Shown here in pieces: positions 1 to 64,000 of a DNA stretch of 64,000 nt. This DNA comes from Pedosphaera sp. (lineage in GTDB: Bacteria; Verrucomicrobiota; Verrucomicrobiia; Limisphaerales; JADLHS01), in the NCBI GenBank assembly GCA_009695195.1, contig SIBJ01000010.1:1-64000 (forward strand), given 5' to 3'. How positions within the stretch are numbered: position 1 is the stretch's first letter; each line of letters starts with the position of its first letter. The notes under the pieces were generated by a model. It did no database searches, was not told the origin of the DNA, and saw nothing but the letters and a program-made list of their open reading frames with translations. The position numbers were made by a program, and so were the translations under genes.

Positions 1-72
1 ACCAAAAACGAACGAAAACCAATCAACCGCGAACAAATAACCGTCAAAGAAACACCGACAAAAGGAGTCACC

Positions 73-150
73 ATGAAACCAGCCACACCTCAAACCGAAC
101 AAACACCATCAACTGAACCCCAGAAAAGTAGTTTTCGGAGGTTCCCATAG
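73..150 (+). pseudogene. 5' remnant of a gene or very short ORF (25 aa)
   Basis: An ATG at 73 follows a good ribosome binding site (AAAGGAG at 61-67) and an AT-rich leader, and opens a 25-residue hydrophilic peptide that stops at a TAG. Beyond the TAG the frame stays open to about 309, but from there it reads antisense to the signal peptide gene on the minus strand. The strong translation start with almost no body suggests the 5' end of a gene whose remainder was lost. It could also be a real small protein. No family is recognised. Confidence 0.3.
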
Positions 151-233
151 GTAACTGCTTTGGTGCTGGTCGCCGCGCCGATCAGCACGAGGGCGGCGAG
201 ACAGGATTTGAATATCGGAGTTGTTGTTTTCAT
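90..233 (-). pseudogene. truncated secreted protein: signal peptide plus about 20 residues
   Basis: The ATG at 233 (an in-frame alternative is at 257) begins a clear signal peptide: a basic N-terminus MKTTT, a hydrophobic core LAALVLIGAATS and a likely cleavage near TKA-V. Only about 20 residues follow before a TGA, and these are antisense to the short plus-strand ORF. I infer that two convergent genes were fused head to head by a deletion near 145-155. The palindrome at 310-325 lies about 85 bases upstream, the same distance as in front of the GH16 gene, so the promoter region may be intact although the gene is not. Confidence 0.35.
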
Positions 234-309
234 ACGAGCTTCTGTTCGGGGTTTCATTTTTGATTTGAGCTACGAGGAGATATTAGCGCCGAACCCCGAA
301 AACGCCTAG

Positions 310-325
310 CTAGCCGAGCGGCTAG
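310..325. promoter_or_regulatory. palindromic site 1, possible response-regulator operator
   Basis: CTAGCC-GAGC-GGCTAG is a perfect 6-bp dyad with a 4-base centre. With its flanks (305-329) it matches 4831-4855 at 22 of 25 bases. Two of the three differences (313 and 322) are opposite each other in the dyad and preserve pairing. The site overlaps the stop codon of the response regulator gene and lies upstream of the truncated secreted ORF at 233. It could be an operator for the adjacent LuxR-type regulator or a transcribed hairpin; the sequence cannot separate these. Confidence 0.5.
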
Positions 326-960
326 TTTTCGGGACCTTGCCCCTGGCGGAATTTCAGCGCCGCCTCGATCCGGGAATGAACGTGCAGCTTCTCGTAGATG
401 TGCTGGAGATGCCACTTCACCGCCGCCACCGTCACGCCCAGACGATCCGCGATCGCCTTGTTCCCCAGGCCGTGCATGACGAATTCCAGGACCTCCCGCT
501 CGCGGTGGGAGAGATTTTCCAATTGCGCCGCCGCCGTGACCTGACCGCGAAACTGCCCGATGACTTTGCGCGCGATCTCCGGCGTCATCGGCACGCCGCC
601 CTCCTGCGCTTCCCGGATGGCGGCAATGATTTTTTCGGGCTGCGCGCGCTTGAGCAGGTAGCCACAAGCTCCGGCACGCAACGCCTGAAAGATGCGCTCG
701 GAGTCCTCGTACACCGTGACGATGACGATGTGGACTGCGGGTAGAAGCTCATTGATCTTCGCGGTACATTCCACGCCCGTCGAGTCGGGCAGTTGAATAT
801 CCATCAACACCACGTCGGGCATCGCCTTGGGAATTTTGCGCAACGCCTCCGCCACCGTGGCGCAGGTGCAGACACACTGAAAGCCGGGCGTGCGGTTGAG
901 CAGAGTCTCGAAACCCTCGCGCAGGGTCTTGTTGTCTTCGACAATGCCGACTTTGATCAT
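322..960 (-). CDS. LuxR/NarL-family two-component response regulator
   Basis: This 212-residue protein has a receiver domain (about residues 1-120) and a C-terminal LuxR-type helix-turn-helix (about 149-200). The acidic pair is E8/D9, the phosphoacceptor is D54 in VLMDIQLPDS, and T82 and K104 complete the switch set. The HTH carries the usual SHREREVLE and AIADRLGVTVAAVKWHL pattern. Its ATG overlaps the stop of the upstream kinase gene in ATGA, so the two are translationally coupled and almost certainly cognate partners. It is a DNA-binding transcription activator or repressor by family. Targets are unknown, but the palindrome overlapping its own stop codon and the copy in front of the GH16 gene are candidates. 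Confidence 0.95.
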   Translation of the reverse strand: MIKVGIVEDNKTLREGFETLLNRTPGFQCVCTCATVAEALRKIPKAMPDVVLMDIQLPDSTGVECTAKINELLPAVHIVIVTVYEDSERIFQALRAGACGYLLKRAQPEKIIAAIREAQEGGVPMTPEIARKVIGQFRGQVTAAAQLENLSHREREVLEFVMHGLGNKAIADRLGVTVAAVKWHLQHIYEKLHVHSRIEAALKFRQGQGPEN

Positions 961-3077
961 AGCAATCGTTCGGGTAACGGCGCTTGAAAGCGCACGGTGG
1001 TTCCGTTCTTAGCGTCGCTGGAAATTTCGCACTCACCGCCCAGCGCCTTCAACCGCTCCGTCATGTTCGGCACGCCATCGGCGCCCGACTTCGGCTCGCG
1101 CGAATTAAAACCGCGACCGTTGTCAGCGACCACCACCACGAGTTGTTCGCTCTGCACGGAAATGCGCAACCACACCTGCGTGGCGCCCGCGTGACGCACC
1201 ACGTTGGTGAGCGCCTCCTTGAACGCGAGAAAAAGCTCCTGCCGAAACTTGGGATCCAGCGGATGGTCCGGCAAATCCTCCGCCACGTCCAATCCACAGG
1301 TCACGGCGGCGAGGTCCAGCAACCGCTGCGCGTACGCCCCGAAATAACTGGCGAGCGACGCGATGGTGTCGTTGCGCGGATTCACCGCCCAGACGATTTC
1401 ATCCAGCGAAGTCACCATGCGCCCCGCGGTTTCCGTCAACTCGTCGAGATAACGGCTCTTCTCCGCCGCGGAAGTGGCCGGGCTTTTCGCGAGCGAACTC
1501 AGCATGTTCACCTCCGTCAGTCCCGCGCCCAGGTCATCGTGCAAATCGTGCGCGACGCGCGCGCGTTCCTGCTCGATCTCGCGCCGGCGTTCGGCGCGCT
1601 GACGTTCCTGAATCTGAATCTCCAGTTCCCGCGTGCGCTCCGCCACCTGACGACGCAGCACCACGACCCAACTGAACGCGGCCAGCGCCACAAATCCCAG
1701 CGCGCCCGCGATCCACAAAACCTTTTTCAACGTCCACCACGGCGGCGCTTGCAACACCACCACGTCGTTCGGGGAGCGCAATTGGACCCGGAAAGATTTC
1801 GCCCGCCAGTTCTCGCCGGCGCTCCATTCGCCGGGTTCAATCTGACAGACGCCGGTGACGGAAACGCGGCTGCTATTTTCCAAAGTCGCGAAAGCGTCCT
1901 GCCCCTCCGCCTGTTTCAAGTAGGCTTGGAACGTGAAATCCCCGTCTTGCAGAATCAAATACTTCTCGGAACCATGCAGCGCGCGGTCGAGCAATCTGGC
2001 CGCGACCTGAATCAAGCGGCAGTCGTGCTTGCCCTGCAACGCCTCGTCCGGGGTCAGGCGCGACGGCTCAATCGGCGGGCCGGCGGCGAGCTTGCGAAAG
2101 ATGGCGTCCTGCAACACCGGCGTGTATTCCGCCTGGCTTACAAAGCCCAGCGCTTCCACGCGGTCGCCCACTTGCAACGGCTCGTTCAACTTCGTCTGCA
2201 CCTCCACGCCCTGTTCGCCATCCTGAAGGAAAAGCGCCTTGCCCGGTTGGTAATAAATCACGGTGCCCGCCAGCTTCACGCGATGACCGAAGGATTCCTG
2301 CGGCGCGAATTGCAGCAGGCTGCCGATGGGCCGCGCGGCAATCGCAAACGGGTCCTTGAGCGCCGGCTGTTCGATCACTAGATCCTCCGCTCGCGGCACC
2401 ATGAGCCGGATGGCGAACAACTGGCGTTGATGATTGAACTGCGTCGCGCAAACGCCGCGCACGCGCACGGTGCTGTCGAGCAATTCCTCCGTCCGTTTCA
2501 CCGGCAACTGGCGGGCGTAAACCGAAAGCCGCCCGCCGCCCGTGGCGATTTCGATCAAATGATATTGCGAGCCTTCGAGCGGTTGAACCGACCGCACGAT
2601 TCCCGCGATCTCGACAAACTGGCTGTCTTCCGTGCCGCTGGCGAGTTGCTCGTATGTCACCGGCTTCGGCGTCGGCAACGGCGCTTCGCCCACGACGCGC
2701 ACGCGTTTCGGCACCACGATGGGCGCGTATTCACCTGGACTCGCCGTTCCCTCCACCTCGACCAACTGGCCGGGTGTGAGGGGTGGCATGTTGGTGGAAT
2801 CGCGCAGATAAATTCCCGCCGTTTCATCCTGAACAAATCGCGAGAAGAGCGACTCGTCGAAGAACGTGACGATGCCGCGCAGCCGGACGGGCGTTCGCTG
2901 CTGTGCTTGTTCCACCGTCAACCCGCGCACCGCCGCCGCCGTGCGCAATTCCTCGCCCGACGCTTGCGCTTCGGCCAATGACGGCAACAGGCCAACGCCG
3001 ATTGCGAAAGCGACTGGCAACCCGCCGCGGAAAAGTCCGGGCTGCGGTGCGGAAGATGTCACGGGTTTGTCTGGCAT
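957..3077 (-). CDS. membrane sensor histidine kinase, HisKA_3 (NarX/DesK-like) type
   Basis: The chosen ATG at 3077 gives 706 residues starting with a clean signal peptide (core VAFAIGVGLLPSLAEA). A longer in-frame start at 3155 would bury that signal. The periplasmic part (about 45-440) is a series of OB-fold-like repeats, with motifs such as VRLRGIVTFFD and VKLAGTVIYYQPGKALFLQD, a layout common in verrucomicrobial and planctomycete kinases. A single membrane helix lies near 446-474, followed by a coiled coil. The dimerisation/phosphoacceptor segment is RVAHDLHDDLGAGLTEV (His near 509). The ATPase domain shows an N-box (EALTNVVRHAG) and a G-box (DNGRGF). It should phosphorylate the overlapping LuxR-type regulator. 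It lies 108 bases downstream of the GH16 gene on the same strand, so it may share that transcript and sense carbohydrate or cell-wall signals; that last point is inference. Confidence 0.93.
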   Translation of the reverse strand: MPDKPVTSSAPQPGLFRGGLPVAFAIGVGLLPSLAEAQASGEELRTAAAVRGLTVEQAQQRTPVRLRGIVTFFDESLFSRFVQDETAGIYLRDSTNMPPLTPGQLVEVEGTASPGEYAPIVVPKRVRVVGEAPLPTPKPVTYEQLASGTEDSQFVEIAGIVRSVQPLEGSQYHLIEIATGGGRLSVYARQLPVKRTEELLDSTVRVRGVCATQFNHQRQLFAIRLMVPRAEDLVIEQPALKDPFAIAARPIGSLLQFAPQESFGHRVKLAGTVIYYQPGKALFLQDGEQGVEVQTKLNEPLQVGDRVEALGFVSQAEYTPVLQDAIFRKLAAGPPIEPSRLTPDEALQGKHDCRLIQVAARLLDRALHGSEKYLILQDGDFTFQAYLKQAEGQDAFATLENSSRVSVTGVCQIEPGEWSAGENWRAKSFRVQLRSPNDVVVLQAPPWWTLKKVLWIAGALGFVALAAFSWVVVLRRQVAERTRELEIQIQERQRAERRREIEQERARVAHDLHDDLGAGLTEVNMLSSLAKSPATSAAEKSRYLDELTETAGRMVTSLDEIVWAVNPRNDTIASLASYFGAYAQRLLDLAAVTCGLDVAEDLPDHPLDPKFRQELFLAFKEALTNVVRHAGATQVWLRISVQSEQLVVVVADNGRGFNSREPKSGADGVPNMTERLKALGGECEISSDAKNGTTVRFQAPLPERLL

Positions 3078-3185
3078 GATCGGAACCGAACTCAAGCAAT
3101 GCGGTTTAACGCACGATTCAGCCCTGCTTGTGTCCCGTGCGCCGGCAATTGTCAATCGGCATCAAGCCGGCGCGCTGCGCTGCGC

Positions 3186-4793
3186 TCAGTTGCACAGCCT
3201 CGCAATCCGGTAGAAGCGGGAAGTGGATTGAAAGTTCACCGTCACCGTTTGAACGCCGCCGTTGCCGGTAAGGTTGGTCAGCGCCAGCCAGTTTGGATCC
3301 AGGAGGTTTGCTTTCCAGCGCACTTGATAGGGCAAATCGAGAAAGGTCACGAACCCGATGTTCAAGCCGTTGCCGACCCGCGCGGCGGAAACCGGCACGG
3401 GGAATTCCGTCGCGCCCGTCGCCGTCAGTTTCAAATCGTCAAACAACACCGCGCCGGCGGCAGTGGCAGGTTGCCGGAAAACCACTTGATAGCGGACGAA
3501 GCTCGTGCTCGCGGGCGCGACGAGATTTGTCACCGAACCAATCACCGCCGACGTCGCGGGATTGAGTTGATTCGTGACGGCGAGATTCAGCCACACGCTG
3601 GCGGTGGTGTTGGTGCTGATCAGTGCCGTGCGATAGAGCGCCAGCACGCTGGCCGACGCGTCGCGAAAGGAAACTTCGATCCACGCCAAGTTCGCGCCCG
3701 CAATCTTGTCCCCGCTCGGAGTCAGCGCCCAGCCATCCGCCGTGAAGTTTTGCCCGGGCGATGTCGGGAGGTCCTGATAAACGCCGGAGTAATTGTCGCT
3801 CCCGGTGAACTGGCCGAAGACTTTGAACCCGTTGCTGCCGCCATGCACCGGAACATTGTTGCTGTTCTCGAGCAACGTGTTGAACCCCGCGCCGTAGGTC
3901 GTCCAACTCGCCAAGCCGCCCGACTCGAAGCCGGGATTGGTGAGCGCGTTTCCGCCGCACGCGGGCAGGTTCATCGGCGCATAAACGCGCACGTAGTCCA
4001 CCGTCATGCGTTGCGGAAATGTCGTCGAGCCGTTGGGATTGCCGGGCCAGTTGCCGCCGACGGCGACGTTGAGCAACAGGAATTGCGGCTGCGTGAACAC
4101 CCACGTCGCGCCGCCCGGCAGACTCGCGGGCGTCGCGCTGAAATATTGCTGGCCGTCCACGAACCAGCGAAGGCGATTCGTCTCCCACTCAACGGCGAAG
4201 ACGTGAAAGCCATCCGCGAAGGCTGCGCCCGCCAAAGTGTAAGGCCCGCCGATGCCGCCGCCGCCGGAGTAACCCGGCCCGTGAATGGTGCCGTGAACAA
4301 GATTCGTCTCGGCCCCGATGTTCTCCATGATGTCAATCTCGCCGCAGTTCGGCCAACTGACCGAATCAATGTTCGTGCCGAGCATCCAGAACGCCGGCCA
4401 CAGTCCCTGACCGCGCGGAATCTGGATGCGCGCCTCGATGCGGCCATACGTCCAGGAAATCTTGCCTTTGGTTTTCAGCCGGGCGGAAGTGTAACTGCTG
4501 CCAAGATAACTTTCCTGCCGGGCTTCGATCACGAGTTTGCCGCCTTCGACGCGGACGTTGTTCGTGCGGGAAGTGTAGTATTCGAGTTCGTTGTTGCCCC
4601 AACCGCCCGCGCCGATGTCATAGGCCCACTTGGCCGGATCGGGCGAACTGCCGTCCGCCTGCGCGAACTCGTCCGCCCACACCAACGTCCAGCCGGTGGT
4701 GTTCTGCGCGCCGGCGCTCCCGGCGCACACCAGACCGCCAGCCAGCAAGGCCGCGAGTTTCATCGAGCGCTTCAGGTTCACGAACTGAATCAT
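3186..4793 (-). CDS. secreted glycoside hydrolase family 16 beta-glucanase with C-terminal carbohydrate-binding-like region
   Basis: The 535-residue protein starts with a signal peptide (LAALLAGGLVCAGSAGA). Residues about 35-275 form a GH16 jelly roll: WADEF near the start, and the catalytic motif GEIDIMENIG with nucleophile E152, D154 and acid/base E157. WPAFWMLG and the late VDYVRVY strand are also typical of laminarinases and licheninases. Residues about 280-450 resemble a CBM4/9-type module (NPGFESGGLASWTTYG), and the last 80 residues resemble C-terminal beta domains seen on other exported proteins here. It probably hydrolyses beta-1,3 or mixed-linkage glucans outside the cell. A TATGAT hexamer at 4794-4789 overlaps the first ATG, so translation from the ATG at 4763 is equally possible. 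The palindrome at 4836-4851 lies just upstream. Confidence 0.93.
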   Translation of the reverse strand: MIQFVNLKRSMKLAALLAGGLVCAGSAGAQNTTGWTLVWADEFAQADGSSPDPAKWAYDIGAGGWGNNELEYYTSRTNNVRVEGGKLVIEARQESYLGSSYTSARLKTKGKISWTYGRIEARIQIPRGQGLWPAFWMLGTNIDSVSWPNCGEIDIMENIGAETNLVHGTIHGPGYSGGGGIGGPYTLAGAAFADGFHVFAVEWETNRLRWFVDGQQYFSATPASLPGGATWVFTQPQFLLLNVAVGGNWPGNPNGSTTFPQRMTVDYVRVYAPMNLPACGGNALTNPGFESGGLASWTTYGAGFNTLLENSNNVPVHGGSNGFKVFGQFTGSDNYSGVYQDLPTSPGQNFTADGWALTPSGDKIAGANLAWIEVSFRDASASVLALYRTALISTNTTASVWLNLAVTNQLNPATSAVIGSVTNLVAPASTSFVRYQVVFRQPATAAGAVLFDDLKLTATGATEFPVPVSAARVGNGLNIGFVTFLDLPYQVRWKANLLDPNWLALTNLTGNGGVQTVTVNFQSTSRFYRIARLCN

Positions 4794-4835
4794 ACTTGAA
4801 GCAACAAGCTTGTCCTGATTTTTGTCCGTGCCTAG

Positions 4836-4851
4836 CTATCCAAGCGGATAG
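4836..4851. promoter_or_regulatory. palindromic site 2, possible operator upstream of the GH16 gene
   Basis: CTATCC-AAGC-GGATAG is a perfect 6-bp dyad that overlaps the stop codon of the dihydrouridine synthase gene and lies about 50 bases upstream of the GH16 start. A TATGAT -10-like hexamer at 4794-4789 would put a start site near 4783 and the dyad centre near -60, a position typical for activator binding without a good -35 box. The copy at 310-325 differs by compensating changes. This is promoter-region evidence by position only. Confidence 0.5.
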
Positions 4852-5855
4852 TTTTGAGGCGAGGGCGGCTCCAGCGGCATCGGCTGGTCGTGATCCAGAA
4901 ACTCGCGGCAGATGCGGAAAAAATTATCCTGCGTTTCGGCGCGGCGGATTTGATGGAGGAACTCGCCGTTCGTGCCCACGCCCTCGCCGAGATAGTTCAT
5001 GAATTTTTTCATGCGCTCCACCCGCACCTTCTCCGGCGCATCGAAGCTGGCTTGCGACTCCCAAAGCGCCGTGATGTAAACGAGCACGTCACGCCCCGTC
5101 GGATACGTCACCGGTTCGCCGCGCTGGCGCTGGCGGATTTGGTTGAACAACCACGGGCTGCGGATCACGCCGCGACCAATCATCAACCCGCGCGCTTTCG
5201 TCTGCGCCAACAGGTCGAGCGCTTGATCGGCGGAATAAACGTGGCCGTTCGCAAGCACGGGGCACTTCATGGTTTCGGAAGCTTGGCGGATCAGATCGTA
5301 GTGGACGGGCAGGCGATACATCTGCGCCACGGTGCGCGCGTGAACCGTCAGCAAATCAATCGAGTGTTTTGTGAAGATGGGCAGCAGCGTGTCAAACTCT
5401 GCGGGCGAGGCGAAACCCACGCGTGTCTTCACCGTGAACTTGATGCTCACCGCGTCGCGCAGCGCGCCGAGGATGGAATCAATCCGTTGCGGCTCGCGCA
5501 GCAGCCCGCCGCCGGCGCATTTTTTGTAAACGATGGGCGCCGGGCAGCCGAGGTTCAGATCGATCGCCGCGACGGGAAGTTGTTGCAGTTCGTTCGCCGT
5601 GCGAATAAGCGAAGGAATGTCGTTCCCGATCATCTGCGCGACGACGGGGCGGTCGGTGGAATTCTGTTCGATGGAATCGAGAATCCATTTCTCCGGCCGC
5701 GAGACGGCGTGGACGCGGAAGTATTCCGTCCAGTAAACATCCGCGCCGCCGTAGCGATGCATGAGTTTCCAGAACGCGCCGTCGGTCACGTCCTGCATCG
5801 GCGCGAGGGCGAGGAAGGGGGTGGGGCCGCCTAGGAGTGGGCCAAGATCGGTCAC
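4836..5855 (-). CDS. dus: tRNA-dihydrouridine synthase
   Basis: The likely start is GTG at 5855, overlapping the stop of the upstream Uma2 gene (GTGA), which gives 339 residues. Reading further upstream only produces basic out-of-frame sequence from Uma2. The protein is an FMN-dependent TIM barrel: LALAPMQDVTDGAFW at the N-terminus, DLNLGCPAP with the substrate-contacting region, the catalytic cysteine in YKKCAGGGLL, TVKTRVGF, LTVHART and the FMN-phosphate motif MIGRGVIRSPWLF. It reduces uridines in the tRNA D-loop in the cytoplasm. The family assignment is firm; the DusA/B/C subgroup is not resolved. The last codons form part of the palindromic site at 4836-4851. Confidence 0.93.
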   Translation of the reverse strand: MTDLGPLLGGPTPFLALAPMQDVTDGAFWKLMHRYGGADVYWTEYFRVHAVSRPEKWILDSIEQNSTDRPVVAQMIGNDIPSLIRTANELQQLPVAAIDLNLGCPAPIVYKKCAGGGLLREPQRIDSILGALRDAVSIKFTVKTRVGFASPAEFDTLLPIFTKHSIDLLTVHARTVAQMYRLPVHYDLIRQASETMKCPVLANGHVYSADQALDLLAQTKARGLMIGRGVIRSPWLFNQIRQRQRGEPVTYPTGRDVLVYITALWESQASFDAPEKVRVERMKKFMNYLGEGVGTNGEFLHQIRRAETQDNFFRICREFLDHDQPMPLEPPSPQNYPLG

Positions 5856-6424
5856 AACGCGAGTTGCAACCAGGTCACGGAGAAGCCGGCGAGGAGTTTG
5901 GAGCCGGCCCGCTCGCCCTGTTCGGCGAGGGCGTGCAGTTTGTAAACACCTTTCTCCAATGCGAAGATTTCCAGCGTGCAGGCTTCCGGGTCCACGATCC
6001 AGTATTCGCGCACGCCGAATTTTTCGTAGAGTTCCTTCTTGTCCACGCGGTCCCGGCGCCGGCGTCCCGGCGACAAGACTTCGACCGCGAGGTCCGGTGC
6101 GCAACGCACACGGTTCGTTACCAGGTGGAGGCGCGGCTTGGAAATGAAAAACACATCGGGCTGAACGACGTGCTTCTGGGTCAGCACCACGTCGAGCGGG
6201 CTGAGGAAAACTTCACCCAGCTTCCGGCTCATGACGAAAGCATCCATGAGTTTGTACAGACGGGATACGATCCGTTGATGATCGGGGACTGGTGTCGGGG
6301 ACATGATGATTTCTCCCTCCCAAAGTTCGACCGGCAAATTGGACTCCGGCAATTCGGCGACCATCTCGTCAAACGTCCAAAGCCGCTTCCGCGCAGCGGG
6401 CCGGGTCAAAGTTGCTGTTGCCAT
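5852..6424 (-). CDS. Uma2-family (DUF820) putative endonuclease
   Basis: The protein has 190 residues with the Uma2 PD-(D/E)xK-like core: VQPDVFFI, then APDLAVEVLSP (D111, E115), a downstream lysine pair near 129, and KFGVREYWIVDPE. The N-terminal TFDEMVAELPE segment is typical of the family. These proteins are widespread paralogues in cyanobacteria, planctomycetes and verrucomicrobia; nuclease activity is predicted from the fold and rarely tested. Its stop overlaps the GTG of the tRNA-dihydrouridine synthase gene, so the two are cotranscribed. Confidence 0.85.
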   Translation of the reverse strand: MATATLTRPAARKRLWTFDEMVAELPESNLPVELWEGEIIMSPTPVPDHQRIVSRLYKLMDAFVMSRKLGEVFLSPLDVVLTQKHVVQPDVFFISKPRLHLVTNRVRCAPDLAVEVLSPGRRRRDRVDKKELYEKFGVREYWIVDPEACTLEIFALEKGVYKLHALAEQGERAGSKLLAGFSVTWLQLAL

Positions 6425-6455
6425 GCCGGCAACTAAACAGATTTTGCGCGGGAAA

Positions 6456-7937
6456 TCAAACCGCTTTTGCCGGCGGGTTTTCGCGGCTGAGGAGGCTCGC
6501 CAGCCAACCTGTCACGAACGTGATCGTCGAGCCGATCAGCACATACCATTGCCAGGAGATTTTAAGTTGCAGCCACACGAAGGCCATGCCCGCGACGCCC
6601 ACGCTGACTCCCGTCAGCGCGCCTTTCGGCCCGACGCGGCGGGTCAAAGTGCTGAGCAGAAACAACCCTAGCACCGGCCCGTTGGTGAAGGAGGCCACCG
6701 CCAGCACCGCGTCCACGCCGCGGCCTTTCATCGCGATGGCGATCATGGCCACGATGATTTGCACTACGCCCCAGAGCGCGGTGAACAGGCGCGAGGCGTT
6801 GAGATAGTGCATGTCGGACTTGTTGGGCGCGAACAGCGGACGGTAAAAATCCGTGACCGCCGTCGCGGAAAGCGAGTTCAACGAACTGGAAAGCGTGCTC
6901 ATGGCGGCGGCGAAAATCGCAGCAACGACGAGACCGATGAGGCCGATGGGCAGTTGTGTGACGATGAAATGCGGGAACACGCGGTCCGCTTTCGCTGCGA
7001 CATCCGGTGGCAGGATTGCGGCTTTCTGGTAGAACACGAACAACATCGTTCCAATGATCAGGAACAGCACGAACTGCGCGAAGATCACCGCGCCGCTCGT
7101 CAACAGCGCGAGCGTCGCTTGCTTCGGAGTTTTTGCGCAAAGGTAGCGTTGCACCATCAACTGATCCGTGCCATGCGTGGCCGTGGTGAGAAACGCGCCG
7201 CCGATGACGCCCGACCAGAACGTGTAGCTGCGGCTGAGGTCGAAGGTGAAGTCGAACACGTCGAACTTGTGCAGTTCACCGCCGACGGCCACAACTTCAT
7301 TCCAGCCACCGGGAATTTTTCCGAGCAACACCAACGCCGCCACAATCGCGCCGACGAGATAGACGACGAGTTGGATCGCGTCGGTCCAGATCACCGCCGC
7401 CATGCCGCCGAGATACGTGTAAACAATCGTGACCACGCCGATGATGAGAATGGAAACCGGGTCCGCCCAACCGGTGAGCGCCACGAGCACGAGGGCCGTG
7501 AGAAAAAGCCGGATGCCGTCCGCAATCGAGCGCGTGATGAGAAAGAGCGAAGCCGCCGTGCGTTTCACACGCCCGCCGAAGCGCTGGTCGAGAATCTGAT
7601 ACACCGTGAACAGCTCGCCTTTGAAGTAGAGCGGAATGAACAGGGCCACGATGACGAGTCGCCCGATCATGTAACCGATGACGAGTTGCAGGAAGGTGAA
7701 GTTGCCGCCCACGCCCCCCGCGTTGGCCGCAAACGCGAACGCCGGCACGCTGATGAACGTCACCGTGGAGGTTTCCGTGGCGACGATCGAACCCATCAGC
7801 GCCCACCACGGGGCGTTGTTGTCCGAGAGAAAATAATCGCGGATGTTGCGCTGCTTGCGGCTGAACCACCATCCCACGCCGAGCGTGCCGAGCATGTAAA
7901 CCACGATGATGATGAGGTCGAGCGGATGCAGTTTCAT
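6456..7937 (-). CDS. sodium:solute symporter (SSS family)
   Basis: The ATG at 7937 gives 493 residues. Longer reading frames add basic, non-membrane sequence and are not believed. Starting at [20 protein letters not shown] the protein has about 13-14 hydrophobic helices. Family marks include [32 protein letters not shown] split over helix 2, and [17 protein letters not shown] in the central region, which is the SSS signature zone. It imports an organic solute, such as a sugar, amino acid or sialic acid-like compound, with sodium. The substrate cannot be read from sequence. A 170-base divergent region separates it from the methyltransferase gene at 8108. Confidence 0.93.
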
Positions 7938-8107
7938 GGTTTGCGGACGCGGTATTACTGGAGAAGTGACCGCGGGAAGGCGAGAAGATTTTTGAGTGAC
8001 CGCGCGTGGGGCGGGCGGCTCCGCCTGCCACCGTCCCACCGACCATCCCCCCGCTGGGGCCGCACGCAAAACTTGTTTCGCTTCCGCGAATCGGCGACAA
8101 CGAACAC

Positions 8108-9106
8108 ATGTCTTCCGCCGCCAACGTCGCAATTCATCCAAGCCAGTTCCCGGACGCGATACGGCGCGACCTGCTCGAATCGCTGCGCACGCGGCGGGTG
8201 AACCACAAATTCCATTACGACAGCGCGAAGCAAACGCAGAAATGGCTCGCGCTGCATCAAGCTCATTCGCCTTCGCGCAATGACTGGGATTGTTCAACGA
8301 CGTATGAACGGGCCTTCGCCGCCGCGAGCGAACGGATTTCCGCGAACCCCATTCACTTGATCGGCCTTGGCTGCGGCGGCGGCCAGAAGGACGCGCGCTT
8401 GCTGGGAGCACTAAGTCGCCGCGGCAAACGGGTCACGTACTCGCCGTGCGATGTGAGCGCGGCGATGGTGCAGGTGGCGCGGGACGCGGCGCAGCCGGTG
8501 GTCACGGAGAAAAATTGCTTCCCGCTGGTCTGCGACCTCGCGACGGCCAACGATCTGGCCGAATTTTTCGCCGCGCTTCAATCGCCGCCCGTTGCCCGCC
8601 TCATCACGTTCTTCGGCATGATTCCGAATTTCGAGCCGGCGGACATCCTGCCGAAGCTCGCTTCGCTCGTCCGCTCTGACGACTGGCTCTTCTTCAGCGC
8701 CAACCTTGCGCCGGGACCGGATTATTCCGCCGGCGTGCAGCGCGTGCTGCCGCAATATGACAACCTGCTCACGCATGACTGGCTGATAACCTTTCTGCTC
8801 GACCTCGGCGTCGAGCGTGGCGACGGCGAAGTGCGTTTTTCGGTTGAGGACAATGGCGATTTGAAACGCATCGTCGCGCGATTCCACTTCGCGCGCGCGC
8901 GCCGGATCGAACTGGACGGCGAGTCCTTTGAGTTCAACGGCGGCGAAGCCATCCAACTTTTCTTTTCGTATCGCTACACGCCGGAGCGGGTGCGCACAGC
9001 GTTGGCGGGCCACGGATTGGAAGTCCGCGAACAATGGATCACGAAGTCCGGGGAAGAGGGCGTGTTTCTCGTGCATCGTAGCGGCGACCCGGCAGAGCGC
9101 CGCTGA
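8108..9106 (+). CDS. EgtD-like SAM-dependent methyltransferase (histidine-specific methyltransferase family)
   Basis: The ATG at 8108 gives 332 residues. The N-terminal [16 protein letters not shown] segment parallels the HYD motif of EgtD proteins. The SAM site is [17 protein letters not shown], followed by [27 protein letters not shown] and [10 protein letters not shown]. EgtD trimethylates histidine in ergothioneine synthesis. This protein lacks the usual aromatic-rich substrate segment after HYD, and no EgtB gene is present, so its substrate may differ. It converges on the DHPS-like gene with 13 bases between stops. Confidence 0.8.
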
Positions 9107-9119
9107 AACCTCAACGGCT

Positions 9120-10007
9120 TCAAAATACTTTCATCGTCTCCAGCACCGCCTTGATGCGCGGGACTTCGTGCGTACGGAACAAATCCGTTTTGCCCAGCGC
9201 GGCGAGCACGGCGAAGAACGGTTCGGCGCAACGCACTTCCTCGCCGAAATACTCGAACGCGTGCGGCAACGCGTGGCAGATGGGAAAGCCGAGCGTCCGC
9301 AGCCGGAACGTGTTCAAGAAGATGTTTATCTGATGCCGCACGCGCACCGCGCTGTCTTGCAAGTCGCGGTAGTAGAAACCAAGACCGGGATCGAGGATGA
9401 TTTTCTCCACGCCGTCGCGCTGCGCGATCTCGATCTGGCGCGAAAAATATTCCCGCATCAATTCAATCGGATCGGCGCTGAGATCAAAGTCCGCCACCTC
9501 GCGGACGTTTTTCCCCTGAACGTAGCAGATGATCACCGCGGCATCGTGCGCCGCTACCAGGCGGAATAATTCGTCGCTGCGATCCACGCCGGTGAGATTC
9601 AAAATGTTTGCGCCGGCTTCCAGACACGCGCGGGTCACGGACGGTTGATAGGTTTCCACCGACACCAGCACGCCGGCTTCGCGCAACGACTTGATCGCCG
9701 GCAGCAGCTTGCTGCTTTGGCCCGCGTCATCCACGCGCGCGGCGTGCGCGAGCGTGGATTCCGCGCCCACGTCCACGATGTCCGCACCCTGCGCCCGCAA
9801 AACTTTTCCGCGTTCAATCGCTGATTCCGTCGTGAGGCAGACACTCTCGCGATACCACGAATCGGGCGAGAGGTTGATGACGCCCATGATCGCGGGCCGC
9901 GCGTTGAAGGGGAAGGGTCTGCCGCCGATGGAGAATTCCTTCACCCGCGCCGAGGCCGCGGCGCGATTGTTTTCCAGCAATCCGGAAAGTTGTTCAAGGG
10001 TGAGCAC
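9120..10007 (-). CDS. dihydropteroate synthase-like pterin-binding protein
   Basis: The 295-residue TIM-barrel protein has the order of DHPS motifs in altered form: MGVINLSPDSW (usually followed by FSDGG, absent here), GADIVDVGAEST, VSVETYQPSVTRACLEAGANILN, IILDPGLGF, and a C-terminal FRTHEVPRIKAV. The SRKS loop that contacts pterin in true DHPS is replaced by CHALPHAFE. It is therefore either a divergent folate enzyme or a pterin-dependent methyltransferase-like relative. The gene is monocistronic and ends close to the EgtD-like gene. Confidence 0.75.
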   Translation of the reverse strand: MLTLEQLSGLLENNRAAASARVKEFSIGGRPFPFNARPAIMGVINLSPDSWYRESVCLTTESAIERGKVLRAQGADIVDVGAESTLAHAARVDDAGQSSKLLPAIKSLREAGVLVSVETYQPSVTRACLEAGANILNLTGVDRSDELFRLVAAHDAAVIICYVQGKNVREVADFDLSADPIELMREYFSRQIEIAQRDGVEKIILDPGLGFYYRDLQDSAVRVRHQINIFLNTFRLRTLGFPICHALPHAFEYFGEEVRCAEPFFAVLAALGKTDLFRTHEVPRIKAVLETMKVF

Positions 10008-10089
10008 GCGGAGGCAATCGTAAACTCCGCGCCGGGCGCGAGCACGCGAAAACTTTCGGTGTCAAAAATCCAAAATCGTAAATCAGAAG

Positions 10090-10166
10090 TGGCGCGCCCG
10101 GCGCGATTCGAACGCACGACCGCCTGCTTAGAAGGCAGATGCTCTATCCAACTGAGCTACGGGCGC
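10090..10166 (-). tRNA. tRNA-Arg (anticodon TCT)
   Basis: Read on the minus strand, the 77-base cloverleaf has a perfect acceptor stem (GCGCCCG with CGGGCGC), the D-loop TAGCTCAGTTGGATAGAGC, an anticodon stem CTGCC-TTCTAAG-type loop giving anticodon TCT, and a T-arm containing GTTCGAATC. The CCA end is encoded. It resembles bacterial tRNA-Arg(TCT), which decodes AGA. Confidence 0.97.
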
Positions 10167-10209
10167 CACCACGCCGACAGTAACGGCGCGCCTTCGCCGG
10201 CGCAACAGT

Positions 10210-10253
10210 GTTTGGAGTTCCGTCCCGCTTCTTTGCGGGACGGAACTCCAAAC
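10210..10253. repeat. perfect 19-bp inverted repeat, 6-base loop
   Basis: GTTTGGAGTTCCGTCCCGC at 10210-10228 is followed by TTCTTT and its exact complement at 10235-10253. The hairpin sits between the tRNA gene and the acyltransferase gene. It has no T-run, so it is more like the palindromic repeats elsewhere in the window than a standard terminator. Confidence 0.85.
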
Positions 10254-10318
10254 GACGCGCCCGCGCCGAAAAAACAGTTCCTTTCCACCGAGGCGGTTGC
10301 TTACTCTCGCGCCGGAGC

Positions 10319-11539
10319 ATGAGCGCCACCGCCTCACCCCCCGCCGCCGCGAACCGCCTCATGTCCCTCGACGTGTTTCGCGGTGTGACCATCGCCGCGA
10401 TGATGCTCGTCAACAATCCCGGCACGTGGTCGCACATCTACGCGCCACTGGAACATGCTCCCTGGCATGGTTGGACGTTCACCGACACCATCTTTCCGTT
10501 TTTCATTTGGATCGTGGGCGTGGCGATTCCGTTGTCCACCTCGCGCCGGCTGGAGGCGGGGCAAAGCCGCGCGGAACTGTTCCGCCACGCGTTGCGGCGC
10601 GCCGCCATCATCTTTGCGCTCGGTTTTTTTCTGAACTCGTTCACGTTTTTCATTGATGGTTCGATGGCAAAGTTCGGGTTCGGCGAATGGCTGCATCAAT
10701 ACCTCACCAACGTCCGCGTCCCAGGTGTGTTGCAACGCATCGCGATTTGTTATCTCATCGCCACGCTGATTTTTCTGCGCGCGAACATTCGCGGGCAGAT
10801 TTTTTGGACCGCGGGAATCCTCGTCGGCTACTGGCTGTTGATGGCGTTCGCGCCGTTCCCCGTGAACGGCCACGGTGAAACGCGCTGGATTTCCGGCGTG
10901 CTGGAAAAGGGAGACAACTTTTCCGCCTACGTGGACAACCTCGTGCTCAACGGCCCCACAATCGGCATCCACGTTTTCAAAGCCGGGAAAACCTGGGATC
11001 CGGAAGGCACGATCAGCACGCTGCCGGCGATCGCCACCTGCCTCTTCGGCATCCTCACCGGCCACTTGCTCCGCGCGCGCCGCAGCGACGCGGAAAAAAC
11101 GGCGTGGCTCATGGTCAGCGGCGCGTTGTTGATGTGGCTGGGCCTCCTGATGGACCTCGCTCTGCCGATCAACAAGGCGCTTTGGACCAGTTCCTACGCG
11201 GTGTTCATGGCCGGGCTGGCGATGGTTTGTTTCGGCGTTTACTACTGGTTCGTGGATGTGAAGGTCTGTCGCACGCTGGTCAAACCGTTCGCCGTTTACG
11301 GCATGAACGCCATCACCGTCTTCGTGCTGTCCGGCGTGATTGGCCGGATCATGCTCACGGCCAAAGTGCCGACCGGCCCGGACACTTCGCTCAATTTGCA
11401 GGCGTGGCTGTTTCAAAAATTCTTCGCGCCGCTCGCCAGCCCCATCAACGCCTCGCTGCTCTGGGCGATTGTTTATGTGTTCCTGCTCTATCTCGTCGCG
11501 TGGGTCATGTATCGAAAGAAGTGGTTTGTGAAGTTTTGA
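10319..11539 (+). CDS. NagX/HGSNAT-like membrane acyltransferase (DUF1624/DUF5009 type)
   Basis: The ATG at 10319 has GGAG just upstream and gives 406 residues. The first motif, RLMSLDVFRGVTIAAMMLVNNPG, is split here as RLMSLDVFRGVTIA then AMMLVNNPG and marks this family, followed by WTFTDTIFPFFIWIVGVAIPLS and RVPGVLQRIAICYL. About ten hydrophobic helices follow. Relatives include heparan-alpha-glucosaminide N-acetyltransferase and bacterial NagX, which acetylate amino sugars across the membrane. The bacterial substrate is unknown. The DUF192 gene follows after 19 bases and is probably in the same transcript. Confidence 0.88.
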   Translation: MSATASPPAAANRLMSLDVFRGVTIAAMMLVNNPGTWSHIYAPLEHAPWHGWTFTDTIFPFFIWIVGVAIPLSTSRRLEAGQSRAELFRHALRRAAIIFALGFFLNSFTFFIDGSMAKFGFGEWLHQYLTNVRVPGVLQRIAICYLIATLIFLRANIRGQIFWTAGILVGYWLLMAFAPFPVNGHGETRWISGVLEKGDNFSAYVDNLVLNGPTIGIHVFKAGKTWDPEGTISTLPAIATCLFGILTGHLLRARRSDAEKTAWLMVSGALLMWLGLLMDLALPINKALWTSSYAVFMAGLAMVCFGVYYWFVDVKVCRTLVKPFAVYGMNAITVFVLSGVIGRIMLTAKVPTGPDTSLNLQAWLFQKFFAPLASPINASLLWAIVYVFLLYLVAWVMYRKKWFVKF

Positions 11540-11558
11540 TTTCGCACAATTCCAGCGC

Positions 11559-12128
11559 ATGAAACTTTCGGTGAAAACTGGCGGCGTGCTGCTCGCGCTC
11601 GTGGCGTTCACGGGTTGCAACGGTTGCAACAAAACCAACCCGGCCAACAGCCTGCGCAACACCGGCCCAACGAACAACAACGTGAGCGCACAACCCTCCC
11701 TCGACGACCTGCTCCCAAAAAAGGCGCAGCCGAAACTCCAAACGCTGAAGGTCTGGGTCGGCGCGGAGGAATTGGTGACCGAGCTGGCGCTCAACCGAGA
11801 GCAACAGATGACCGGCATGATGTGGCGCACCAACATGCCCGAGAACACCGCGATGATCTTCGTTCATCCCGCACCGCGCCAGGCCGCCTACTGGATGAAG
11901 AACTGTTACGTCCCGCTCTCCATCGCTTACATTGACACCGACGGCGTCATCCTTGAAATCCGCGACCTGCAACCGCACGACACGAACTCGGTGGTCTCGG
12001 CGTCGGAAAAGATCCGGTTCGCGCTGGAAACGCCGCAAGGCTGGTTTCTCCGCCACAACGTCAGCACCGGCGCCGTGGTGCGGACGGAACGCGGTTCGTT
12101 GCCGGAAACTTTTTTGCGGCGCAACTGA
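11559..12128 (+). CDS. DUF192 lipoprotein
   Basis: The 189-residue protein begins with a lipoprotein signal peptide ending in a lipobox (LVAFTGC, Cys20). A flexible Asn/Thr-rich linker leads to a DUF192 domain (about residues 65-185), recognised by VTELALNREQQMTGMMWRTNMPENTAMIF read as two parts (ELALNREQQMTGMMWR and MPENTAMIFVH), then WMKNCYVPLSIAYID and GVILEI. DUF192 proteins are small periplasmic or extracytoplasmic proteins of unknown function. It closely follows the membrane acyltransferase gene. Confidence 0.9.
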   Translation: MKLSVKTGGVLLALVAFTGCNGCNKTNPANSLRNTGPTNNNVSAQPSLDDLLPKKAQPKLQTLKVWVGAEELVTELALNREQQMTGMMWRTNMPENTAMIFVHPAPRQAAYWMKNCYVPLSIAYIDTDGVILEIRDLQPHDTNSVVSASEKIRFALETPQGWFLRHNVSTGAVVRTERGSLPETFLRRN

Positions 12129-12129
12129 T

Positions 12130-12258
12130 TCCAACGGGCTGAAAGCCCGGGATGTGAATAGCCCGGGGTCAGGACGCGAGAGCGGACGCAGCCCCAGGTC
12201 TTCGGCCAAAAAGATTCTGCGCCCTGAAAAGGGTGCGACAAGTTTGGTTGGCAGCGCG
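12130..12258. repeat. palindromic repeat block, left flank of the helicase-methyltransferase gene
   Basis: The block contains the short palindromes GGGCTGAAAGCCC and TAGCCCGGGG and ends with GCGCCCTGAAAAGGGTGCGAC. Its reverse complement aligns with 16197-16290 on the other side of the large gene, sharing for example GAATCTTTTTG, CCCGGGCTAT and the CAGCCC palindrome. The two copies are in inverted orientation. Confidence 0.7.
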
Positions 12259-12284
12259 CGGGCGGCGGCGATAGGATTCCGGCC

Positions 12285-15200
12285 ATGAGCCAGACTGGGC
12301 AATCGGCGCGGGCGAAGCAGGCGTTTGTGCCGCTCTCCAAATCTCATCCGCTGCTCGCGGCTCAGTGGCATCCCACCAAAAACGGCAACGTCTCGCCGGA
12401 CGATGTCTGGGCGAACTACAGCAAGAAATTCTGGTGGCGATGTGACAAAGGGCATGAATGGGAAGCCCGCGTTCGCAATCGGGCGGTGAGCGGTTACGGC
12501 TGTCCTTATTGCTCAGGCAGGTTCATTCCTCCGGAAAGGTCGGTTGCAAAACTTCACCCTGAACTTTTGTTGGAGTGGCATCCCGCGAAGAATGGCTCAC
12601 TCAATCCCCAAGCACTCGGGCCGGGCAGTCGAGCGAAGATATGGTGGTTGTGCCGTAAGAACCAAGCCCATGAATGGCGAACCAGCCTTAGCAAAAGAAC
12701 CACAGAAGGGACTGGCTGCCCATTTTGTTCTGGTCGCAAGCGCAGTGAAGGGACTTCGTTCGCAGTCAGATTCTCGAATCTCATGAAGGAGTGGCATCCG
12801 ACGCTCAACGCACACCTTGACGCACGCACGATGATCGCCGAGAGCCGCGAGAAAGTGTGGTGGCAGTGCGCCAAAGATTCGAGCCACGTTTGGCAGACGC
12901 AGGCGCGAAGTCGAATCAGGGGAGACAAGGGCTGCCCGAAGTGCAAGCAAATGCTCGTGCCGAAGCGGACGACTCTCGACGTGTTCTCAGCGAGTTTAGC
13001 GTCCGAGTGGCATCCGACGAAAAACGACCGACTTCTTCCGAAAGACGTGAGCGCCGGAAGCACGACGAAAGTCTGGTGGCGCTGTTCCCGAAATCCGTCG
13101 CATGAATGGGAAGCTGCCGTTGGCGACCGATGCCGGGGCAATGGGTGTCCCTTTTGTGCAGGCCAAAGAGTTGACCTGTCGAACTCGCTTGCAGCAGTCC
13201 GCCCCGAACTTGCCGCGCAGTGGCATCCAACGAAGAACGAGAATTTGACGCCTGAGACAGTCACCGTGGGCAGCGCCAAGGTTGCGTGGTGGCGGTGTCC
13301 CACAAACCCAAAGCACGAATGGCGGACAAAAGTGTTGCATAGAACTCGGCGTATTGGATCAGGCTGTCCGTTTTGTGCGCGAGGTTTTGAGGGTGATGTC
13401 AACTCGCTGGCATCCCGTTTTCCAGTTCTTGCGGCCCAATGGCACAAGACAAAGAACGGTAAGCGCACCCCTGACAACGTAACTCCCGGTTCTGACCTCA
13501 AGGCGTGGTGGCAGTGTGACAAAGACGCGAGTCACGTTTGGGAAGCAAAAATCAAGAATCGCGTGATCCTCAAAAGCGGTTGCCCGATTTGCCGAGTCGG
13601 CTGGACTGTCGCTGGCATCCGGAGCTTCGTGGACTCACTCAAAGCGCATCTCTGCTCGTTCACTCCTGCCGAACTTTACGTTCTGTTTCAACAAAACGGT
13701 TTGCTCAGTGGCGACCGCAAGAGCCAGGCGTTTCTCGATGCGTTGGCGACGGGGCGATTTCCCTTCGAGGAGATCGAGAAGTTTTGCGAAGGACAGAAGT
13801 CGCTGGTGGATTCGTTCCTCGCGGATTCAACGCTCACGCTCGAAGCATTGAGCGAGACGAAGCCGGAGACGACGAAAGAAAATGAGTTGGGCGTCGTCGG
13901 CGAAGCGCAGGAAGAAAGCGTGGAGCTTCCCACGGCGGACACGGCGGACGTGCTCAAGTCGTTGCAGTCGCCGGTGGTCGTCTCCGCCGATCAGGAGGCG
14001 ATTGATTTCCTGGTGGCTTCGGCGTTGGCGAAAATTTGGAAGCACGCTTTCCGCGATGAGACCGTCGCCGTGGCGCAGGCGCGAGATTTCAAGGGCGATG
14101 CTTACGCGGAGCGGGTGCGGACGGAATTCCTCGCGGAGTATGAGCGCGTGAAGTCGCTGGAGATTCCGGCGGGTTATGAGTTCAAGGTTGAGGGCAAGCC
14201 GGCGCTGCCGAATCTCATGCAGCGATTGGTGGCGTCGCGGATTCAGCAGAAGCGGCGCGAGGGAAACTGGTCGGGCACGGGCGCGGGCAAGACACTTTCG
14301 GCGGTGCTGGCAAGTCGCGTGGTCGGCGCGAAGCTCACGGTGATTTGTTGTCCGAACAGCGTGGTTGAGGGTTGGAAGTCGGCGATTTTGAACGCGTTTC
14401 CAGACAGTCTGGTAGCGACGAAGACGTTCGCGCCGGATTGGGCGGCGATTGCAGGCGATGAGACGGGTTTCGGCAAAGCGGGGGCGGCGCATCGTTACGT
14501 TGTCGTGAATTACGAGGCGTTTCAGCAGGAAGATTCGGAGAAGAAGGTGCGGAAGTTCGCGAAGCACGAGGCGGCGGATTTCGTGGTGGTGGATGAGATT
14601 CATTTCACCAAGCAACGGACGGTGGAGAATCTTTCCAAGCGCAAGAAGCTGGTGACGGCGTTGATCAGCCTGGCCGCCGCGAAGAATCCGCAGTTGTGCG
14701 TGCTGGGGATGTCGGCGACGCCGGTGATCAACAATTTGCAGGAGGGCAAGAGTCTGGTGGAGATGGTGTCGGGTCTGGCGCACGACGACCTGAACACGCG
14801 CCCGACGGTGGCGCATTGCATGATGCTGCATCAGCGGTTGGTGACGCTGGGCACGCGGTGGCTGCCGGATTACCAGATCGTGTGCGACGTGCAGACGCCG
14901 GAAGTGGATTGTGGCGAACACTTGGAGGAGATCAAGGCGCTCGGACGAAGCGGCACGCCGCTGGAGTTGGAGCAGATTCTCACGCGCGTCCGGCTGCCGA
15001 TCATCCGGCAGAACATTCGCCCGAAGACGCTGCTCTACACGCACTACATTCAGGACATTGATTCGGCGCTCTACCAGGCTTTGGTCGCAGACGGCTGGCG
15101 CGTCGGCTTTTTCACGGGCGATGACAAGAGCGGGCTGGAAGGATTTCTGCATGGCGACGTGGATGTGTTGATTGGTTCGAGCGCCATCGCGACGGGCGTG

Positions 15201-16193
15201 GACGGACTTCAGGAAGTTTGCCAGCGGCTTGTCATCAATGTGCTGCCGTGGACGAACGCGGAGTTCGAGCAACTCAAGGGGCGCATCTACCGGCAGGGCC
15301 AGCACGCGGACAAGGTCACGGTGATCGTGCCGATCACTTACGCGGACGTGAACGGCCAGCGTTGGTCGTGGTGCGGATCGAAGATGCGGCGGCTGCATTT
15401 CAAGAAGTCCATCGCGGACGCGGCGGTGGACGGCGTCGTGCCGGAGGGTCACTTGCGCACGTCGGCACAGGCGTATCAGGACGTGATGGGCTGGTTGGAT
15501 CGGCTGACGACGGGGCGAGTCGAAGTGATTGAGCGACCGCGAATTGTTGTGCCGTTGCCGCAAGACGACGGCGGCGAAGTCGAGCGGCGCGCCCGGGAGT
15601 ATGGCGACTTCTCGGCTATGAACGGGCTATGGAATCGTAGCCGTAGCGCGACGACACAAACGCGGCTGCAACAGAATCCCGAAGAGTGGGCGCAGTATCA
15701 CACGCTGTATCGCGAGGCGCGGAAGGATTGGTCGGTCGTGCCGTTTGAGGAATTCATCCGCTGGGCGAAGCAGCGAAGCGATTACGTTATCGGCGACTTC
15801 GGATGCGGCGAAGCGAAAGTCGCGGAAGCGCTGGCGGATGCTCACACGGTTCACAGCTTTGATTACGTGGCGGCGAACGATGAAGTGACCGCGTGCGACA
15901 TGACGAAGACACCGCTGGAGGATGCGACGCTCGACGTGGCGTTGTTCTCGCTCTCGCTCATGGGCGCGAACTTCACGGATTACCTGCGCGAGGCGTGGCG
16001 GGTACTCAAGCTTGACGGACAGTTGCATGTCTTCGAGGCGACCTCGCGGTTTGGAAATCGTGATGCGTTTGTGACGGAACTGAAGAAGCTGGGATTCGCG
16101 AATGTCGAGATGCGAGACGCATGGAAGTTCACGCACATTTACGCGTTCAAGTCAGAGCGATTGCCAGCGGCGGATGTTGAAATGAGCTTCTGA
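12285..16193 (+). CDS. zinc-ribbon / SF2 (SNF2-like) helicase / Rrp8-type methyltransferase fusion, 1302 aa
   Basis: The ATG at 12285 has AGGA 8 bases upstream. Residues about 18-435 hold six copies of a 65-70 residue zinc-ribbon of the DUF4379 type: EWHPTKN, then WWxC, HEW and GCPxC in each copy. After a linker with no clear domain (about 440-640) comes an SF2 ATPase: Walker A GTGAGKTL (about 664), DEIH at 770-773, GMSATP (about 806), and a helicase C-terminal part with SSAIATGVDGLQ and QLKGRIYRQGQ (about 996). The end (about 1120-1302) is a SAM methyltransferase closest to eukaryotic Rrp8: DFGCGEAKVAEAL (about 1171), VTACDMTKTPLED, LSLMGANFTDYL and FEATSRFGNRDAF. Rrp8 methylates 25S rRNA adenine; the substrate here is unknown. 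ATP-driven movement on DNA or RNA followed by methylation is inferred. The gene sits between inverted repeat blocks and is followed by dinD, so a role in nucleic-acid defence or damage response is possible but unproven. Confidence 0.9.
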   Translation: MSQTGQSARAKQAFVPLSKSHPLLAAQWHPTKNGNVSPDDVWANYSKKFWWRCDKGHEWEARVRNRAVSGYGCPYCSGRFIPPERSVAKLHPELLLEWHPAKNGSLNPQALGPGSRAKIWWLCRKNQAHEWRTSLSKRTTEGTGCPFCSGRKRSEGTSFAVRFSNLMKEWHPTLNAHLDARTMIAESREKVWWQCAKDSSHVWQTQARSRIRGDKGCPKCKQMLVPKRTTLDVFSASLASEWHPTKNDRLLPKDVSAGSTTKVWWRCSRNPSHEWEAAVGDRCRGNGCPFCAGQRVDLSNSLAAVRPELAAQWHPTKNENLTPETVTVGSAKVAWWRCPTNPKHEWRTKVLHRTRRIGSGCPFCARGFEGDVNSLASRFPVLAAQWHKTKNGKRTPDNVTPGSDLKAWWQCDKDASHVWEAKIKNRVILKSGCPICRVGWTVAGIRSFVDSLKAHLCSFTPAELYVLFQQNGLLSGDRKSQAFLDALATGRFPFEEIEKFCEGQKSLVDSFLADSTLTLEALSETKPETTKENELGVVGEAQEESVELPTADTADVLKSLQSPVVVSADQEAIDFLVASALAKIWKHAFRDETVAVAQARDFKGDAYAERVRTEFLAEYERVKSLEIPAGYEFKVEGKPALPNLMQRLVASRIQQKRREGNWSGTGAGKTLSAVLASRVVGAKLTVICCPNSVVEGWKSAILNAFPDSLVATKTFAPDWAAIAGDETGFGKAGAAHRYVVVNYEAFQQEDSEKKVRKFAKHEAADFVVVDEIHFTKQRTVENLSKRKKLVTALISLAAAKNPQLCVLGMSATPVINNLQEGKSLVEMVSGLAHDDLNTRPTVAHCMMLHQRLVTLGTRWLPDYQIVCDVQTPEVDCGEHLEEIKALGRSGTPLELEQILTRVRLPIIRQNIRPKTLLYTHYIQDIDSALYQALVADGWRVGFFTGDDKSGLEGFLHGDVDVLIGSSAIATGVDGLQEVCQRLVINVLPWTNAEFEQLKGRIYRQGQHADKVTVIVPITYADVNGQRWSWCGSKMRRLHFKKSIADAAVDGVVPEGHLRTSAQAYQDVMGWLDRLTTGRVEVIERPRIVVPLPQDDGGEVERRAREYGDFSAMNGLWNRSRSATTQTRLQQNPEEWAQYHTLYREARKDWSVVPFEEFIRWAKQRSDYVIGDFGCGEAKVAEALADAHTVHSFDYVAANDEVTACDMTKTPLEDATLDVALFSLSLMGANFTDYLREAWRVLKLDGQLHVFEATSRFGNRDAFVTELKKLGFANVEMRDAWKFTHIYAFKSERLPAADVEMSF

Positions 16194-16196
16194 TTG

Positions 16197-16290
16197 TGTC
16201 GCCCTTACAGGGCTTGGAATCTTTTTGCCGATTAACCCGGGGCGTTGCCCCGGGCTATCATCTTTCGGGCGTTCAGCCCTTCCGCCTGCA
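16197..16290. repeat. palindromic repeat block, right flank of the helicase-methyltransferase gene
   Basis: The block starts 4 bases after the stop codon. It contains GCCCTTACAGGGC, CCCGGGGCGTTGCCCCGGG and GGGCGTTCAGCCC. It aligns to the reverse complement of 12130-12258, so the two flank the gene as imperfect inverted repeats. Similar palindromes are common between genes in this kind of genome and do not by themselves prove transposition. Confidence 0.7.
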
Positions 16291-16413
16291 TCCGGTTTCG
16301 GCGCGACGAGTTCAATCAGCGGGCATCCCGCCTGCGTTTAACTTCGGCGCAGTGGAACTTTCAAAAACGGGATTTGGGGTTGCACGGTCAGGAGAGGGTG
16401 TTAGTCTCGAATC

Positions 16414-17250
16414 GTGAGCGGCGAAGCTTCAACCGAGAACCCATTCCATTTGCAGCCGGACAAACCCGGATTTGAGGCGCTTTCCAAGACGAATGGTTTC
16501 CGTTTCTGGTGGGCGTCCGAACTGGCCGTCACGCTGGGCTACGAAAGCTTGAACAGTTTCCGCAAGGCCGTCGAGCGGGCGATGATCGCGCTGACCAGCT
16601 TGAACATTCCGGTGTTCGACAACATCGTTCAGGAGCAACGCGAGGCGGATGGCAAAACGATTGTGGACTACCGCCTTTCTCGTTTCGCGTGTTACCTGGC
16701 AGCGATGAACGGCGATCCCAAGAAGCAACAAGTGGCGCAGGCTCAGGCTTATTTTGTGAAGTGGGCGGAGGCGTGCCGGTTGTATCTCGAACAGGCGGAT
16801 GGCGTGGAGCGCGTGGCGATTCGCGGGGAAATCTCCGAGCACGAACGCACGTTGTCCGGCACGGCCAAGGCGGCGGGTGTGACGGAGTATGGTTTGTTTC
16901 AAAACGCGGGCTATCGCGGTCTTTACAACATGGATTTGTGGCAGGTCCGTCGGCGTAAAGGCGTGCCACAGGGGCGCACACCACTGGACTTCATGGGCAA
17001 GACCGAACTGGCGGCGAATTTGTTTCGCGTGACGCAAACCGAGGAAAAAATCCGCGCGGCGAAAATCCGCGGACAAAAACCTTTGGAACGTACCGCCGAG
17101 GACGTGGGACGTGAAGTTCGTCGCACGATGGTCAAGATCAGCGGCAAACGCCCGGAGGAGTTGCCGCCCGCCGAGGACATCAAGGAAGTTCATAAGAAGC
17201 TGAAGTCCACGCACCGTGAGATTCGGAAATTGGACGGGCCGAAGGCGTAG
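16414..17250 (+). CDS. dinD: DNA damage-inducible protein D (DinD)
   Basis: GTG at 16414 is the only possible start, because an in-frame stop lies 10 bases upstream. The 278-residue protein has an N-terminal BRO-like domain (RFWWASELAVTLGYESLNSF) and follows E. coli DinD to its end: YRLSRFACYLAAMNGDP, QAYFVKWAEACR, ISEHERTLSGTAKAAGV, FQNAGYRGLYN, FMGKTELAANLFRVTQTEEK and VGREVRRTM...RPEELP. E. coli DinD is SOS-induced and inhibits RecA activities after filament formation. I saw no clear LexA-type box upstream. It lies downstream of the helicase-methyltransferase gene, separated by the repeat block, so cotranscription is uncertain. Confidence 0.92.
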   Translation: MSGEASTENPFHLQPDKPGFEALSKTNGFRFWWASELAVTLGYESLNSFRKAVERAMIALTSLNIPVFDNIVQEQREADGKTIVDYRLSRFACYLAAMNGDPKKQQVAQAQAYFVKWAEACRLYLEQADGVERVAIRGEISEHERTLSGTAKAAGVTEYGLFQNAGYRGLYNMDLWQVRRRKGVPQGRTPLDFMGKTELAANLFRVTQTEEKIRAAKIRGQKPLERTAEDVGREVRRTMVKISGKRPEELPPAEDIKEVHKKLKSTHREIRKLDGPKA

Positions 17251-17321
17251 AAAGCACCGTAGGACTTACGGAGCGCGATTTAACGGTTTAACGATTCCAC
17301 GCGGGCCATTATCCTGCGCCC

Positions 17322-18773
17322 ATGATTTCGCGGGCCAAATCCGAAGCGCTGTTCGCCGAGGCGCTCAAGTACATTCCGGGTGGCGTCAATTCTCCCGTGC
17401 GCGCGTTTCGCGCCGTGGGCGGCAAACCGTTCTTCGTCAATCGCGCCAGCGGCTGCCGCGTGTGGGACGTGGATGGGAACGAATACATTGATTACGTCGG
17501 CACGTGGGGGCCGGCGATTCTCGGGCACGCGCATCCCAAAATCATTTCCGCCATCAAGGCCGCCGCCGATCACGGCACGAGTTTTGGCATTCCGAATCCG
17601 GGCGAGGTCACGATGGCAAAACTCATCTGCTCGCTTGTGCCCAGCGTGCAGAAGGTGCGCATGACCAACTCCGGCACGGAAGCCTGCATGAGCGCCATCC
17701 GCCTCGCGCGCGGGTTCACGAAGCGCGACAAGATCATCAAGTTCGACGGCTGCTATCACGGCCACGGCGATTCGTTGCTCGTCAAAGCCGGCAGCGGCGC
17801 GCTCACATTCGGTCATCCGGACAGTCTGGGTGTGCCGGCGGATTTTGCGAAACTCACCCTCGTCTTGCCTTACAACGAGGCCGAGCCGCTCAAAGCCGCG
17901 TTCGCGGCGAACAAAAACGAGATCGCGTGCATCATCGTCGAGCCGGTGGCGGGTAACGCGGGATTGTTCGTCCCCAAACCGGGCTGGCTGGAATTCCTGC
18001 GCGAGATCACCAAAGCCAACGGCGCGCTGCTCATCTTCGACGAAGTGATGACTGGTTTCCGTCTCGCGCCCGGCGGCGCGCAGGAGCGCTTTGGCATCAC
18101 GCCGGATTTGACGTGCCTGGGAAAAATCATCGGCGGCGGTCTGCCGGTGGGCGCTTTCGGCGGGCGGGCGGACATCATGGATTATCTCGCGCCGCTTGGC
18201 CCGGTGTATCAGGCGGGAACGCTCAGCGGCAATCCGCTGGCGATGGCGGCGGGGATTGCGAATCTGCAAGAACTTTGTGGGTTGGACGCAGGTGGAGCGA
18301 ACCCTCACCCCGGCCCTCTCCCTTTCCGAAAGGGAGAGGGAGAATCATCCTCAGCCGGACGCCATGCTCATGCACTCACGACAACTGGCGACCGTGCGAA
18401 AGCTGTTCCCTCTCCTGGGGGAGAGGGTCAGGGTGAGGGCGGTCTAAAAAACAAATACCTCCTGCTCGAACAACTCGGCGCGTTGCTCGAATCCGGGATG
18501 AAGGACGCCGCGAAATCCGCGGGCGCGCCGGTGACGTTCAACCGCTGCGGTTCGATGTTCTGCGGTTACTTCACCGGCGAGCCGGTGTGGAATCTTGCCG
18601 ACGCGATGAAAGCCGACCGCGAACGGTTCAAGAAATTCTTCCACGGCATGTTGGACGCGGGCGTTTATCTCGCGCCGTCGCAATTCGAGGCTGGTTTCAT
18701 GTCCACGGCTCACAGCGAGGCGGACATTGCCAAGACGGTGAGCGCGGCGGCGCAGGTGATGAAGGGACTTTAA
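17322..18773 (+). CDS. hemL: glutamate-1-semialdehyde 2,1-aminomutase with an in-frame repeat insertion
   Basis: This PLP enzyme makes 5-aminolevulinate from glutamate-1-semialdehyde in the C5 heme pathway. Diagnostic segments are [13 protein letters not shown] at the N-terminus, [56 protein letters not shown] and the PLP lysine K268 in [17 protein letters not shown]. The protein has 483 residues, about 50 more than usual. The excess is one block (about residues 325-375) that reads NPHPGPLP...KGEGE and is translated from an intergenic-type palindromic repeat. The block falls after the ANLQEL helix in the C-terminal domain, and all catalytic parts are intact, so the enzyme may still work. Confidence 0.95.
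18296..18446. repeat. palindromic repeat inserted in frame inside hemL
   Basis: The left arm (about 18300-18341) has CCCTCACCCCGGCCCTCTCC and a small GGGAGAGGG palindrome. The right arm (about 18408-18441) has the inverse, GGAGAGGGTCAGGGTGAGGG. Between the arms is about 65 bases of unrelated sequence. The insertion has a length and phase that leave the hemL frame open. Confidence 0.85.
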
Positions 18774-18819
18774 CCGCTGATCTCCGCTCATCAGCGCTGA
18801 TGAGCGAGGATAAGCGGTT
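18772..18819. terminator. hairpin between convergent hemL and TauE genes
   Basis: A perfect 22-base palindrome, CGCTCATCAGC-GCTGATGAGCG (18785-18806), is nested inside outer arms AACCGCT (18772-18778) and AGCGGTT (18813-18819). It lies between two convergent genes and could end transcription in both directions, although no long T-run follows. It may also belong to the palindromic repeat family. Confidence 0.55.
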
Positions 18820-18828
18820 CATTTCAGT

Positions 18829-19563
18829 TTACCCCGAGGCCAGCATTTTCACTCCCGCGACCACGAGCACCACGGCGAGCAGGCGGCGCATGGTCATCGG
18901 CGCGAGGCGGCGGCTGCCGAGTTCGGAGCCGAGGAGTCCGCCGATGAGCGCGGCGGGCGCCCACCAGATGATTTCGTGGGGCACGTTGCGGACGCTTGCG
19001 AGGTGACCGAGCAAACCGGACGCGGAGTTGACGAGAATGAACGCCACGGAAACGCCCGCGGTCTTGCGCACGTCCGCCCATCGCAACAACAGCAGCAGCG
19101 GACTCAGAAAAATTCCGCCGCCAACGCCGGTCAGGCCGGAGAGCAATCCGAGCGCCGCACCGGAAAACAACGCCGGCACCAGCGGCAGGGGTTTTGGTCC
19201 GGCGGCGTGGTCGGCCACTTTGAACGCCATGCGCGCCGCGGCGAAGATCAATACCCCGCCGAGAATAATTTTGTAGGTTGTCATCGGCAACTTGAGCCAG
19301 CCGCCGAGAAAGGCGCAGGGAATGGACGTGACGGCGAATGGCCAGAAAATATTCCACGCAAAATGTCCCGCGCGCGCGAAACGGATCGTGCCCACCGTCG
19401 CGACGACGAGGTTCAGCACGAGCGCGGTGGGTTTCATCACGTCGGGCGCGAGGTTGAAGAGCGCCATCGCCGCGAGATAGCCGGACGCGCCCGCGTGGCC
19501 GACGGAGGAATACAGCAGCGCGGCAACGAAGATCAGCAACGCAAGCAGCAGCGTATCGGTCAT
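18829..19563 (-). CDS. TauE/SafE (TSUP) family membrane exporter
   Basis: The 244-residue protein has about eight hydrophobic helices in two repeats. Family marks are GHAGASGYLAAMALF in the first half and GLLSGLTGVGGGIFLSPLL in the second. Members move sulfite, sulfoacetate or other organic anions out of the cell; the substrate here is unknown. Its ATG overlaps the stop of the DUF6941 gene (ATGA), so the two are coupled. Confidence 0.9.
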   Translation of the reverse strand: MTDTLLLALLIFVAALLYSSVGHAGASGYLAAMALFNLAPDVMKPTALVLNLVVATVGTIRFARAGHFAWNIFWPFAVTSIPCAFLGGWLKLPMTTYKIILGGVLIFAAARMAFKVADHAAGPKPLPLVPALFSGAALGLLSGLTGVGGGIFLSPLLLLLRWADVRKTAGVSVAFILVNSASGLLGHLASVRNVPHEIIWWAPAALIGGLLGSELGSRRLAPMTMRRLLAVVLVVAGVKMLASG

Positions 19564-19982
19564 GCGGCTTCGGACGGTGGCGGAGCGGGCGGCGGAACGT
19601 GTTTGACCAGCAGCGGCATCGAGGCTTGTTGCTGGCCGTCGAGCGAAACGTCCACGGAGTAGAGGCCGGGTTCGTCGAACTTGAGCTGCTGGATGTTGAT
19701 GATGAAATTGCGCGTGCCGAAGTGCATGTCGTCGGGCAGCGCGACTTCGACCGGGATGTCAATCGGCGGCATGATGGCGTGGCCATCGGCATCCACGAAG
19801 CTGAGTTTCATCTGGCGCTTGCCTTCGTCGCCGGCGAGAAAGGTCACGCGCAACGCCACGGCGCATTGCGGATGGATGGCGGGGAGTTCGCGCGCATAGA
19901 TCGTGTCGAACGCGCCGAGGAGATTCAGTTTCCCGTTGTCGTCGGTGGCGGCGTCGCAAAGGACGGCGACTTGGATGTTCAT
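19560..19982 (-). CDS. DUF6941 family protein
   Basis: Starting at ATG 19982 the protein has 140 residues; a GTG at 20000 would add six. The opening MNIQVAVLCDAATDDNGKLN and the following LLGAFDTIYARELP are typical of DUF6941, as are HPQCAVALR, a central VDADGHAIMPPIDIPVEV and a beta-rich end. It ends in a proline-rich tail. No function is known for the family. The next gene overlaps it by 4 bases. Confidence 0.8.
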   Translation of the reverse strand: MNIQVAVLCDAATDDNGKLNLLGAFDTIYARELPAIHPQCAVALRVTFLAGDEGKRQMKLSFVDADGHAIMPPIDIPVEVALPDDMHFGTRNFIINIQQLKFDEPGLYSVDVSLDGQQQASMPLLVKHVPPPAPPPSEAA

Positions 19983-20034
19983 GCGCGAGGAGGAAACCAC
20001 GAATGAACACGAATGAACACGAATTTCTTCGGGC

Positions 20035-21717
20035 TCAGATCACCGAGCGAGCGGTGAGAAACGCCTTCAATGCCGCCGCCGCCGCCTTGCCGCCGAAACC
20101 GGACACTTCCGCAAGCTGCTCGACGGTCGCCGCGCGCAGCCGTTGCACGGAGCCGAATTTTTTCAGCAGAGCGGCCTTGCGCTGGTCGCCGATGCCGGGG
20201 AAGTCATCGAGAATGCTCTCGGAAATTTTCTTGATGCGAAGCTGGGCGTTGTAGGAGTTGGCGACGCGATGAGATTCGTCCCGCACGCGCTGGAGCAATT
20301 TCACGGCGGGATGATCGAGGCCGAGGCGCAGCGGCGTGCTCTCGCCGGGTCGGTAGATTTCCTCGAACTCTTTCGCCAATCCAATGACGGTGAGGTGACC
20401 CAAACCGAGCTTGGCGAGTTCCGCACACGCGGCGTTGAGTTGGCCTTTGCCGCCGTCTATGAGGATGAGGTCGGGCAAGTTACTTTTCCCACCCACCCAC
20501 TCACCCACTTTCCCACTCACGGGCGTAAGTGGGTGAGTGGGTGAGTGGGTGAGTGGGTGAGTCCGACTTCGCCCCCGCCTCACTCGCACGCTGGTCTCAT
20601 CCACCAGCTTCTGCAACTCCTGCGGGATCGCTTCGCCGCCTTCGTCGCGCGCTTGGACTCTGGACTCTGGACTCTGGACTCTGGACTCATTCAGCAGCCG
20701 CGTGTAGCGCCGCCGCACGACTTCCGCCATGCTCGCGAAGTCATCCTGGCCGGCGACGGTCTTGATTTTGAACCGGCGATAATTCGCCCGGTCGGGCCGG
20801 CCGTGCTTGAAACTCACCAGCGACGCCACGGCGAACGTGCCGCTGATGTTCGAGATGTCGAAGCCCTCGATGCGTTGGGGTGGCGACGCGAGGTGGAGGA
20901 TTTTTGACAATTCAACCAGGTCGTTTTCCGGGTTGATCGCGAGTGGCAAAGTGTAAGGGACTCGCTCGAACGACTTTTCCTTCTTCGTCGTGCGCCCGAG
21001 GTCCTTGATGAGATCGCGCAAGTCCGCGGCCTTCTCGTAATCCTGCGCGACGGCGGCTTTGCGCATCTCGACTTCGAGCTGGTCTTTCATCTCACTGCAT
21101 TGACCGTCGAGGAAGCCGCACGCCGCGGTGACCTGTTGGACGTATTGCTCGCGCGTGACGTTGCCGATGCAGGGCGCGGTGCAATATTTGAGATGCGCGT
21201 AGAGGCAATGCTTGTAATCGGCCTCGCCTGGCGTGAACACCCGGCAGCCACGCAAGTTGAACTGCTTGCGGACGAGCGCGAGCGTGTTGCGCGCGGCGGT
21301 GGAGTTCGTGAACGGCCCGTAGTAACGCGCGCCGTCGTCTTTGCGAATGCGGGCGAAGGCGAAGTTCGGAATCGGATCGTTCAGGTTGATCTTCACCAGC
21401 AGGAAGCGCTTGTCGTCGCGAAAGCTGATGTTGTAGCGCGGCTGGAATTCCTTGATGAGTTTGCTTTCGAGGAGCAACGATTCCGGTTCGTTGCGCACGA
21501 CGTGGACATCGAAATCATGAATCGCTTCAACGAGCGCGTTGAATTTCAAGTCCCAGCCCATCCGCCGCGAGGGGTGGAAATACTGGCTCACCCGCTTGCG
21601 CAAATCACGCGCCTTGCCCACGTAAACGACGGTGCCGAACCGGTCCTTCATCAGATAGATGCCGGGCTTGTGCGGCAGCGTGGAGATTTTCTTGCGGATG
21701 GCGTCGGTTGCAGGCAC
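20035..21717 (-). CDS. uvrC: excinuclease ABC subunit C with two repeat-derived inserts
   Basis: UvrC makes both incisions in nucleotide excision repair. The 560-residue protein has the GIY-YIG nuclease at residues 19-100 (GIYLMKDRFGTVVYVGKARD), the UVR helix near 235-260 (DYEKAADLRDLIKDL), the RNase H-like nuclease from about 285 (EGFDISNISG, later LILIDGGKGQLNAA), and the C-terminal HhH pair (FPGIGDQRKAALLKKFGS). Two segments between the catalytic strands of the RNase H-like domain are low complexity and encoded by tandem repeats: about 342-354 ([12 protein letters not shown]) and about 385-412 (THPLTHSPTHPLT). They lie in what should be a surface loop. No neighbour shares the pathway. Confidence 0.95.
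   Translation of the reverse strand: MPATDAIRKKISTLPHKPGIYLMKDRFGTVVYVGKARDLRKRVSQYFHPSRRMGWDLKFNALVEAIHDFDVHVVRNEPESLLLESKLIKEFQPRYNISFRDDKRFLLVKINLNDPIPNFAFARIRKDDGARYYGPFTNSTAARNTLALVRKQFNLRGCRVFTPGEADYKHCLYAHLKYCTAPCIGNVTREQYVQQVTAACGFLDGQCSEMKDQLEVEMRKAAVAQDYEKAADLRDLIKDLGRTTKKEKSFERVPYTLPLAINPENDLVELSKILHLASPPQRIEGFDISNISGTFAVASLVSFKHGRPDRANYRRFKIKTVAGQDDFASMAEVVRRRYTRLLNESRVQSPESRVQARDEGGEAIPQELQKLVDETSVRVRRGRSRTHPLTHSPTHPLTPVSGKVGEWVGGKSNLPDLILIDGGKGQLNAACAELAKLGLGHLTVIGLAKEFEEIYRPGESTPLRLGLDHPAVKLLQRVRDESHRVANSYNAQLRIKKISESILDDFPGIGDQRKAALLKKFGSVQRLRAATVEQLAEVSGFGGKAAAAALKAFLTARSVI
20484..20562. repeat. GTGGGTGA tandem repeat with inverted arm inside uvrC
   Basis: Four tandem copies of the octamer GTGGGTGA at about 20528-20561 are preceded by an inverted CCCACCCACCCACTCACCC arm at about 20488-20518. 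The whole block is read in frame by uvrC on the other strand as Thr/His/Pro/Leu repeats. Confidence 0.85.
20655..20692. repeat. TGGACTC heptamer tandem repeat inside uvrC
   Basis: About five copies of the heptamer TGGACTC lie in the uvrC coding region. The same heptamer array occurs in ligA at 63853-63880, read in the same kind of frame ([12 protein letters not shown] versus [11 protein letters not shown]). Confidence 0.9.
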
Positions 21718-21798
21718 GCCGGAATTTCAGCGCAAAGGCGCGCGGGCGCAAAGAGATTTTCCCGGTCAGTTTCCAGCCCGGCAAAGCCCGGCTGCCAT

Positions 21799-22512
21799 TC
21801 AGCACTTCACGGTCTTGCGCTTTTTCCCAATGGCCCCGCGTTTTTCCGCCTTCCGGATGTAGTCCGGGGCAAACGGCACCTGGCACGCGGTGTTGCCCAT
21901 ATCCACGGTCACCGGCCCGATCAATTCCGCGGTTCGCAGGGCAAGGCCGGTCAAAGGTTGCACGTAGCTGCCCACCGCAATGACGAACCCGTTCATCTTA
22001 TAGCGCACCTCGTCCGGTGCCTGATGAATCGTCTGCTGCACCCGCTGCAAAAGCCGTTTCAATTCCGCGAGATCAAGTTCCGCGTCGGTTTTGATGGACA
22101 CCAAGCAACTCAGCGTCGCCCAACCGGCTGCGGCTACGAAGTCCTTTCCCGACTCAATCCAATCCAGCGCCATCTCGCGCGCGTGCGGGCTGCCCGCCGT
22201 GACCTAGGGGACGGTGGACCCGGTCAGCACACCGCCATGAGCCTTGGCCTTCTCCACCCAATGGCGCAAGTCCTGTTTTGTCATCTGCGCATCGTCGGCG
22301 ATCAATCCGGCCAGACACATCGCGTCATAGTTGCCGGTGTCGTAAAGCTCGAGCGCCAGGCGATAATCCTGCTTGATGCGCTTCTGGATTTTCTTCAGCT
22401 CCTCGATTTTCACCCCGAAGCACGGCTCCTCCACACCGTGGTTCAGGAGCACCTTCTTGTAACTGTCCCGGCCCAGCGGTTTGATTTCTTCGAGGATGGC
22501 TTTTGTTGTCAT
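21799..22512 (-). pseudogene. DNA alkylation repair protein (AlkD-like HEAT-repeat family), interrupted by one TAG
   Basis: From ATG 22512 the frame reads an AlkD-like protein (PLGRDSYKKVLLNHGVEEPC, FGVKIEELKKIQKRIKQDY, LYDTGNYDAMCLAGLIADD). It reaches GSTVP and a TAG at 22204-22206, then continues in the same frame with VTAGSPHAREMALDWIES, AAAGWATLSCLVSIK, VRYKMNGFVIAVGSYV and a C-terminal KRGAIGKKRKTVKC. The stop sits where a tryptophan is expected, so a TGG to TAG change explains it. Without it the protein would have about 237 residues. The family removes alkylated bases or binds damaged DNA. Either the gene is recently inactivated or the stop is a sequencing error. Confidence 0.85.
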
Positions 22513-22798
22513 AAGTGTTCTCGGTTTGGCCCGTTGAATTACAATTCCCATCCCCGCGGCGGCAAGGGCGGAAATGCGGGCCGATTTGTTTGTCCGGGTC
22601 GCGCGCTGTGGCGGCGTGGCTCACGGTGCCGGAGCGGTCCCGGTGCGGATACACGCCCGACCCTTGCGGAACCCGAGTGGGTTTTCTGCGGCTGGGATCG
22701 GACATGGTCATCGCGTGGAAGTTACAGGTTGAAGGTCGGAGGTGGCAAGTCGAGCGCAACAATTTTGTCGTGTGAGCCGCGAGCGAAGCCAGACCCGT

Positions 22799-23506
22799 CT
22801 AAAACATTTTCCCAAGCCGGTGAATCACCTCGCCGGTGTTCTCGAACCACCAGCCGAGCATCGTCGTCAAATCTACTTTCGCCGTGAGCAACGGAAGACC
22901 GACGAGCAGCACCAGGACGTTGCCGAGAAAAATCACCACCGCCGAAAACAGATAGCCCTGGCTCGTGATGTCGGATTGCTGCGTCTTGAGCACGTGCGCT
23001 GTGAGCGTGACGTGAAACGCGTACGCCGCCCCGACCAGCAGATGAAACCAGACGAAGAAATTCTTCCAACCCCAGATCAGATGGCCCACGCCAAACACCG
23101 CCACGACCATCACCGCGTAGAGCGGGAAAAAATATGGCGAGAGCGCGATAAGGAAGTTGGTCTTGTCCACGATCACGTGACCGCCCTCGGAAGTGGCTTT
23201 GAATTTTTTGACCGAGCCGCCAAACAACCAGACCCAGATCGCGTGCGTAAGTTCGTGGCCGAGAACATAAATCCACATGGGCCTAGGTAGCAGGAGATAG
23301 ATGACGACCCAGCACCCAGCGCCCGCCGCGATGGGCACGAGCGTGATGTCCGCCCCGCCGCACCCGCGCATCACCATCCACAACGTCCGCCCTGCGCCGA
23401 TGCAGACCGGCAGCAGCAGAATCGCCACGATCATCTTGGCCCACTTCGGCACGGGCGGATTGTTTTGGAAAACGAAACGCGCCGCGAGCGATTTTGTGCG
23501 GAGCAT
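22799..23506 (-). CDS. membrane zinc metalloprotease-like protein (HExxH, M50-like)
   Basis: The 235-residue protein has five or six hydrophobic segments and an HELTH motif (H84, E85, H88) next to a membrane helix, YVLGHELTHAIWVWLFGG, as in M50 intramembrane proteases. A second metal ligand motif (NxxPxxPLDG) is not obvious, so activity is uncertain. No partner gene is evident. The start at 23506 is followed upstream by a palindromic repeat. Confidence 0.7.
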   Translation of the reverse strand: MLRTKSLAARFVFQNNPPVPKWAKMIVAILLLPVCIGAGRTLWMVMRGCGGADITLVPIAAGAGCWVVIYLLLPRPMWIYVLGHELTHAIWVWLFGGSVKKFKATSEGGHVIVDKTNFLIALSPYFFPLYAVMVVAVFGVGHLIWGWKNFFVWFHLLVGAAYAFHVTLTAHVLKTQQSDITSQGYLFSAVVIFLGNVLVLLVGLPLLTAKVDLTTMLGWWFENTGEVIHRLGKMF

Positions 23507-23510
23507 TGTC

Positions 23511-23581
23511 TGGGAGCGGCGGCATCCTTGCCGGCGCGTTGCAAATCGAGGAACTTGCCGGCAGGGATGCCGGCGCTCCCA
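23511..23581. repeat. REP-like inverted repeat
   Basis: The arms TGGGAGCGGCGGCATCCTTG (from 23511) and GGGATGCCGGCGCTCCCA (to 23581) pair imperfectly around an approximately 20-base centre. The block lies between the M50-like gene and the end of the FG-GAP gene. Confidence 0.8.
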
Positions 23582-23584
23582 GGC

Positions 23585-26500
23585 TCACGGCCAACGCAGG
23601 CGATAAAACTCTTGCGGCGCTCCCGGCAGCGTGCGGCGATACTCGAAGACGCCGTTCGTGTTGAGATACGGCCCGTCCAGCGGCAACCAGAGCGCCGGCG
23701 GCGAGAGATTCGTCGTGGCTTCGAGCGTGTAACCGACGTAATTGAGCGGCCAGTTCAGCACGGCGGCGTTGGGTTCGAGATGGAAGGACACTTCCGGTTC
23801 GGGCGGCGTGAGCACGAGCACGCCGGGATATTGCAGCCGGAAGAATTTGCGCGACGCCAGCGCCGTGCGCGCTTCGCGGTATTCATAATTCGGGCCCACA
23901 CGGAAATACGGCCCGCTGACCGGCGTCCACGTAAAGCCCGCCGGCAGGTTCACGGCGGATTCCAGCGTGAAACCGTCGTAGTTCGTGCTCCAGTAAACCA
24001 CGATCGCCGTCGGTTCGAGCCGGATGTGCAACCCGAGATTCGTGTAGCTCACGCTGGGCAACGTGCCGATGACCGAGCCGGCAAAATCAATCGGGTCGCC
24101 CGCCGAAGTCGGCAGCCGCAGCGGTGATCCGTCGCAATCCGTCCCATCCGGCGTCAACGGCAGCACCCAAAGTCCATTCGTGCCGAAGATCGTTCCGGCG
24201 GTGACGAGCGCCGCGCCATCGTGCTTCCACACCGCGCCATTGGGAAAACCGTTCGGGTTGCCGTTCAGCGCGGTGATTTGATAAACATTGGTCTGCGCGC
24301 CGAGTTTCACCACCCACAGATTGCGCCCGGCATCCAGCGCGGTGCTGACGTCCGGATCGTCCGCCACGGCGATGCGCCCGCCGTCCGGCGACCACGCGGG
24401 CCAACGCGGACTTAGAATAATGCTCAACCCAAGATTTTGCCGCGACGTCACGTTGGACGGTGTGAGGTAAAGCCCGGTGCTGCCGGGAAAAATAACTTGC
24501 AGCGCCACGCGCCCGTCCACCGGGTTCACACTCGGCGCGCCCTGCCTCGGGTCGCTGGCCAGCGGAAACACGGTCACCGGTTCGTTCAAACCAATCCGAA
24601 AGAGCGCGCCACCAGTGGCGAAAATCAGGTTCGTGTTGCCGATCTGCCAGTCGTAACCGACGAAGCGACTGCCGCTGGTGTGCCAGCGGCTCTCCTGGCC
24701 GGTGGGCACTTCACGCAGCCACAGGCTGAATTGATTCGTCAGCGGATCGTTCTCGCGCCAGAACGCCAGCCAGCGTCCGTCGCGCGACACACGCGGCTCG
24801 CGGCCGGTGGTGAGGAAGGTTTCGCCGCTGCCGTCCAGATTGATTGACCAGATCGTCGGAATGGTATTGCTGGCGCGCCGGCCATAAAACGCCGTGCCGT
24901 GGATGGAGGGGAGCGGAACGTTCGGATTCACGACCGGCGGCGGGTTGGTGTCGCTGCCCGGCAACTTCACCAGCGCCTCGCTCACGCTCCAGGCGCGGCC
25001 CATCGTGTAGCTGGCGAATTGCAATCGCCCCCGCGTGCCGCCGGGGATGTTGCCGTAGTATTGAATCGTCGCGTCGTTCGTCAGCGCGAACGGCGCGGAA
25101 TACAATTTCCAACTGTCCGCCGTCCCGGTGCGATAGAGAACCTGGTGCGCGGCGTTCTGCTTGATGAACGAAATTGAGATCGGCCCGCCGTAAGCGCCCG
25201 GCGGCGGCGCAATGGTGATGACGACCGGCTCGGCGGGACGCGGCGGCGCGTAAGTGAAAAAAGAAATGTCGTCGCGATATTGATCGGGCAGCGCGTAAGC
25301 CGTTCCGGCCGGCGGCACGCCGAGATTATTCGTGGCCGGACTGCCCAAGCCCGACGCCGCGCCGGCATCATTTTCCGCGCGGACCGAGAGTGAACCGGGC
25401 ACGCCGAACGTACCGCTGCTCCAGTCCGGCACGCTGAACGAGGCGATGAGCGTGGCCGTGGTGTTGGTGAACGGCTCGGATTGAAACAGCCAGACGGTCG
25501 CGCGCGTGTTGCGCGTCGTGGTCGCGGGCAGACTGTTGGAACTGATCTGGGTGTAGTTCGTGCCGTCAAACGTCATCACTTGCGCGCCCACGGATGAAAC
25601 CGTGCCGGTCGGCGCGTTCAGCAGAACAAATTTTCCGTCGTTGAGCGCGGCGACGCCGGTGAAATGATTTCCCCCGCCCACCGAATATTTTACGGCGAGA
25701 CTCGGCGTGCCGCCGGGCAGTCGAGCGCCTTGAATGCCGTCGCCGAACTGGATCATCGCGCTGCTGTCGTTGCTCGCGCCGACGACGTAAACGTGTTCCA
25801 CCGTCTGCGTGAAGTAGAGCGTCAGCGGCGTGCTGAAACCAAAACCCGCGCCGCTAGTCACGAGTTGCCGAATGGTCAGGTTCGTTCCGCCGGGAACGTA
25901 AAACCAGAAACGCGGCAAGGCTTCGTCGTTGAACCGGCCAAACGCGTAATCGCTGCCGGGCGGCAGATTGCTCAACAAACCGATGACGCTCGCGGAATTG
26001 GTGAACTGCCAGAGATGCAGGGCGTCGTTGGTCGCGCCGCGCACGAGGCCTACGGCAAACGTGAGGTTGCCGGCGAGAGGCAGGGGATTGACGCGGTCCA
26101 GCGGCGCGGTTTCGGCGTATTCGGGCGCGGCCACGACCGTGCCGGCGTTCAAGCCCAGCAAATTCAGCCGCGCCGCCGGAGTTGAATTTTGCGAACTCGC
26201 GCAAAGCAAACGGTCAAAGGGCGCGTTGGTTCCGAAGGGCGCCGTCAAACCCGCGAGCCCCTGCTGCCCGAGGCCGCCGGCGGGGATTGGCGTCGCATTG
26301 AGCTGGATGTTGTCCAAGCGGTTGTTGCCGCCGGCTGAGGTGGCGCCGGACAGGGTGTAGCGCAGCCAGACGGTTTCCGCATTGTTCAAAGCGGTGGCGG
26401 CGGTGAAGTCCACGGACGCGATGGCAAACGTCGCGTTCGTGCTCGCGGTGTTCACGCCGGGCAGCGTGTTGTAATTGATGCCGTCGGTGCTCCAGGCCCA

Positions 26501-27322
26501 GACGCCGGACGTGAAACCCGTCGAAGTACCACGCGTGGCGAAGGTGACCACGAGGTCGCGAGAGCCGGCCAGGCTGAAACTGAAAATGGCCGCCTTGCCA
26601 TTGGCGGAACTGTTGGCCAGCGCCAGCGCGGTGCCGGGGTTTCCGTCCACGGACCCGGGCGGGACGTTCAACGTCGTGCCCGTGAAGGAAGTTCGTTCCG
26701 GGCTGGAGCCCTGGGGAGAACCCAGCCCGAAGGCGGAAACGTCGAGCGTGCCGTTGCCGAACGAGGCGGGGATCGTGGCGGGCGTGGCCGTCGAAATCGT
26801 GGTGGCGGGCAGGCTCAAAAAATCCCACGCGGCAATCAGACCGTTGCTGGACGTCGCGCTCCCCGGCAAAATGATCACCGGCACGGCGTTGCTCACGTCC
26901 AGCAGCGCGATGCGATTGAACTCCGGCGCCGTGACAGCGAACGAGTCGCGGTTCGCTTGCAGGAAGCGTCCGATGCCGCAACCGGTGGCGTTCTCGACGC
27001 CCGACACGAGCGGCGCGGACCAGGTAAGGACGCCGGCGGGGCTTTGATAACCGACGCGCGCGTTGCCGATGGCTTTATCGAGCACGAGCACGTCGGGAAT
27101 GCCGTCGCCGTTGAAATCGCCGGAAGTGAGGAACTCGGCGGGCGTTTCGTAAACCACGGAGGCGTGGGATGAAATCGGACAAAGGAGCATGCAGGCCGCA
27201 AACGCAGAGGAGAAAAGGAGCAGAGGTGAAAAGGAGATGAAGGCAGTTTTCCTCTGCTCCCTTTCTCCTCTACTCCCTTTCGGTTCGAGAGATTCCGGAT
27301 TTTGGATTTCAAATTTACTCAT
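23585..27322 (-). CDS. giant exported protein with FG-GAP, chitobiase-like and TolB-like regions, 1245 aa
   Basis: The ATG at 27322 overlaps the stop of the upstream gene (TGATG), so this is the third gene of the operon. The N-terminus is basic, followed by a hydrophobic signal (FSPLLLFSSAFAACMLL). An FG-GAP/VCBS-like calcium motif GDFNGDGIPDVLVLD lies near 66-80. A segment near 700-730 resembles C-terminal beta domains of chitobiase (ITIAPPPGAYGGPISISF, QVLYRT). Residues about 820-1007 resemble TolB/PD40 propeller blades (ISRDGRWLAFW-type, ARWPAWSPDGGRIAVADD-type). Two similar repeats at the end (LESAVNLPAGFTWTPVSGPY and LEATTNLSPPALWLPLDGPY) occur in other verrucomicrobial surface proteins. 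The role is unknown; it is presumably cell-surface or secreted and works with the two upstream products. Confidence 0.8.
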   Translation of the reverse strand: MSKFEIQNPESLEPKGSRGEREQRKTAFISFSPLLLFSSAFAACMLLCPISSHASVVYETPAEFLTSGDFNGDGIPDVLVLDKAIGNARVGYQSPAGVLTWSAPLVSGVENATGCGIGRFLQANRDSFAVTAPEFNRIALLDVSNAVPVIILPGSATSSNGLIAAWDFLSLPATTISTATPATIPASFGNGTLDVSAFGLGSPQGSSPERTSFTGTTLNVPPGSVDGNPGTALALANSSANGKAAIFSFSLAGSRDLVVTFATRGTSTGFTSGVWAWSTDGINYNTLPGVNTASTNATFAIASVDFTAATALNNAETVWLRYTLSGATSAGGNNRLDNIQLNATPIPAGGLGQQGLAGLTAPFGTNAPFDRLLCASSQNSTPAARLNLLGLNAGTVVAAPEYAETAPLDRVNPLPLAGNLTFAVGLVRGATNDALHLWQFTNSASVIGLLSNLPPGSDYAFGRFNDEALPRFWFYVPGGTNLTIRQLVTSGAGFGFSTPLTLYFTQTVEHVYVVGASNDSSAMIQFGDGIQGARLPGGTPSLAVKYSVGGGNHFTGVAALNDGKFVLLNAPTGTVSSVGAQVMTFDGTNYTQISSNSLPATTTRNTRATVWLFQSEPFTNTTATLIASFSVPDWSSGTFGVPGSLSVRAENDAGAASGLGSPATNNLGVPPAGTAYALPDQYRDDISFFTYAPPRPAEPVVITIAPPPGAYGGPISISFIKQNAAHQVLYRTGTADSWKLYSAPFALTNDATIQYYGNIPGGTRGRLQFASYTMGRAWSVSEALVKLPGSDTNPPPVVNPNVPLPSIHGTAFYGRRASNTIPTIWSINLDGSGETFLTTGREPRVSRDGRWLAFWRENDPLTNQFSLWLREVPTGQESRWHTSGSRFVGYDWQIGNTNLIFATGGALFRIGLNEPVTVFPLASDPRQGAPSVNPVDGRVALQVIFPGSTGLYLTPSNVTSRQNLGLSIILSPRWPAWSPDGGRIAVADDPDVSTALDAGRNLWVVKLGAQTNVYQITALNGNPNGFPNGAVWKHDGAALVTAGTIFGTNGLWVLPLTPDGTDCDGSPLRLPTSAGDPIDFAGSVIGTLPSVSYTNLGLHIRLEPTAIVVYWSTNYDGFTLESAVNLPAGFTWTPVSGPYFRVGPNYEYREARTALASRKFFRLQYPGVLVLTPPEPEVSFHLEPNAAVLNWPLNYVGYTLEATTNLSPPALWLPLDGPYLNTNGVFEYRRTLPGAPQEFYRLRWP
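27189..27295. repeat. inverted GAGGAGAAAAGGAGCAGAGG-type repeat inside the signal peptide region
   Basis: GGAGAAAAGGAGCAGAGG at about 27209 is matched in inverse by CCTCTGCTCCCTTTCTCC at about 27250-27275. On the coding strand this repeat encodes the basic and hydrophobic N-terminus of the 1245-residue exported protein. Confidence 0.75.
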
Positions 27323-30300
27323 CACGGATTTTGCGGAATTGTCACCAGGCCGGCGGGCACGACTTCCTGGACTTCGCGTTTGGCGTCGAACCGGACGACG
27401 AAATATTCGTAGGCCGCCCCGGCGACCACGGGTTGTAGATCGCGCAGATAAAGGAAGTTGTAATAGTGCAGGGCGTCCTTGGTTTCGTAGTAATTGGCGA
27501 ACAGTCGGTCGGGAATTGTGATGACTTGTCCATTGGGAGTAATCCGCCACGGGATGCGCTCGATGAGGGGTGAGACTTGAGTGAGGTCGCCAGACACTTT
27601 CGGAAACCAGTCGTTGGTGATCTGCTGGCGGTAAATGGCGATGGGTAACAACGGCTGGCCGGCCCGGGAACTGTCCGGCGAGCGGCTGCGGAAAATCGTG
27701 GGATTCGGATCCGGATTTTGGCTGCTGCTGCCGTACCTCGAATAGTGGACGTAATTGGTGTTGCCCACGTTTGACGCCAGCACGGTGCCCGCTTCTTGTT
27801 CGCTGACCAGTTCCCCAATCCGAATCAGCACGGGATAACGACGATCGAGTAGCCCGCCATCGTTGAACAAAACCACCGCAGCAACTCGCGGATTAAATTC
27901 GTAGCTCGGCGACGGCGTGGTGAACGTATCGAAGTCGCGCACGGGCGGCAGCGGTCGCGCCGGCCAAGGAACGGTTGGCAAAACCACGGGCGGCTTCCAC
28001 GAGAATTCCCACGCGTCCGAAGCGTCGCCCACGTTGCCTTGGTCATCCACCGCCGCAACGCAGACGGAGTAGGTCGCATTGGGAATGACCGTGGCGTTGA
28101 TCGTAAACTGCGGCCCCGGCCCGAATCCCGCGCCGATCCGCGAGGTCCAGTGCGCCTCCAGAAACGACGCGGGCAGATACTTCGACGATTTTTTCTTGAG
28201 GCCAAGGTAGCTGGCGTTGGTGTTGTAAACGGGGTAATGCGTCACCTTGGGGCTGGCAAATCCGCTCGACTCGGACGGCTTCGGCGAATCCGTCCGGCTG
28301 ATCTTGAATTGAAACCGCGACACGCCGGCGGTGGGACAAAACCAGTTGAGCGTGACTTGCGCATTGTTGTTCGAGCCGATGGCGATTGGCTCGGACAAAA
28401 CGGGTCGCGGCAGCTTGTCCGGTTTGACTTCCTTGCAACCGATGAACGAAAGCGGACTGCCGCTGCCATGTTCATCCAGCAGTTGAACGAAGTAACACAA
28501 GCGCGTCGGGCTGGATGGCATCGTGTCGTCGCGGACTTCCAAAATTCTCGTTGGCTTCGCCGGGTCGTACGCGCCGGCGCCTTGTGCCACGAGCGTCAGC
28601 GGCCCTTGATCCGCGCGGCGATAAACCCGGTATTCGCGTGTGCGCGGAGTGAGCGTGAACCGGACGCGCAGTGGAGCGACCTCGCCGGAGTCCGCGGCGC
28701 GCGCGACATGTTGATCGCAATCGGCAGCCATCGCCTGATTCACTCGACAGCCGCGGAACTGTGGCAGCGGCCCGATCAGGCAGGCGGGAAAGGAAACCCA
28801 GGAGATACTATTCGCATCCGGCGTGACGACGGCTACGTCGTACCAAGTGTTATTGGTCAGCGCCTGAATCAAAATCGGTGAACCGAGCGTGATGTCCAAG
28901 TGGATCGCGACCATGCCGTTCACGTCGGGCACGGCGCTGTAAGGACTCAGGCAGAAAGTCGAACCCTGATTGAGCTCGGTCAGCAATGGATCGCTTGAGT
29001 TCAACGCCGTTGAAAGCAATTGTCCCGCATAGAAAACGATTTCCTTTTGTTTGCCCGGCGGAATCGGCACCACGAAAGTGCTGCTCGCCGGCTGCGAAGT
29101 TTGACCGTACTGCGTGCCGACGGTGCAGGTCACCCACACTTCCGGAGGATACGTGTTCACTGATGGCATTTCGAAATCAACCGGGGCCAGGTCGTCGTCC
29201 GGTGGGAAATACACCGGGCCGACCGTCTGCGTGCCGGTCCAATAATTGGTGACCGTGAACGTGACCCACGCGATGCCGCGGTCGCGCCGTTGGCAGGTCA
29301 GGCGCAAACTCCAGGCCTGCGTGTTCACCGTGATCGTGTTGGTCACAAAACTTTGAAACATCACGACGGGCGTGCCGCAACTTCCAATCACGGAACCGGT
29401 CGCCACGTCCGGCGCATCGCGCTGACGCAAAACACCCCAAGCCGGACCCGCGTGCGGCGAGAGCAGCGGATCGCAAGCCGCCACGCTCACGGCGCGGACG
29501 GTGAACCAGGCATTGGTGATGTTGGCGTTGGTCAGCGCGCCGATGCCGGTATCAATGAACGAATTGAAATTCGTGCCGGGAACGTTGGTCACCACTCCGA
29601 CGCGGAAGTTCAGCGGCGTCGCGTCGTTGGTCAGCGCCATCGTCGGATTCGGCCAGCGATAAATCCAGTAGTGCGTCACGAGATCGGCGGCGTTCGTGTT
29701 TTGAACCCAGTTGACTTGCAGGCGCGGCTGGTTGGTCGAGCCGGGCAGGACGGTGTTCACGACTTTCACATCGGTCGGTTGCTTGGGCGTCAACCGGCGG
29801 CACGCACGCGCCAGTCCGCCGGGCGACACCAGCCCGTCGCGCCCGAGCAGATCGCGCGCGGTTGCGAAGTAATAAAACTGTTCCCCGTCAGTGAAGGGCG
29901 GCGAGCTGGACCCGCGTCCGCTGTCGGCGAAGAAAAACGTGATGCGATCCGCGGGATCATCCGCCGCGCCCGCGCCGCTGCCGGCGTTATAGTCCATCGG
30001 GGCGAAAACCGCGGCGCGGTTGGCCTGGACAAAATTCGCGTTCCCATGAAGCTGCGCCGGCGTGGGCGGCGTGACGTGGAAATTTCCCGCCTCAGCCACC
30101 GCCTTCGGGATGCGCCACAAGTTGAATCCCACATTCAAGACCGAAAGCCTCCGCAACTCCGCCGGCGTGCCCCACCGTAGGCGGATGAGCAGGTGTTCGC
30201 TCATTTGATTGCTAACGACTTGAAACGGCCTGCCCGGCGCAGGCAAAACCACCGGCGCATTGGGCACCAGCGTGACACGCCCGACGACGTCGCCCGCCGC

Positions 30301-30966
30301 GCCCGACACGGGATCGAGTTCGCGAACTTCGTAAGTCGTGATCGTGCCGATCAATTCGGAAAACGCGTGACCGGCGCAAATGGTGAGTCCGGGATTGCCG
30401 TGCTCAAGCAGCGCCAGCATTTCGGCAGTGGGCACGTCGGTCGCGGCCTTCTGAAACGCGGAGAGAACTTTTTGCGGTAGCGTTTGATTCGTGATGCCGG
30501 GCACTTTGCGCAGCAGCCCGAAGACATTGGTCCCGACTGCCGAGGCGAGCGCGTCGTTGAGCGAAGCGAGATTCTGGCCGAGCGCAACCGACTGATTCAG
30601 CTTCGAGTTGATGGCGGTTACATCCGGTGCTTGAACCAGATTGCCGCGCAAAGTAAATGCGCCCGCGTTCGTGGGATAACCGGGCTTGCCATAAACCGCG
30701 AAGCGTTTCCCCGCGAGAATCTGCGGCGCATCCGTATCGAGTAGCACGTAAGACCAATCCTGGTTCGAGTTATCGCGGATGGTGGTGCCGACCGAGTAAA
30801 CGAGATTGGAGAGCGGGGTTTGGGCGCGAGCGCTGAAGCACCAAGCTCCAAAGACCAAGCTCCAGAGAAGCACCAACTTCCAAATACCAAAGCAGAGAGT
30901 GCTGCTCTTGAAGCTTGAAGCTTGGAGCTTCTCTGGAGCTTGGTGCTTGGGATTTGGAGCTTTCAT
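27322..30966 (-). CDS. giant exported protein with Fn3-like repeats, 1214 aa
   Basis: The ATG at 30966 lies 7 bases after the stop of the LamG gene and overlaps the next gene by one base. It is preferred over the in-frame ATGs at 31002 and 31005. The N-terminal 50 residues (KLVLLWSLVFGAWCFSARAQ as the hydrophobic part) act as signal peptide and are encoded by a palindromic repeat. The rest is beta-rich, with several fibronectin III-like stretches such as PRLQVNWVQNTNAADLVTHY, AQVTLNWFCPTAGVSRFQFK and YSVCVAAVDDQGNVGDASDA. No catalytic motif is recognised. It is the middle gene of three and is probably a surface or secreted structural protein. Confidence 0.8.
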   Translation of the reverse strand: MKAPNPKHQAPEKLQASSFKSSTLCFGIWKLVLLWSLVFGAWCFSARAQTPLSNLVYSVGTTIRDNSNQDWSYVLLDTDAPQILAGKRFAVYGKPGYPTNAGAFTLRGNLVQAPDVTAINSKLNQSVALGQNLASLNDALASAVGTNVFGLLRKVPGITNQTLPQKVLSAFQKAATDVPTAEMLALLEHGNPGLTICAGHAFSELIGTITTYEVRELDPVSGAAGDVVGRVTLVPNAPVVLPAPGRPFQVVSNQMSEHLLIRLRWGTPAELRRLSVLNVGFNLWRIPKAVAEAGNFHVTPPTPAQLHGNANFVQANRAAVFAPMDYNAGSGAGAADDPADRITFFFADSGRGSSSPPFTDGEQFYYFATARDLLGRDGLVSPGGLARACRRLTPKQPTDVKVVNTVLPGSTNQPRLQVNWVQNTNAADLVTHYWIYRWPNPTMALTNDATPLNFRVGVVTNVPGTNFNSFIDTGIGALTNANITNAWFTVRAVSVAACDPLLSPHAGPAWGVLRQRDAPDVATGSVIGSCGTPVVMFQSFVTNTITVNTQAWSLRLTCQRRDRGIAWVTFTVTNYWTGTQTVGPVYFPPDDDLAPVDFEMPSVNTYPPEVWVTCTVGTQYGQTSQPASSTFVVPIPPGKQKEIVFYAGQLLSTALNSSDPLLTELNQGSTFCLSPYSAVPDVNGMVAIHLDITLGSPILIQALTNNTWYDVAVVTPDANSISWVSFPACLIGPLPQFRGCRVNQAMAADCDQHVARAADSGEVAPLRVRFTLTPRTREYRVYRRADQGPLTLVAQGAGAYDPAKPTRILEVRDDTMPSSPTRLCYFVQLLDEHGSGSPLSFIGCKEVKPDKLPRPVLSEPIAIGSNNNAQVTLNWFCPTAGVSRFQFKISRTDSPKPSESSGFASPKVTHYPVYNTNASYLGLKKKSSKYLPASFLEAHWTSRIGAGFGPGPQFTINATVIPNATYSVCVAAVDDQGNVGDASDAWEFSWKPPVVLPTVPWPARPLPPVRDFDTFTTPSPSYEFNPRVAAVVLFNDGGLLDRRYPVLIRIGELVSEQEAGTVLASNVGNTNYVHYSRYGSSSQNPDPNPTIFRSRSPDSSRAGQPLLPIAIYRQQITNDWFPKVSGDLTQVSPLIERIPWRITPNGQVITIPDRLFANYYETKDALHYYNFLYLRDLQPVVAGAAYEYFVVRFDAKREVQEVVPAGLVTIPQNP
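30830..30960. repeat. palindromic GAAGCTCCA-type repeat inside the signal peptide region
   Basis: CCAAGCTCCAGAGAAGCACC at about 30860 and AGCTTCTCTGGAGCTTGGTG at about 30925-30950 are inverse copies, with further CAAGCTCCAAAG and CTTGAAGCTTGAAGC units between them. The minus-strand gene reads through them to make its signal peptide. Confidence 0.8.
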
Positions 30967-30973
30967 TTCGCGC

Positions 30974-33900
30974 TCAGTAATCAATCGAGTAATCCACGCC
31001 ATCATCCGTCACCGTGCCGCTCACGGAGAGCGTCGCGCAGGCTTTCAGGCAGAAGGGACACGCGCCGATTTTCCCGCAGAGCCGCGCTTGGCCGGCCATG
31101 GACAATTTCCCTTCCGTATCCAATCGGTAGCCCATGGCCCAGGACGCCTCGGCGCTGATGATGCAAATCAAGTCGGCGCTCAGGCTCAACTTCTGCCGGC
31201 CGCCGATGCTGCCGAATCGCGGGCCGCCTTGATAAAAGAGCGCGTAGTCAACTCCGCCGGTGACATCCAGCAGGCAGCTTGAGGAGCCGAAAAGAATGTC
31301 GGACAAGGAAACGCGCGCGCCGAACTGAAGATAAATTCCCGTGAACTCGTTCGCTTTGGTGATCAAGACTTCTTCCACTTCCGGATCAATGAACTTCAGC
31401 GGATCGAGCGAACAGGCGTGGCCGGCGAAAATCCCGACGTTAAAATCCACCGGGATGGCGATGATGGTGACGGTGGCGCCCGCCTTGGCCGCGAGATAAT
31501 TTTCGAACTGGCCGATGGCCAGCGACGCGCCAAAATTATTGATGCTGCCGCCCTTGAATCCGATTTTTCCCAGCACCTCGAATGACCCGCCAATGCCGAG
31601 CACCGCGCCGCTTTGCAACGTCCAGCGCGCCTCGATGTTTAGTTTGAGCGGACCGCCGCCGGACACGCCCAGCCAATCCAGCGGAATGTCCTTTGCGCCC
31701 AGCGTCACTTCCGCTGCGGGAGCACCCGGCGGAATGCAACTCAGCGCCGTGGATTGCGAGTTCAGTTCCTTGATGTCCATGTAGGCGAAGAACTTCATCT
31801 CGTCCGGCAAGTTCATTTTGATTTCCGAATCGAGATGAATCTTGCGCAGCGAATCGCCCTCGAACGTGGGCGCGCCGCGAATCTTGGCCGAGAGCAACGA
31901 ACCGCCCATCGCGCCGCCGCCTTTCATGCTATCAAAACCATCCTGCGCCCCGGCGAGATACGAACTCAGTCCGTTGCGGATCGAACGATTCACCTGATCG
32001 AAGAGCACATCCATCAACTGATTCAGCAGAAAATTCTTGTCGTAAAGAAACTGGCGGAATGCGGTCTGGTAATTGGCCGTCAGCGACGAGCTGAGGAAAG
32101 CCATCGTGAGCCGCTCACGGATTTCGTGCTTGGCTCGCGCCGGATCGGCGGTGAAATAATCTCCGGCCGTTCCGACCGTGGCCGAAAACAGATTCGAGAC
32201 GGCGACGCCGGCGGCTTGCGCATAATTCGCCAACGTGGCGTTGTTGTGGTTGGCGATGTTCAGGGCTTCGTCAATGTCCGAATCCAACGGGACGGTGCCG
32301 ACCTGCATCCGGACCTGAGTGAACTCGGAACGGAGTTGCCGCAGCTCGCCTTCGATTTTCGCGAGCGTCGGTTCGAGATCGCCGAGCAGCCCGTTTACGA
32401 CTGAATCGTCGAGGTCCACGGAGACGCCGGGCAGGCCCTGGTCGTGGGCCAGTTTCTGGATCATCGCGCGCACGACGTGCCGCTTGCCGCCGCCGTCCTT
32501 TTCCAGCGTGCGGATGAACAGGCCGAGCGTGTCGTCCGCGTTCAGCAACGTTTGATTGAGCTGGCCAAGAATTGAATTCGCCTGCCCGGCCGTGCCGTTG
32601 AGACTCATGATGGCTGTTTTCAGTCCGTTGCTGTTCGCGGCGATGATGCCGGGGGTTTTCGCCAGCAGATTGGCCCGGCTCACCGCGAGTTCGGCGGCGA
32701 GCGCATTGTAGAGCTTGTCCTCCACGTTGTTGCCGGCGTCCGTGAGCGCCGACGCCAGCGCGGGGCGAAACAATCCTTCCGCGTTTTCGCGCATGACATT
32801 TTGCAGGCTGCGGAAACCGCTGGTAAGGCCGGAAGTGTTGAACGCCCCACCGAGTTCCGATTGGATGGCGGCGGACACCGAGTTGAGCGGGCCGTTGATT
32901 TCGTTCAACGCGTCGTTGGCGAAGTCCAGCACCTTGATGCGCGGCAGTTGGAGGTTGATGTCCTGCGCGAAATCCAAATCCACCTTGCCGGGCGTGATCT
33001 GTTTGAGGCGACTGTCCACGTCAATCACCGGCAGAATGACTTTCGCGTCCTCGAACCCGGAGAACTCGCGCAACACCGCGTTCCAAGTCAGCGGATAATC
33101 GAAGCCGGCCACGTCAATCCAGTTTTGTTGCGCGCGCATCCGGTAGGTCACGGTGGGAGAACTGCGGTATTCGGCAATCGGCACCGCGGTGGGCCAGCCG
33201 TCCGCGTTCGCATCAAACTTCGGCGTGTTGAAATAATTTTGCGTCCCGTTGTTCCAACCGCGATTCTCGCCCTTGCCTTCTTCCGCCGTCCAGCCGCCCA
33301 TCATGTCCACTTGCGCGTTGGTCGGACTGGCGGGCGTGACGTGAAAATGCGTTTTGATGTCTTGGAAAAACGGCACCCGAACCCGCCCGGCCAGATTGTA
33401 AAAACCCTGCGCTGGTTTGCCCCCGGTTTCCCAGTTGTTGAAATAACCATCGCCCGCCGTGGTGATCGGATAAAAACTTCCGCCGGGTCCCTGCAATTGG
33501 AGGTTCGCGGGAACGGCGAATCGCGAGTCCACGCCTTCCACCTGCGTCGCCGCTGTGGCGAGATTGCCGTTGGCTTTGATGGCCAGTGCGGCGTGGAAGG
33601 CCTGTGGAATGAAGGGTAATTTTGTTTCGACGCCCAGCACCAGATAGCGTTCCGTCAAACTGCACGCGGCGCCGGTCTTGGGTCTGAATTGAAGGCTCAA
33701 CAGGCTGAGGTCCGTGTTCCAGTAGGCCAGATGTTTACTGGCGATGTTGGCCGGCAGCCGCGCGGAGTCGAGATTGCCGCGACACAGAAATTTCATCCGC
33801 TCGAACTCCACCGGAAAACCGGACGGGACGGGCAGCGCAATCACGCCGTCCGTGCGCGATTCGTAATTGTCGCTGTCGAGATACGAGAGCCGATACGTTT

Positions 33901-36900
33901 GGAACGTGAAGTCATAACCGTACAGCCTCTGGTTCGCGGGAAAAGTCGCGGACTCATGAATCCCGCTGACGCCACCGAAGCGGGTGTAATATTTGGAGCG
34001 CCCAGTGAGCGGATACCAACCCGTGTTCGTGCCGGCGATGAAGCTGTTTCCCTGCGTCGGCGCGCGAAAGTTTAACCCCGCGTAATTCGCGAAACCATCG
34101 GCGTAGTTGGCCGCGCCCGGACGTTCGACGGAAGTGAAATCGTTGGTGTTCGCGCTCCCGTAGCCGGTGAGCAACAGCCGCGCGGGACGGCGCGCATCCT
34201 GTTCGCCCGCCAGATCGCCGGCTTTCAGAAAAGTGCCGGCGAAATAGCACGCACCGTTCGTCACGTTGCTCGTGCGTTGGGCGTAATTGGTCCCGCCCGC
34301 AAAGCCCCAAGTCAAATTCTGCGTGTCAATGGTGCCGTAAGCCAGCAACCCGCCCTCGGGTGTGAAGCGAAGTTCGCGCGAGCCAAAGGGTCCGGGCGGC
34401 GGGGTGAAATACATGGATTGCAAGCCCACCACCCCTCCGCTGCAACTGGCATCGGACGAACAATCGCGCGCGTAAGGCAAATTCACCGAGCTGTTAAGCA
34501 ACAAATAACTTGCGGCGGTGTCCATCAGATCGTTCGTGATAACCAACGCGCCCTGACCCGCCGGGATGGATTGGCCGGCCACATAGGGAAAATGCGTGCG
34601 GTAGTTGTAGTCGCCCGGCTGCAGGCTGGCCTGGATCGTGAGCAGTGCGCTGCCGTTGGTGTCGGGCCGCACATAGACCGGCGTGCCCGCGACCGCGGCG
34701 ATATTGCGGTAATAGTTGTCGTTCGAGATCCGATACCATGCCAGTTGATCCACGAGGAACGGGAACTCCGTCACGAGGTCGGCGTCTTCCTGTTGGCGGA
34801 CGAACTGAAGCGCCTGCGCTTCGGAAATGAAAAACTCGCCTTGGGGAATCCGCCACTCGATTTGCGACCCGCCAATCCAGAACGGTTTGGTTTCCTCCGC
34901 GAACCAAAGGCGATTCGTGTTGTAGGACGCGGCGGTGAAAATGACGGGCGAACTCGTGGGCAACAAATCCGGCCCCAACGCGACGTTGGCTTTCGACGCG
35001 AACGGTCGCAGCGCGCGCGAGTTCGTGGTGACGCTCAAGCCAAAGCCGGCGGGAAACCATGCTTCGAGATTTGTCGCGACCATGCCCGCTGCGCTCAAGG
35101 TCGCGCCCGGCAGGCGATAGCGGATTCCGTTGGTCTCGAAGAACTGCGTCGGGTTGGCGAGACTGAACGAGCCGTTCAGGTTCGTGGCAAAACCATTCGC
35201 GCCGAGGTTCACGTTGAACGCCGCGCCGCCGCCGAACTTGAACCCGGGCGCGATTGCGAGATACGCGCCGCCCACGCCGAGATGCAGTTGCGACGCCAGA
35301 TGCGTCGGCGCGGTGATCGTGCCGGCCGACGGCGCGTTGAGGACGTTGGTGAGCACGGTCTCAATGTTGCCGAAGAAAACGTGACCGTTGAAATGCAGCA
35401 GCCGCGCGGGGTCGGTGGCTTCCGTGCCGTCAGTCGTGAAGCCGCCGCCGTTCTCATTATGCGAAAGCGTGGCGGTCAGCCGATGGAAATTGTTGACCGA
35501 ATCCAATTGCAAGCCGGTGTCCGGCTCGACGTTTATGGAGGGATTGATCGTTGCCATTCCCACTCCGGCTCCGGATAAAATCGGCGTTGAGGCGTTGTAA
35601 TACGCAATGGTGAAAGCATTGGAGTAGGTGTTGGGTTTAACCGCCAGCGGCGTGCCGGAGGGCGCGATTTGCAGCCCGGCATCCAGTTTGTATCCGACAA
35701 GCGCGTTCGGCGGCGCAGGGCCGAAGTCGTAGAATCGCCAGAACGTGGCATTGGCCGTCACGACAAACGAGTTCACCAGATTGCTGCCGTTGATGGCGTA
35801 GAAGCGCCCAACGGATGGAATGCCCGTCGCCGCGACCAGATGCACGCTGCCATCGCCGAGATACGCCGTTGAACCCGTCCACGCCGCGCCATTGGTCAGT
35901 GTTCCGGTGTGGCCCAAGCCGGTGGCATCGGCGGCGGTGTTTCCCGTCGCGTCGTCGAACCGCCAGTAGGCCACCAGTCCGCTTTCATTGCCGACGAGCG
36001 GGAGGTTCTTCATGGACAGAATCTCGCTGGCCGTGAGCGCGCGGTTCCAAACCGTGACCTCATCAATCGCTCCCGCCAACGGTGTCGTGTAATTGAAGTA
36101 TCTCCCGATTTGAAGCGGATCCGTGAGGGTCATCGCACCGGCCGAACCGGTCCAGGCGCTGGAACCCACGAGGACGCCGTCCAGAAAGAGTTTGCCTCCC
36201 GAAGCATCCACCGTCAGCGCGGCATGATGCCAGGCACCGTCCGCCACGAGAGTCGCCGGATTCGAGTCAATCGCGTAGTTGGCGAACGAACGATAGTAGA
36301 AACCGCGGAGCCGCCCGCTCTGCACGATCAGACTCCAGGCATTGCCCGTGTCCACGGATTTGGTGACCAAACCCTGAACGACGCCGCCGCCATTGGTCGT
36401 GCGAAACCAGGTCGAGACGGTGATCGGATAAGCATTCAAGTCCGCGTTGTGCGGCACCGTGACGAAATCATTCACGCCATCGAGCTTCACGGCGCTGGCA
36501 GCGATGGGGGCCAACGCAATTGCGGCGTGCGATTCGACCCAGGCCGGCGCATTGAGCAAGGTGCCGTGAAACGCATTGGTCGCCGTGTTGTTTGCCGCGT
36601 TGCCGCTGCCTTCGTCGAAACGCCAATAACCCAGCAACCCGTCCTCGGTGCCGCCCAACCGGCGATGCTTCAAATAATTCAGCTCGCTCGCGCTCAGACC
36701 GCGATTCCAGAGCGTCACTTCGTCAATCTCGCCCTGGAAGGCATTCCCATAATTGAAATAACGACCGATCTGGAGCGGTTCGGTGCCGGTGGGCGGGCCC
36801 GGCGTGCCGGTCCAGGCGACGCTGTTCCGCAGATTGCCGTCCACATACAGCAGCCCGGTGGTGGTGCTCACCACGAAGGCAATGTGGTGCCAGTGGCCGT

Positions 36901-37246
36901 CGGCGACGAACCCGCCGTCCAACCCGAGCGGATTCACCACCACGCTGCCGCCACTGCGCAAATACCAGGCGTACATGTTTCCGTTGCGGAGGTTGATGGA
37001 GTAGCCGTTGCCCGAGCTGTCCTGATATTTGCTCACGATGCCATCCACCAGGCTCGTGTTGCGCAGCGTTTTGACCCAGGCCGTGATGGTGAGCGGATAG
37101 GCGTTGAGCGCGGCGTTGTGCGGAACGGAGACGTAACTGTTCGTGCCATTGAAGCGGAGGCAATTGCCGGGAGTAATCTGGGAAAAACCCGAAACCACTG
37201 CGAGGAACAGCAACGCAGCCGACCGCAACAGATGGTTTGCTATCAT
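30974..37246 (-). CDS. giant exported LamG-domain protein, 2090 aa
   Basis: The ATG at 37246 starts a signal peptide (LLRSAALLFLAVVSGFSQ); the frame extends to 37429 but that part overlaps pyrE. Two LamG/concanavalin-like domains follow, about residues 25-240 (LRFNGTNSYVSVPHNAALNA ... GYWRFDEGSGNAANN) and about 250-455 (VKLDGVNDFVTVPHNADLNA ... AYWRFDDATGNTAAD). The long centre has no recognised domain. Near 1400-1800 it becomes helical (ALNEINGPLNSVSAAIQSEL, LAKIEGELRQLRSEFTQVRM). The end is a glycine-rich beta region finishing in DDGVDYSIDY. It heads a three-gene operon with the 1214- and 1245-residue proteins. It is probably a surface adhesin or carbohydrate-binding protein; the function is unknown. 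Confidence 0.82.
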   Translation of the reverse strand: MIANHLLRSAALLFLAVVSGFSQITPGNCLRFNGTNSYVSVPHNAALNAYPLTITAWVKTLRNTSLVDGIVSKYQDSSGNGYSINLRNGNMYAWYLRSGGSVVVNPLGLDGGFVADGHWHHIAFVVSTTTGLLYVDGNLRNSVAWTGTPGPPTGTEPLQIGRYFNYGNAFQGEIDEVTLWNRGLSASELNYLKHRRLGGTEDGLLGYWRFDEGSGNAANNTATNAFHGTLLNAPAWVESHAAIALAPIAASAVKLDGVNDFVTVPHNADLNAYPITVSTWFRTTNGGGVVQGLVTKSVDTGNAWSLIVQSGRLRGFYYRSFANYAIDSNPATLVADGAWHHAALTVDASGGKLFLDGVLVGSSAWTGSAGAMTLTDPLQIGRYFNYTTPLAGAIDEVTVWNRALTASEILSMKNLPLVGNESGLVAYWRFDDATGNTAADATGLGHTGTLTNGAAWTGSTAYLGDGSVHLVAATGIPSVGRFYAINGSNLVNSFVVTANATFWRFYDFGPAPPNALVGYKLDAGLQIAPSGTPLAVKPNTYSNAFTIAYYNASTPILSGAGVGMATINPSINVEPDTGLQLDSVNNFHRLTATLSHNENGGGFTTDGTEATDPARLLHFNGHVFFGNIETVLTNVLNAPSAGTITAPTHLASQLHLGVGGAYLAIAPGFKFGGGAAFNVNLGANGFATNLNGSFSLANPTQFFETNGIRYRLPGATLSAAGMVATNLEAWFPAGFGLSVTTNSRALRPFASKANVALGPDLLPTSSPVIFTAASYNTNRLWFAEETKPFWIGGSQIEWRIPQGEFFISEAQALQFVRQQEDADLVTEFPFLVDQLAWYRISNDNYYRNIAAVAGTPVYVRPDTNGSALLTIQASLQPGDYNYRTHFPYVAGQSIPAGQGALVITNDLMDTAASYLLLNSSVNLPYARDCSSDASCSGGVVGLQSMYFTPPPGPFGSRELRFTPEGGLLAYGTIDTQNLTWGFAGGTNYAQRTSNVTNGACYFAGTFLKAGDLAGEQDARRPARLLLTGYGSANTNDFTSVERPGAANYADGFANYAGLNFRAPTQGNSFIAGTNTGWYPLTGRSKYYTRFGGVSGIHESATFPANQRLYGYDFTFQTYRLSYLDSDNYESRTDGVIALPVPSGFPVEFERMKFLCRGNLDSARLPANIASKHLAYWNTDLSLLSLQFRPKTGAACSLTERYLVLGVETKLPFIPQAFHAALAIKANGNLATAATQVEGVDSRFAVPANLQLQGPGGSFYPITTAGDGYFNNWETGGKPAQGFYNLAGRVRVPFFQDIKTHFHVTPASPTNAQVDMMGGWTAEEGKGENRGWNNGTQNYFNTPKFDANADGWPTAVPIAEYRSSPTVTYRMRAQQNWIDVAGFDYPLTWNAVLREFSGFEDAKVILPVIDVDSRLKQITPGKVDLDFAQDINLQLPRIKVLDFANDALNEINGPLNSVSAAIQSELGGAFNTSGLTSGFRSLQNVMRENAEGLFRPALASALTDAGNNVEDKLYNALAAELAVSRANLLAKTPGIIAANSNGLKTAIMSLNGTAGQANSILGQLNQTLLNADDTLGLFIRTLEKDGGGKRHVVRAMIQKLAHDQGLPGVSVDLDDSVVNGLLGDLEPTLAKIEGELRQLRSEFTQVRMQVGTVPLDSDIDEALNIANHNNATLANYAQAAGVAVSNLFSATVGTAGDYFTADPARAKHEIRERLTMAFLSSSLTANYQTAFRQFLYDKNFLLNQLMDVLFDQVNRSIRNGLSSYLAGAQDGFDSMKGGGAMGGSLLSAKIRGAPTFEGDSLRKIHLDSEIKMNLPDEMKFFAYMDIKELNSQSTALSCIPPGAPAAEVTLGAKDIPLDWLGVSGGGPLKLNIEARWTLQSGAVLGIGGSFEVLGKIGFKGGSINNFGASLAIGQFENYLAAKAGATVTIIAIPVDFNVGIFAGHACSLDPLKFIDPEVEEVLITKANEFTGIYLQFGARVSLSDILFGSSSCLLDVTGGVDYALFYQGGPRFGSIGGRQKLSLSADLICIISAEASWAMGYRLDTEGKLSMAGQARLCGKIGACPFCLKACATLSVSGTVTDDGVDYSIDY

Positions 37247-37369
37247 TGCGTGCTTGCAACGGGCGGGGGTGCGAGCAGAGCTAACAAAGTCCAAAAGCCG
37301 GAAAAATGCAATGAAATTCTGGCGCCAGGATTGCGTTTTCAAACCAGACACGCCAAACTCCGCGCTCGC

Positions 37370-37936
37370 ATGACGCAAGACGAAGTGCTGCAAGTCTTCC
37401 GTGACACGGGCGCGCTGCTCGAAGGGCATTTCATTCTTCGCAGCGGATTACACAGCCGGCAATTTTTTCAGTGTGCGCTCGCGCTTCAGCAAATGCCCAT
37501 CGTTGAAAAGCTCGGCGCGGCGCTGGCGGCCAAAGTGAAATCACTCGGCGCGGTCACGATTGTTTCCCCCGCGATGGGCGGACTGGTCATCGGCCAGGAG
37601 GTCGCGCGGCAACTGGGCTTGCGATTCATTTTTGTGGAGAAGGAAGAAGGCAAACTGGTTTTGCGGCGCGGGTTCAAGCTGACGCCGGGCGAAAAGATTC
37701 TCGTCATCGAGGACGTGGTGACGAAAGGCGGACGCGTTCAGGAGACGATTGACATCGTGCGCGCCAGCGGCGGCGTTGTGGCCGGTGTGGCGATGGTGGT
37801 GGACCGCTCGAACGGTACAACCAGTCTTGGCGTGCCGATGTTTAGTCTCATCGCGTTGCAGGTGGAAACCTTCGACCCGGACAAACTTCCACCCGACCTC
37901 GCAAAGATTCCGGCGGTGAAACCGGGGAGCAAGTAG
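37370..37936 (+). CDS. pyrE: orotate phosphoribosyltransferase
   Basis: The ATG at 37370 gives 188 residues, the expected size. The enzyme joins orotate to PRPP in pyrimidine synthesis. The N-terminal [19 protein letters not shown], the central [18 protein letters not shown] and the PRPP loop [19 protein letters not shown] identify it. The basic-acidic loop [15 protein letters not shown] contributes to the dimer active site. The gene is divergent from the LamG operon across 123 bases and is followed by a palindromic repeat. Confidence 0.96.
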
Positions 37937-37940
37937 CGAA

Positions 37941-38011
37941 GCGCCGAGCACTGTCTCGGCGAGTTTCAAAACAATCCGCCGCCCCCGACGAGCCGAGACG
38001 GTGCTCGGCGC
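37941..38011. repeat. REP-like inverted repeat downstream of pyrE
   Basis: GCGCCGAGCACTGTCTCGGC (37941-37960) and GCCGAGACGGTGCTCGGCGC (37992-38011) pair with one mismatch around a 31-base loop. The block could also serve as a terminator for pyrE. Further on, AACTGTG (38053-38059) and CACAGTT (38078-38084) form a short dyad in the region before dnaK. Confidence 0.85.
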
Positions 38012-38223
38012 TCCAATCCGTTGTGCCACGCCTGCCGTGCCAAGCGGGTTTTAACTGTGCCATCGCGTCGCCGTTGACACAGTTGATTGCCGGGCGGGTC
38101 GTTCACATTTCTTCTACTTTCCTCGGCAAATCAAGCGATTTCAGCCCAAACCGTCCTCATGGCACGGGCATGGCTAAAGGACCTATCGTCGCGCGTGTCG
38201 CGGCGCATCCAACATTTTATTTT

Positions 38224-40164
38224 ATGGCAAAAGTTTTGGGCATTGATTTGGGAACGACGAACTCGTGCATGGCGGTTATGGAAGGCGGCGAGCCGCTCGT
38301 TCTGGAAAATTCCGAAGGCAAACGCACCACGCCGAGCGTCGTCGCGTTCACCAAGAGTGGCGAGCGCATCGTCGGCGATGCGGCAAAGCGCCAGGCCGTG
38401 ACCAACTCGCGCAACACGGTTTATTCCATCAAGCGTTTCATGGGGCGCAAGTTTGACGAGGTGCAGGAAGAGGTCAAACGCATGCCTTACAAGGTGGTGA
38501 AGGCTTCCAATGGCGACTGCGCCGTGGAAGTCGAAGTGGACGGCAAGCCCAAGCAATTTTCTCCGCCCGAAATTTCCGCGATGATTCTTGGCAAACTCAA
38601 GAGCGACGCCGAAACGCGCCTCGGCGAGAAAGTGACCCAGGCCGTCATCACCGTTCCTGCTTACTTCAATGACTCGCAACGCCAGGCCACGAAGGACGCC
38701 GGCAAGATCGCAGGGCTGGAAGTTCTCCGCATCATCAACGAGCCGACTGCCGCCTCGCTCGCTTACGGTCTCGACAAGAAGAAGGACGAGAAGATCGCGG
38801 TCTACGATTTAGGCGGTGGCACGTTCGATATTTCTGTTTTGGAAATCGGCGATGGCGTGTTCGAGGTGAAGGCCACGAACGGCGACACGCATCTCGGCGG
38901 TGACGATTGGGACAACAAGCTGATGGATTGGATTCTCGACGAGTTCAAAAAGGAATCCGGCATGGATTTGCGCAAGCAGCCCGACGCCCTACAACGCATC
39001 AAGGAAGAAGCTGAGAAGGCCAAGATCGCCCTCTCCAGCGCCACGACCTACGACATCAATCTCCCGTTCATCACGGCGGACGCCAGCGGGCCGAAGCACA
39101 TCCAGAAAAATCTCACCCGCGCCAAGATGGAGCAGCTCACCGACGCGTTGTTCGAGCGCACCATCAAGCCCGTTGAGGCCTGCTTGAAGGACGCAGGCAT
39201 TGACGCCGCGAAAATTGACGAACTCGTGCTCGTCGGCGGCATGACCCGCATGCCCCGCGTGGTCGAGACCGCGCACAAGCTGGTCAACAAACCGCCGCAT
39301 CAGGGCGTGAACCCGGACGAAGTCGTCGCCATCGGCGCGGGCATTCAAGGCGGCGTGCTCAAGGGCGAAGTAAAGGATGTGCTCCTGCTCGACGTGACCC
39401 CGCTCTCGCTCGGCATCGAGACGCTCGGCGGCGTGTTCACCAAATTGATCGAGCGCAACACCACGATTCCGTCGCGCAAATCGGAAATTTTCTCCACCGC
39501 CAGCGACAATCAGCCCGGCGTGGAAATTCACGTCCTCCAGGGCGAACGCCAGTTCTCCAAGGACAACAAGACCATCGGCAAGTTTCATCTCACGGACATT
39601 CCGCCCGCGCCGCGCGGCGTGCCGCAGGTCGAGGTGACGTTCGACATTGACGCCAACGGCATTTTGCACGTCGGCGCGAAGGACCTCGGCACGGGCAAGG
39701 AACAGAAGATCACCATCACGGCCAGCAGCGGTCTCTCGAAGGACGAAGTCGAGAAGATGCGCAAGGACGCCGAGTTGCACGCGGACGAGGACAAGACGAA
39801 GCGCGAGGAAATCGAAACGCGCAACGAAGCCGACAACGCGGTGTATCGCTCCGAAAAAATGCTCAAGGACAACGCCGACAAAATTTCCGGCGACGACAAG
39901 GGCAAGATTGAAAGCGCGGTCACGGCGGTGAAGGAAGCGCTCAAGGGCAGCGATGCCGCCGCGATCAAATCCGCGAGCGAGAAGCTCAACGAAGCGTGGC
40001 AGGCCGTGAGCGCCGAACTTTACAAGGCGGCGGCGGCGAAAGCGCAGGCGGATAAGACGCAAACCGGCAGCAGCGCTGGTGGCGAGGCCAAGCCCGAAGA
40101 GAAGTCGGACAAGAAGGACGAAGGTCCGATCATTGACGCCGAGGTTGTGGACGAGAAGAAGTAA
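38224..40164 (+). CDS. dnaK: molecular chaperone DnaK (Hsp70)
   Basis: The ATG at 38224 gives 646 residues, a full-length DnaK. The N-terminal ATPase starts with [20 protein letters not shown] and shows the phosphate motifs [18 protein letters not shown] and [12 protein letters not shown]. The linker and substrate-binding domain start near [19 protein letters not shown]. The C-terminus ends in the GrpE/J-associated tail [13 protein letters not shown]. It folds and rescues proteins with DnaJ and GrpE, neither of which is in the window. No CIRCE element is visible upstream, so HrcA control is not indicated. Confidence 0.98.
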
Positions 40165-40168
40165 AGCT

Positions 40169-40741
40169 ATGAGTTCATTCTTTGATACCTTGCAAAAAGT
40201 CTCTTCCAATTCGGAGGATAAGTTTGAACGGCATTGGTTCGATTGTCGCAATGTCGCCCAATCTGTTCGAGAAGATTTGGCGAAGTTACTGGGTTTGACA
40301 CCTGGAGAAGTGAAGTTTGTCCGAGAGGGCGATCTAACTTCTCCAGGGGAACGCCCGACGGATTCCATTCCAGAGCAGGTAAATGATGCTCTGGATGCCG
40401 GGGAGTTTACTCCTGAGGGTTGGTTTCGCTTGGGCGTTGCTTTCGGCGTTCCTTATAATCTCGAAAGTGATCCGGCATGGGTATTCATCATCCCATTGCA
40501 GATCGCCCGTCGTGAAAACACGTTCGTCCTAAAATTAGAAGGTGCAGGCCGCGATTTTTCTGTTGGAGTTCCACCGAAAATTGACGTGCGCCCGTTCACC
40601 GAGTGGTTTTTGTGCGATTTGATAGAAAGGCGAAAGACTAGCTTTGAAAAATTTATTGCGGGGAGCAGTGTTCGAGAAGCCGGATTTGCCGCAATCATGC
40701 GATTAAGAGAGCGGATAGCGAGGGAAGAAGCAGTGGCGTAG
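40169..40741 (+). CDS. hypothetical protein, 190 aa
   Basis: The ATG at 40169 lies 4 bases after the dnaK stop and gives a soluble protein of 190 residues with no signal peptide or membrane segment. No family is recognised. It contains TPGEVKFVREGD, GWFRLGVAFGVPYNLE and RENTFVLKLEGAGRDFSVG. Its sequence is visibly richer in A and T than dnaK and groEL, which may point to recent acquisition. Its position directly behind dnaK suggests cotranscription with the chaperone gene. Confidence 0.6.
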   Translation: MSSFFDTLQKVSSNSEDKFERHWFDCRNVAQSVREDLAKLLGLTPGEVKFVREGDLTSPGERPTDSIPEQVNDALDAGEFTPEGWFRLGVAFGVPYNLESDPAWVFIIPLQIARRENTFVLKLEGAGRDFSVGVPPKIDVRPFTEWFLCDLIERRKTSFEKFIAGSSVREAGFAAIMRLRERIAREEAVA

Positions 40742-40746
40742 CTCGC

Positions 40747-40789
40747 AACTTTTCCTACGCTTGAGCGGCGGAAGTTTTGAAACCAGAAT
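40747..40789 (+). repeat. three-copy intergenic hairpin, copy A
   Basis: The pattern is TTTTCC-xxCGCTTGxGCGGCGGxA-TTTGA, with a stem around TTGA. It follows the stop of the 190-residue gene. It is similar to copies at 41062 and 41990. This copy is the most diverged. Confidence 0.6.
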
Positions 40790-40820
40790 GAACATGGCGC
40801 AGACAAATTTGAGCGGCGAG

Positions 40821-41041
40821 CAATCCCAAAGGGATTGTGTCCTCCAGCCCAGGGTTGCGAGGAACGAGCTACCCTGGGTCAGCCGAAGAAAATCCCGCCA
40901 ACCCCAACGGGGTTGCGGCGAGGTTGACCGCGACGATGCCACAACCCCGTTGGGGTTGAGAAAATCCCGTTCCCCGTTCACCCAAGGTAGCTCGTTCCTC
41001 GCAACCTTGGGCTTTGGGCCGGAATCCCTTTGGGATTCATC
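40821..41041. repeat. large composite palindromic repeat between the dnaK-linked gene and the PIN gene
   Basis: This 220-base block is nearly symmetrical. AATCCCAAAGGGATT and ATCCCTTTGGGATT mark the two ends. GGTTGCGAGGAACGAGCTAC on the left is matched in inverse by GTAGCTCGTTCCTCGCAACC on the right. AACCCCAACGGGGTT and AACCCCGTTGGGGTT lie inside. It fills most of the 370-base gap between genes; I see no gene in it. Nested palindromes of this type are spread through genomes as non-autonomous repeats. Confidence 0.85.
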
Positions 41042-41061
41042 CATGAGAGGCGGCGATTAGA

Positions 41062-41097
41062 ATTTTCCCGTCCGCTTGGGCGGCGGGATTTGAAACC
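41062..41097 (+). repeat. three-copy intergenic hairpin, copy B
   Basis: TCCCGTCCGC-TTGG-GCGGCGGGA forms a stem with one bulged T, followed by TTTGAAACCAGA. It lies 12 bases before the PIN-domain gene. Copy C at 41990 is nearly identical. Confidence 0.75.
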
Positions 41098-41108
41098 AGA
41101 TTAAGAGA

Positions 41109-41636
41109 ATGAAACAGCGGACAACCAAACGAAGCAGCCAGGCGCGCACCATTGCCGCCGGGCCGCGTCCGCGCGTTTATCTCGATAGCACGATTCCGAG
41201 TTATTATTTCGACGAACGCCCGGAAATCTTGAATTACATCCAGGACACGCGCCGTTGGTGGGATGAGGAATCGCAGGCGTACGACTTGTGGGTTTCGCAG
41301 ACGACTTTGCGCGAGCTGTCGAAAGGCAAGCACCCGCACAAGGAAAAGATTTTGAATCTGGTCGGGAAATTGAGCGTGCTGCCGGAAGACCCGAAGATTT
41401 TGGAAATCACGGAGACGTACATCCAGCACAAGTTGATGCCCGCACAGTTGGAAGGCGACGCAACCCATCTGGCATACGCCGCATTTTTTGATTTCAAGTA
41501 TCTGCTGACGTGGAATTGCAATCATCTGGCCAACGCCAACAAACGCCGGCACATTGAAGTGATTAACAACTGGCTCGGATTGGCGACACCGTTGATCGTC
41601 ACGCCGCAAATGCTGGTGAAAGAGGAATGGCCATGA
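41109..41636 (+). CDS. PIN-domain protein (VapC-like putative ribonuclease)
   Basis: The 175-residue protein has a basic N-terminal tail and a PIN core from PRVYLDSTIPSYYF (first acidic residue D26). A later conserved stretch is EGDATHLAYAAFFDFKYLLT-WNCNHLANA, shown split, and it carries the second acidic cluster. PIN proteins cleave RNA and are usually the toxins of type II toxin-antitoxin pairs. The next gene overlaps its end, which fits such a pair, though in the common vapBC order the antitoxin comes first. Confidence 0.8.
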   Translation: MKQRTTKRSSQARTIAAGPRPRVYLDSTIPSYYFDERPEILNYIQDTRRWWDEESQAYDLWVSQTTLRELSKGKHPHKEKILNLVGKLSVLPEDPKILEITETYIQHKLMPAQLEGDATHLAYAAFFDFKYLLTWNCNHLANANKRRHIEVINNWLGLATPLIVTPQMLVKEEWP

Positions 41637-41986
41637 AAAAATATCCGGTAGGTCTTGATTACAAATACGCGGCGCAGGCGCGGATGCATGAAGATTGCGG
41701 CGGCGACCTAAAACGCTTTTTCCGGCAAACTGGCGGAGCGACGCGGGAAATCCGACGACGCTACGGCATCAAGTTTCACGTCGCCGCTCCAGCGGGTTGG
41801 ACCGCGCCGAAGGTGAAACGAATCATGCCTGGCGAGAATGATCCGATCATTGCGGAAGTTCGCCGCGTGCGGCACAAGATTTCCGCCGAGCACGGTCACG
41901 ATACGGCACGGCTGGCGAAGCATTATCAAGAAATGGAAAAAGAATTGCGCAAGACCGGCAAATACAAGTTTGCCGCCGTAAAATAA
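41633..41986 (+). CDS. small protein overlapping the PIN gene, possible antitoxin partner
   Basis: The ATG at 41633 overlaps the PIN stop (ATGA) and has AAAGAGGA at a good distance; an ATG at 41627 would add two residues. The 117-residue protein is basic, with [20 protein letters not shown] at the start and [40 protein letters not shown] at the end. I recognise no DNA-binding antitoxin motif. The antitoxin role is suggested only by the overlap. Confidence 0.6.
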
Positions 41987-41989
41987 AAT

Positions 41990-42020
41990 TTTCCCACCGC
42001 TTGGGCGGCGGGATTTGATT
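41990..42020 (+). repeat. three-copy intergenic hairpin, copy C
   Basis: TCCCACCGC-TTGG-GCGGCGGGA follows the stop of the PIN partner and precedes groES by about 35 bases. It has the same flanks (TTTTCCC before and TTTGA after) as copy B. Confidence 0.75.
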
Positions 42021-42053
42021 ACATCAAACAACAAAAAACCAAACAGAAAAACT

Positions 42054-42347
42054 ATGGCACTGAACATCAAACCCCTCGGAGACCGTCTCCTCGTTGAGCC
42101 GATTGAAGAGAAGGAAACCAAAAAAGGCGGCATCATCATTCCCGATTCCGCCAAGGAAAAGCCCCAGGAAGGCATCATCGTCGCGCTCGGCACCGGCAAG
42201 ACCAATGATGACGGCAAAAAAATCGCCTTTGAGGTCAAGAAGGGCGACCGCGTCCTTGTCTCCAAATACGGCGGCACGGAAATCAAACTCGACGGCAAGG
42301 AGTACAAGATTTTCAGCTCCGACGACCTGCTGGCAATCATTGCTTAA
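42054..42347 (+). CDS. groES: co-chaperonin GroES
   Basis: The ATG at 42054 gives 97 residues, the normal size. [18 protein letters not shown], the mobile loop [20 protein letters not shown], shown here as the loop that docks on GroEL, and [20 protein letters not shown] identify it. It forms the heptameric lid of the GroEL chamber. groEL starts 38 bases later, so the two form an operon. No CIRCE repeat is visible in the leader, which instead contains the three-copy hairpin. Confidence 0.97.
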
Positions 42348-42385
42348 CTCTCAACACTCAACACTCAACTAAAGACTAAAAAATT

Positions 42386-44026
42386 ATGGCAGCTAAACAA
42401 CTATTGTTCGACGAAGCCGCACGGCAGGCAATCCTGCGCGGCGTGAGCAAACTCACGCGCGCCGTCGTCGCCACCCTCGGCCCGAAAGGCCGCAACGTCG
42501 TTCTCGACAAAAAATACGGCTCACCCACCGTCACCAAGGACGGCGTGACGGTCGCGAAGGAAATTGAACTCGAAGACCCGTACGAAAACATGGGCGCGCA
42601 AATGGTCCGCGAAGTCGCCAGCAAAACCAGCGACAACGCGGGCGACGGCACGACCACCGCGACGGTTCTGGCGGAGTCCATCTATCGCGAAGGCCTGAAG
42701 TTCGTCACCTCCGGTGCGAACCCCATCGGCATTCAACGCGGCATCAACAAGGCCGTCGAAGCCGCGGTCGCGCACCTCGACAAGATCTCCAAGAAGGTCA
42801 AGGACAAGGAAGAGATCAAGCAGGTCGCGACCGTGTCCGCCAACTGGGACGAAACCATCGGCGAGATCATCGCTGACGCGATGGACAAGGTCGGCAAGGA
42901 CGGCACCATCACCGTCGAAGAGGCCAAGTCCATTGACACCACGCTCGACGTTGTCGAAGGCATGCAGTTCGACAAGGGCTATCTCTCGCCCTACTTCGTC
43001 ACGAACGCCGAGACGATGGAATGCAAACTCGAGGACGCCTACATCCTCAATTACGAAAAGAAGATCAGCTCGCTGAAGGACCTGCTCCCGATCCTCGAAA
43101 AGGTCGCGAAGCTCGGCAAGCCGCTGCTCATCATCGCCGAAGACGTCGAAGGTGAAGCCCTCGCGACGCTCGTCGTGAACAAGCTCCGCGGCACGATCAA
43201 CGTTTGCGCCGTGAAAGCCCCCGGCTTCGGTGATCGCCGCAAGTCCATGTGCGAAGACATTGCCATCCTCACGGGCGGCAAGTTCATCAGCGAAGACCTC
43301 GGCGTGAAGCTCGAAAGCATCGGCCTCGAAGACCTCGGCCGCGGCAAGAGCATCGTGATTGACAAGGAAAACTGCACCATCGTCGAAGGCAACGGCAAGT
43401 CCTCCGAGATTCAGGGCCGCGTGAATCAAATCCGCCGCCAGATCGAAGAGACGACCAGCGACTACGACAAGGAAAAATTGCAGGAACGTCTGGCGAAGCT
43501 CGCCGGTGGCGTGGCCGTCATCAACGTCGGCGCTGCGACCGAATCCGAGATGAAGGAAAAGAAAGCCCGTGTCGAAGACGCGTTGCACGCGACCCGTGCC
43601 GCCGTCGAAGAAGGCATCGTGGCTGGCGGTGGTGTGGCGCTCATCCGCTGCATCGAAGCCATCGAAGCCGTCAAAGGCTCGAACGACGATGAAGCCATCG
43701 GCGTCAGCATCGTGAAACGCGCGGTTGAATCCCCGCTCCGCGCACTCGCCGCAAACGGCGGCGTGGAAGGCAGCGTTATCGTGGAAGCCGTCAAGAAGTC
43801 CAAGGGCAACCAAGGTTACAACGTCGCCACGGGCGAGTTCGAAGACCTCGTGAAAGCCGGCGTGGTTGATCCCAAGAAGGTCACCCGCTCCGCGCTGCAA
43901 AACGCCGCGAGCATCGCCGGTCTGTTGCTCACGACCGAATGCCTCGTGACCGAAATCCCGGAGAAGGACAAGAAAGCTCCGGCGGGCCACGGCCCTGAAG
44001 GCATGGGCGGCGGCATGGATTACTAA
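42386..44026 (+). CDS. groEL: chaperonin GroEL
   Basis: The 546-residue protein is full length and starts [20 protein letters not shown]. The ATP site contains [20 protein letters not shown] and the conserved aspartate in [13 protein letters not shown]. The equatorial domain returns with [15 protein letters not shown], and the C-terminal tail is the usual GGM motif. It forms the double-ring folding chamber with GroES. A strong terminator follows. Confidence 0.98.
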
Positions 44027-44056
44027 GACGCCAAGTTCGGAGGAACCGAAAACAGA

Positions 44057-44088
44057 AGCGCGGCTGGGAAACCAGCCGCGCTTTTTTT
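44057..44088 (+). terminator. rho-independent terminator after groEL
   Basis: An 11-bp perfect stem AGCGCGGCTGG with a GAAA tetraloop is followed by seven T residues. Confidence 0.95.
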
Positions 44089-44104
44089 AGGGAGCAATCT
44101 CAAC

Positions 44105-46219
44105 TTACGGCAGGCGGTGCAGGCGGTAGTATCGCATCGGCCGGTTGTTCGTTTCGGTGAGTTGATACTCGCTGCCAACGATGACCGGTAACGCGACAAC
44201 GTTGGACCAGAGCGTGGCCGAGAGGAAATTGGAATTGAACTCCAACCCATAATTCGTCAGCGCCGCGCTCCATGAGATGCGCACGCCGGTGGCGCCTGAA
44301 CGTTTCACGGAGAGGATGGGCAGCGGCTGCACGAGCGTGGTGTTGGTCGTGGAATTATTCGCCGGCGCCGGGTCGGTGTAGAGGCTCGCGACGGTGGCGA
44401 TGTTGGTGATGGTGCCGACATCTTGCGGCACGACGGTGAGCGTCACGATCGCGTTAGCGCCGGAGTTGATCTGACCGAGGCTGCCGGTGATGGGAGAAGT
44501 GTTGGTGATCAACGTCCCTTGCGAAGTCGTGGCCGCGACGAGGAGCGCGGGGCCGATCAACGTGTCCGTCAACGTCACGCCGGGCGCGGCGAACGGGCCG
44601 CTGTTGGCGATGGTGATGGTGTAAACCAGATTGCTGCCGACCAGCACCGGGTCCGGCGAGTCGCTCACGGTCACGGACAAGTTCGCGGCGTAATCGAGCA
44701 CGAAGTTCGACGCGCTGTTGGTGGTGCCCGCCGGAGCGACGACGGTGATGGGGCCGGTGCTCGCGCCGGCTTGAACCACCGCGCCGATCGTCGTGTTGTT
44801 CGTCACGGTGAAACTGGCGGCGTTGGTGCCGTTGAAGCGCACCGCGCTGGCGCCGAGAAAATTCAATCCGCTGATCGTGACGTTCGTTCCGGGCAGGCCG
44901 TGCGTGGGATTGAAGCTGCTGATGCTGGGCGCGCCGTAGAAATTCGCCGCGCTGTTCGCCGTGCCGGCGGGCGCGGTGAGGCTGATCGGGCCGGAGGTCA
45001 CGCCGGCGGGAACGACCGCCCCGAGCGAAATGTTGTTGCTGATGTAAAACGCGGCGGCGGGCGTGCCGTTGAACGAGACGGCGCTGGCGTTGAGGAAATT
45101 GACGCCGCTGATCACGACGAGAGTTCCAGGCGCGCTGTTGGTGGGTGTGAAGCTGGTGATGCCCGGTGGCAAAAAGAAATTGGTCGCGCTCGTCGCGGTG
45201 CCGTCCGTGGTCGTGACGCTGATGGGGCCGTTGGTCGCGCCCGCGGGCACAACGGCGGTAAGTTGACCAGACGTGATACCCGTCGGGGTGGCGGCGGCGA
45301 TATTGCCGAACTTCACGGTCGGTGTGCCGATGAAGTTCGCGCCGCTGACGGTGACGCTCGTGCCCACCGGCCCGAAGCCGGGCGTGAAACCGGTGACCGT
45401 CGGTTGCACAACGAAGTTGCCGCTGCTGAAAGCCGAACCAGCCGGCGTGATGACGCGAATCAATCCCGTGGTCGCACCGGCGGGAACCATCGCCGAAACC
45501 GCGCCGTTGCTCAGCACACTGAAACTGGTCGCGTCTTGGTTGTTGAAGAAGCGCACGGCGGTCGCGCCGAGGAAATTCGCGCCAGTGATGGTGACGTTGG
45601 TACCACTGCGCCCCGCAGCGGGCGAAAATCCTGTGACGACCGGCGGGACAAAAAAGTTTGTGACGGTGGTGTAGCTGCCGAGCGTGGTCGTCACCGAAAT
45701 CGGGCCGGTGGTGACGCCGGCGGGGGCGGTCACCGAAATCTGTGTCGGCGACGCGGCGCTTGCACCGGGCACGTTCACGCCGTTGAAGGTCACGGTCAGC
45801 GGATTGCTGAAATGCGCGCCGTTGATCGTCACCGGCGCGCCCGCGCCGCCGGTGGCGGGTGTGAAACCGGTGATGTACGGGCCGGGGCCGATCACAGTGA
45901 AATCCTGCCCGCTGTAAGCCGGGATGCCGTCAACCGAAACAAAAATCGGCCCCACGCCGGTGGGAGCGCCCGCGGGCACGTGTGCTTGAATCTCCGTCCC
46001 GTTTGCCAACGTCGCGCCCGCGGTGGGGTCGGTGACGCCGTTGAATTTTACGACGAGGGTGCCGGGATAAAATCCGCTGCCATGGATCGTGATGAAGCCG
46101 GGGTCGCTCGCCGAGCCGAACACCGGAGTGAAGGAACTGATGGCTGGGCCACCCAATAGCCGGCCTGCGCTGAGTGACAGCAGGACAGCCCAGGCGGCCA
46201 AAAACTTTTTTAACTTCAT
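44105..46219 (-). CDS. exported IPT/TIG-repeat protein with DUF11-like domain, 704 aa
   Basis: The ATG at 46219 starts a clear signal peptide (KKFLAAWAVLLSLSAG). Six IPT/TIG Ig-like repeats of about 80 residues follow, each opening like VTGFSPAAGRSGTNVTITGANF in shortened form FSPAAGRSGTNVTITGANF and containing VRFNGT-type strands. A DUF11-type domain follows (SDSPDPVLVGSNLVYTITIA, GVTLTDTLIGPALLV). The last 80 residues resemble the C-terminal domain of other exported proteins of this lineage. It is likely an outer-surface structural or binding protein; the ligand is unknown. Confidence 0.85.
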   Translation of the reverse strand: MKLKKFLAAWAVLLSLSAGRLLGGPAISSFTPVFGSASDPGFITIHGSGFYPGTLVVKFNGVTDPTAGATLANGTEIQAHVPAGAPTGVGPIFVSVDGIPAYSGQDFTVIGPGPYITGFTPATGGAGAPVTINGAHFSNPLTVTFNGVNVPGASAASPTQISVTAPAGVTTGPISVTTTLGSYTTVTNFFVPPVVTGFSPAAGRSGTNVTITGANFLGATAVRFFNNQDATSFSVLSNGAVSAMVPAGATTGLIRVITPAGSAFSSGNFVVQPTVTGFTPGFGPVGTSVTVSGANFIGTPTVKFGNIAAATPTGITSGQLTAVVPAGATNGPISVTTTDGTATSATNFFLPPGITSFTPTNSAPGTLVVISGVNFLNASAVSFNGTPAAAFYISNNISLGAVVPAGVTSGPISLTAPAGTANSAANFYGAPSISSFNPTHGLPGTNVTISGLNFLGASAVRFNGTNAASFTVTNNTTIGAVVQAGASTGPITVVAPAGTTNSASNFVLDYAANLSVTVSDSPDPVLVGSNLVYTITIANSGPFAAPGVTLTDTLIGPALLVAATTSQGTLITNTSPITGSLGQINSGANAIVTLTVVPQDVGTITNIATVASLYTDPAPANNSTTNTTLVQPLPILSVKRSGATGVRISWSAALTNYGLEFNSNFLSATLWSNVVALPVIVGSEYQLTETNNRPMRYYRLHRLP

Positions 46220-46227
46220 GACTTCGT

Positions 46228-46288
46228 GCGACTGGCCGGCCGGGTTCCGGGCGCGGCGACGGTTTTTCACCGTCGAACCTGCCATCGC
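46228..46288 (-). promoter_or_regulatory. possible structured 5' leader of the IPT/TIG gene
   Basis: On the coding strand an outer stem (GCGATGGC with GCCAGTCGC, one bulge) encloses a 7-bp hairpin (CGACGGT-GAAAA-ACCGTCG) and a short CCGG-AAC-CCGG hairpin, a three-way junction ending 8 bases before the ATG. It matches no riboswitch class I know, and GC-rich DNA forms such folds by chance. Confidence 0.25.
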
Positions 46289-46349
46289 GGTGTTGAGTGA
46301 TAACCCGGATGCGACAGCAAATCAATTGCGTAATCCGATGCGGAGCGGG

Positions 46350-46448
46350 GCGCGGACTTCAGTCCGCTTCAACCTCCGAACTCGTGGGGTGTCCGAGAAC
46401 TCCGGCGCCGGCAGGCGGTCGTGAATTGAAGCGGACTGAAGTCCGCGC
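46350..46448. repeat. perfect 23-bp inverted repeat with internal palindromes
   Basis: GCGCGGACTTCAGTCCGC then TTCAA (46350-46372) is repeated in exact inverse at 46426-46448, with 53 bases between. Each arm itself contains the palindrome GCGGACT-TC-AGTCCGC. It fills the space between two minus-strand exported-protein genes. Confidence 0.9.
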
Positions 46449-46456
46449 GCCGAACC

Positions 46457-47420
46457 TCACTGCGCGGTGCGATAAAAGCGGGCGGGCGCGTTGGTGGCGC
46501 TGGAATCGGCGAGCGTGGCCGTGCCGGTGGGCGTGTTCACGGTGCGGATGGGAAACCAGTTTGAGAAATTGGACGCCGCCTGAATTTCATACGTGCCCGG
46601 TGCGCCGGTGAGTTGGAGCGACGGAATCTTGTTCGTCACGCCGGAGAGCTCCAGTTGCGTCGCGGGCGCGGGACAGGTTGAGCGCGCGGACGAATTCGAC
46701 TTCGTTCGTCCAATACGACGGCAGCGTATCCCACGGGTTCGTACCTTTGTCGTTGGTGATGTAAATCCAGCCAGCGTTGCGGCTCACGGCGAGGTTCACG
46801 TAATTCGTCATCGTGGTCGCGTCCGTCACGTTGTACGGCAGGTGGCAGAAGTGGCGTGCGAGATGATTCGTCACCCACGCGTCCGGCGTGTAGCTCGCGT
46901 AGCCCGTGTACCCCTCGAACGTGACGACCACGTCGGCGACCGGCGGTGCGAGATAGGACTCGAGCGTGTTGATGCCGGGATTGCAAACCACCAGCGCGTT
47001 GGTGGATTTGCTTTTGATGTATTGGTAAAGCGCCGCGTAGTAATTCAGATGGTTCGTGTTCGCGTCGTTCGTCACTTCATCGAGAAAAATGCCGTCCATC
47101 GCGTAGAACGAATAGTAACGATCAATATCCGTCCGCACGGCGTTCGTCGCACGCGCGCCGTAGGAAGTGTAAACGTAGCCGATGACCTTGCCGCCGGCGG
47201 CGCGGAGCGAGTTCACGGCGGCGACGTAATCCGGGTTTTGCGTCGTGTCCGGCCCGCTATTCGGGTTCAGGATGGCGATGAGCGGCGCGCGCGTGGCGGC
47301 GTAGTTCATCGAGGTCCAAAGCGATCCGGGATAGAAATAGGCGGGCACGAGGAAGCCGAGCGGCGCTGCGTGCGCGGCGGCCAGCGACGCAACGAGCGTG
47401 AGGATGATCCGGAACTTCAT
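46457..47420 (-). pseudogene. exported spherulin-4-like protein, broken by a frameshift near the 3' end
   Basis: The first 840 bases encode a signal peptide (ILTLVASLAAAHAA) and a TIM-barrel protein of the spherulin-4 type (FLVPAYFYPGSLWTSMNYAA, AILNPNSGPDT, VIGYVYTSYGARA, DGIFLDEVTNDANTNHLNYY, VVCNPGINT, VVTFEGYTGY). These resemble GH135/GH166-type glycosidases. After WTNEVEFVRALN the frame turns into low-quality sequence. A shift of one base at about 46660-46690 restores a sensible C-terminal domain (PAPATQLELSGVTNKIPSLQ, YEIQAASNFSNWFPIRT) that ends at 46457 in a tail (ARFYRTAQ) like those of other exported proteins here. This is a one-base deletion, a real pseudogene or a sequencing error. 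Confidence 0.75.
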
Positions 47421-47487
47421 GCCGCAGTAATTAAACCACGAAGGACGCGGATTGCGCGGATTTTTTGCGAGAGCTTCCGCAGGAAAT

Positions 47488-47519
47488 GAAAAACGGCGAC
47501 CCGCTGCCGGGTCGCCGTT
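47488..47519 (-). terminator. rho-independent terminator after gap
   Basis: AACGGCGACCCG (47492-47503) pairs perfectly with CGGGTCGCCGTT (47508-47519) around CTGC. On the minus strand a T-rich stretch (TTTTTCATTT) follows. Confidence 0.85.
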
Positions 47520-47543
47520 CGAGAAACTTTGGTGGACGAAAGC

Positions 47544-48608
<1,065 letters not shown>

Positions 48609-48714
48609 TTAATTCCGACTGGGTAAAATCCAGGCGCAGGCATGGTAACGGCGCGGCGGTTCGGGTCAACGAAGAATTGGCCCGCCGCTTTCACCGAAAG
48701 TCCGACGGGGCGGA

Positions 48715-48750
48715 AAAGAAAACCGCCGGCGGAAAAATCCGCCGGCGGTT
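48715..48750 (-). terminator. rho-independent terminator after the PilC/GspF gene
   Basis: AACCGCCGGCGGA and TCCGCCGGCGGTT form a 13-bp perfect stem with an AAAA loop. On the minus strand a T-rich tail (TTTTCTTTTCC) follows. Confidence 0.85.
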
Positions 48751-48785
48751 TCGTGAGCCGGGGCGTTTGTCGCGCCGGCGCCGGA

Positions 48786-49997
48786 CTATTTTTTGGCGTT
48801 GATGATGTCCGCCATTTTGAAGATGGGCAGGAACATGCAGATCACCATGCCGCCGACCACGACGCCAAGGAATACGATCAAGATAGGTTCGATGAGCGAG
48901 GTGAGGCCGGACAAGGTGGTTTCGATTTCTTCGTCGAGGAAGTCGGAGATGCGTTCGAGCATGTTGTCAATTTTGCCGGTCTGCTCGCCGGCGGTGATCA
49001 TGCGGAGGATCATGTTGGGGAAGATGGGGTGCTTGCCGAGGGCGGCGGAAATGCTTTCGCCGCGCTCGATGTCTCCGGCCGCGACCTTGATGGCTTTCTC
49101 CATGACGACGTTGCCGACGGTTTGGGAAACAATTTGCAGCACTTCGAGGATCGGAACGCCGCTGCGAACCAGCGACGCCAGCGTGCGGGTGAAACGCGCG
49201 AGGCAGATCTTGTGGGCGATGGTGCCGAAGATCGGGAGTTTGATGCGCCGGGAATCCCAGAACTCCCGACCGGTCTTGGTCTTGATGAAGTAGATCCACC
49301 CGTAAACGCCGCCGCCGCCGCCGAGGATGACCAGGAGGATGTAATGCTGCACGAAATTGCTGAGGGTGATGAGGAATTGCGTCGGCCCGGGCAGTTCGGC
49401 GCCGAAACCCGAGTAAACCTCGCCGAAGACCGGAACAACTTTCACCAGCAAAAAGATGGTGATAAGAATCGCGACAATCGTGACCACGATCGGATACATG
49501 AGCGCGGACTTTACCTTTTTACGGAGGCGAGCCGTGTTTTCAAGATAGAGCGCCAGGCGGGCGAGAATCTCCGCGAGCAAGCCTCCCTTTTCACCAGCGG
49601 AAACCATCGAAACGTAAAGGCGCGAAAAAGCCTTCGGGTGTTTTGACAGCGCTTCCGAAAAACTGTCGCCGCCTTCGACCCGGGTACAAACATCGCGAAT
49701 GACATCGCGCATGACTTTGTTGGTGGTTTGCTCGGCCAACGCCTGGAGTGATTGCACCATCGCCAAGCCCGCATCAATCATGGTCGCCAATTGCCGCGTG
49801 AAGATGACGAGGTCCGCCAGGCCCACGCTGCCGCCGCCGGTACGACCTTTCTTGCCAACCTTCTCCTGAATGGAAACGACCAGGAGATTTCGGTTCAGCA
49901 GGGCGGCGATCGCCGCCTGCTCGGTGGCGGCTTCCACGGTGCTGCGAATTTCCCGTCCGGTCCCGGTTTCCCGCGCTACATAAACGTATGAGGCCAT
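48786..49997 (-). CDS. type IV pilus / type II secretion inner-membrane protein (PilC/GspF family)
   Basis: The 403-residue protein has the two T2SF repeats of the family, each with a LARFTRTLASLVRSGVPIL-type segment (the first as FTRQLATMIDAGLAMVQSLQ), and three membrane helices (near 170-195, 220-245 and at the C-terminus, VFLGVVVGGMVICMFLPIF). These proteins sit in the inner membrane and link the assembly ATPase to the pseudopilus or pilus. No other pilus or secretion gene lies nearby, so its system is unknown. Confidence 0.93.
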   Translation of the reverse strand: MASYVYVARETGTGREIRSTVEAATEQAAIAALLNRNLLVVSIQEKVGKKGRTGGGSVGLADLVIFTRQLATMIDAGLAMVQSLQALAEQTTNKVMRDVIRDVCTRVEGGDSFSEALSKHPKAFSRLYVSMVSAGEKGGLLAEILARLALYLENTARLRKKVKSALMYPIVVTIVAILITIFLLVKVVPVFGEVYSGFGAELPGPTQFLITLSNFVQHYILLVILGGGGGVYGWIYFIKTKTGREFWDSRRIKLPIFGTIAHKICLARFTRTLASLVRSGVPILEVLQIVSQTVGNVVMEKAIKVAAGDIERGESISAALGKHPIFPNMILRMITAGEQTGKIDNMLERISDFLDEEIETTLSGLTSLIEPILIVFLGVVVGGMVICMFLPIFKMADIINAKK

Positions 49998-50432
49998 AGC
50001 TGCTTTGTTTGATATCCTGTTAGTGACTAAACTTCAAGCCCAAGGTCCACGACCCGGGCTGAAGGAACTTCGTTTGAAAGTAAGCAGCAGCTATTCCATC
50101 AAGCGGGCGGTGGTCTATTTGCCTGTCACGCGTTGATTCGATCGTCGAATTCCTCGTTGTTTCCACCGCGTGTGTGCTTAGAGGACTCCTGTTTCGTTGG
50201 TGCGATGCCCTCAAATGATGTGAGAAAAAGCCTGTACCTGCTTAGGCGATAATTGGTTGCAATGGCTTCCGGAGTAATCGTTTGAAAAAAAGTGTTGTCA
50301 AATGTCCACATTTCGCCAATTATGTCCAGCAATTGCACCAACGTGGTGCCGGGGCAAACCGGTTTTGCCTCACAAAAATGCATAAAGTGAAGTGTAGTGC
50401 ACAACAATACAAACCAACATCGGAGGAACCAA
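49998..50432. other. 435-base intergenic region between divergent PilC/GspF and porin genes
   Basis: This region is AT-richer than its surroundings. It should hold the promoters of both divergent genes. A good sigma-70-like promoter on the plus strand is listed separately. A minus-strand open frame crosses it but has no ribosome binding site and no recognisable domain. Confidence 0.5.
50295..50323 (+). promoter_or_regulatory. sigma-70-like promoter for the porin gene
   Basis: TTGTCA (50295-50300) and AATTAT (50318-50323) are separated by 17 bases. A transcript would start about 100 bases before the porin ATG, which has CGGAGGA at 50421-50427. Confidence 0.55.
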
Positions 50433-51581
50433 ATGAAGTTTAATAAATGGACCTTAGGCCTGGCCGCTGTCGGAGTGGTTAGCCTCGCGTCGGCGGTCAA
50501 AGCCGAGGAAAAGTTGAGTGCCGTTCAATCAGCCCTGTCTTCGACCACCATCAGTGGTTATGTGGACACCTCGCTTGAATGGACCATTGCGCCAAATGAA
50601 GAATCCACCGGCGTCATGACGCTCATCCCCTTCCGGGGACAGAACAAACAGGACGGATTCAACCTCAACGTCGTCAAGCTGTCGTTCGAGAAACCCTTGG
50701 AAGAGGGCGAATGGGCTTCAGGCTACAAGCTTGACTTGCTCGCCGGACCTGACGCCGTGGGTTACAACGCGTCTGCAAACTCAGCCGGAACATCCGACTT
50801 CGGCATCAAGCAGGCGTACATCGCCCTGCGCACGCCGATCGGCAATGGTCTCGACTGGAAGGTTGGCGTATTCGACACGATCATCGGTTATGAATCGTTT
50901 GAATCCGGCAACAACCCCAACTTCACGCGCTCATGGGGCTGGGCGGCGGAACCGACGCAGCACACGGGCGTGCTTGCTTCCTACAAGTTCAATGAAAACG
51001 TGGCGGCCACGTTCGGTATCGCGAACACCCTCTCGGCGGGAATTAACAACCGCAACACCGAGTTGACCCAGAACCACTCGTTCGGGCGCAAGACTTGGAT
51101 GGCGTCACTCTCGTTGACCGCCCCCGAAAGCATGGGAGCCCTTAAAGGCTCAACCCTGTATTTCGGAATCGTTGACGGATTTGCGGGATCTCCCGCCGCA
51201 TCTCCTTCGGGTTCTACTGAAGACCAGCTCAACCTGTATGTCGGCGCAACGGTTGCCACCCCCGTGAAGGGCCTCAAAGTTGGCGCCGCGCTTGACTACG
51301 TTGAGAACTTCGGCGGAGTGGACGGTCGCCAAATCTGGGTTGCGGGCGTTTACGCTTCCTTCCAGGCGACTGAGAAGTTGAGCCTTCACGCTCGTGGCGA
51401 ATACGGCGAATTCGACAATCTCGCCAGCGGCTACAGCCTCACAGGCACGCTCCAATACGACCTGTGGGCCAACGTCATCAGCCGACTCGAACTGCGCTGG
51501 GACGAAGCTGACGTAACGGGTGCTTCGAACAACTTCGAACGCCACCTCGGCTTCTACGCGAACCTCATCTACAAGTTCTAA
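50433..51581 (+). CDS. outer-membrane beta-barrel protein (porin-like)
   Basis: The ATG at 50433 follows CGGAGGA and starts a signal peptide (LGLAAVGVVSLASAVKA). The mature part (382 residues in all) has alternating amphipathic strands, aromatic girdles and a final barrel strand ending in Phe (GFYANLIYKF), as in outer-membrane proteins. Segments such as SGYVDTSLEW, FGIKQAYIALRTPIGNGLDW and VGVFDTIIGYESFESGNNPN resemble the OmpL/BBP2-type porins found in verrucomicrobia and planctomycetes. It probably lets small solutes through the outer membrane. It has a strong promoter and terminator of its own, suggesting high expression. Confidence 0.85.
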   Translation: MKFNKWTLGLAAVGVVSLASAVKAEEKLSAVQSALSSTTISGYVDTSLEWTIAPNEESTGVMTLIPFRGQNKQDGFNLNVVKLSFEKPLEEGEWASGYKLDLLAGPDAVGYNASANSAGTSDFGIKQAYIALRTPIGNGLDWKVGVFDTIIGYESFESGNNPNFTRSWGWAAEPTQHTGVLASYKFNENVAATFGIANTLSAGINNRNTELTQNHSFGRKTWMASLSLTAPESMGALKGSTLYFGIVDGFAGSPAASPSGSTEDQLNLYVGATVATPVKGLKVGAALDYVENFGGVDGRQIWVAGVYASFQATEKLSLHARGEYGEFDNLASGYSLTGTLQYDLWANVISRLELRWDEADVTGASNNFERHLGFYANLIYKF

Positions 51582-51602
51582 GGCTTAACGCCTGATCTCA
51601 GA

Positions 51603-51632
51603 CCCCTTCCGCCACCGGCGGAAGGGGTTTTT
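51603..51632 (+). terminator. rho-independent terminator after the porin gene
   Basis: CCCCTTCCGCC-ACC-GGCGGAAGGGG (51603-51627) is an 11-bp perfect stem followed by TTTTTGCTTTT. Confidence 0.95.
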
Positions 51633-51679
51633 GCTTTTCGCTTTCAGTGAACCGGTCGTCTGTGTTAGGCCTCTTTCCC

Positions 51680-52375
51680 ATGCAACCCGAAATTCCGGCC
51701 CCCGGCTTCATCATCTGGGGCGTGGATCAAATTCCTTACGGCCCGGTGGAATTGCCAGTCCTCGTCGCCTGGATTCAGGACGAGCGGGTGCTGGCCGACA
51801 CCTGGATTTTTGCGCAACGCGCCGCCATCTGGAAACGCGCCGCGGACATTCCCGAGTTGCAAATGTTTTTCCGCCGCAAATCCTCTCCCTCGGATGGTTC
51901 GCCTTCCGATCTACGGGCTGGCGTCCTGCGCCGCGTCAAAATCCTCGCCGACCTGACCGACGCCCAACTCGAGCGCTTCTCCAGTTCCATGGAGCAGGAG
52001 CAGATTCCGCAATGGACGCAGGTCGTGAAACAGGGTGACCCGGGCGACACGATGTTCCTGATCCTGGAAGGTGAACTCCGCGTCCGACTGGCGACCGGCG
52101 GCAAGGAAACCATTCTGGCCACGCTCGGTCCGGGAGATTTTTTTGGCGACCTCTCGCTGTTTGATCACGGCCCGCGTTCGGCGGATGTCATCGCCAATGT
52201 GGACAGCACCGTTTTGAAAATCTCCTCGGCTGGATTTGAAAAACTGGCCAAGGATTCCCCGGAGGTTGCCTCCCCCTTTCTCCTCTCCACTATCAAAACC
52301 CTCGCGGCCCGGATCCGGGCGGACAACAAACGGCTGCGCGATTCCGTCAATTTCTCCAGCTTCGGCGGCCTTTGA
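51680..52375 (+). CDS. GYF_2-domain / cyclic-nucleotide-binding fusion protein
   Basis: The ATG at 51680 gives 231 residues; a GTG at 51647 would add 11. Residues about 8-60 resemble a GYF_2 domain (IIWGVDQIPYGPVELPVLVA, ADTWIFAQRAAIWKRA). Residues about 85-205 form a cyclic-nucleotide-binding barrel (VVKQGDPGDTMFLILEGELR, GPGDFFGDLSLFDHGPRSAD). No helix-turn-helix follows, so this is not a CRP-type transcription factor. It may be a sensor or scaffold that responds to cAMP or cGMP. The phosphate-binding cassette lacks the usual glutamate (FGDLS rather than FGELA), so ligand binding is uncertain. Confidence 0.8.
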   Translation: MQPEIPAPGFIIWGVDQIPYGPVELPVLVAWIQDERVLADTWIFAQRAAIWKRAADIPELQMFFRRKSSPSDGSPSDLRAGVLRRVKILADLTDAQLERFSSSMEQEQIPQWTQVVKQGDPGDTMFLILEGELRVRLATGGKETILATLGPGDFFGDLSLFDHGPRSADVIANVDSTVLKISSAGFEKLAKDSPEVASPFLLSTIKTLAARIRADNKRLRDSVNFSSFGGL

Positions 52376-52398
52376 GCGCCCGCCCGCTCCGCACAATT

Positions 52399-52695
52399 TT
52401 AGTCGCCCAACAGATTCTTCAACTGTTCTCTCGCCTTTGCCTCGCGTGACTTTTCCAGCGCCGGCGGCACGAAAACCCGCCGCACCATCTCAAAGTATTC
52501 ACAATAATTCGCCAGGTGTTTCTCGAGCACCGGCTCGGCCCGGCGGTCGCGGCACTGGTCAGCGACCGCTTTGTCATAACTCACGCAATTCAAACAGACC
52601 TTCAAATCGGCGCCGCACTTCTCGCACGATTCCGAACGCCCGGGGGTTCCGGACAATTTGTATTCTTCGCCGCACTTCCAGCAATGTCGGGTCAT
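52399..52695 (-). CDS. small zinc-ribbon protein
   Basis: The 98-residue protein has three CxxC pairs (C5/C8, C24/C27, C34/C37) and C48 in its first half and a charged helical second half (EKSREAKAREQLKNLLG). The cysteine pairs should hold one or two zinc ions. No function is known. It converges on the GYF/cyclic-nucleotide gene with a 23-base gap. Confidence 0.75.
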   Translation of the reverse strand: MTRHCWKCGEEYKLSGTPGRSESCEKCGADLKVCLNCVSYDKAVADQCRDRRAEPVLEKHLANYCEYFEMVRRVFVPPALEKSREAKAREQLKNLLGD

Positions 52696-52777
52696 GGCCG
52701 AACTCTACCAAATCTCAATTGTCCGCCAAGTTCATCCTGCCGCTTGCCCCGCCGCGTTGCGCCGCTAAACTCCCGGC

Positions 52778-53782
52778 GTGTCCTGGAACGTTCTCCTCAC
52801 CGCGTCCGCGCTGGCGGAAACCGGCCGGGCGGCGCTGGAACTGCTCCGGCACGCCGGCTGCAAAATCACCCCGCCGGATTCCGCCGGGTCGTCCCCGCCC
52901 GGATCCCGGCTCGCGTTGTTGCCGGATTGTGACGCGGTGATCGCGGGCGTTGACAAATTTTCCGCCGCCGTGCTGGCCTCGCCGGCGGCCTCGCGTTTGA
53001 AAATCATTTCTCGTTGGGGGGTCGGTTTCGATTCCGTGGACGTTTCGGCCGCGACGCAAAACGGAATCGTCGTTTGCAACACGCCGGGGCTGCTCGACGA
53101 AGCGGTGGCGGATTATTCCTTTGCGTTGTTGCTGGCGCTGGCCCGACAGATTCACGCCGGCCACACGATCATGCAATCCGGTGACTGGAAACAATCGTGG
53201 GGTTGCGATGTTCACGGGAAGACGCTGGGCTTGATCGGTTGTGGCCGCATCGGCCGCGCGGTTGCCCGCCGCGCCGCTGGTTTCAACCTCCGCGTGCTGG
53301 CCGCTGATTCCAACGCCCGATCCGGTGCCGGCACATCGGCGATTCAATTCGTTTCCCTCGAAGAGTTGCTCGCGACGAGCGACTTCGTTTCCCTTCACGC
53401 CCCGCTCACGCCGGAGAATCGTGATCTCATCGGCGAAACCCAGTTGCGAAAAATGAAACCATCCGCCCTGTTCATCAATGCCGCGCGCGGGCCGCTGGTG
53501 GACGAGGCCGCCCTGGCCCGCGCGCTCCGCGAAGGCTGGATCGCTGGCGCGGCGCTGGATGTTTTTTGTCAGGAGCCGCTGCCGGCGGACCATCCGCTGC
53601 GCACTGCGCCGAATCTGCTCCTCACGCCGCACCAGGCCTCGTTCGCCCGCGACACGGGCGAACGCGTCAGCCGCGCCGCCGCGCAGGCGATTCTGGACCT
53701 GTTGCAAGGCCGCCGCCCGCAATTCGTCGTGAACCCGGAAGTCTTCGCTTCTCCGGCACTGCGCGTTCCCATTCCCGCATGA
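52778..53782 (+). CDS. D-2-hydroxyacid dehydrogenase (phosphoglycerate dehydrogenase-like)
   Basis: The start is GTG at 52778, 334 residues. The Rossmann motif is LGLIGCGRIGRAVARRA. The catalytic arginine lies in FINAARGPLVDEAALARAL, and the histidine in LLTPHQASF. The usual WGVGFDSVDV contact and the LLDEAVADYSFALLLAL helix are present. It oxidises or reduces a 2-hydroxyacid with NAD(P). The specific substrate, for example 3-phosphoglycerate or glycerate, cannot be assigned. It overlaps the next dehydrogenase gene by 4 bases. Confidence 0.9.
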   Translation: MSWNVLLTASALAETGRAALELLRHAGCKITPPDSAGSSPPGSRLALLPDCDAVIAGVDKFSAAVLASPAASRLKIISRWGVGFDSVDVSAATQNGIVVCNTPGLLDEAVADYSFALLLALARQIHAGHTIMQSGDWKQSWGCDVHGKTLGLIGCGRIGRAVARRAAGFNLRVLAADSNARSGAGTSAIQFVSLEELLATSDFVSLHAPLTPENRDLIGETQLRKMKPSALFINAARGPLVDEAALARALREGWIAGAALDVFCQEPLPADHPLRTAPNLLLTPHQASFARDTGERVSRAAAQAILDLLQGRRPQFVVNPEVFASPALRVPIPA

Positions 53783-54735
53783 AAATCGTTGTGCTCGACG
53801 GCTTCACTTTGAATCCCGGCGATTTGAGCTGGGATGAATTGAAAGCTCTCGGTGACTGCGAAATCTTCGACCGCACACCGCCGGAGTTGGTGCTCGCCCG
53901 CTGCCGCGACGTGGAAATTATTCTCACCAACAAAACCGTGTTGACCCGCGAACAACTCGCGCAATTGCCCCGGCTGAAATATATCGGCGTGCTCGCGACC
54001 GGCACCAACGTTGTGGACCTCGCCGCCGCGCACGAACGCGGCATCGCCGTCACGAACGTTCCCGCCTATGGCACGCGCTCGGTCGCCCAAGCCACCTTCG
54101 CGCTGTTGCTGGAGCTCACCAACCGCGCGGGCGCTCACTCGCAATCCGTTCGCGACGGCCATTGGTCGCGCGGTCCGGACTGGTGTTATTGGGAATTTCC
54201 CCTCGTCGAACTGGATGGCTTGACCATGGGAGTGATTGGCTTCGGCCGCATTGGTCGCGCGGTCGCGGAAATCGCGCACGCCTTCGGGATGCAAGTCATC
54301 GCCCACAGCGCTTCAGCCAAAACCGGCCCCGCGTTCGTCCGGTTCGTTGAATTGGAGACGCTTTTCAAAACCTGCGACGTCGTCAGCTTGCATTGCCCGC
54401 TGACTCCACAAACGAAGCAGATCGTGAACGCCGACCGCCTTCGTCAAATGAAACCGTCGGCCTTCCTGATCAACACCAGTCGCGGGCCGTTGGTGGACGA
54501 ATCCGCGTTGGCCGACGCGCTCAACGCCGGTCAGATCGCGGGCGCGGGCCTGGATGTCTTGTCCGCTGAGCCGCCACCGGCGGAAAACCTATTGTTGAGC
54601 GCTAAAAACTGCATCATAACGCCGCACAACGCCTGGGGGACACGGGCAGCGCGTTTCCGTCTTTTGCACATGGCGGTCGAAAATCTCAAGGTTTTCATCT
54701 CCGGACGTCCTCAAAATGTCGTAAATCCCGCCTGA
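53779..54735 (+). CDS. second D-2-hydroxyacid dehydrogenase (glycerate dehydrogenase-like)
   Basis: The ATG at 53779 overlaps the stop of the previous gene (ATGA) and gives 318 residues. MGVIGFGRIGRAVAEIAHAF is the NAD motif. The catalytic arginine lies in LINTSRGPLVDESALADAL, the glutamate in DVLSAEPPP and the histidine in IITPHNAWGTRAARFRLL. The WCYWEFPLVELDGLTMG segment fits glycerate/hydroxypyruvate dehydrogenases. The two tandem genes are paralogues of the same family, translationally coupled, and may act in one pathway. Confidence 0.92.
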   Translation: MKIVVLDGFTLNPGDLSWDELKALGDCEIFDRTPPELVLARCRDVEIILTNKTVLTREQLAQLPRLKYIGVLATGTNVVDLAAAHERGIAVTNVPAYGTRSVAQATFALLLELTNRAGAHSQSVRDGHWSRGPDWCYWEFPLVELDGLTMGVIGFGRIGRAVAEIAHAFGMQVIAHSASAKTGPAFVRFVELETLFKTCDVVSLHCPLTPQTKQIVNADRLRQMKPSAFLINTSRGPLVDESALADALNAGQIAGAGLDVLSAEPPPAENLLLSAKNCIITPHNAWGTRAARFRLLHMAVENLKVFISGRPQNVVNPA

Positions 54736-54896
54736 CCGTTGTCCGAGGAAATACCTAGTACTCTCCGTTTGAATCCCACCTGAGAGCGGTTACTCTCTGT
54801 GCCGAAAGCTATGTTTTACGGCACCATCAACGACATACTTTTACAAGTTTTGGACATCCGCCTTCCTTTTGACTCCGGCCTGCCGTTTTCCGGCGC

Positions 54897-56951
54897 GTGG
54901 TACGACGGCAGCTATCCAGCGAGGCGAAGAGCGACTTAAAGGTGGGAATCTCATCACAATCACGCGCGGCCCTTCCGGGTCGTAACCTGGCGCAGGCACT
55001 CAAACCCCGGTCAGGAGTTCTGTTCTGGACGATCATGCTCTTGGCGTCAGCGGCCATCGGCCGCGCCGCCCCGCAGATCACACCGCAAGCTTTTGTCCCC
55101 GGCCAGATTCTGGTGAAACCCAAAGTTCACATGAAGGATGCCGACTTTGTGGCGTTGACGCGATCCCACGGCGCAACGGAAAAAAGCCGGCTTAAAGAAA
55201 TCAACGTCCGTGTCCTCGCCGTTCCCGAAGCCAACGCCGACCGCGTCCTCACCGCACTTAGCCACAACCCCAACATCGAATTCGCCGAGCGCGACTTCAT
55301 CGCCAGTCCCGCTTTTACTCCGAACGACACCTACGTCCAGTCCGGCGAGGAATGGCACCTGGCGAAGATTCAAGCGCCGCAGGCGTGGGACCTGGCGACG
55401 GGCCGCACGAATGTCGTCATTGCCATTCTCGATTCAGGAGTTCAAACCACGCACCCCGACCTCGCGGCGCGACTTCTCCAAGGCTACAACTACGTCGCGA
55501 ACAACAACAATTCCGCCGACGACAACGGCCACGGCACCGCTGTGACCGGGGCCGCCGCCGCCATCGGCAACAACGGCGTCGGCGTGGCGGGCGTCGGTTA
55601 CGGTTGCACCATCCTGCCCGTGAAAGTTTCCGACGCCACGGGCTACGCGGCCTACTCGACGATCGCTTCCGGCATCAACTACGCCGCCAACCAGGGCGCG
55701 CGCGTCGTCAACATCAGCATCGCCGGCACGACGTCCTCCAGCACGTTGCAGAACGCGGTGAACTACGCGTGGGCGCACAACGTCGTCATCGTCTGCGCCG
55801 CCGGCAACAGCGGCAACTCCTCGCCCATGTATCCCGCCGCGTGCGCGAACGCGCTGGCCGTCTCCGCCACCGAACCCAACGACACGCTCTCGACTTTCTC
55901 CAGTTACGGCAGCCACCTCGCCGTCGCGGCCCCGGGCAACATCATCTGGACCACCCAAAACGATTCGACCTATCCCTACGGCGGCTGGTGGGGAACCTCG
56001 TTGGCCAGCCCGGTCGTAGCGGGCCTCGCCGGTCTCATCGCCTCCGCCAACCTCTCGCTCTCCAACACCCAGATCGTCGCCCTCATCAAGACCAACGCCG
56101 ACGACCTCGGCGCGCCGGGCTTCGACTCCTCGTTCGGCTGGGGCCGCATCAACGCCCGCCGCGCCGTGGCCGCGGCCATCGGCGGCGACACCGTTCCCCC
56201 TTCGACCACCATCGCCTCGCCAGGAATGAGCAATCTGCTTTCGGGCACGGTTTCCGTTCAGGTGAATTCGTCGGACAACATCGGCGTCACGCGCGTCGAG
56301 TGTTACGCCAACAACATTCCCCTCGGCACGAACGCGGGCACGACGGCGCAGTTTCCGTGGAGTACGTTCGGCAATTCCAACGGCACCTACCAGTTGCAAT
56401 CCCGCGCCTACGACGCCGCGGGCAACGCCGGCGCGTCGCTCGCCGTCACGGTGGTGGTGTCGAACACCGCGCCCGTCATCACTTCACAACCGGCCAGCCT
56501 CACGGTCTGGGCCGGCAACGCCGCGACGTTCTCGGTGTCCGCCGGCGGCACGGCACCACTCGGCTATCAGTGGAAATTCAACAACGCACCCATCGCCGGC
56601 GCGACGGCCAGTTCTTTCACGCGAACGCCGACGTTAACCAGTCACGCCGGGAATTATTCGGTGGTCGTGAGCAATGCGATCGGGAGCGTGACCAGTTCAA
56701 CGGCAGTGTTGACCGTGAATGTGGTGCCCGCGCCGCAGTTGTTGCCGCTGACGCTCGCCGCCGGCAATCAGGTGACGGTGAAGTGGAGCGCGGTCAGCGG
56801 GCGCAGCTATCGCGTGCAATTCAATTCTTCAGTGGGTGGCGCTTGGACTTCGCTCTCGCCCGACGTTTTGGTGAACGGCTCGGTCGGATCCAAAATTGAT
56901 TCCACCGGCGGCGCGGCGCAACGGTTCTATCGCGTGATTCTTCTCCCGTAG
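54897..56951 (+). CDS. exported subtilisin-like serine protease (S8) with Ig-like C-terminal domains
   Basis: The start is GTG at 54897 (start uncertain) and gives 684 residues. An unusually long N-region precedes the hydrophobic signal (VLFWTIMLLASAAIG). A short inhibitor-like propeptide (FVPGQILVKPK) leads to the S8 domain with the triad D179 (AILDSGVQ), H212 (NGHGTAVTG) and S368 (GTSLASPVVAG). Residues about 430-520 form a beta domain, and about 520-610 an Ig-like domain (SQPASLTVWAGNAATFSVSA). The end (VKWSAVSGRSYRVQFNSSV) is like the C-termini of other exported proteins in this window. It digests proteins outside the cell or at its surface. Confidence 0.92.
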   Translation: MVRRQLSSEAKSDLKVGISSQSRAALPGRNLAQALKPRSGVLFWTIMLLASAAIGRAAPQITPQAFVPGQILVKPKVHMKDADFVALTRSHGATEKSRLKEINVRVLAVPEANADRVLTALSHNPNIEFAERDFIASPAFTPNDTYVQSGEEWHLAKIQAPQAWDLATGRTNVVIAILDSGVQTTHPDLAARLLQGYNYVANNNNSADDNGHGTAVTGAAAAIGNNGVGVAGVGYGCTILPVKVSDATGYAAYSTIASGINYAANQGARVVNISIAGTTSSSTLQNAVNYAWAHNVVIVCAAGNSGNSSPMYPAACANALAVSATEPNDTLSTFSSYGSHLAVAAPGNIIWTTQNDSTYPYGGWWGTSLASPVVAGLAGLIASANLSLSNTQIVALIKTNADDLGAPGFDSSFGWGRINARRAVAAAIGGDTVPPSTTIASPGMSNLLSGTVSVQVNSSDNIGVTRVECYANNIPLGTNAGTTAQFPWSTFGNSNGTYQLQSRAYDAAGNAGASLAVTVVVSNTAPVITSQPASLTVWAGNAATFSVSAGGTAPLGYQWKFNNAPIAGATASSFTRTPTLTSHAGNYSVVVSNAIGSVTSSTAVLTVNVVPAPQLLPLTLAAGNQVTVKWSAVSGRSYRVQFNSSVGGAWTSLSPDVLVNGSVGSKIDSTGGAAQRFYRVILLP

Positions 56952-56957
56952 CGGCGC

Positions 56958-58532
56958 TCAAGCCCAGTAACGTGGCTCGATGTTCGAAAATAAATTGTCG
57001 CGCCCCTCGACTTCCCGCAGCCATTTCTCGTCCACGCGCTTCTTCTTCAACTGCCCGTAGAGCGTGAGGAAACGGAGCAGATGATCCTTCACCCGCTGGC
57101 GCGCGTAATCCGGACTGGTGCCCGTGCGCAGGATGAACGGCCAGTCGGACGATTGCGCCAGCAACAGTTCGCGCGCGGCCTGCTTGAGCGCACGCCGCAC
57201 CAGCGCCGGCGGATTCACGAAGCTCCGCGCCAGTTCCGTCATCCGCTCCTGCGCGATCTGCAGATGCGGATAAATCCATTCGTTCTTCTCGTTGAGCCAG
57301 ACGCGATAGTAACCCTCCTCGCCCCAGCTCGACGCCGCGGGCTTCACCACTTGATTCGTCGGTTGCAGCCGCAGGTAATCTTCCGGCGTGATCAGCGTAA
57401 AACTTTTCTGATCGAAGTACGCCTTCCGCACAAAATAATCGAGGAACTCCGGCCCTTCATACCACCAGTGCCCGAACAGCTCCGCGTCGTAGGGCGACAA
57501 CACCAACGGTGGACGATCCAGAATCCGTCCCAGTTTTTCAAACTGCGCGAGCCGCGCATTCAGAAAATGTCCCGCGTGTTCCGCCGCCGCTTGCAACGCC
57601 GTCGCGCGGTGATACGGATGCTTCTCCGTCGCGCCGCCCGTTATGCGAAAATATTTCAGGCCGGTGAAGCCGCGATGGTCAGGCGACGGCAGGTGGCGCT
57701 TCACGTAATCGAAATCGAGATCGAACCCAATGTCGCGGTAGAAATCGCGATAGCGCCCGTCGCCGGGATAACCCTCGTGCTTGCTCCAGACCTGCCGCGA
57801 GGATTCGAGGTCGCGCCCGAACGCGGCGATGCCGTTGGGCGTGAACACCGGCGCGAACACGCCGTAGCGCGGGCGCGGTTGCGCATGCAACAATCCGTGC
57901 GTGTCCATGATGAACCAGCGGAGATTCGCCTCCTGCAAATACTTTTCCACGCCCTCGAAGTACGCGCACTCCGGCAGCCAGATGCCGCGCGGGTCGCAAC
58001 CGAAACAACTGCGATAATGATCGCGCGCGGTGAGGATTTGCGCGCGCACCGTCGGCGGATGACTTGCGAACAGCGGCAACAATGCGTGCGTGGCGGCGGT
58101 CGTGATGATTTCCAACTGGCCGAGGTCTTGAAACTTTCGGAACGCGGCGACGAGATTCCGCCCGTAGCCGTGCCAGGCATCGCGGACCGTGGTGAACCGG
58201 TGATGATACATCCATGCGAGTTCGTGGTAGGCGCGATCCCAGTGCGTGCGGTGGATTTCTTTTTCCGCAAGTTCGATCAGCCCGTGGAGATGCCGGTCGT
58301 ACCGGTCCTGCAACAACGGATCGAGCAGCATCGCGCAAAGCGTCGGCGAAAGCGTGAGCGTCAGCCGCGTCGCCATCCGGTCGCGCCGCCAGCCTTCCAT
58401 GATTTGCAGCAGCGGCAGGTAGGTCTCGGTGATGGCTTCGAAGAGCCAGGTTTCCTCGAGAAACTTTTCTTGCTCCGGATGCCGCACGAACGGCAGGTGC
58501 GCGTGCAGGACGAGTGAGAGGTAACCGGGCAT
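56958..58532 (-). CDS. GH57 1,4-alpha-glucan branching enzyme
   Basis: The 524-residue protein fits GH57 branching enzymes with a C-terminal DUF1957 domain. The N-terminus is LSLVLHAHLPFVRHPE. The catalytic nucleophile is the glutamate of GIWLPECAYF (near 188) and the acid/base aspartate lies in SPYDAELFGHWWYEGPEF (near 347). The helical end (RMTELARSFVNPPALVRRAL, QAARELLLAQSSDWPFI) is DUF1957. It makes alpha-1,6 branches in glycogen. It is the third gene of a minus-strand cluster behind DUF4912. Confidence 0.93.
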   Translation of the reverse strand: MPGYLSLVLHAHLPFVRHPEQEKFLEETWLFEAITETYLPLLQIMEGWRRDRMATRLTLTLSPTLCAMLLDPLLQDRYDRHLHGLIELAEKEIHRTHWDRAYHELAWMYHHRFTTVRDAWHGYGRNLVAAFRKFQDLGQLEIITTAATHALLPLFASHPPTVRAQILTARDHYRSCFGCDPRGIWLPECAYFEGVEKYLQEANLRWFIMDTHGLLHAQPRPRYGVFAPVFTPNGIAAFGRDLESSRQVWSKHEGYPGDGRYRDFYRDIGFDLDFDYVKRHLPSPDHRGFTGLKYFRITGGATEKHPYHRATALQAAAEHAGHFLNARLAQFEKLGRILDRPPLVLSPYDAELFGHWWYEGPEFLDYFVRKAYFDQKSFTLITPEDYLRLQPTNQVVKPAASSWGEEGYYRVWLNEKNEWIYPHLQIAQERMTELARSFVNPPALVRRALKQAARELLLAQSSDWPFILRTGTSPDYARQRVKDHLLRFLTLYGQLKKKRVDEKWLREVEGRDNLFSNIEPRYWA

Positions 58533-58587
58533 GGTCAGCAGGTCGTAATGAAAGAGTTAAGCTCAGGAATGGTGCCGCACTTCATCG

Positions 58588-59016
58588 TCATGCGGACGCA
58601 GCACGTCTGTCGAAAATTGTTTTAACCGAAGGTCGCGACAAGACGACGAGGGTGAACACTCCCAACACGGTGCCCAGGGGCACGGACAAACAGATGAGCG
58701 CTGCCATCACCATGCAGAACATGTGGCGCTTGTGATGTGAAAGTGATCTTCCCGCGAAAATCCACAGCGACCCAAGCCCGATGCCGATCACCGTGAAAAC
58801 CGCCCCCATGGCGGCAAAGAACAATCCAAAGAACGCAGGCGGAAGGCTGTCGCTTCTGTGGGAAGTAGCGGCAGCACCCATCATGATCAAGCCGATGAAA
58901 ACGTACAAAATCCCCAGGCATGACATCAGCGCGGTGAAGCCACCGAACACGTAGTAGCCGATGCCCAGCAGGCGGAGGTGTTCTTCGTCCCGGTTGATAA
59001 GAACAGGCTCAGACAT
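58588..59016 (-). CDS. small membrane protein, 142 aa
   Basis: The protein has three or four hydrophobic helices (YYVFGGFTALMSCLGILYVF, LFFAAMGAVFTVIGIGLGS, MFCMVMAALICLSVPLGTVL). No family is recognised by name. Its start overlaps the end of the DUF4912 gene by 8 bases, so it belongs to the same transcript as DUF4912 and GH57. Confidence 0.7.
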   Translation of the reverse strand: MSEPVLINRDEEHLRLLGIGYYVFGGFTALMSCLGILYVFIGLIMMGAAATSHRSDSLPPAFFGLFFAAMGAVFTVIGIGLGSLWIFAGRSLSHHKRHMFCMVMAALICLSVPLGTVLGVFTLVVLSRPSVKTIFDRRAASA

Positions 59017-60319
59017 TGTCAGGCGTCGGCGGATTGAGCGCGGGGTCCTGCGGGTGCGCGCCCACTTCGCCGAGGTATTCGGTCGTGCGCGTGAATTTCA
59101 ACTCCGCCGCCCGCCCGTCGGTTTCGTCCGCCGAGATCGCCACCATTGGCAAATCATATTTCCCGTCCGGCAGCGCAAAACGATAACTGAACGAACCGTC
59201 CGCGCGCAGTTTGATTCTTCGACCGCCGATGGTGACCGTGGCATCGCGTTCGGTTGCGCCGTAGATGATGAGTTCGGCGTTCACGTTGAACCAAAATCCC
59301 TTGCCCGGGTGGCGCTCGCCGCCGAACGGACTAGACTCGCTCCCGACCGCGACCGCCGGCGAGGTGGGCCGGCTCAATTCCGCCGCGCCGATCGAAGCGA
59401 GTTCGCGCTCGAACTGGCGTCGGATCAGTTCGGTGATTTCCAAAGACCCCATCCAGACCCGTCGCACTTGATCCAGGCTGACGATCTCCGCCAGCGCGCG
59501 TTCCTGTTCCGGCGTCCACGGCGCGGATGCGGACGCAGCGACGCGCACGGGCGGCAAGCCGGGATGCCCTTCGCGCCGCAACTCCTCGAGCGCCCGCGCG
59601 AGCGGCTGGTTTTCGCGCACCGCTTCCTTAACGAAGGCGAGCAAAACTTCAAACGGCACGTCCGCCGGCAGCGTGGCGAATTCCACCGCCGCGTCGTCCG
59701 AGATGGTTTCCGCCGGCGTGATGGTCGCGCTGGAAACGGCGATGCTTTTCCATTTACGGCCCTTGCCGTAGTAGCCGACCTCGGCCGAGTACTTCGCGCC
59801 CGCGCTTTCGACGTGAACGAACCAGTGGCGCGACTCGGGGTGAACATGGGCTTCCAAAACCGAACCGCCCGCCGCTTCGGCGACGCGCAAAATCAAATGT
59901 CCGTCCAGCGACTGCTGATTGCACCGCGCCTGCTGTTCGCGCGTGAGGTCCCAGTTCGCGTAGAGCCAGTGCGGGTCGCGCGCGGTGAGGAACAGGCGTT
60001 TCGTGCCGTAGGCTTCCGGCAAATCGGCGGCCACTTCAAATTCCTGTACCGGCGGCGTGGGGCCGAGCGCAAATTTTTCTCCCGGCCCGCTGACCGGCGA
60101 CGGCGAGGGAAAATCTCCTTCCAGCAGGATCGCGGGAATCTTCACCGCCTTTGCGCGGCGGACGGTTTTTTTTGCGGGCGCGACCGTTCCGACCGGGGCC
60201 GCCCGGGCCACGGTCTTCCGGGCGGGCGCGGTTTTTTTCTTCGCCGTTTTTGTCCGGGCCGGAGCCGGCCGGCGGACGGGAGTTTTTTTTGTTTTGGCGG
60301 CGGGTTTCCGGGCTTTCAT
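59009..60319 (-). CDS. DUF4912 domain protein with Lys/Ala/Pro-rich tail
   Basis: The 436-residue protein opens with about 60 residues rich in Lys, Ala, Pro and Arg (TAKKKTAPARKTVARAAP), a histone H1-like tail. A DUF4912 domain follows (LFLTARDPHWLYANWDLTRE, HWFVHVESAGAKYSAEVGYY). The remaining residues include a second beta region (KGFWFNVNAELIIYGATE) like carbohydrate-binding modules. DUF4912 genes are commonly next to GH57 enzymes, as here, and a role in glycogen handling is inferred. The basic tail could bind glycogen-associated anions or nucleic acid. Confidence 0.85.
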   Translation of the reverse strand: MKARKPAAKTKKTPVRRPAPARTKTAKKKTAPARKTVARAAPVGTVAPAKKTVRRAKAVKIPAILLEGDFPSPSPVSGPGEKFALGPTPPVQEFEVAADLPEAYGTKRLFLTARDPHWLYANWDLTREQQARCNQQSLDGHLILRVAEAAGGSVLEAHVHPESRHWFVHVESAGAKYSAEVGYYGKGRKWKSIAVSSATITPAETISDDAAVEFATLPADVPFEVLLAFVKEAVRENQPLARALEELRREGHPGLPPVRVAASASAPWTPEQERALAEIVSLDQVRRVWMGSLEITELIRRQFERELASIGAAELSRPTSPAVAVGSESSPFGGERHPGKGFWFNVNAELIIYGATERDATVTIGGRRIKLRADGSFSYRFALPDGKYDLPMVAISADETDGRAAELKFTRTTEYLGEVGAHPQDPALNPPTPDNV

Positions 60320-60483
60320 GGTCGCGCCTCTGTTGTTGTCATCTCGCTTGGTCTTTCAGCCTGCGAGACTACGGCGGGCCGCACGGGGGCGCAACGGGAT
60401 TTTGGCCCGGTTGGCGGTGAATCAGGTGAACAAAGTCGGCTTGCCAGCGGCGGCGCGCGCGCGATAATCCCCCGCAGAAAACC

Positions 60484-60891
60484 ATGAACGAGCCGACCAC
60501 CCATCCCGCCACGAACGGCGCTGATTCCCGCCCGGTTGTTTTCGTCGTGGACGACGAGCCGATGTTGCTGGAGTTGAACACGGTGATCCTCGAGCCGATG
60601 GGTTTTCGCGTGCGGTCGTTTCGCGACCCGGATACCGCCGTACGGGCGTTCTCGCTCTCCAGCCCACGGCCCGTCCTCATCGTCACCGACTACGCCATGC
60701 ATACCATGAACGGTTTGGATTTGATAACCGCGTGCCGCCGCGTCGCGCCCAGCCAGAAAATCATCATGGTCAGCGGCACCGTGGATGAAACCATTTTCCG
60801 GACGGCAGCGGAAAAACCCAACCGCTTCCTCGCCAAACCGTACCAAAGCAAACAACTCACCGACCTCGTCCGCGCCGTGCTCGACGAATGA
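60484..60891 (+). CDS. single-domain response regulator
   Basis: The 135-residue protein is only a receiver domain after a short tail. The acidic pair is D23/D24, the phosphoacceptor is D69 in VTDYAM, the switch serine is S97 and the conserved lysine is K118 in AKPY. It has no output domain, as in CheY-like proteins, and no kinase lies nearby. It is divergent from the glycogen cluster. Confidence 0.92.
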   Translation: MNEPTTHPATNGADSRPVVFVVDDEPMLLELNTVILEPMGFRVRSFRDPDTAVRAFSLSSPRPVLIVTDYAMHTMNGLDLITACRRVAPSQKIIMVSGTVDETIFRTAAEKPNRFLAKPYQSKQLTDLVRAVLDE

Positions 60892-60935
60892 TTTTTGCTC
60901 GCCGCGCGGCGCGGGGTCGTGCTTAATTCTGCATT

Positions 60936-61700
60936 ATGAAAAAAATTCTCATCCGCATCGCCATCGTGCTCGTGGTCCTCGTGGTGCTGGCCGTGTTGGC
61001 CGTGGCCCTCTTCCTCGATGGCGCGATCAAGAAAGCCGTGGAATCCGTCGGCCCGCAGATCGCCAAGGTGGAGGTCAAACTCGACAGCGTGAATCTCTCG
61101 CTGCTCTCCGGCTCGGGAAAAATCAAGGGCCTCGTGCTTGGCAATCCCGAAGGTTTCAAATCGCCCCATGCCATCAGCGTCGGCCTGACGGCGGTTTCGG
61201 TCAGCCCCGGCTCGTTGTTGTCCGACAAGGTCGTCGTGAAAAGCATCCGCATTGAAGCGCCGGAAATCGTTTACGAAATTGACAGCCACGGCAGCGCCAA
61301 TCTCAAGCGCATCCAGGCCAACGCTTCCTCCGGCTCGCTGCCAGCCACCAACACCCCTGCCGCCACCGCCAAAGCCAGCAAGAAACTTCAGGTGGACGAC
61401 TTCGTCATCACCGGCGGCAAGGTCACGCTCGCCACCTCGCTGCTCGGCGGCAAAAGTTTCACCGCTCCGCTGCCGGACATTCATTTTTCAAATCTCGGCA
61501 CCGGACCGGAGGGCATCACGGCGGGCGAACTCACCAAGCGCATCCTGTCCGAGATCACTCAGGAAAGCTTGAAGGTGGCGGAGAAAATGGCCGGCGAAGC
61601 GGCCAAAGGCGCCGTGGACGCGGCTTCGAAGGCCGCCACTGAAACCCTCGGCAAAGGCACAAAAGTCTTCGGCGATTTGCTCAACAAAAATAAGAAATAG
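60936..61700 (+). CDS. AsmA-like membrane-anchored protein
   Basis: The 254-residue protein has one N-terminal membrane helix (about 7-29, LVVLVVLAVLAVALFLDGAI), then the AsmA-type opening VGPQIAKVEVKLDSVNLSLL, GKIKGLVLGNPEGFKSPHAI, with ISVGLTAVSVSPGSLLSDK and IRIEAPEIVYE. A low-complexity Ala/Lys/Glu-rich helical end (KMAGEAAKGAVDAASKAATE) follows. AsmA-like proteins help envelope assembly and lipid transport. It is shorter than AsmA itself. Confidence 0.75.
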   Translation: MKKILIRIAIVLVVLVVLAVLAVALFLDGAIKKAVESVGPQIAKVEVKLDSVNLSLLSGSGKIKGLVLGNPEGFKSPHAISVGLTAVSVSPGSLLSDKVVVKSIRIEAPEIVYEIDSHGSANLKRIQANASSGSLPATNTPAATAKASKKLQVDDFVITGGKVTLATSLLGGKSFTAPLPDIHFSNLGTGPEGITAGELTKRILSEITQESLKVAEKMAGEAAKGAVDAASKAATETLGKGTKVFGDLLNKNKK

Positions 61701-61759
61701 AAACCTTCCTTGCGTTTCCCGCGCCACGACGAGCGCCGGCTGCTTTGCCGACGCTTTTT

Positions 61760-64000
<2,241 letters not shown>

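Follow-up and report, generated by a model that had tools for sequence, protein, structure and literature searches.

A sporadic prokaryotic protein family that joins an exchangeable repeat array, a Snf2-type motor and an Rrp8-type methyltransferase domain

Introduction

Restriction-modification systems of Type I, ISP and IIG combine exchangeable target recognition with a methyltransferase, to which types I and ISP add an SF2 motor. Methyltransferases of the Rrp8 type are, apart from the family described here, known mainly from eukaryotic ribosome assembly. Yeast and human Rrp8 introduce m1A into 25S/28S rRNA (PMC6085284). It has been proposed that CapR, DUF723 and DUF4379 zinc fingers act in homing endonucleases as modules for binding DNA (PMC10448857), and modular exchange has been proposed for the T5orf172, HNH and Vsr homing endonucleases that carry arrays of CapR, DUF723 or DUF4379 (PMC10448857, PMC12350094).

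We analyzed a gene in a 64,000-nucleotide stretch of DNA from Pedosphaera sp. (contig SIBJ01000010.1, positions 1 to 64,000; hereafter, the window) whose product resembles parts of each of these systems. It has the same kinds of repeat array as the homing endonucleases, but a motor and a methyltransferase in place of their nuclease effector. Its methyltransferase domain resembles Rrp8/nucleomethylin but forms one polypeptide with a recognition array and a motor of the DNA type, and is sporadic in prokaryotes. Compared with Type I, ISP and IIG systems, the methyltransferase is of another family, a repeat array stands instead of the TRD, and the protein is without a nuclease. Searches of the literature for DUF4379 with a helicase and a methyltransferase, for Rrp8 with a helicase or SNF2, and for NUMOD-like arrays did not find this combination, nor a description of the family or of any member. 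We give about an even chance to what we regard as the best explanation: the protein forms the core of a hitherto undescribed modification system that is directed at DNA, whose specificity is exchangeable and whose role probably lies in genetic conflict.

Domain organization

The open reading frame begins with ATG and is uninterrupted by stops (Table 1). In a Pfam domain search, six DUF4379 stretches (377.8 bits against a cut-off of 24.5), ResIII and Helicase_C, and Methyltransf_8 at residues 1107-1289 (161.4 bits against a cut-off of 27) all exceeded their cut-offs, confirming the original prediction of six zinc ribbons, an SF2 ATPase and an Rrp8-type domain in one protein; the motifs quoted in that prediction are all present and in the order given. 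The same search revealed no nuclease, recombinase or transposase domain in the window protein. Most of the motor and SAM-binding residues examined are kept by 58-60 of 60 relatives, and because the catalytic and SAM motifs persist in all or nearly all of these, the combination of domains is not a product of chance.

Table 1. Features of the gene and its surroundings, in window coordinates.
Feature	Positions	Strand	Residues	Basis or remark
Insertion of 5.2 kb (array-motor-methyltransferase gene and DinD-like gene) between DUF192 gene and hemL	12129..17321	.		Comparison with relatives
Inverted repeat (imperfect, brackets the gene), upstream arm	12191..12240	.		Score 36; shuffled 97.5%, 26
Gene for array, Snf2-type motor and Rrp8-type methyltransferase (1302 aa)	12285..16193	+		ORF, Pfam, phmmer
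Array of six DUF4379 zinc ribbons	12333..13595	+	17-437	Pfam, AlphaFold, Foldseek
Linker domain, mostly helical	13596..14144	+	438-620	Array exchange stops at its start, about codon 450
Snf2-type SF2 motor	14145..15539	+	621-1085	Pfam, fold, motif conservation
Walker A, GTGAGKT	14274..14294	+	664-670	K, T in 60/60 relatives
Motif II, DEIH	14592..14603	+	770-773	D, E in 60/60 relatives
GMSATP			808-813	
Motif VI, QLKGRIYRQGQ	15270..15302	+	996-1006	Q, R, R in 60/60 relatives
Rrp8-type (Methyltransf_8) methyltransferase domain	15600..16190	+		Pfam, phmmer, profile, fold
SAM-binding motif I, DFGCGE	15795..15812	+	1171-1176	D, G, G in 60/60 relatives
SLMGAN, counterpart of SLMGTN in human RRP8	15954..15971	+		phmmer, motif conservation in relatives
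Inverted repeat, downstream arm	16197..16243	.		Same repeat as 12191..12240
DinD-like/PDC-S13 gene, within the 5.2-kb insertion	16414..17250	+		

The methyltransferase domain

That the C-terminal domain follows Rrp8, as had been proposed, was upheld by a wide margin in both sequence similarity and predicted fold. A phmmer comparison matched it to human RRP8/nucleomethylin (2zfu) with an E value of 6e-32, against 0.49 for the next, unrelated methyltransferase; the family profile matched 2zfu at 7e-51, with the runner-up at 0.0068; and the predicted fold aligned to 2zfu with a TM score of 0.84, an rmsd of about 2 A and 34-35% identity. The domain lies above the curated cut-off of PF05148, and its best similarity among class I methyltransferases is to Rrp8, an assignment based on pairwise and profile scores and on the fold. 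The motifs DFGCG, FD, CD and SLMGxN are common to both proteins, and the N-terminal helices (YH...W...P) are also of the Rrp8 type. Some members of the family (L063, L081 and L087) are without the methyltransferase, which suggests that it is not always needed.

The motor

Except for the Rrp8 structure 2zfu, the 50 best matches in the PDB to the predicted fold of the core were all Snf2-family motors, including Mot1, which was the top match, Ino80, Isw1, Snf2h, Chd1, CSB, RapA and their kin. The motor has two RecA-like lobes, intact Walker A, DExH, SAT and Q..R..R motifs, and a Snf2-type fold. The SF2/SNF2-like ATPase of the original prediction thus stands as regards its intact SF2 motifs, and can be refined, on the strength of the fold, from a generic SF2 helicase to a Snf2- or translocase-like motor. 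The motor is predicted to fold like Snf2 double-stranded-DNA translocases; it shares this fold with Mot1, Ino80, Isw1 and RapA but is only about 14% identical to them in sequence, and the accessory domains are different. There is also local sequence resemblance to the DrmD, BrxH and DpdE helicases, although the DrmD score is 36 bits against a cut-off of 610.

Exchange of the repeat array

The N-terminus is an interchangeable cassette, a feature overlooked in the original prediction and the new point of the present analysis. In the window protein it consists of DUF4379 zinc ribbons, several of them over threshold and each with a conserved C-H-C-C set whose zinc ligands are invariant or nearly so in relatives. 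The same core is found elsewhere with DUF4379, INT_rpt or DUF723-like arrays, or with mixtures of these (as in relative L066), and the arrays contain 2-14 repeats. The INT_rpt repeats, which we take from their Pfam name to be linked to integrases, exhibit about a dozen highly variable positions on a rigid scaffold. In two relatives the motor is 96% identical whereas the array is only 52% identical, with dS of about 3.2 (saturated) in the array and 0.25 in the motor, and a sharp switch in identity near codon 450 marks the boundary of the exchange. The relationships of core and array are discordant, in that the core of L011 is nearest to that of L012 and its array nearest to that of L013. Mapped onto the core tree, the kind of array switched at least three times. 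Both DUF4379 and INT_rpt arrays occur within a single clade with full support, which is mostly chlamydial but includes one Dependentiae genome. Three marine archaeal genomes encode the arrays as separate genes, three to seven of which adjoin one array-less core. Exchange of the array does not occur in Myxococcota. In sum, the repeats are exchangeable and change more rapidly than the effector. Positive selection is not claimed, as array omega is below 1 in every pair; what the comparisons show is rapid change and replacement.

The AlphaFold model of the array (mean pLDDT 83) matched only solved DUF4379 proteins in Foldseek, and these are located in mitoribosome assembly particles. Given this rRNA setting, and given that Rrp8 itself modifies rRNA, the target could be RNA: the array would bind rRNA, tRNA or mRNA, the motor would remodel an RNA-protein complex, and the Rrp8-type domain would make m1A in RNA. 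Such an enzyme is unlikely in our view, as the motor has a Snf2-type fold, the arrays are swapped with repeats of the INT_rpt and DUF723-like kinds, which integrases and homing nucleases are known to carry, there are restriction-type partners (see below), the family is rare and sporadic, and the arrays diversify whereas rRNA is conserved.

A sigma-70 region 4 and an RpoA-like module occur in L020, the former at its N-terminus. HTH-like stretches are visible by eye in L037/L045. Together with the standing of Mot1 and RapA among the fold matches, the members without a methyltransferase and the many copies that lie alone among ordinary genes, these modules would suit a targeted DNA remodeler or transcription regulator, in which the array positions a Mot1/RapA-like motor that displaces proteins, and methylation marks DNA or protein for regulation rather than defense. 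We consider this improbable, because so sporadic a spread and such rapid exchange of arrays would be unusual for a host regulator, and because some lineages have restriction-type partners.

Distribution and genomic context

Some 80 relatives were found, scattered over many bacterial phyla and archaea, three of them plasmid-borne. A family member is present in 1 of 289 sampled Verrucomicrobiota genomes and in 8 of 200 genomes of the Nitrosopumilus family. This sporadic presence rules out a housekeeping gene; ubiquitous, single-copy homologs were the finding that, according to the original prediction, would have spoken against it. A phage gene is also ruled out, since in viral collections the only matches were to the array or to remotely similar motors.

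The suggestion of a new defense system was supported only in part. Genes within 3 kb of family members showed no family-wide excess of defense families over genes 5-12 kb away, and general membership of defense islands is thus not supported; some lineages, however, do have restriction-type operon partners or defense neighbors. Most copies are solitary among ordinary genes, with no obvious nuclease adjoining. In Myxococcota, the core is preceded by a gene for an MmeI-like DNA methyltransferase, a likeness to Type I, ISP and IIG systems; this partner is also locally similar to DrmMI, and the ExK nuclease motif is absent from the expected place in the MmeI-like proteins. In L066 an Mrr-type nuclease (Mrr_cat) is encoded directly downstream. 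No nuclease domain was found in the protein or a neighbor within the window, which sets it apart from restriction-modification, and DrmA, DrmB and DrmC were not recurrent neighbors, which, with the low DrmD score, sets it apart from DISARM. The protein might instead assist an ordinary restriction-modification or DISARM-like system as an accessory subunit. This would account for the Myxococcota and L066 partners and for the DrmD/BrxH/DpdE-like helicase, but most copies have no such partner, and this, the lack of the ExK motif and the distance from the DrmD cut-off make that role very unlikely.

A possible mechanism

Exchange of the modules far outpaces change in the remainder of the protein, and the relatives are widely scattered, which suggests an undescribed system that finds and chemically marks particular DNA. 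The earlier proposal that the protein may bind nucleic acid, move along it and methylate it is consistent with the predicted folds, with motifs that are intact and with the way the array has evolved. The N-terminal array would bind particular DNA and so set the target. Judging by its fold and intact motifs, the Snf2-type motor would use ATP to travel along double-stranded DNA, either starting from this site or acting at it, and would remodel the DNA or open it locally. The Rrp8-type domain would methylate, with SAM as donor, a base exposed there. The position methylated may be a base-pairing one; N1 of adenine is a candidate because Rrp8 makes m1A. As most copies have no obvious adjoining nuclease, the effect would come from methylation itself or from recruitment of host factors. 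The most likely role is in genetic conflict, with incoming DNA being marked or disabled and exchange of the array altering specificity. Separate array subunits (archaea), the MmeI-like DNA methyltransferase (Myxococcota) and the Mrr-type nuclease (L066) would be variants of this scheme. Pointers to DNA as the target are the proposed DNA-binding use of CapR, DUF723 and DUF4379 zinc fingers, the sigma-70 region 4 of L020 and the restriction-type partners. We count against the scheme the absence of family-wide defense enrichment, the rRNA setting of Rrp8 and of the solved DUF4379 proteins, the members without a methyltransferase and the array omega below 1.

A bolder form of this explanation, which we hold to be doubtful, is reprogrammable, protein-coded targeting. 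Each repeat (DUF4379, INT_rpt or DUF723-like) would read a short stretch of DNA, arrays would be exchanged or kept as separate "address" subunits, as in the marine archaea, and the motor and Rrp8-type domain would place there a methyl group that blocks base pairing (e.g., m1A). Methylation, rather than cutting, would thus silence or stop foreign DNA.

If the DNA-targeting explanation is true, prokaryotes aim an enzyme at DNA through exchangeable protein repeats, by means distinct from CRISPR, Argonaute and classic restriction enzymes, and with an effector otherwise known from the maturation of eukaryotic rRNA. The arrays might then yield new programmable DNA-binding modules, and the family would prompt the question of whether nucleolar Rrp8 derives from an enzyme of genome conflict.

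The insertion at the window locus

The window copy lies in a clean insertion; in two relatives without it, the DUF192 gene and hemL are 58-61 bp apart. No Rfam RNA was found beside the window gene. The inverted repeats are not a dispersed REP of the source genome, where the motif CGCCCTTACAGGGCTT occurs only once. They flank the window gene and its counterparts in L011 and L013 but are absent from L012 and L014-L017, and thus are not constant ends of a cassette. The insertion, these repeats and the occurrence of the same kinds of array in phage integrases or homing nucleases could point to a selfish or mobile-element protein, whose array and motor would aid the gene's own spread or integration, with the methyltransferase acting on its sites to protect or prime them. 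There is little likelihood of this, given the lack of a nuclease, recombinase or transposase domain, the chromosomal operons with restriction-type partners, and the copies without inverted repeats. The DinD-like gene that shares the insertion is neither a constant nor a demonstrated partner, since in L011 and L012 other genes come after the core.

Domain architecture and predicted fold

The gene encodes a protein of 1302 aa in which six DUF4379 repeats, ResIII, Helicase_C and Methyltransf_8 all exceeded the Pfam cut-offs. The closest solved structure was human RRP8/nucleomethylin (2zfu, E 6e-32); when the family profile was compared with methyltransferases, 2zfu scored E 7e-51 and the runner-up 0.0068. 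The original prediction of zinc-ribbons, an SF2 helicase and an Rrp8-type methyltransferase in one protein was therefore right as a reading of the domains. AlphaFold models were built from alignments of relatives. The core (linker, motor and methyltransferase, residues 438-1302) gave a mean pLDDT of 81 and pTM of 0.66; in the array, single repeats reached pLDDT 83 and pTM was 0.32, so the predicted placement of the repeats relative to each other is not usable. Searched against the PDB with Foldseek, the core model matched Snf2-family DNA motors (Mot1, Ino80, Isw1, Snf2h, Chd1, RapA) and 2zfu (TM 0.84, ~2 Å, 34-35% identity). The Walker A K and T, DE, the SAT residues, the motif VI arginines and the SAM motif I residues were kept in 60 of 60 aligned relatives, and other checked positions in 51-60; by these residues, both the motor and the methyltransferase halves look active. 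Several chlamydial and Singulisphaera proteins (L063, L081, L079, L085, L087) stop after the motor, without a methyltransferase domain.

Coordinates of features in the window and at related loci
Feature	Location	Remark
Array/motor/methyltransferase gene	12285-16193 (+)	window
Methyltransf_8	residues 1107-1289	window protein
Imperfect inverted repeat	12191-12240 and 16197-16243	around window gene
Inverted repeat, L013	-118 to -24 and +1 to +95	nearly perfect over 95 bp
hemL	17322-18773	window
In-frame hemL insert	about 18276-18449	~55 codons
L020 gene	6617-9448	planctomycete
Divergent repeat protein, L043	11919-14150	six DUF4379-like and three DUF723-like matches

Exchange of the N-terminal array

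The same core bears four kinds of N-terminus: DUF4379 (most members), INT_rpt, DUF723-like, and sigma-4/RpoA-CTD-like with one ribbon (L020); that of L066 mixes DUF723-like and INT_rpt repeats. The planctomycete proteins of L020 and L049 carry a long N-terminus of sigma-70 region 4 and RpoA-CTD-like segments, followed by a single ribbon. Between relatives L011 and L012, the motors are 96% identical (dS 0.25), whereas the arrays are 52% identical (dS ~3.2, saturated); nucleotide identity drops across codon 450 from ~95% to 40-65% and recovers to 77% over codons 1-50, a profile that looks like that of a replaced cassette. The closest core to L011 is that of L012, but its closest array is that of L013 (78%). 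Pseudanabaena relatives with INT_rpt arrays of 5-8 repeats present the same contrast (motor 90-96%, array 61-67%). Array kind requires 3 to 5 changes on the motor tree, a quick tree with some long branches, and one clade with full support, made up of six chlamydial rows and a single Dependentiae row, contains both DUF4379 and INT_rpt arrays. INT_rpt repeats combine an invariant scaffold with about a dozen highly variable positions. Array omega exceeded motor omega in most pairs with both defined, and was always <1.

In marine archaea (L072/L128, L083, L130), the INT_rpt arrays are encoded separately, by three to seven genes next to an array-less core; at L131, L132, L133 and L075, array and core are fused. 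A single effector served by several array subunits would be the expected form of a system with exchangeable addresses. The former archaea are ammonia oxidisers, and their clustered array genes, many of which overlap, consist almost wholly of INT_rpt repeats. The L043 repeat protein lies ~1 kb from an INT_rpt-type core.

Because it combines an exchangeable array, a double-stranded-DNA-type motor and a SAM methyltransferase, the window protein fits best with a DNA-targeted translocase-methyltransferase, a reading to which we give an even chance. Published work regards the CapR/DUF723/DUF4379 zinc fingers of homing endonucleases as modular parts that bind DNA (PMC10448857; PMC12350094), the former source mostly printing DUF4397 (PF14344) and once 723/4379, taken here as DUF4379. 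The main doubt is that the target may be RNA: Rrp8 modifies rRNA (PMC6085284), DUF4379 proteins with solved structures are ribosomal, and the sole Foldseek matches of the array were DUF4379 proteins of trypanosome mitoribosome particles. A DNA-targeted enzyme would work like the motor-methyltransferases of RM systems, but would differ from them in both its recognition part and its methyltransferase. By their membership tests, the window protein belongs to neither RM nor DISARM. No description of the architecture was found in the literature searched, weak evidence of absence as subscription literature fell mostly outside the search; the newness concerns the architecture and its evolution.

Distribution and genomic setting

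A genome scan yielded at least 79 loci, the matches listed including Verrucomicrobiota, Planctomycetota, Myxococcota, Cyanobacteriota, Chloroflexota, Chlamydiota, Bacteroidota, Spirochaetota, Actinomycetota, archaea and others. Three plasmids carry the gene, as do 8 of 200 genomes of the Nitrosopumilus family; viral collections held no full relative. Checked carriers have one copy each, with a second Rrp8-domain match in 2 of 11. A strong Rrp8 domain occurred in one of 289 Verrucomicrobiota genomes, and 56 other genomes of the host order had weak motor similarity at most and no close relative. On the tree, the Verrucomicrobial clade of the window protein falls together with Thermodesulfobacteriota, Cyanobacteria, Planctomycetota and Chloroflexota, which points to horizontal transfer.

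A DUF192 gene and hemL lie 58-61 bp apart in relatives' genomes G005 and G001; in the window they are separated by 5.2 kb holding the gene and a DinD-like gene. Inverted repeats bracket three Verrucomicrobial copies (window, L011, L013), and none bracket L012. The repeat motif CGCCCTTACAGGGCTT occurs once in the window's genome. The hemL insert is a palindromic repeat sequence (PHPGPLP...GEGQGEGG); different inserts occupy this site in G007, G002 and G005, and G001 has none. The site is thus a hotspot of insertion within a housekeeping enzyme.

Neighbouring genes

The original prediction of a possible defence or modification system had called for a check of clustering in defence islands; over all loci there was no near excess, defence families being no more frequent within 3 kb than 5-12 kb away in a coarse test that counts families, not proteins. 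At 13 loci of the Myxococcota clade, which includes one Acidobacteriota row, the core gene is directly preceded by an MmeI-like type IIG gene, often overlapping it or nearly so; at a fourteenth, L030, the contig edge cuts off all but the end of that gene, 3.5 kb from the core gene. The partner keeps GNPP, its TRD region ranks with its most variable parts, and the ExK nuclease motif was not found at the aligned place. Ribbons are not exchanged in this clade, consistent with specificity that may reside in the partner's TRD. An Mrr_cat endonuclease gene lies immediately downstream at L066, and a related PDC-S02 protein follows at L069. At L080, the downstream proteins read by eye as DarT/DarG.
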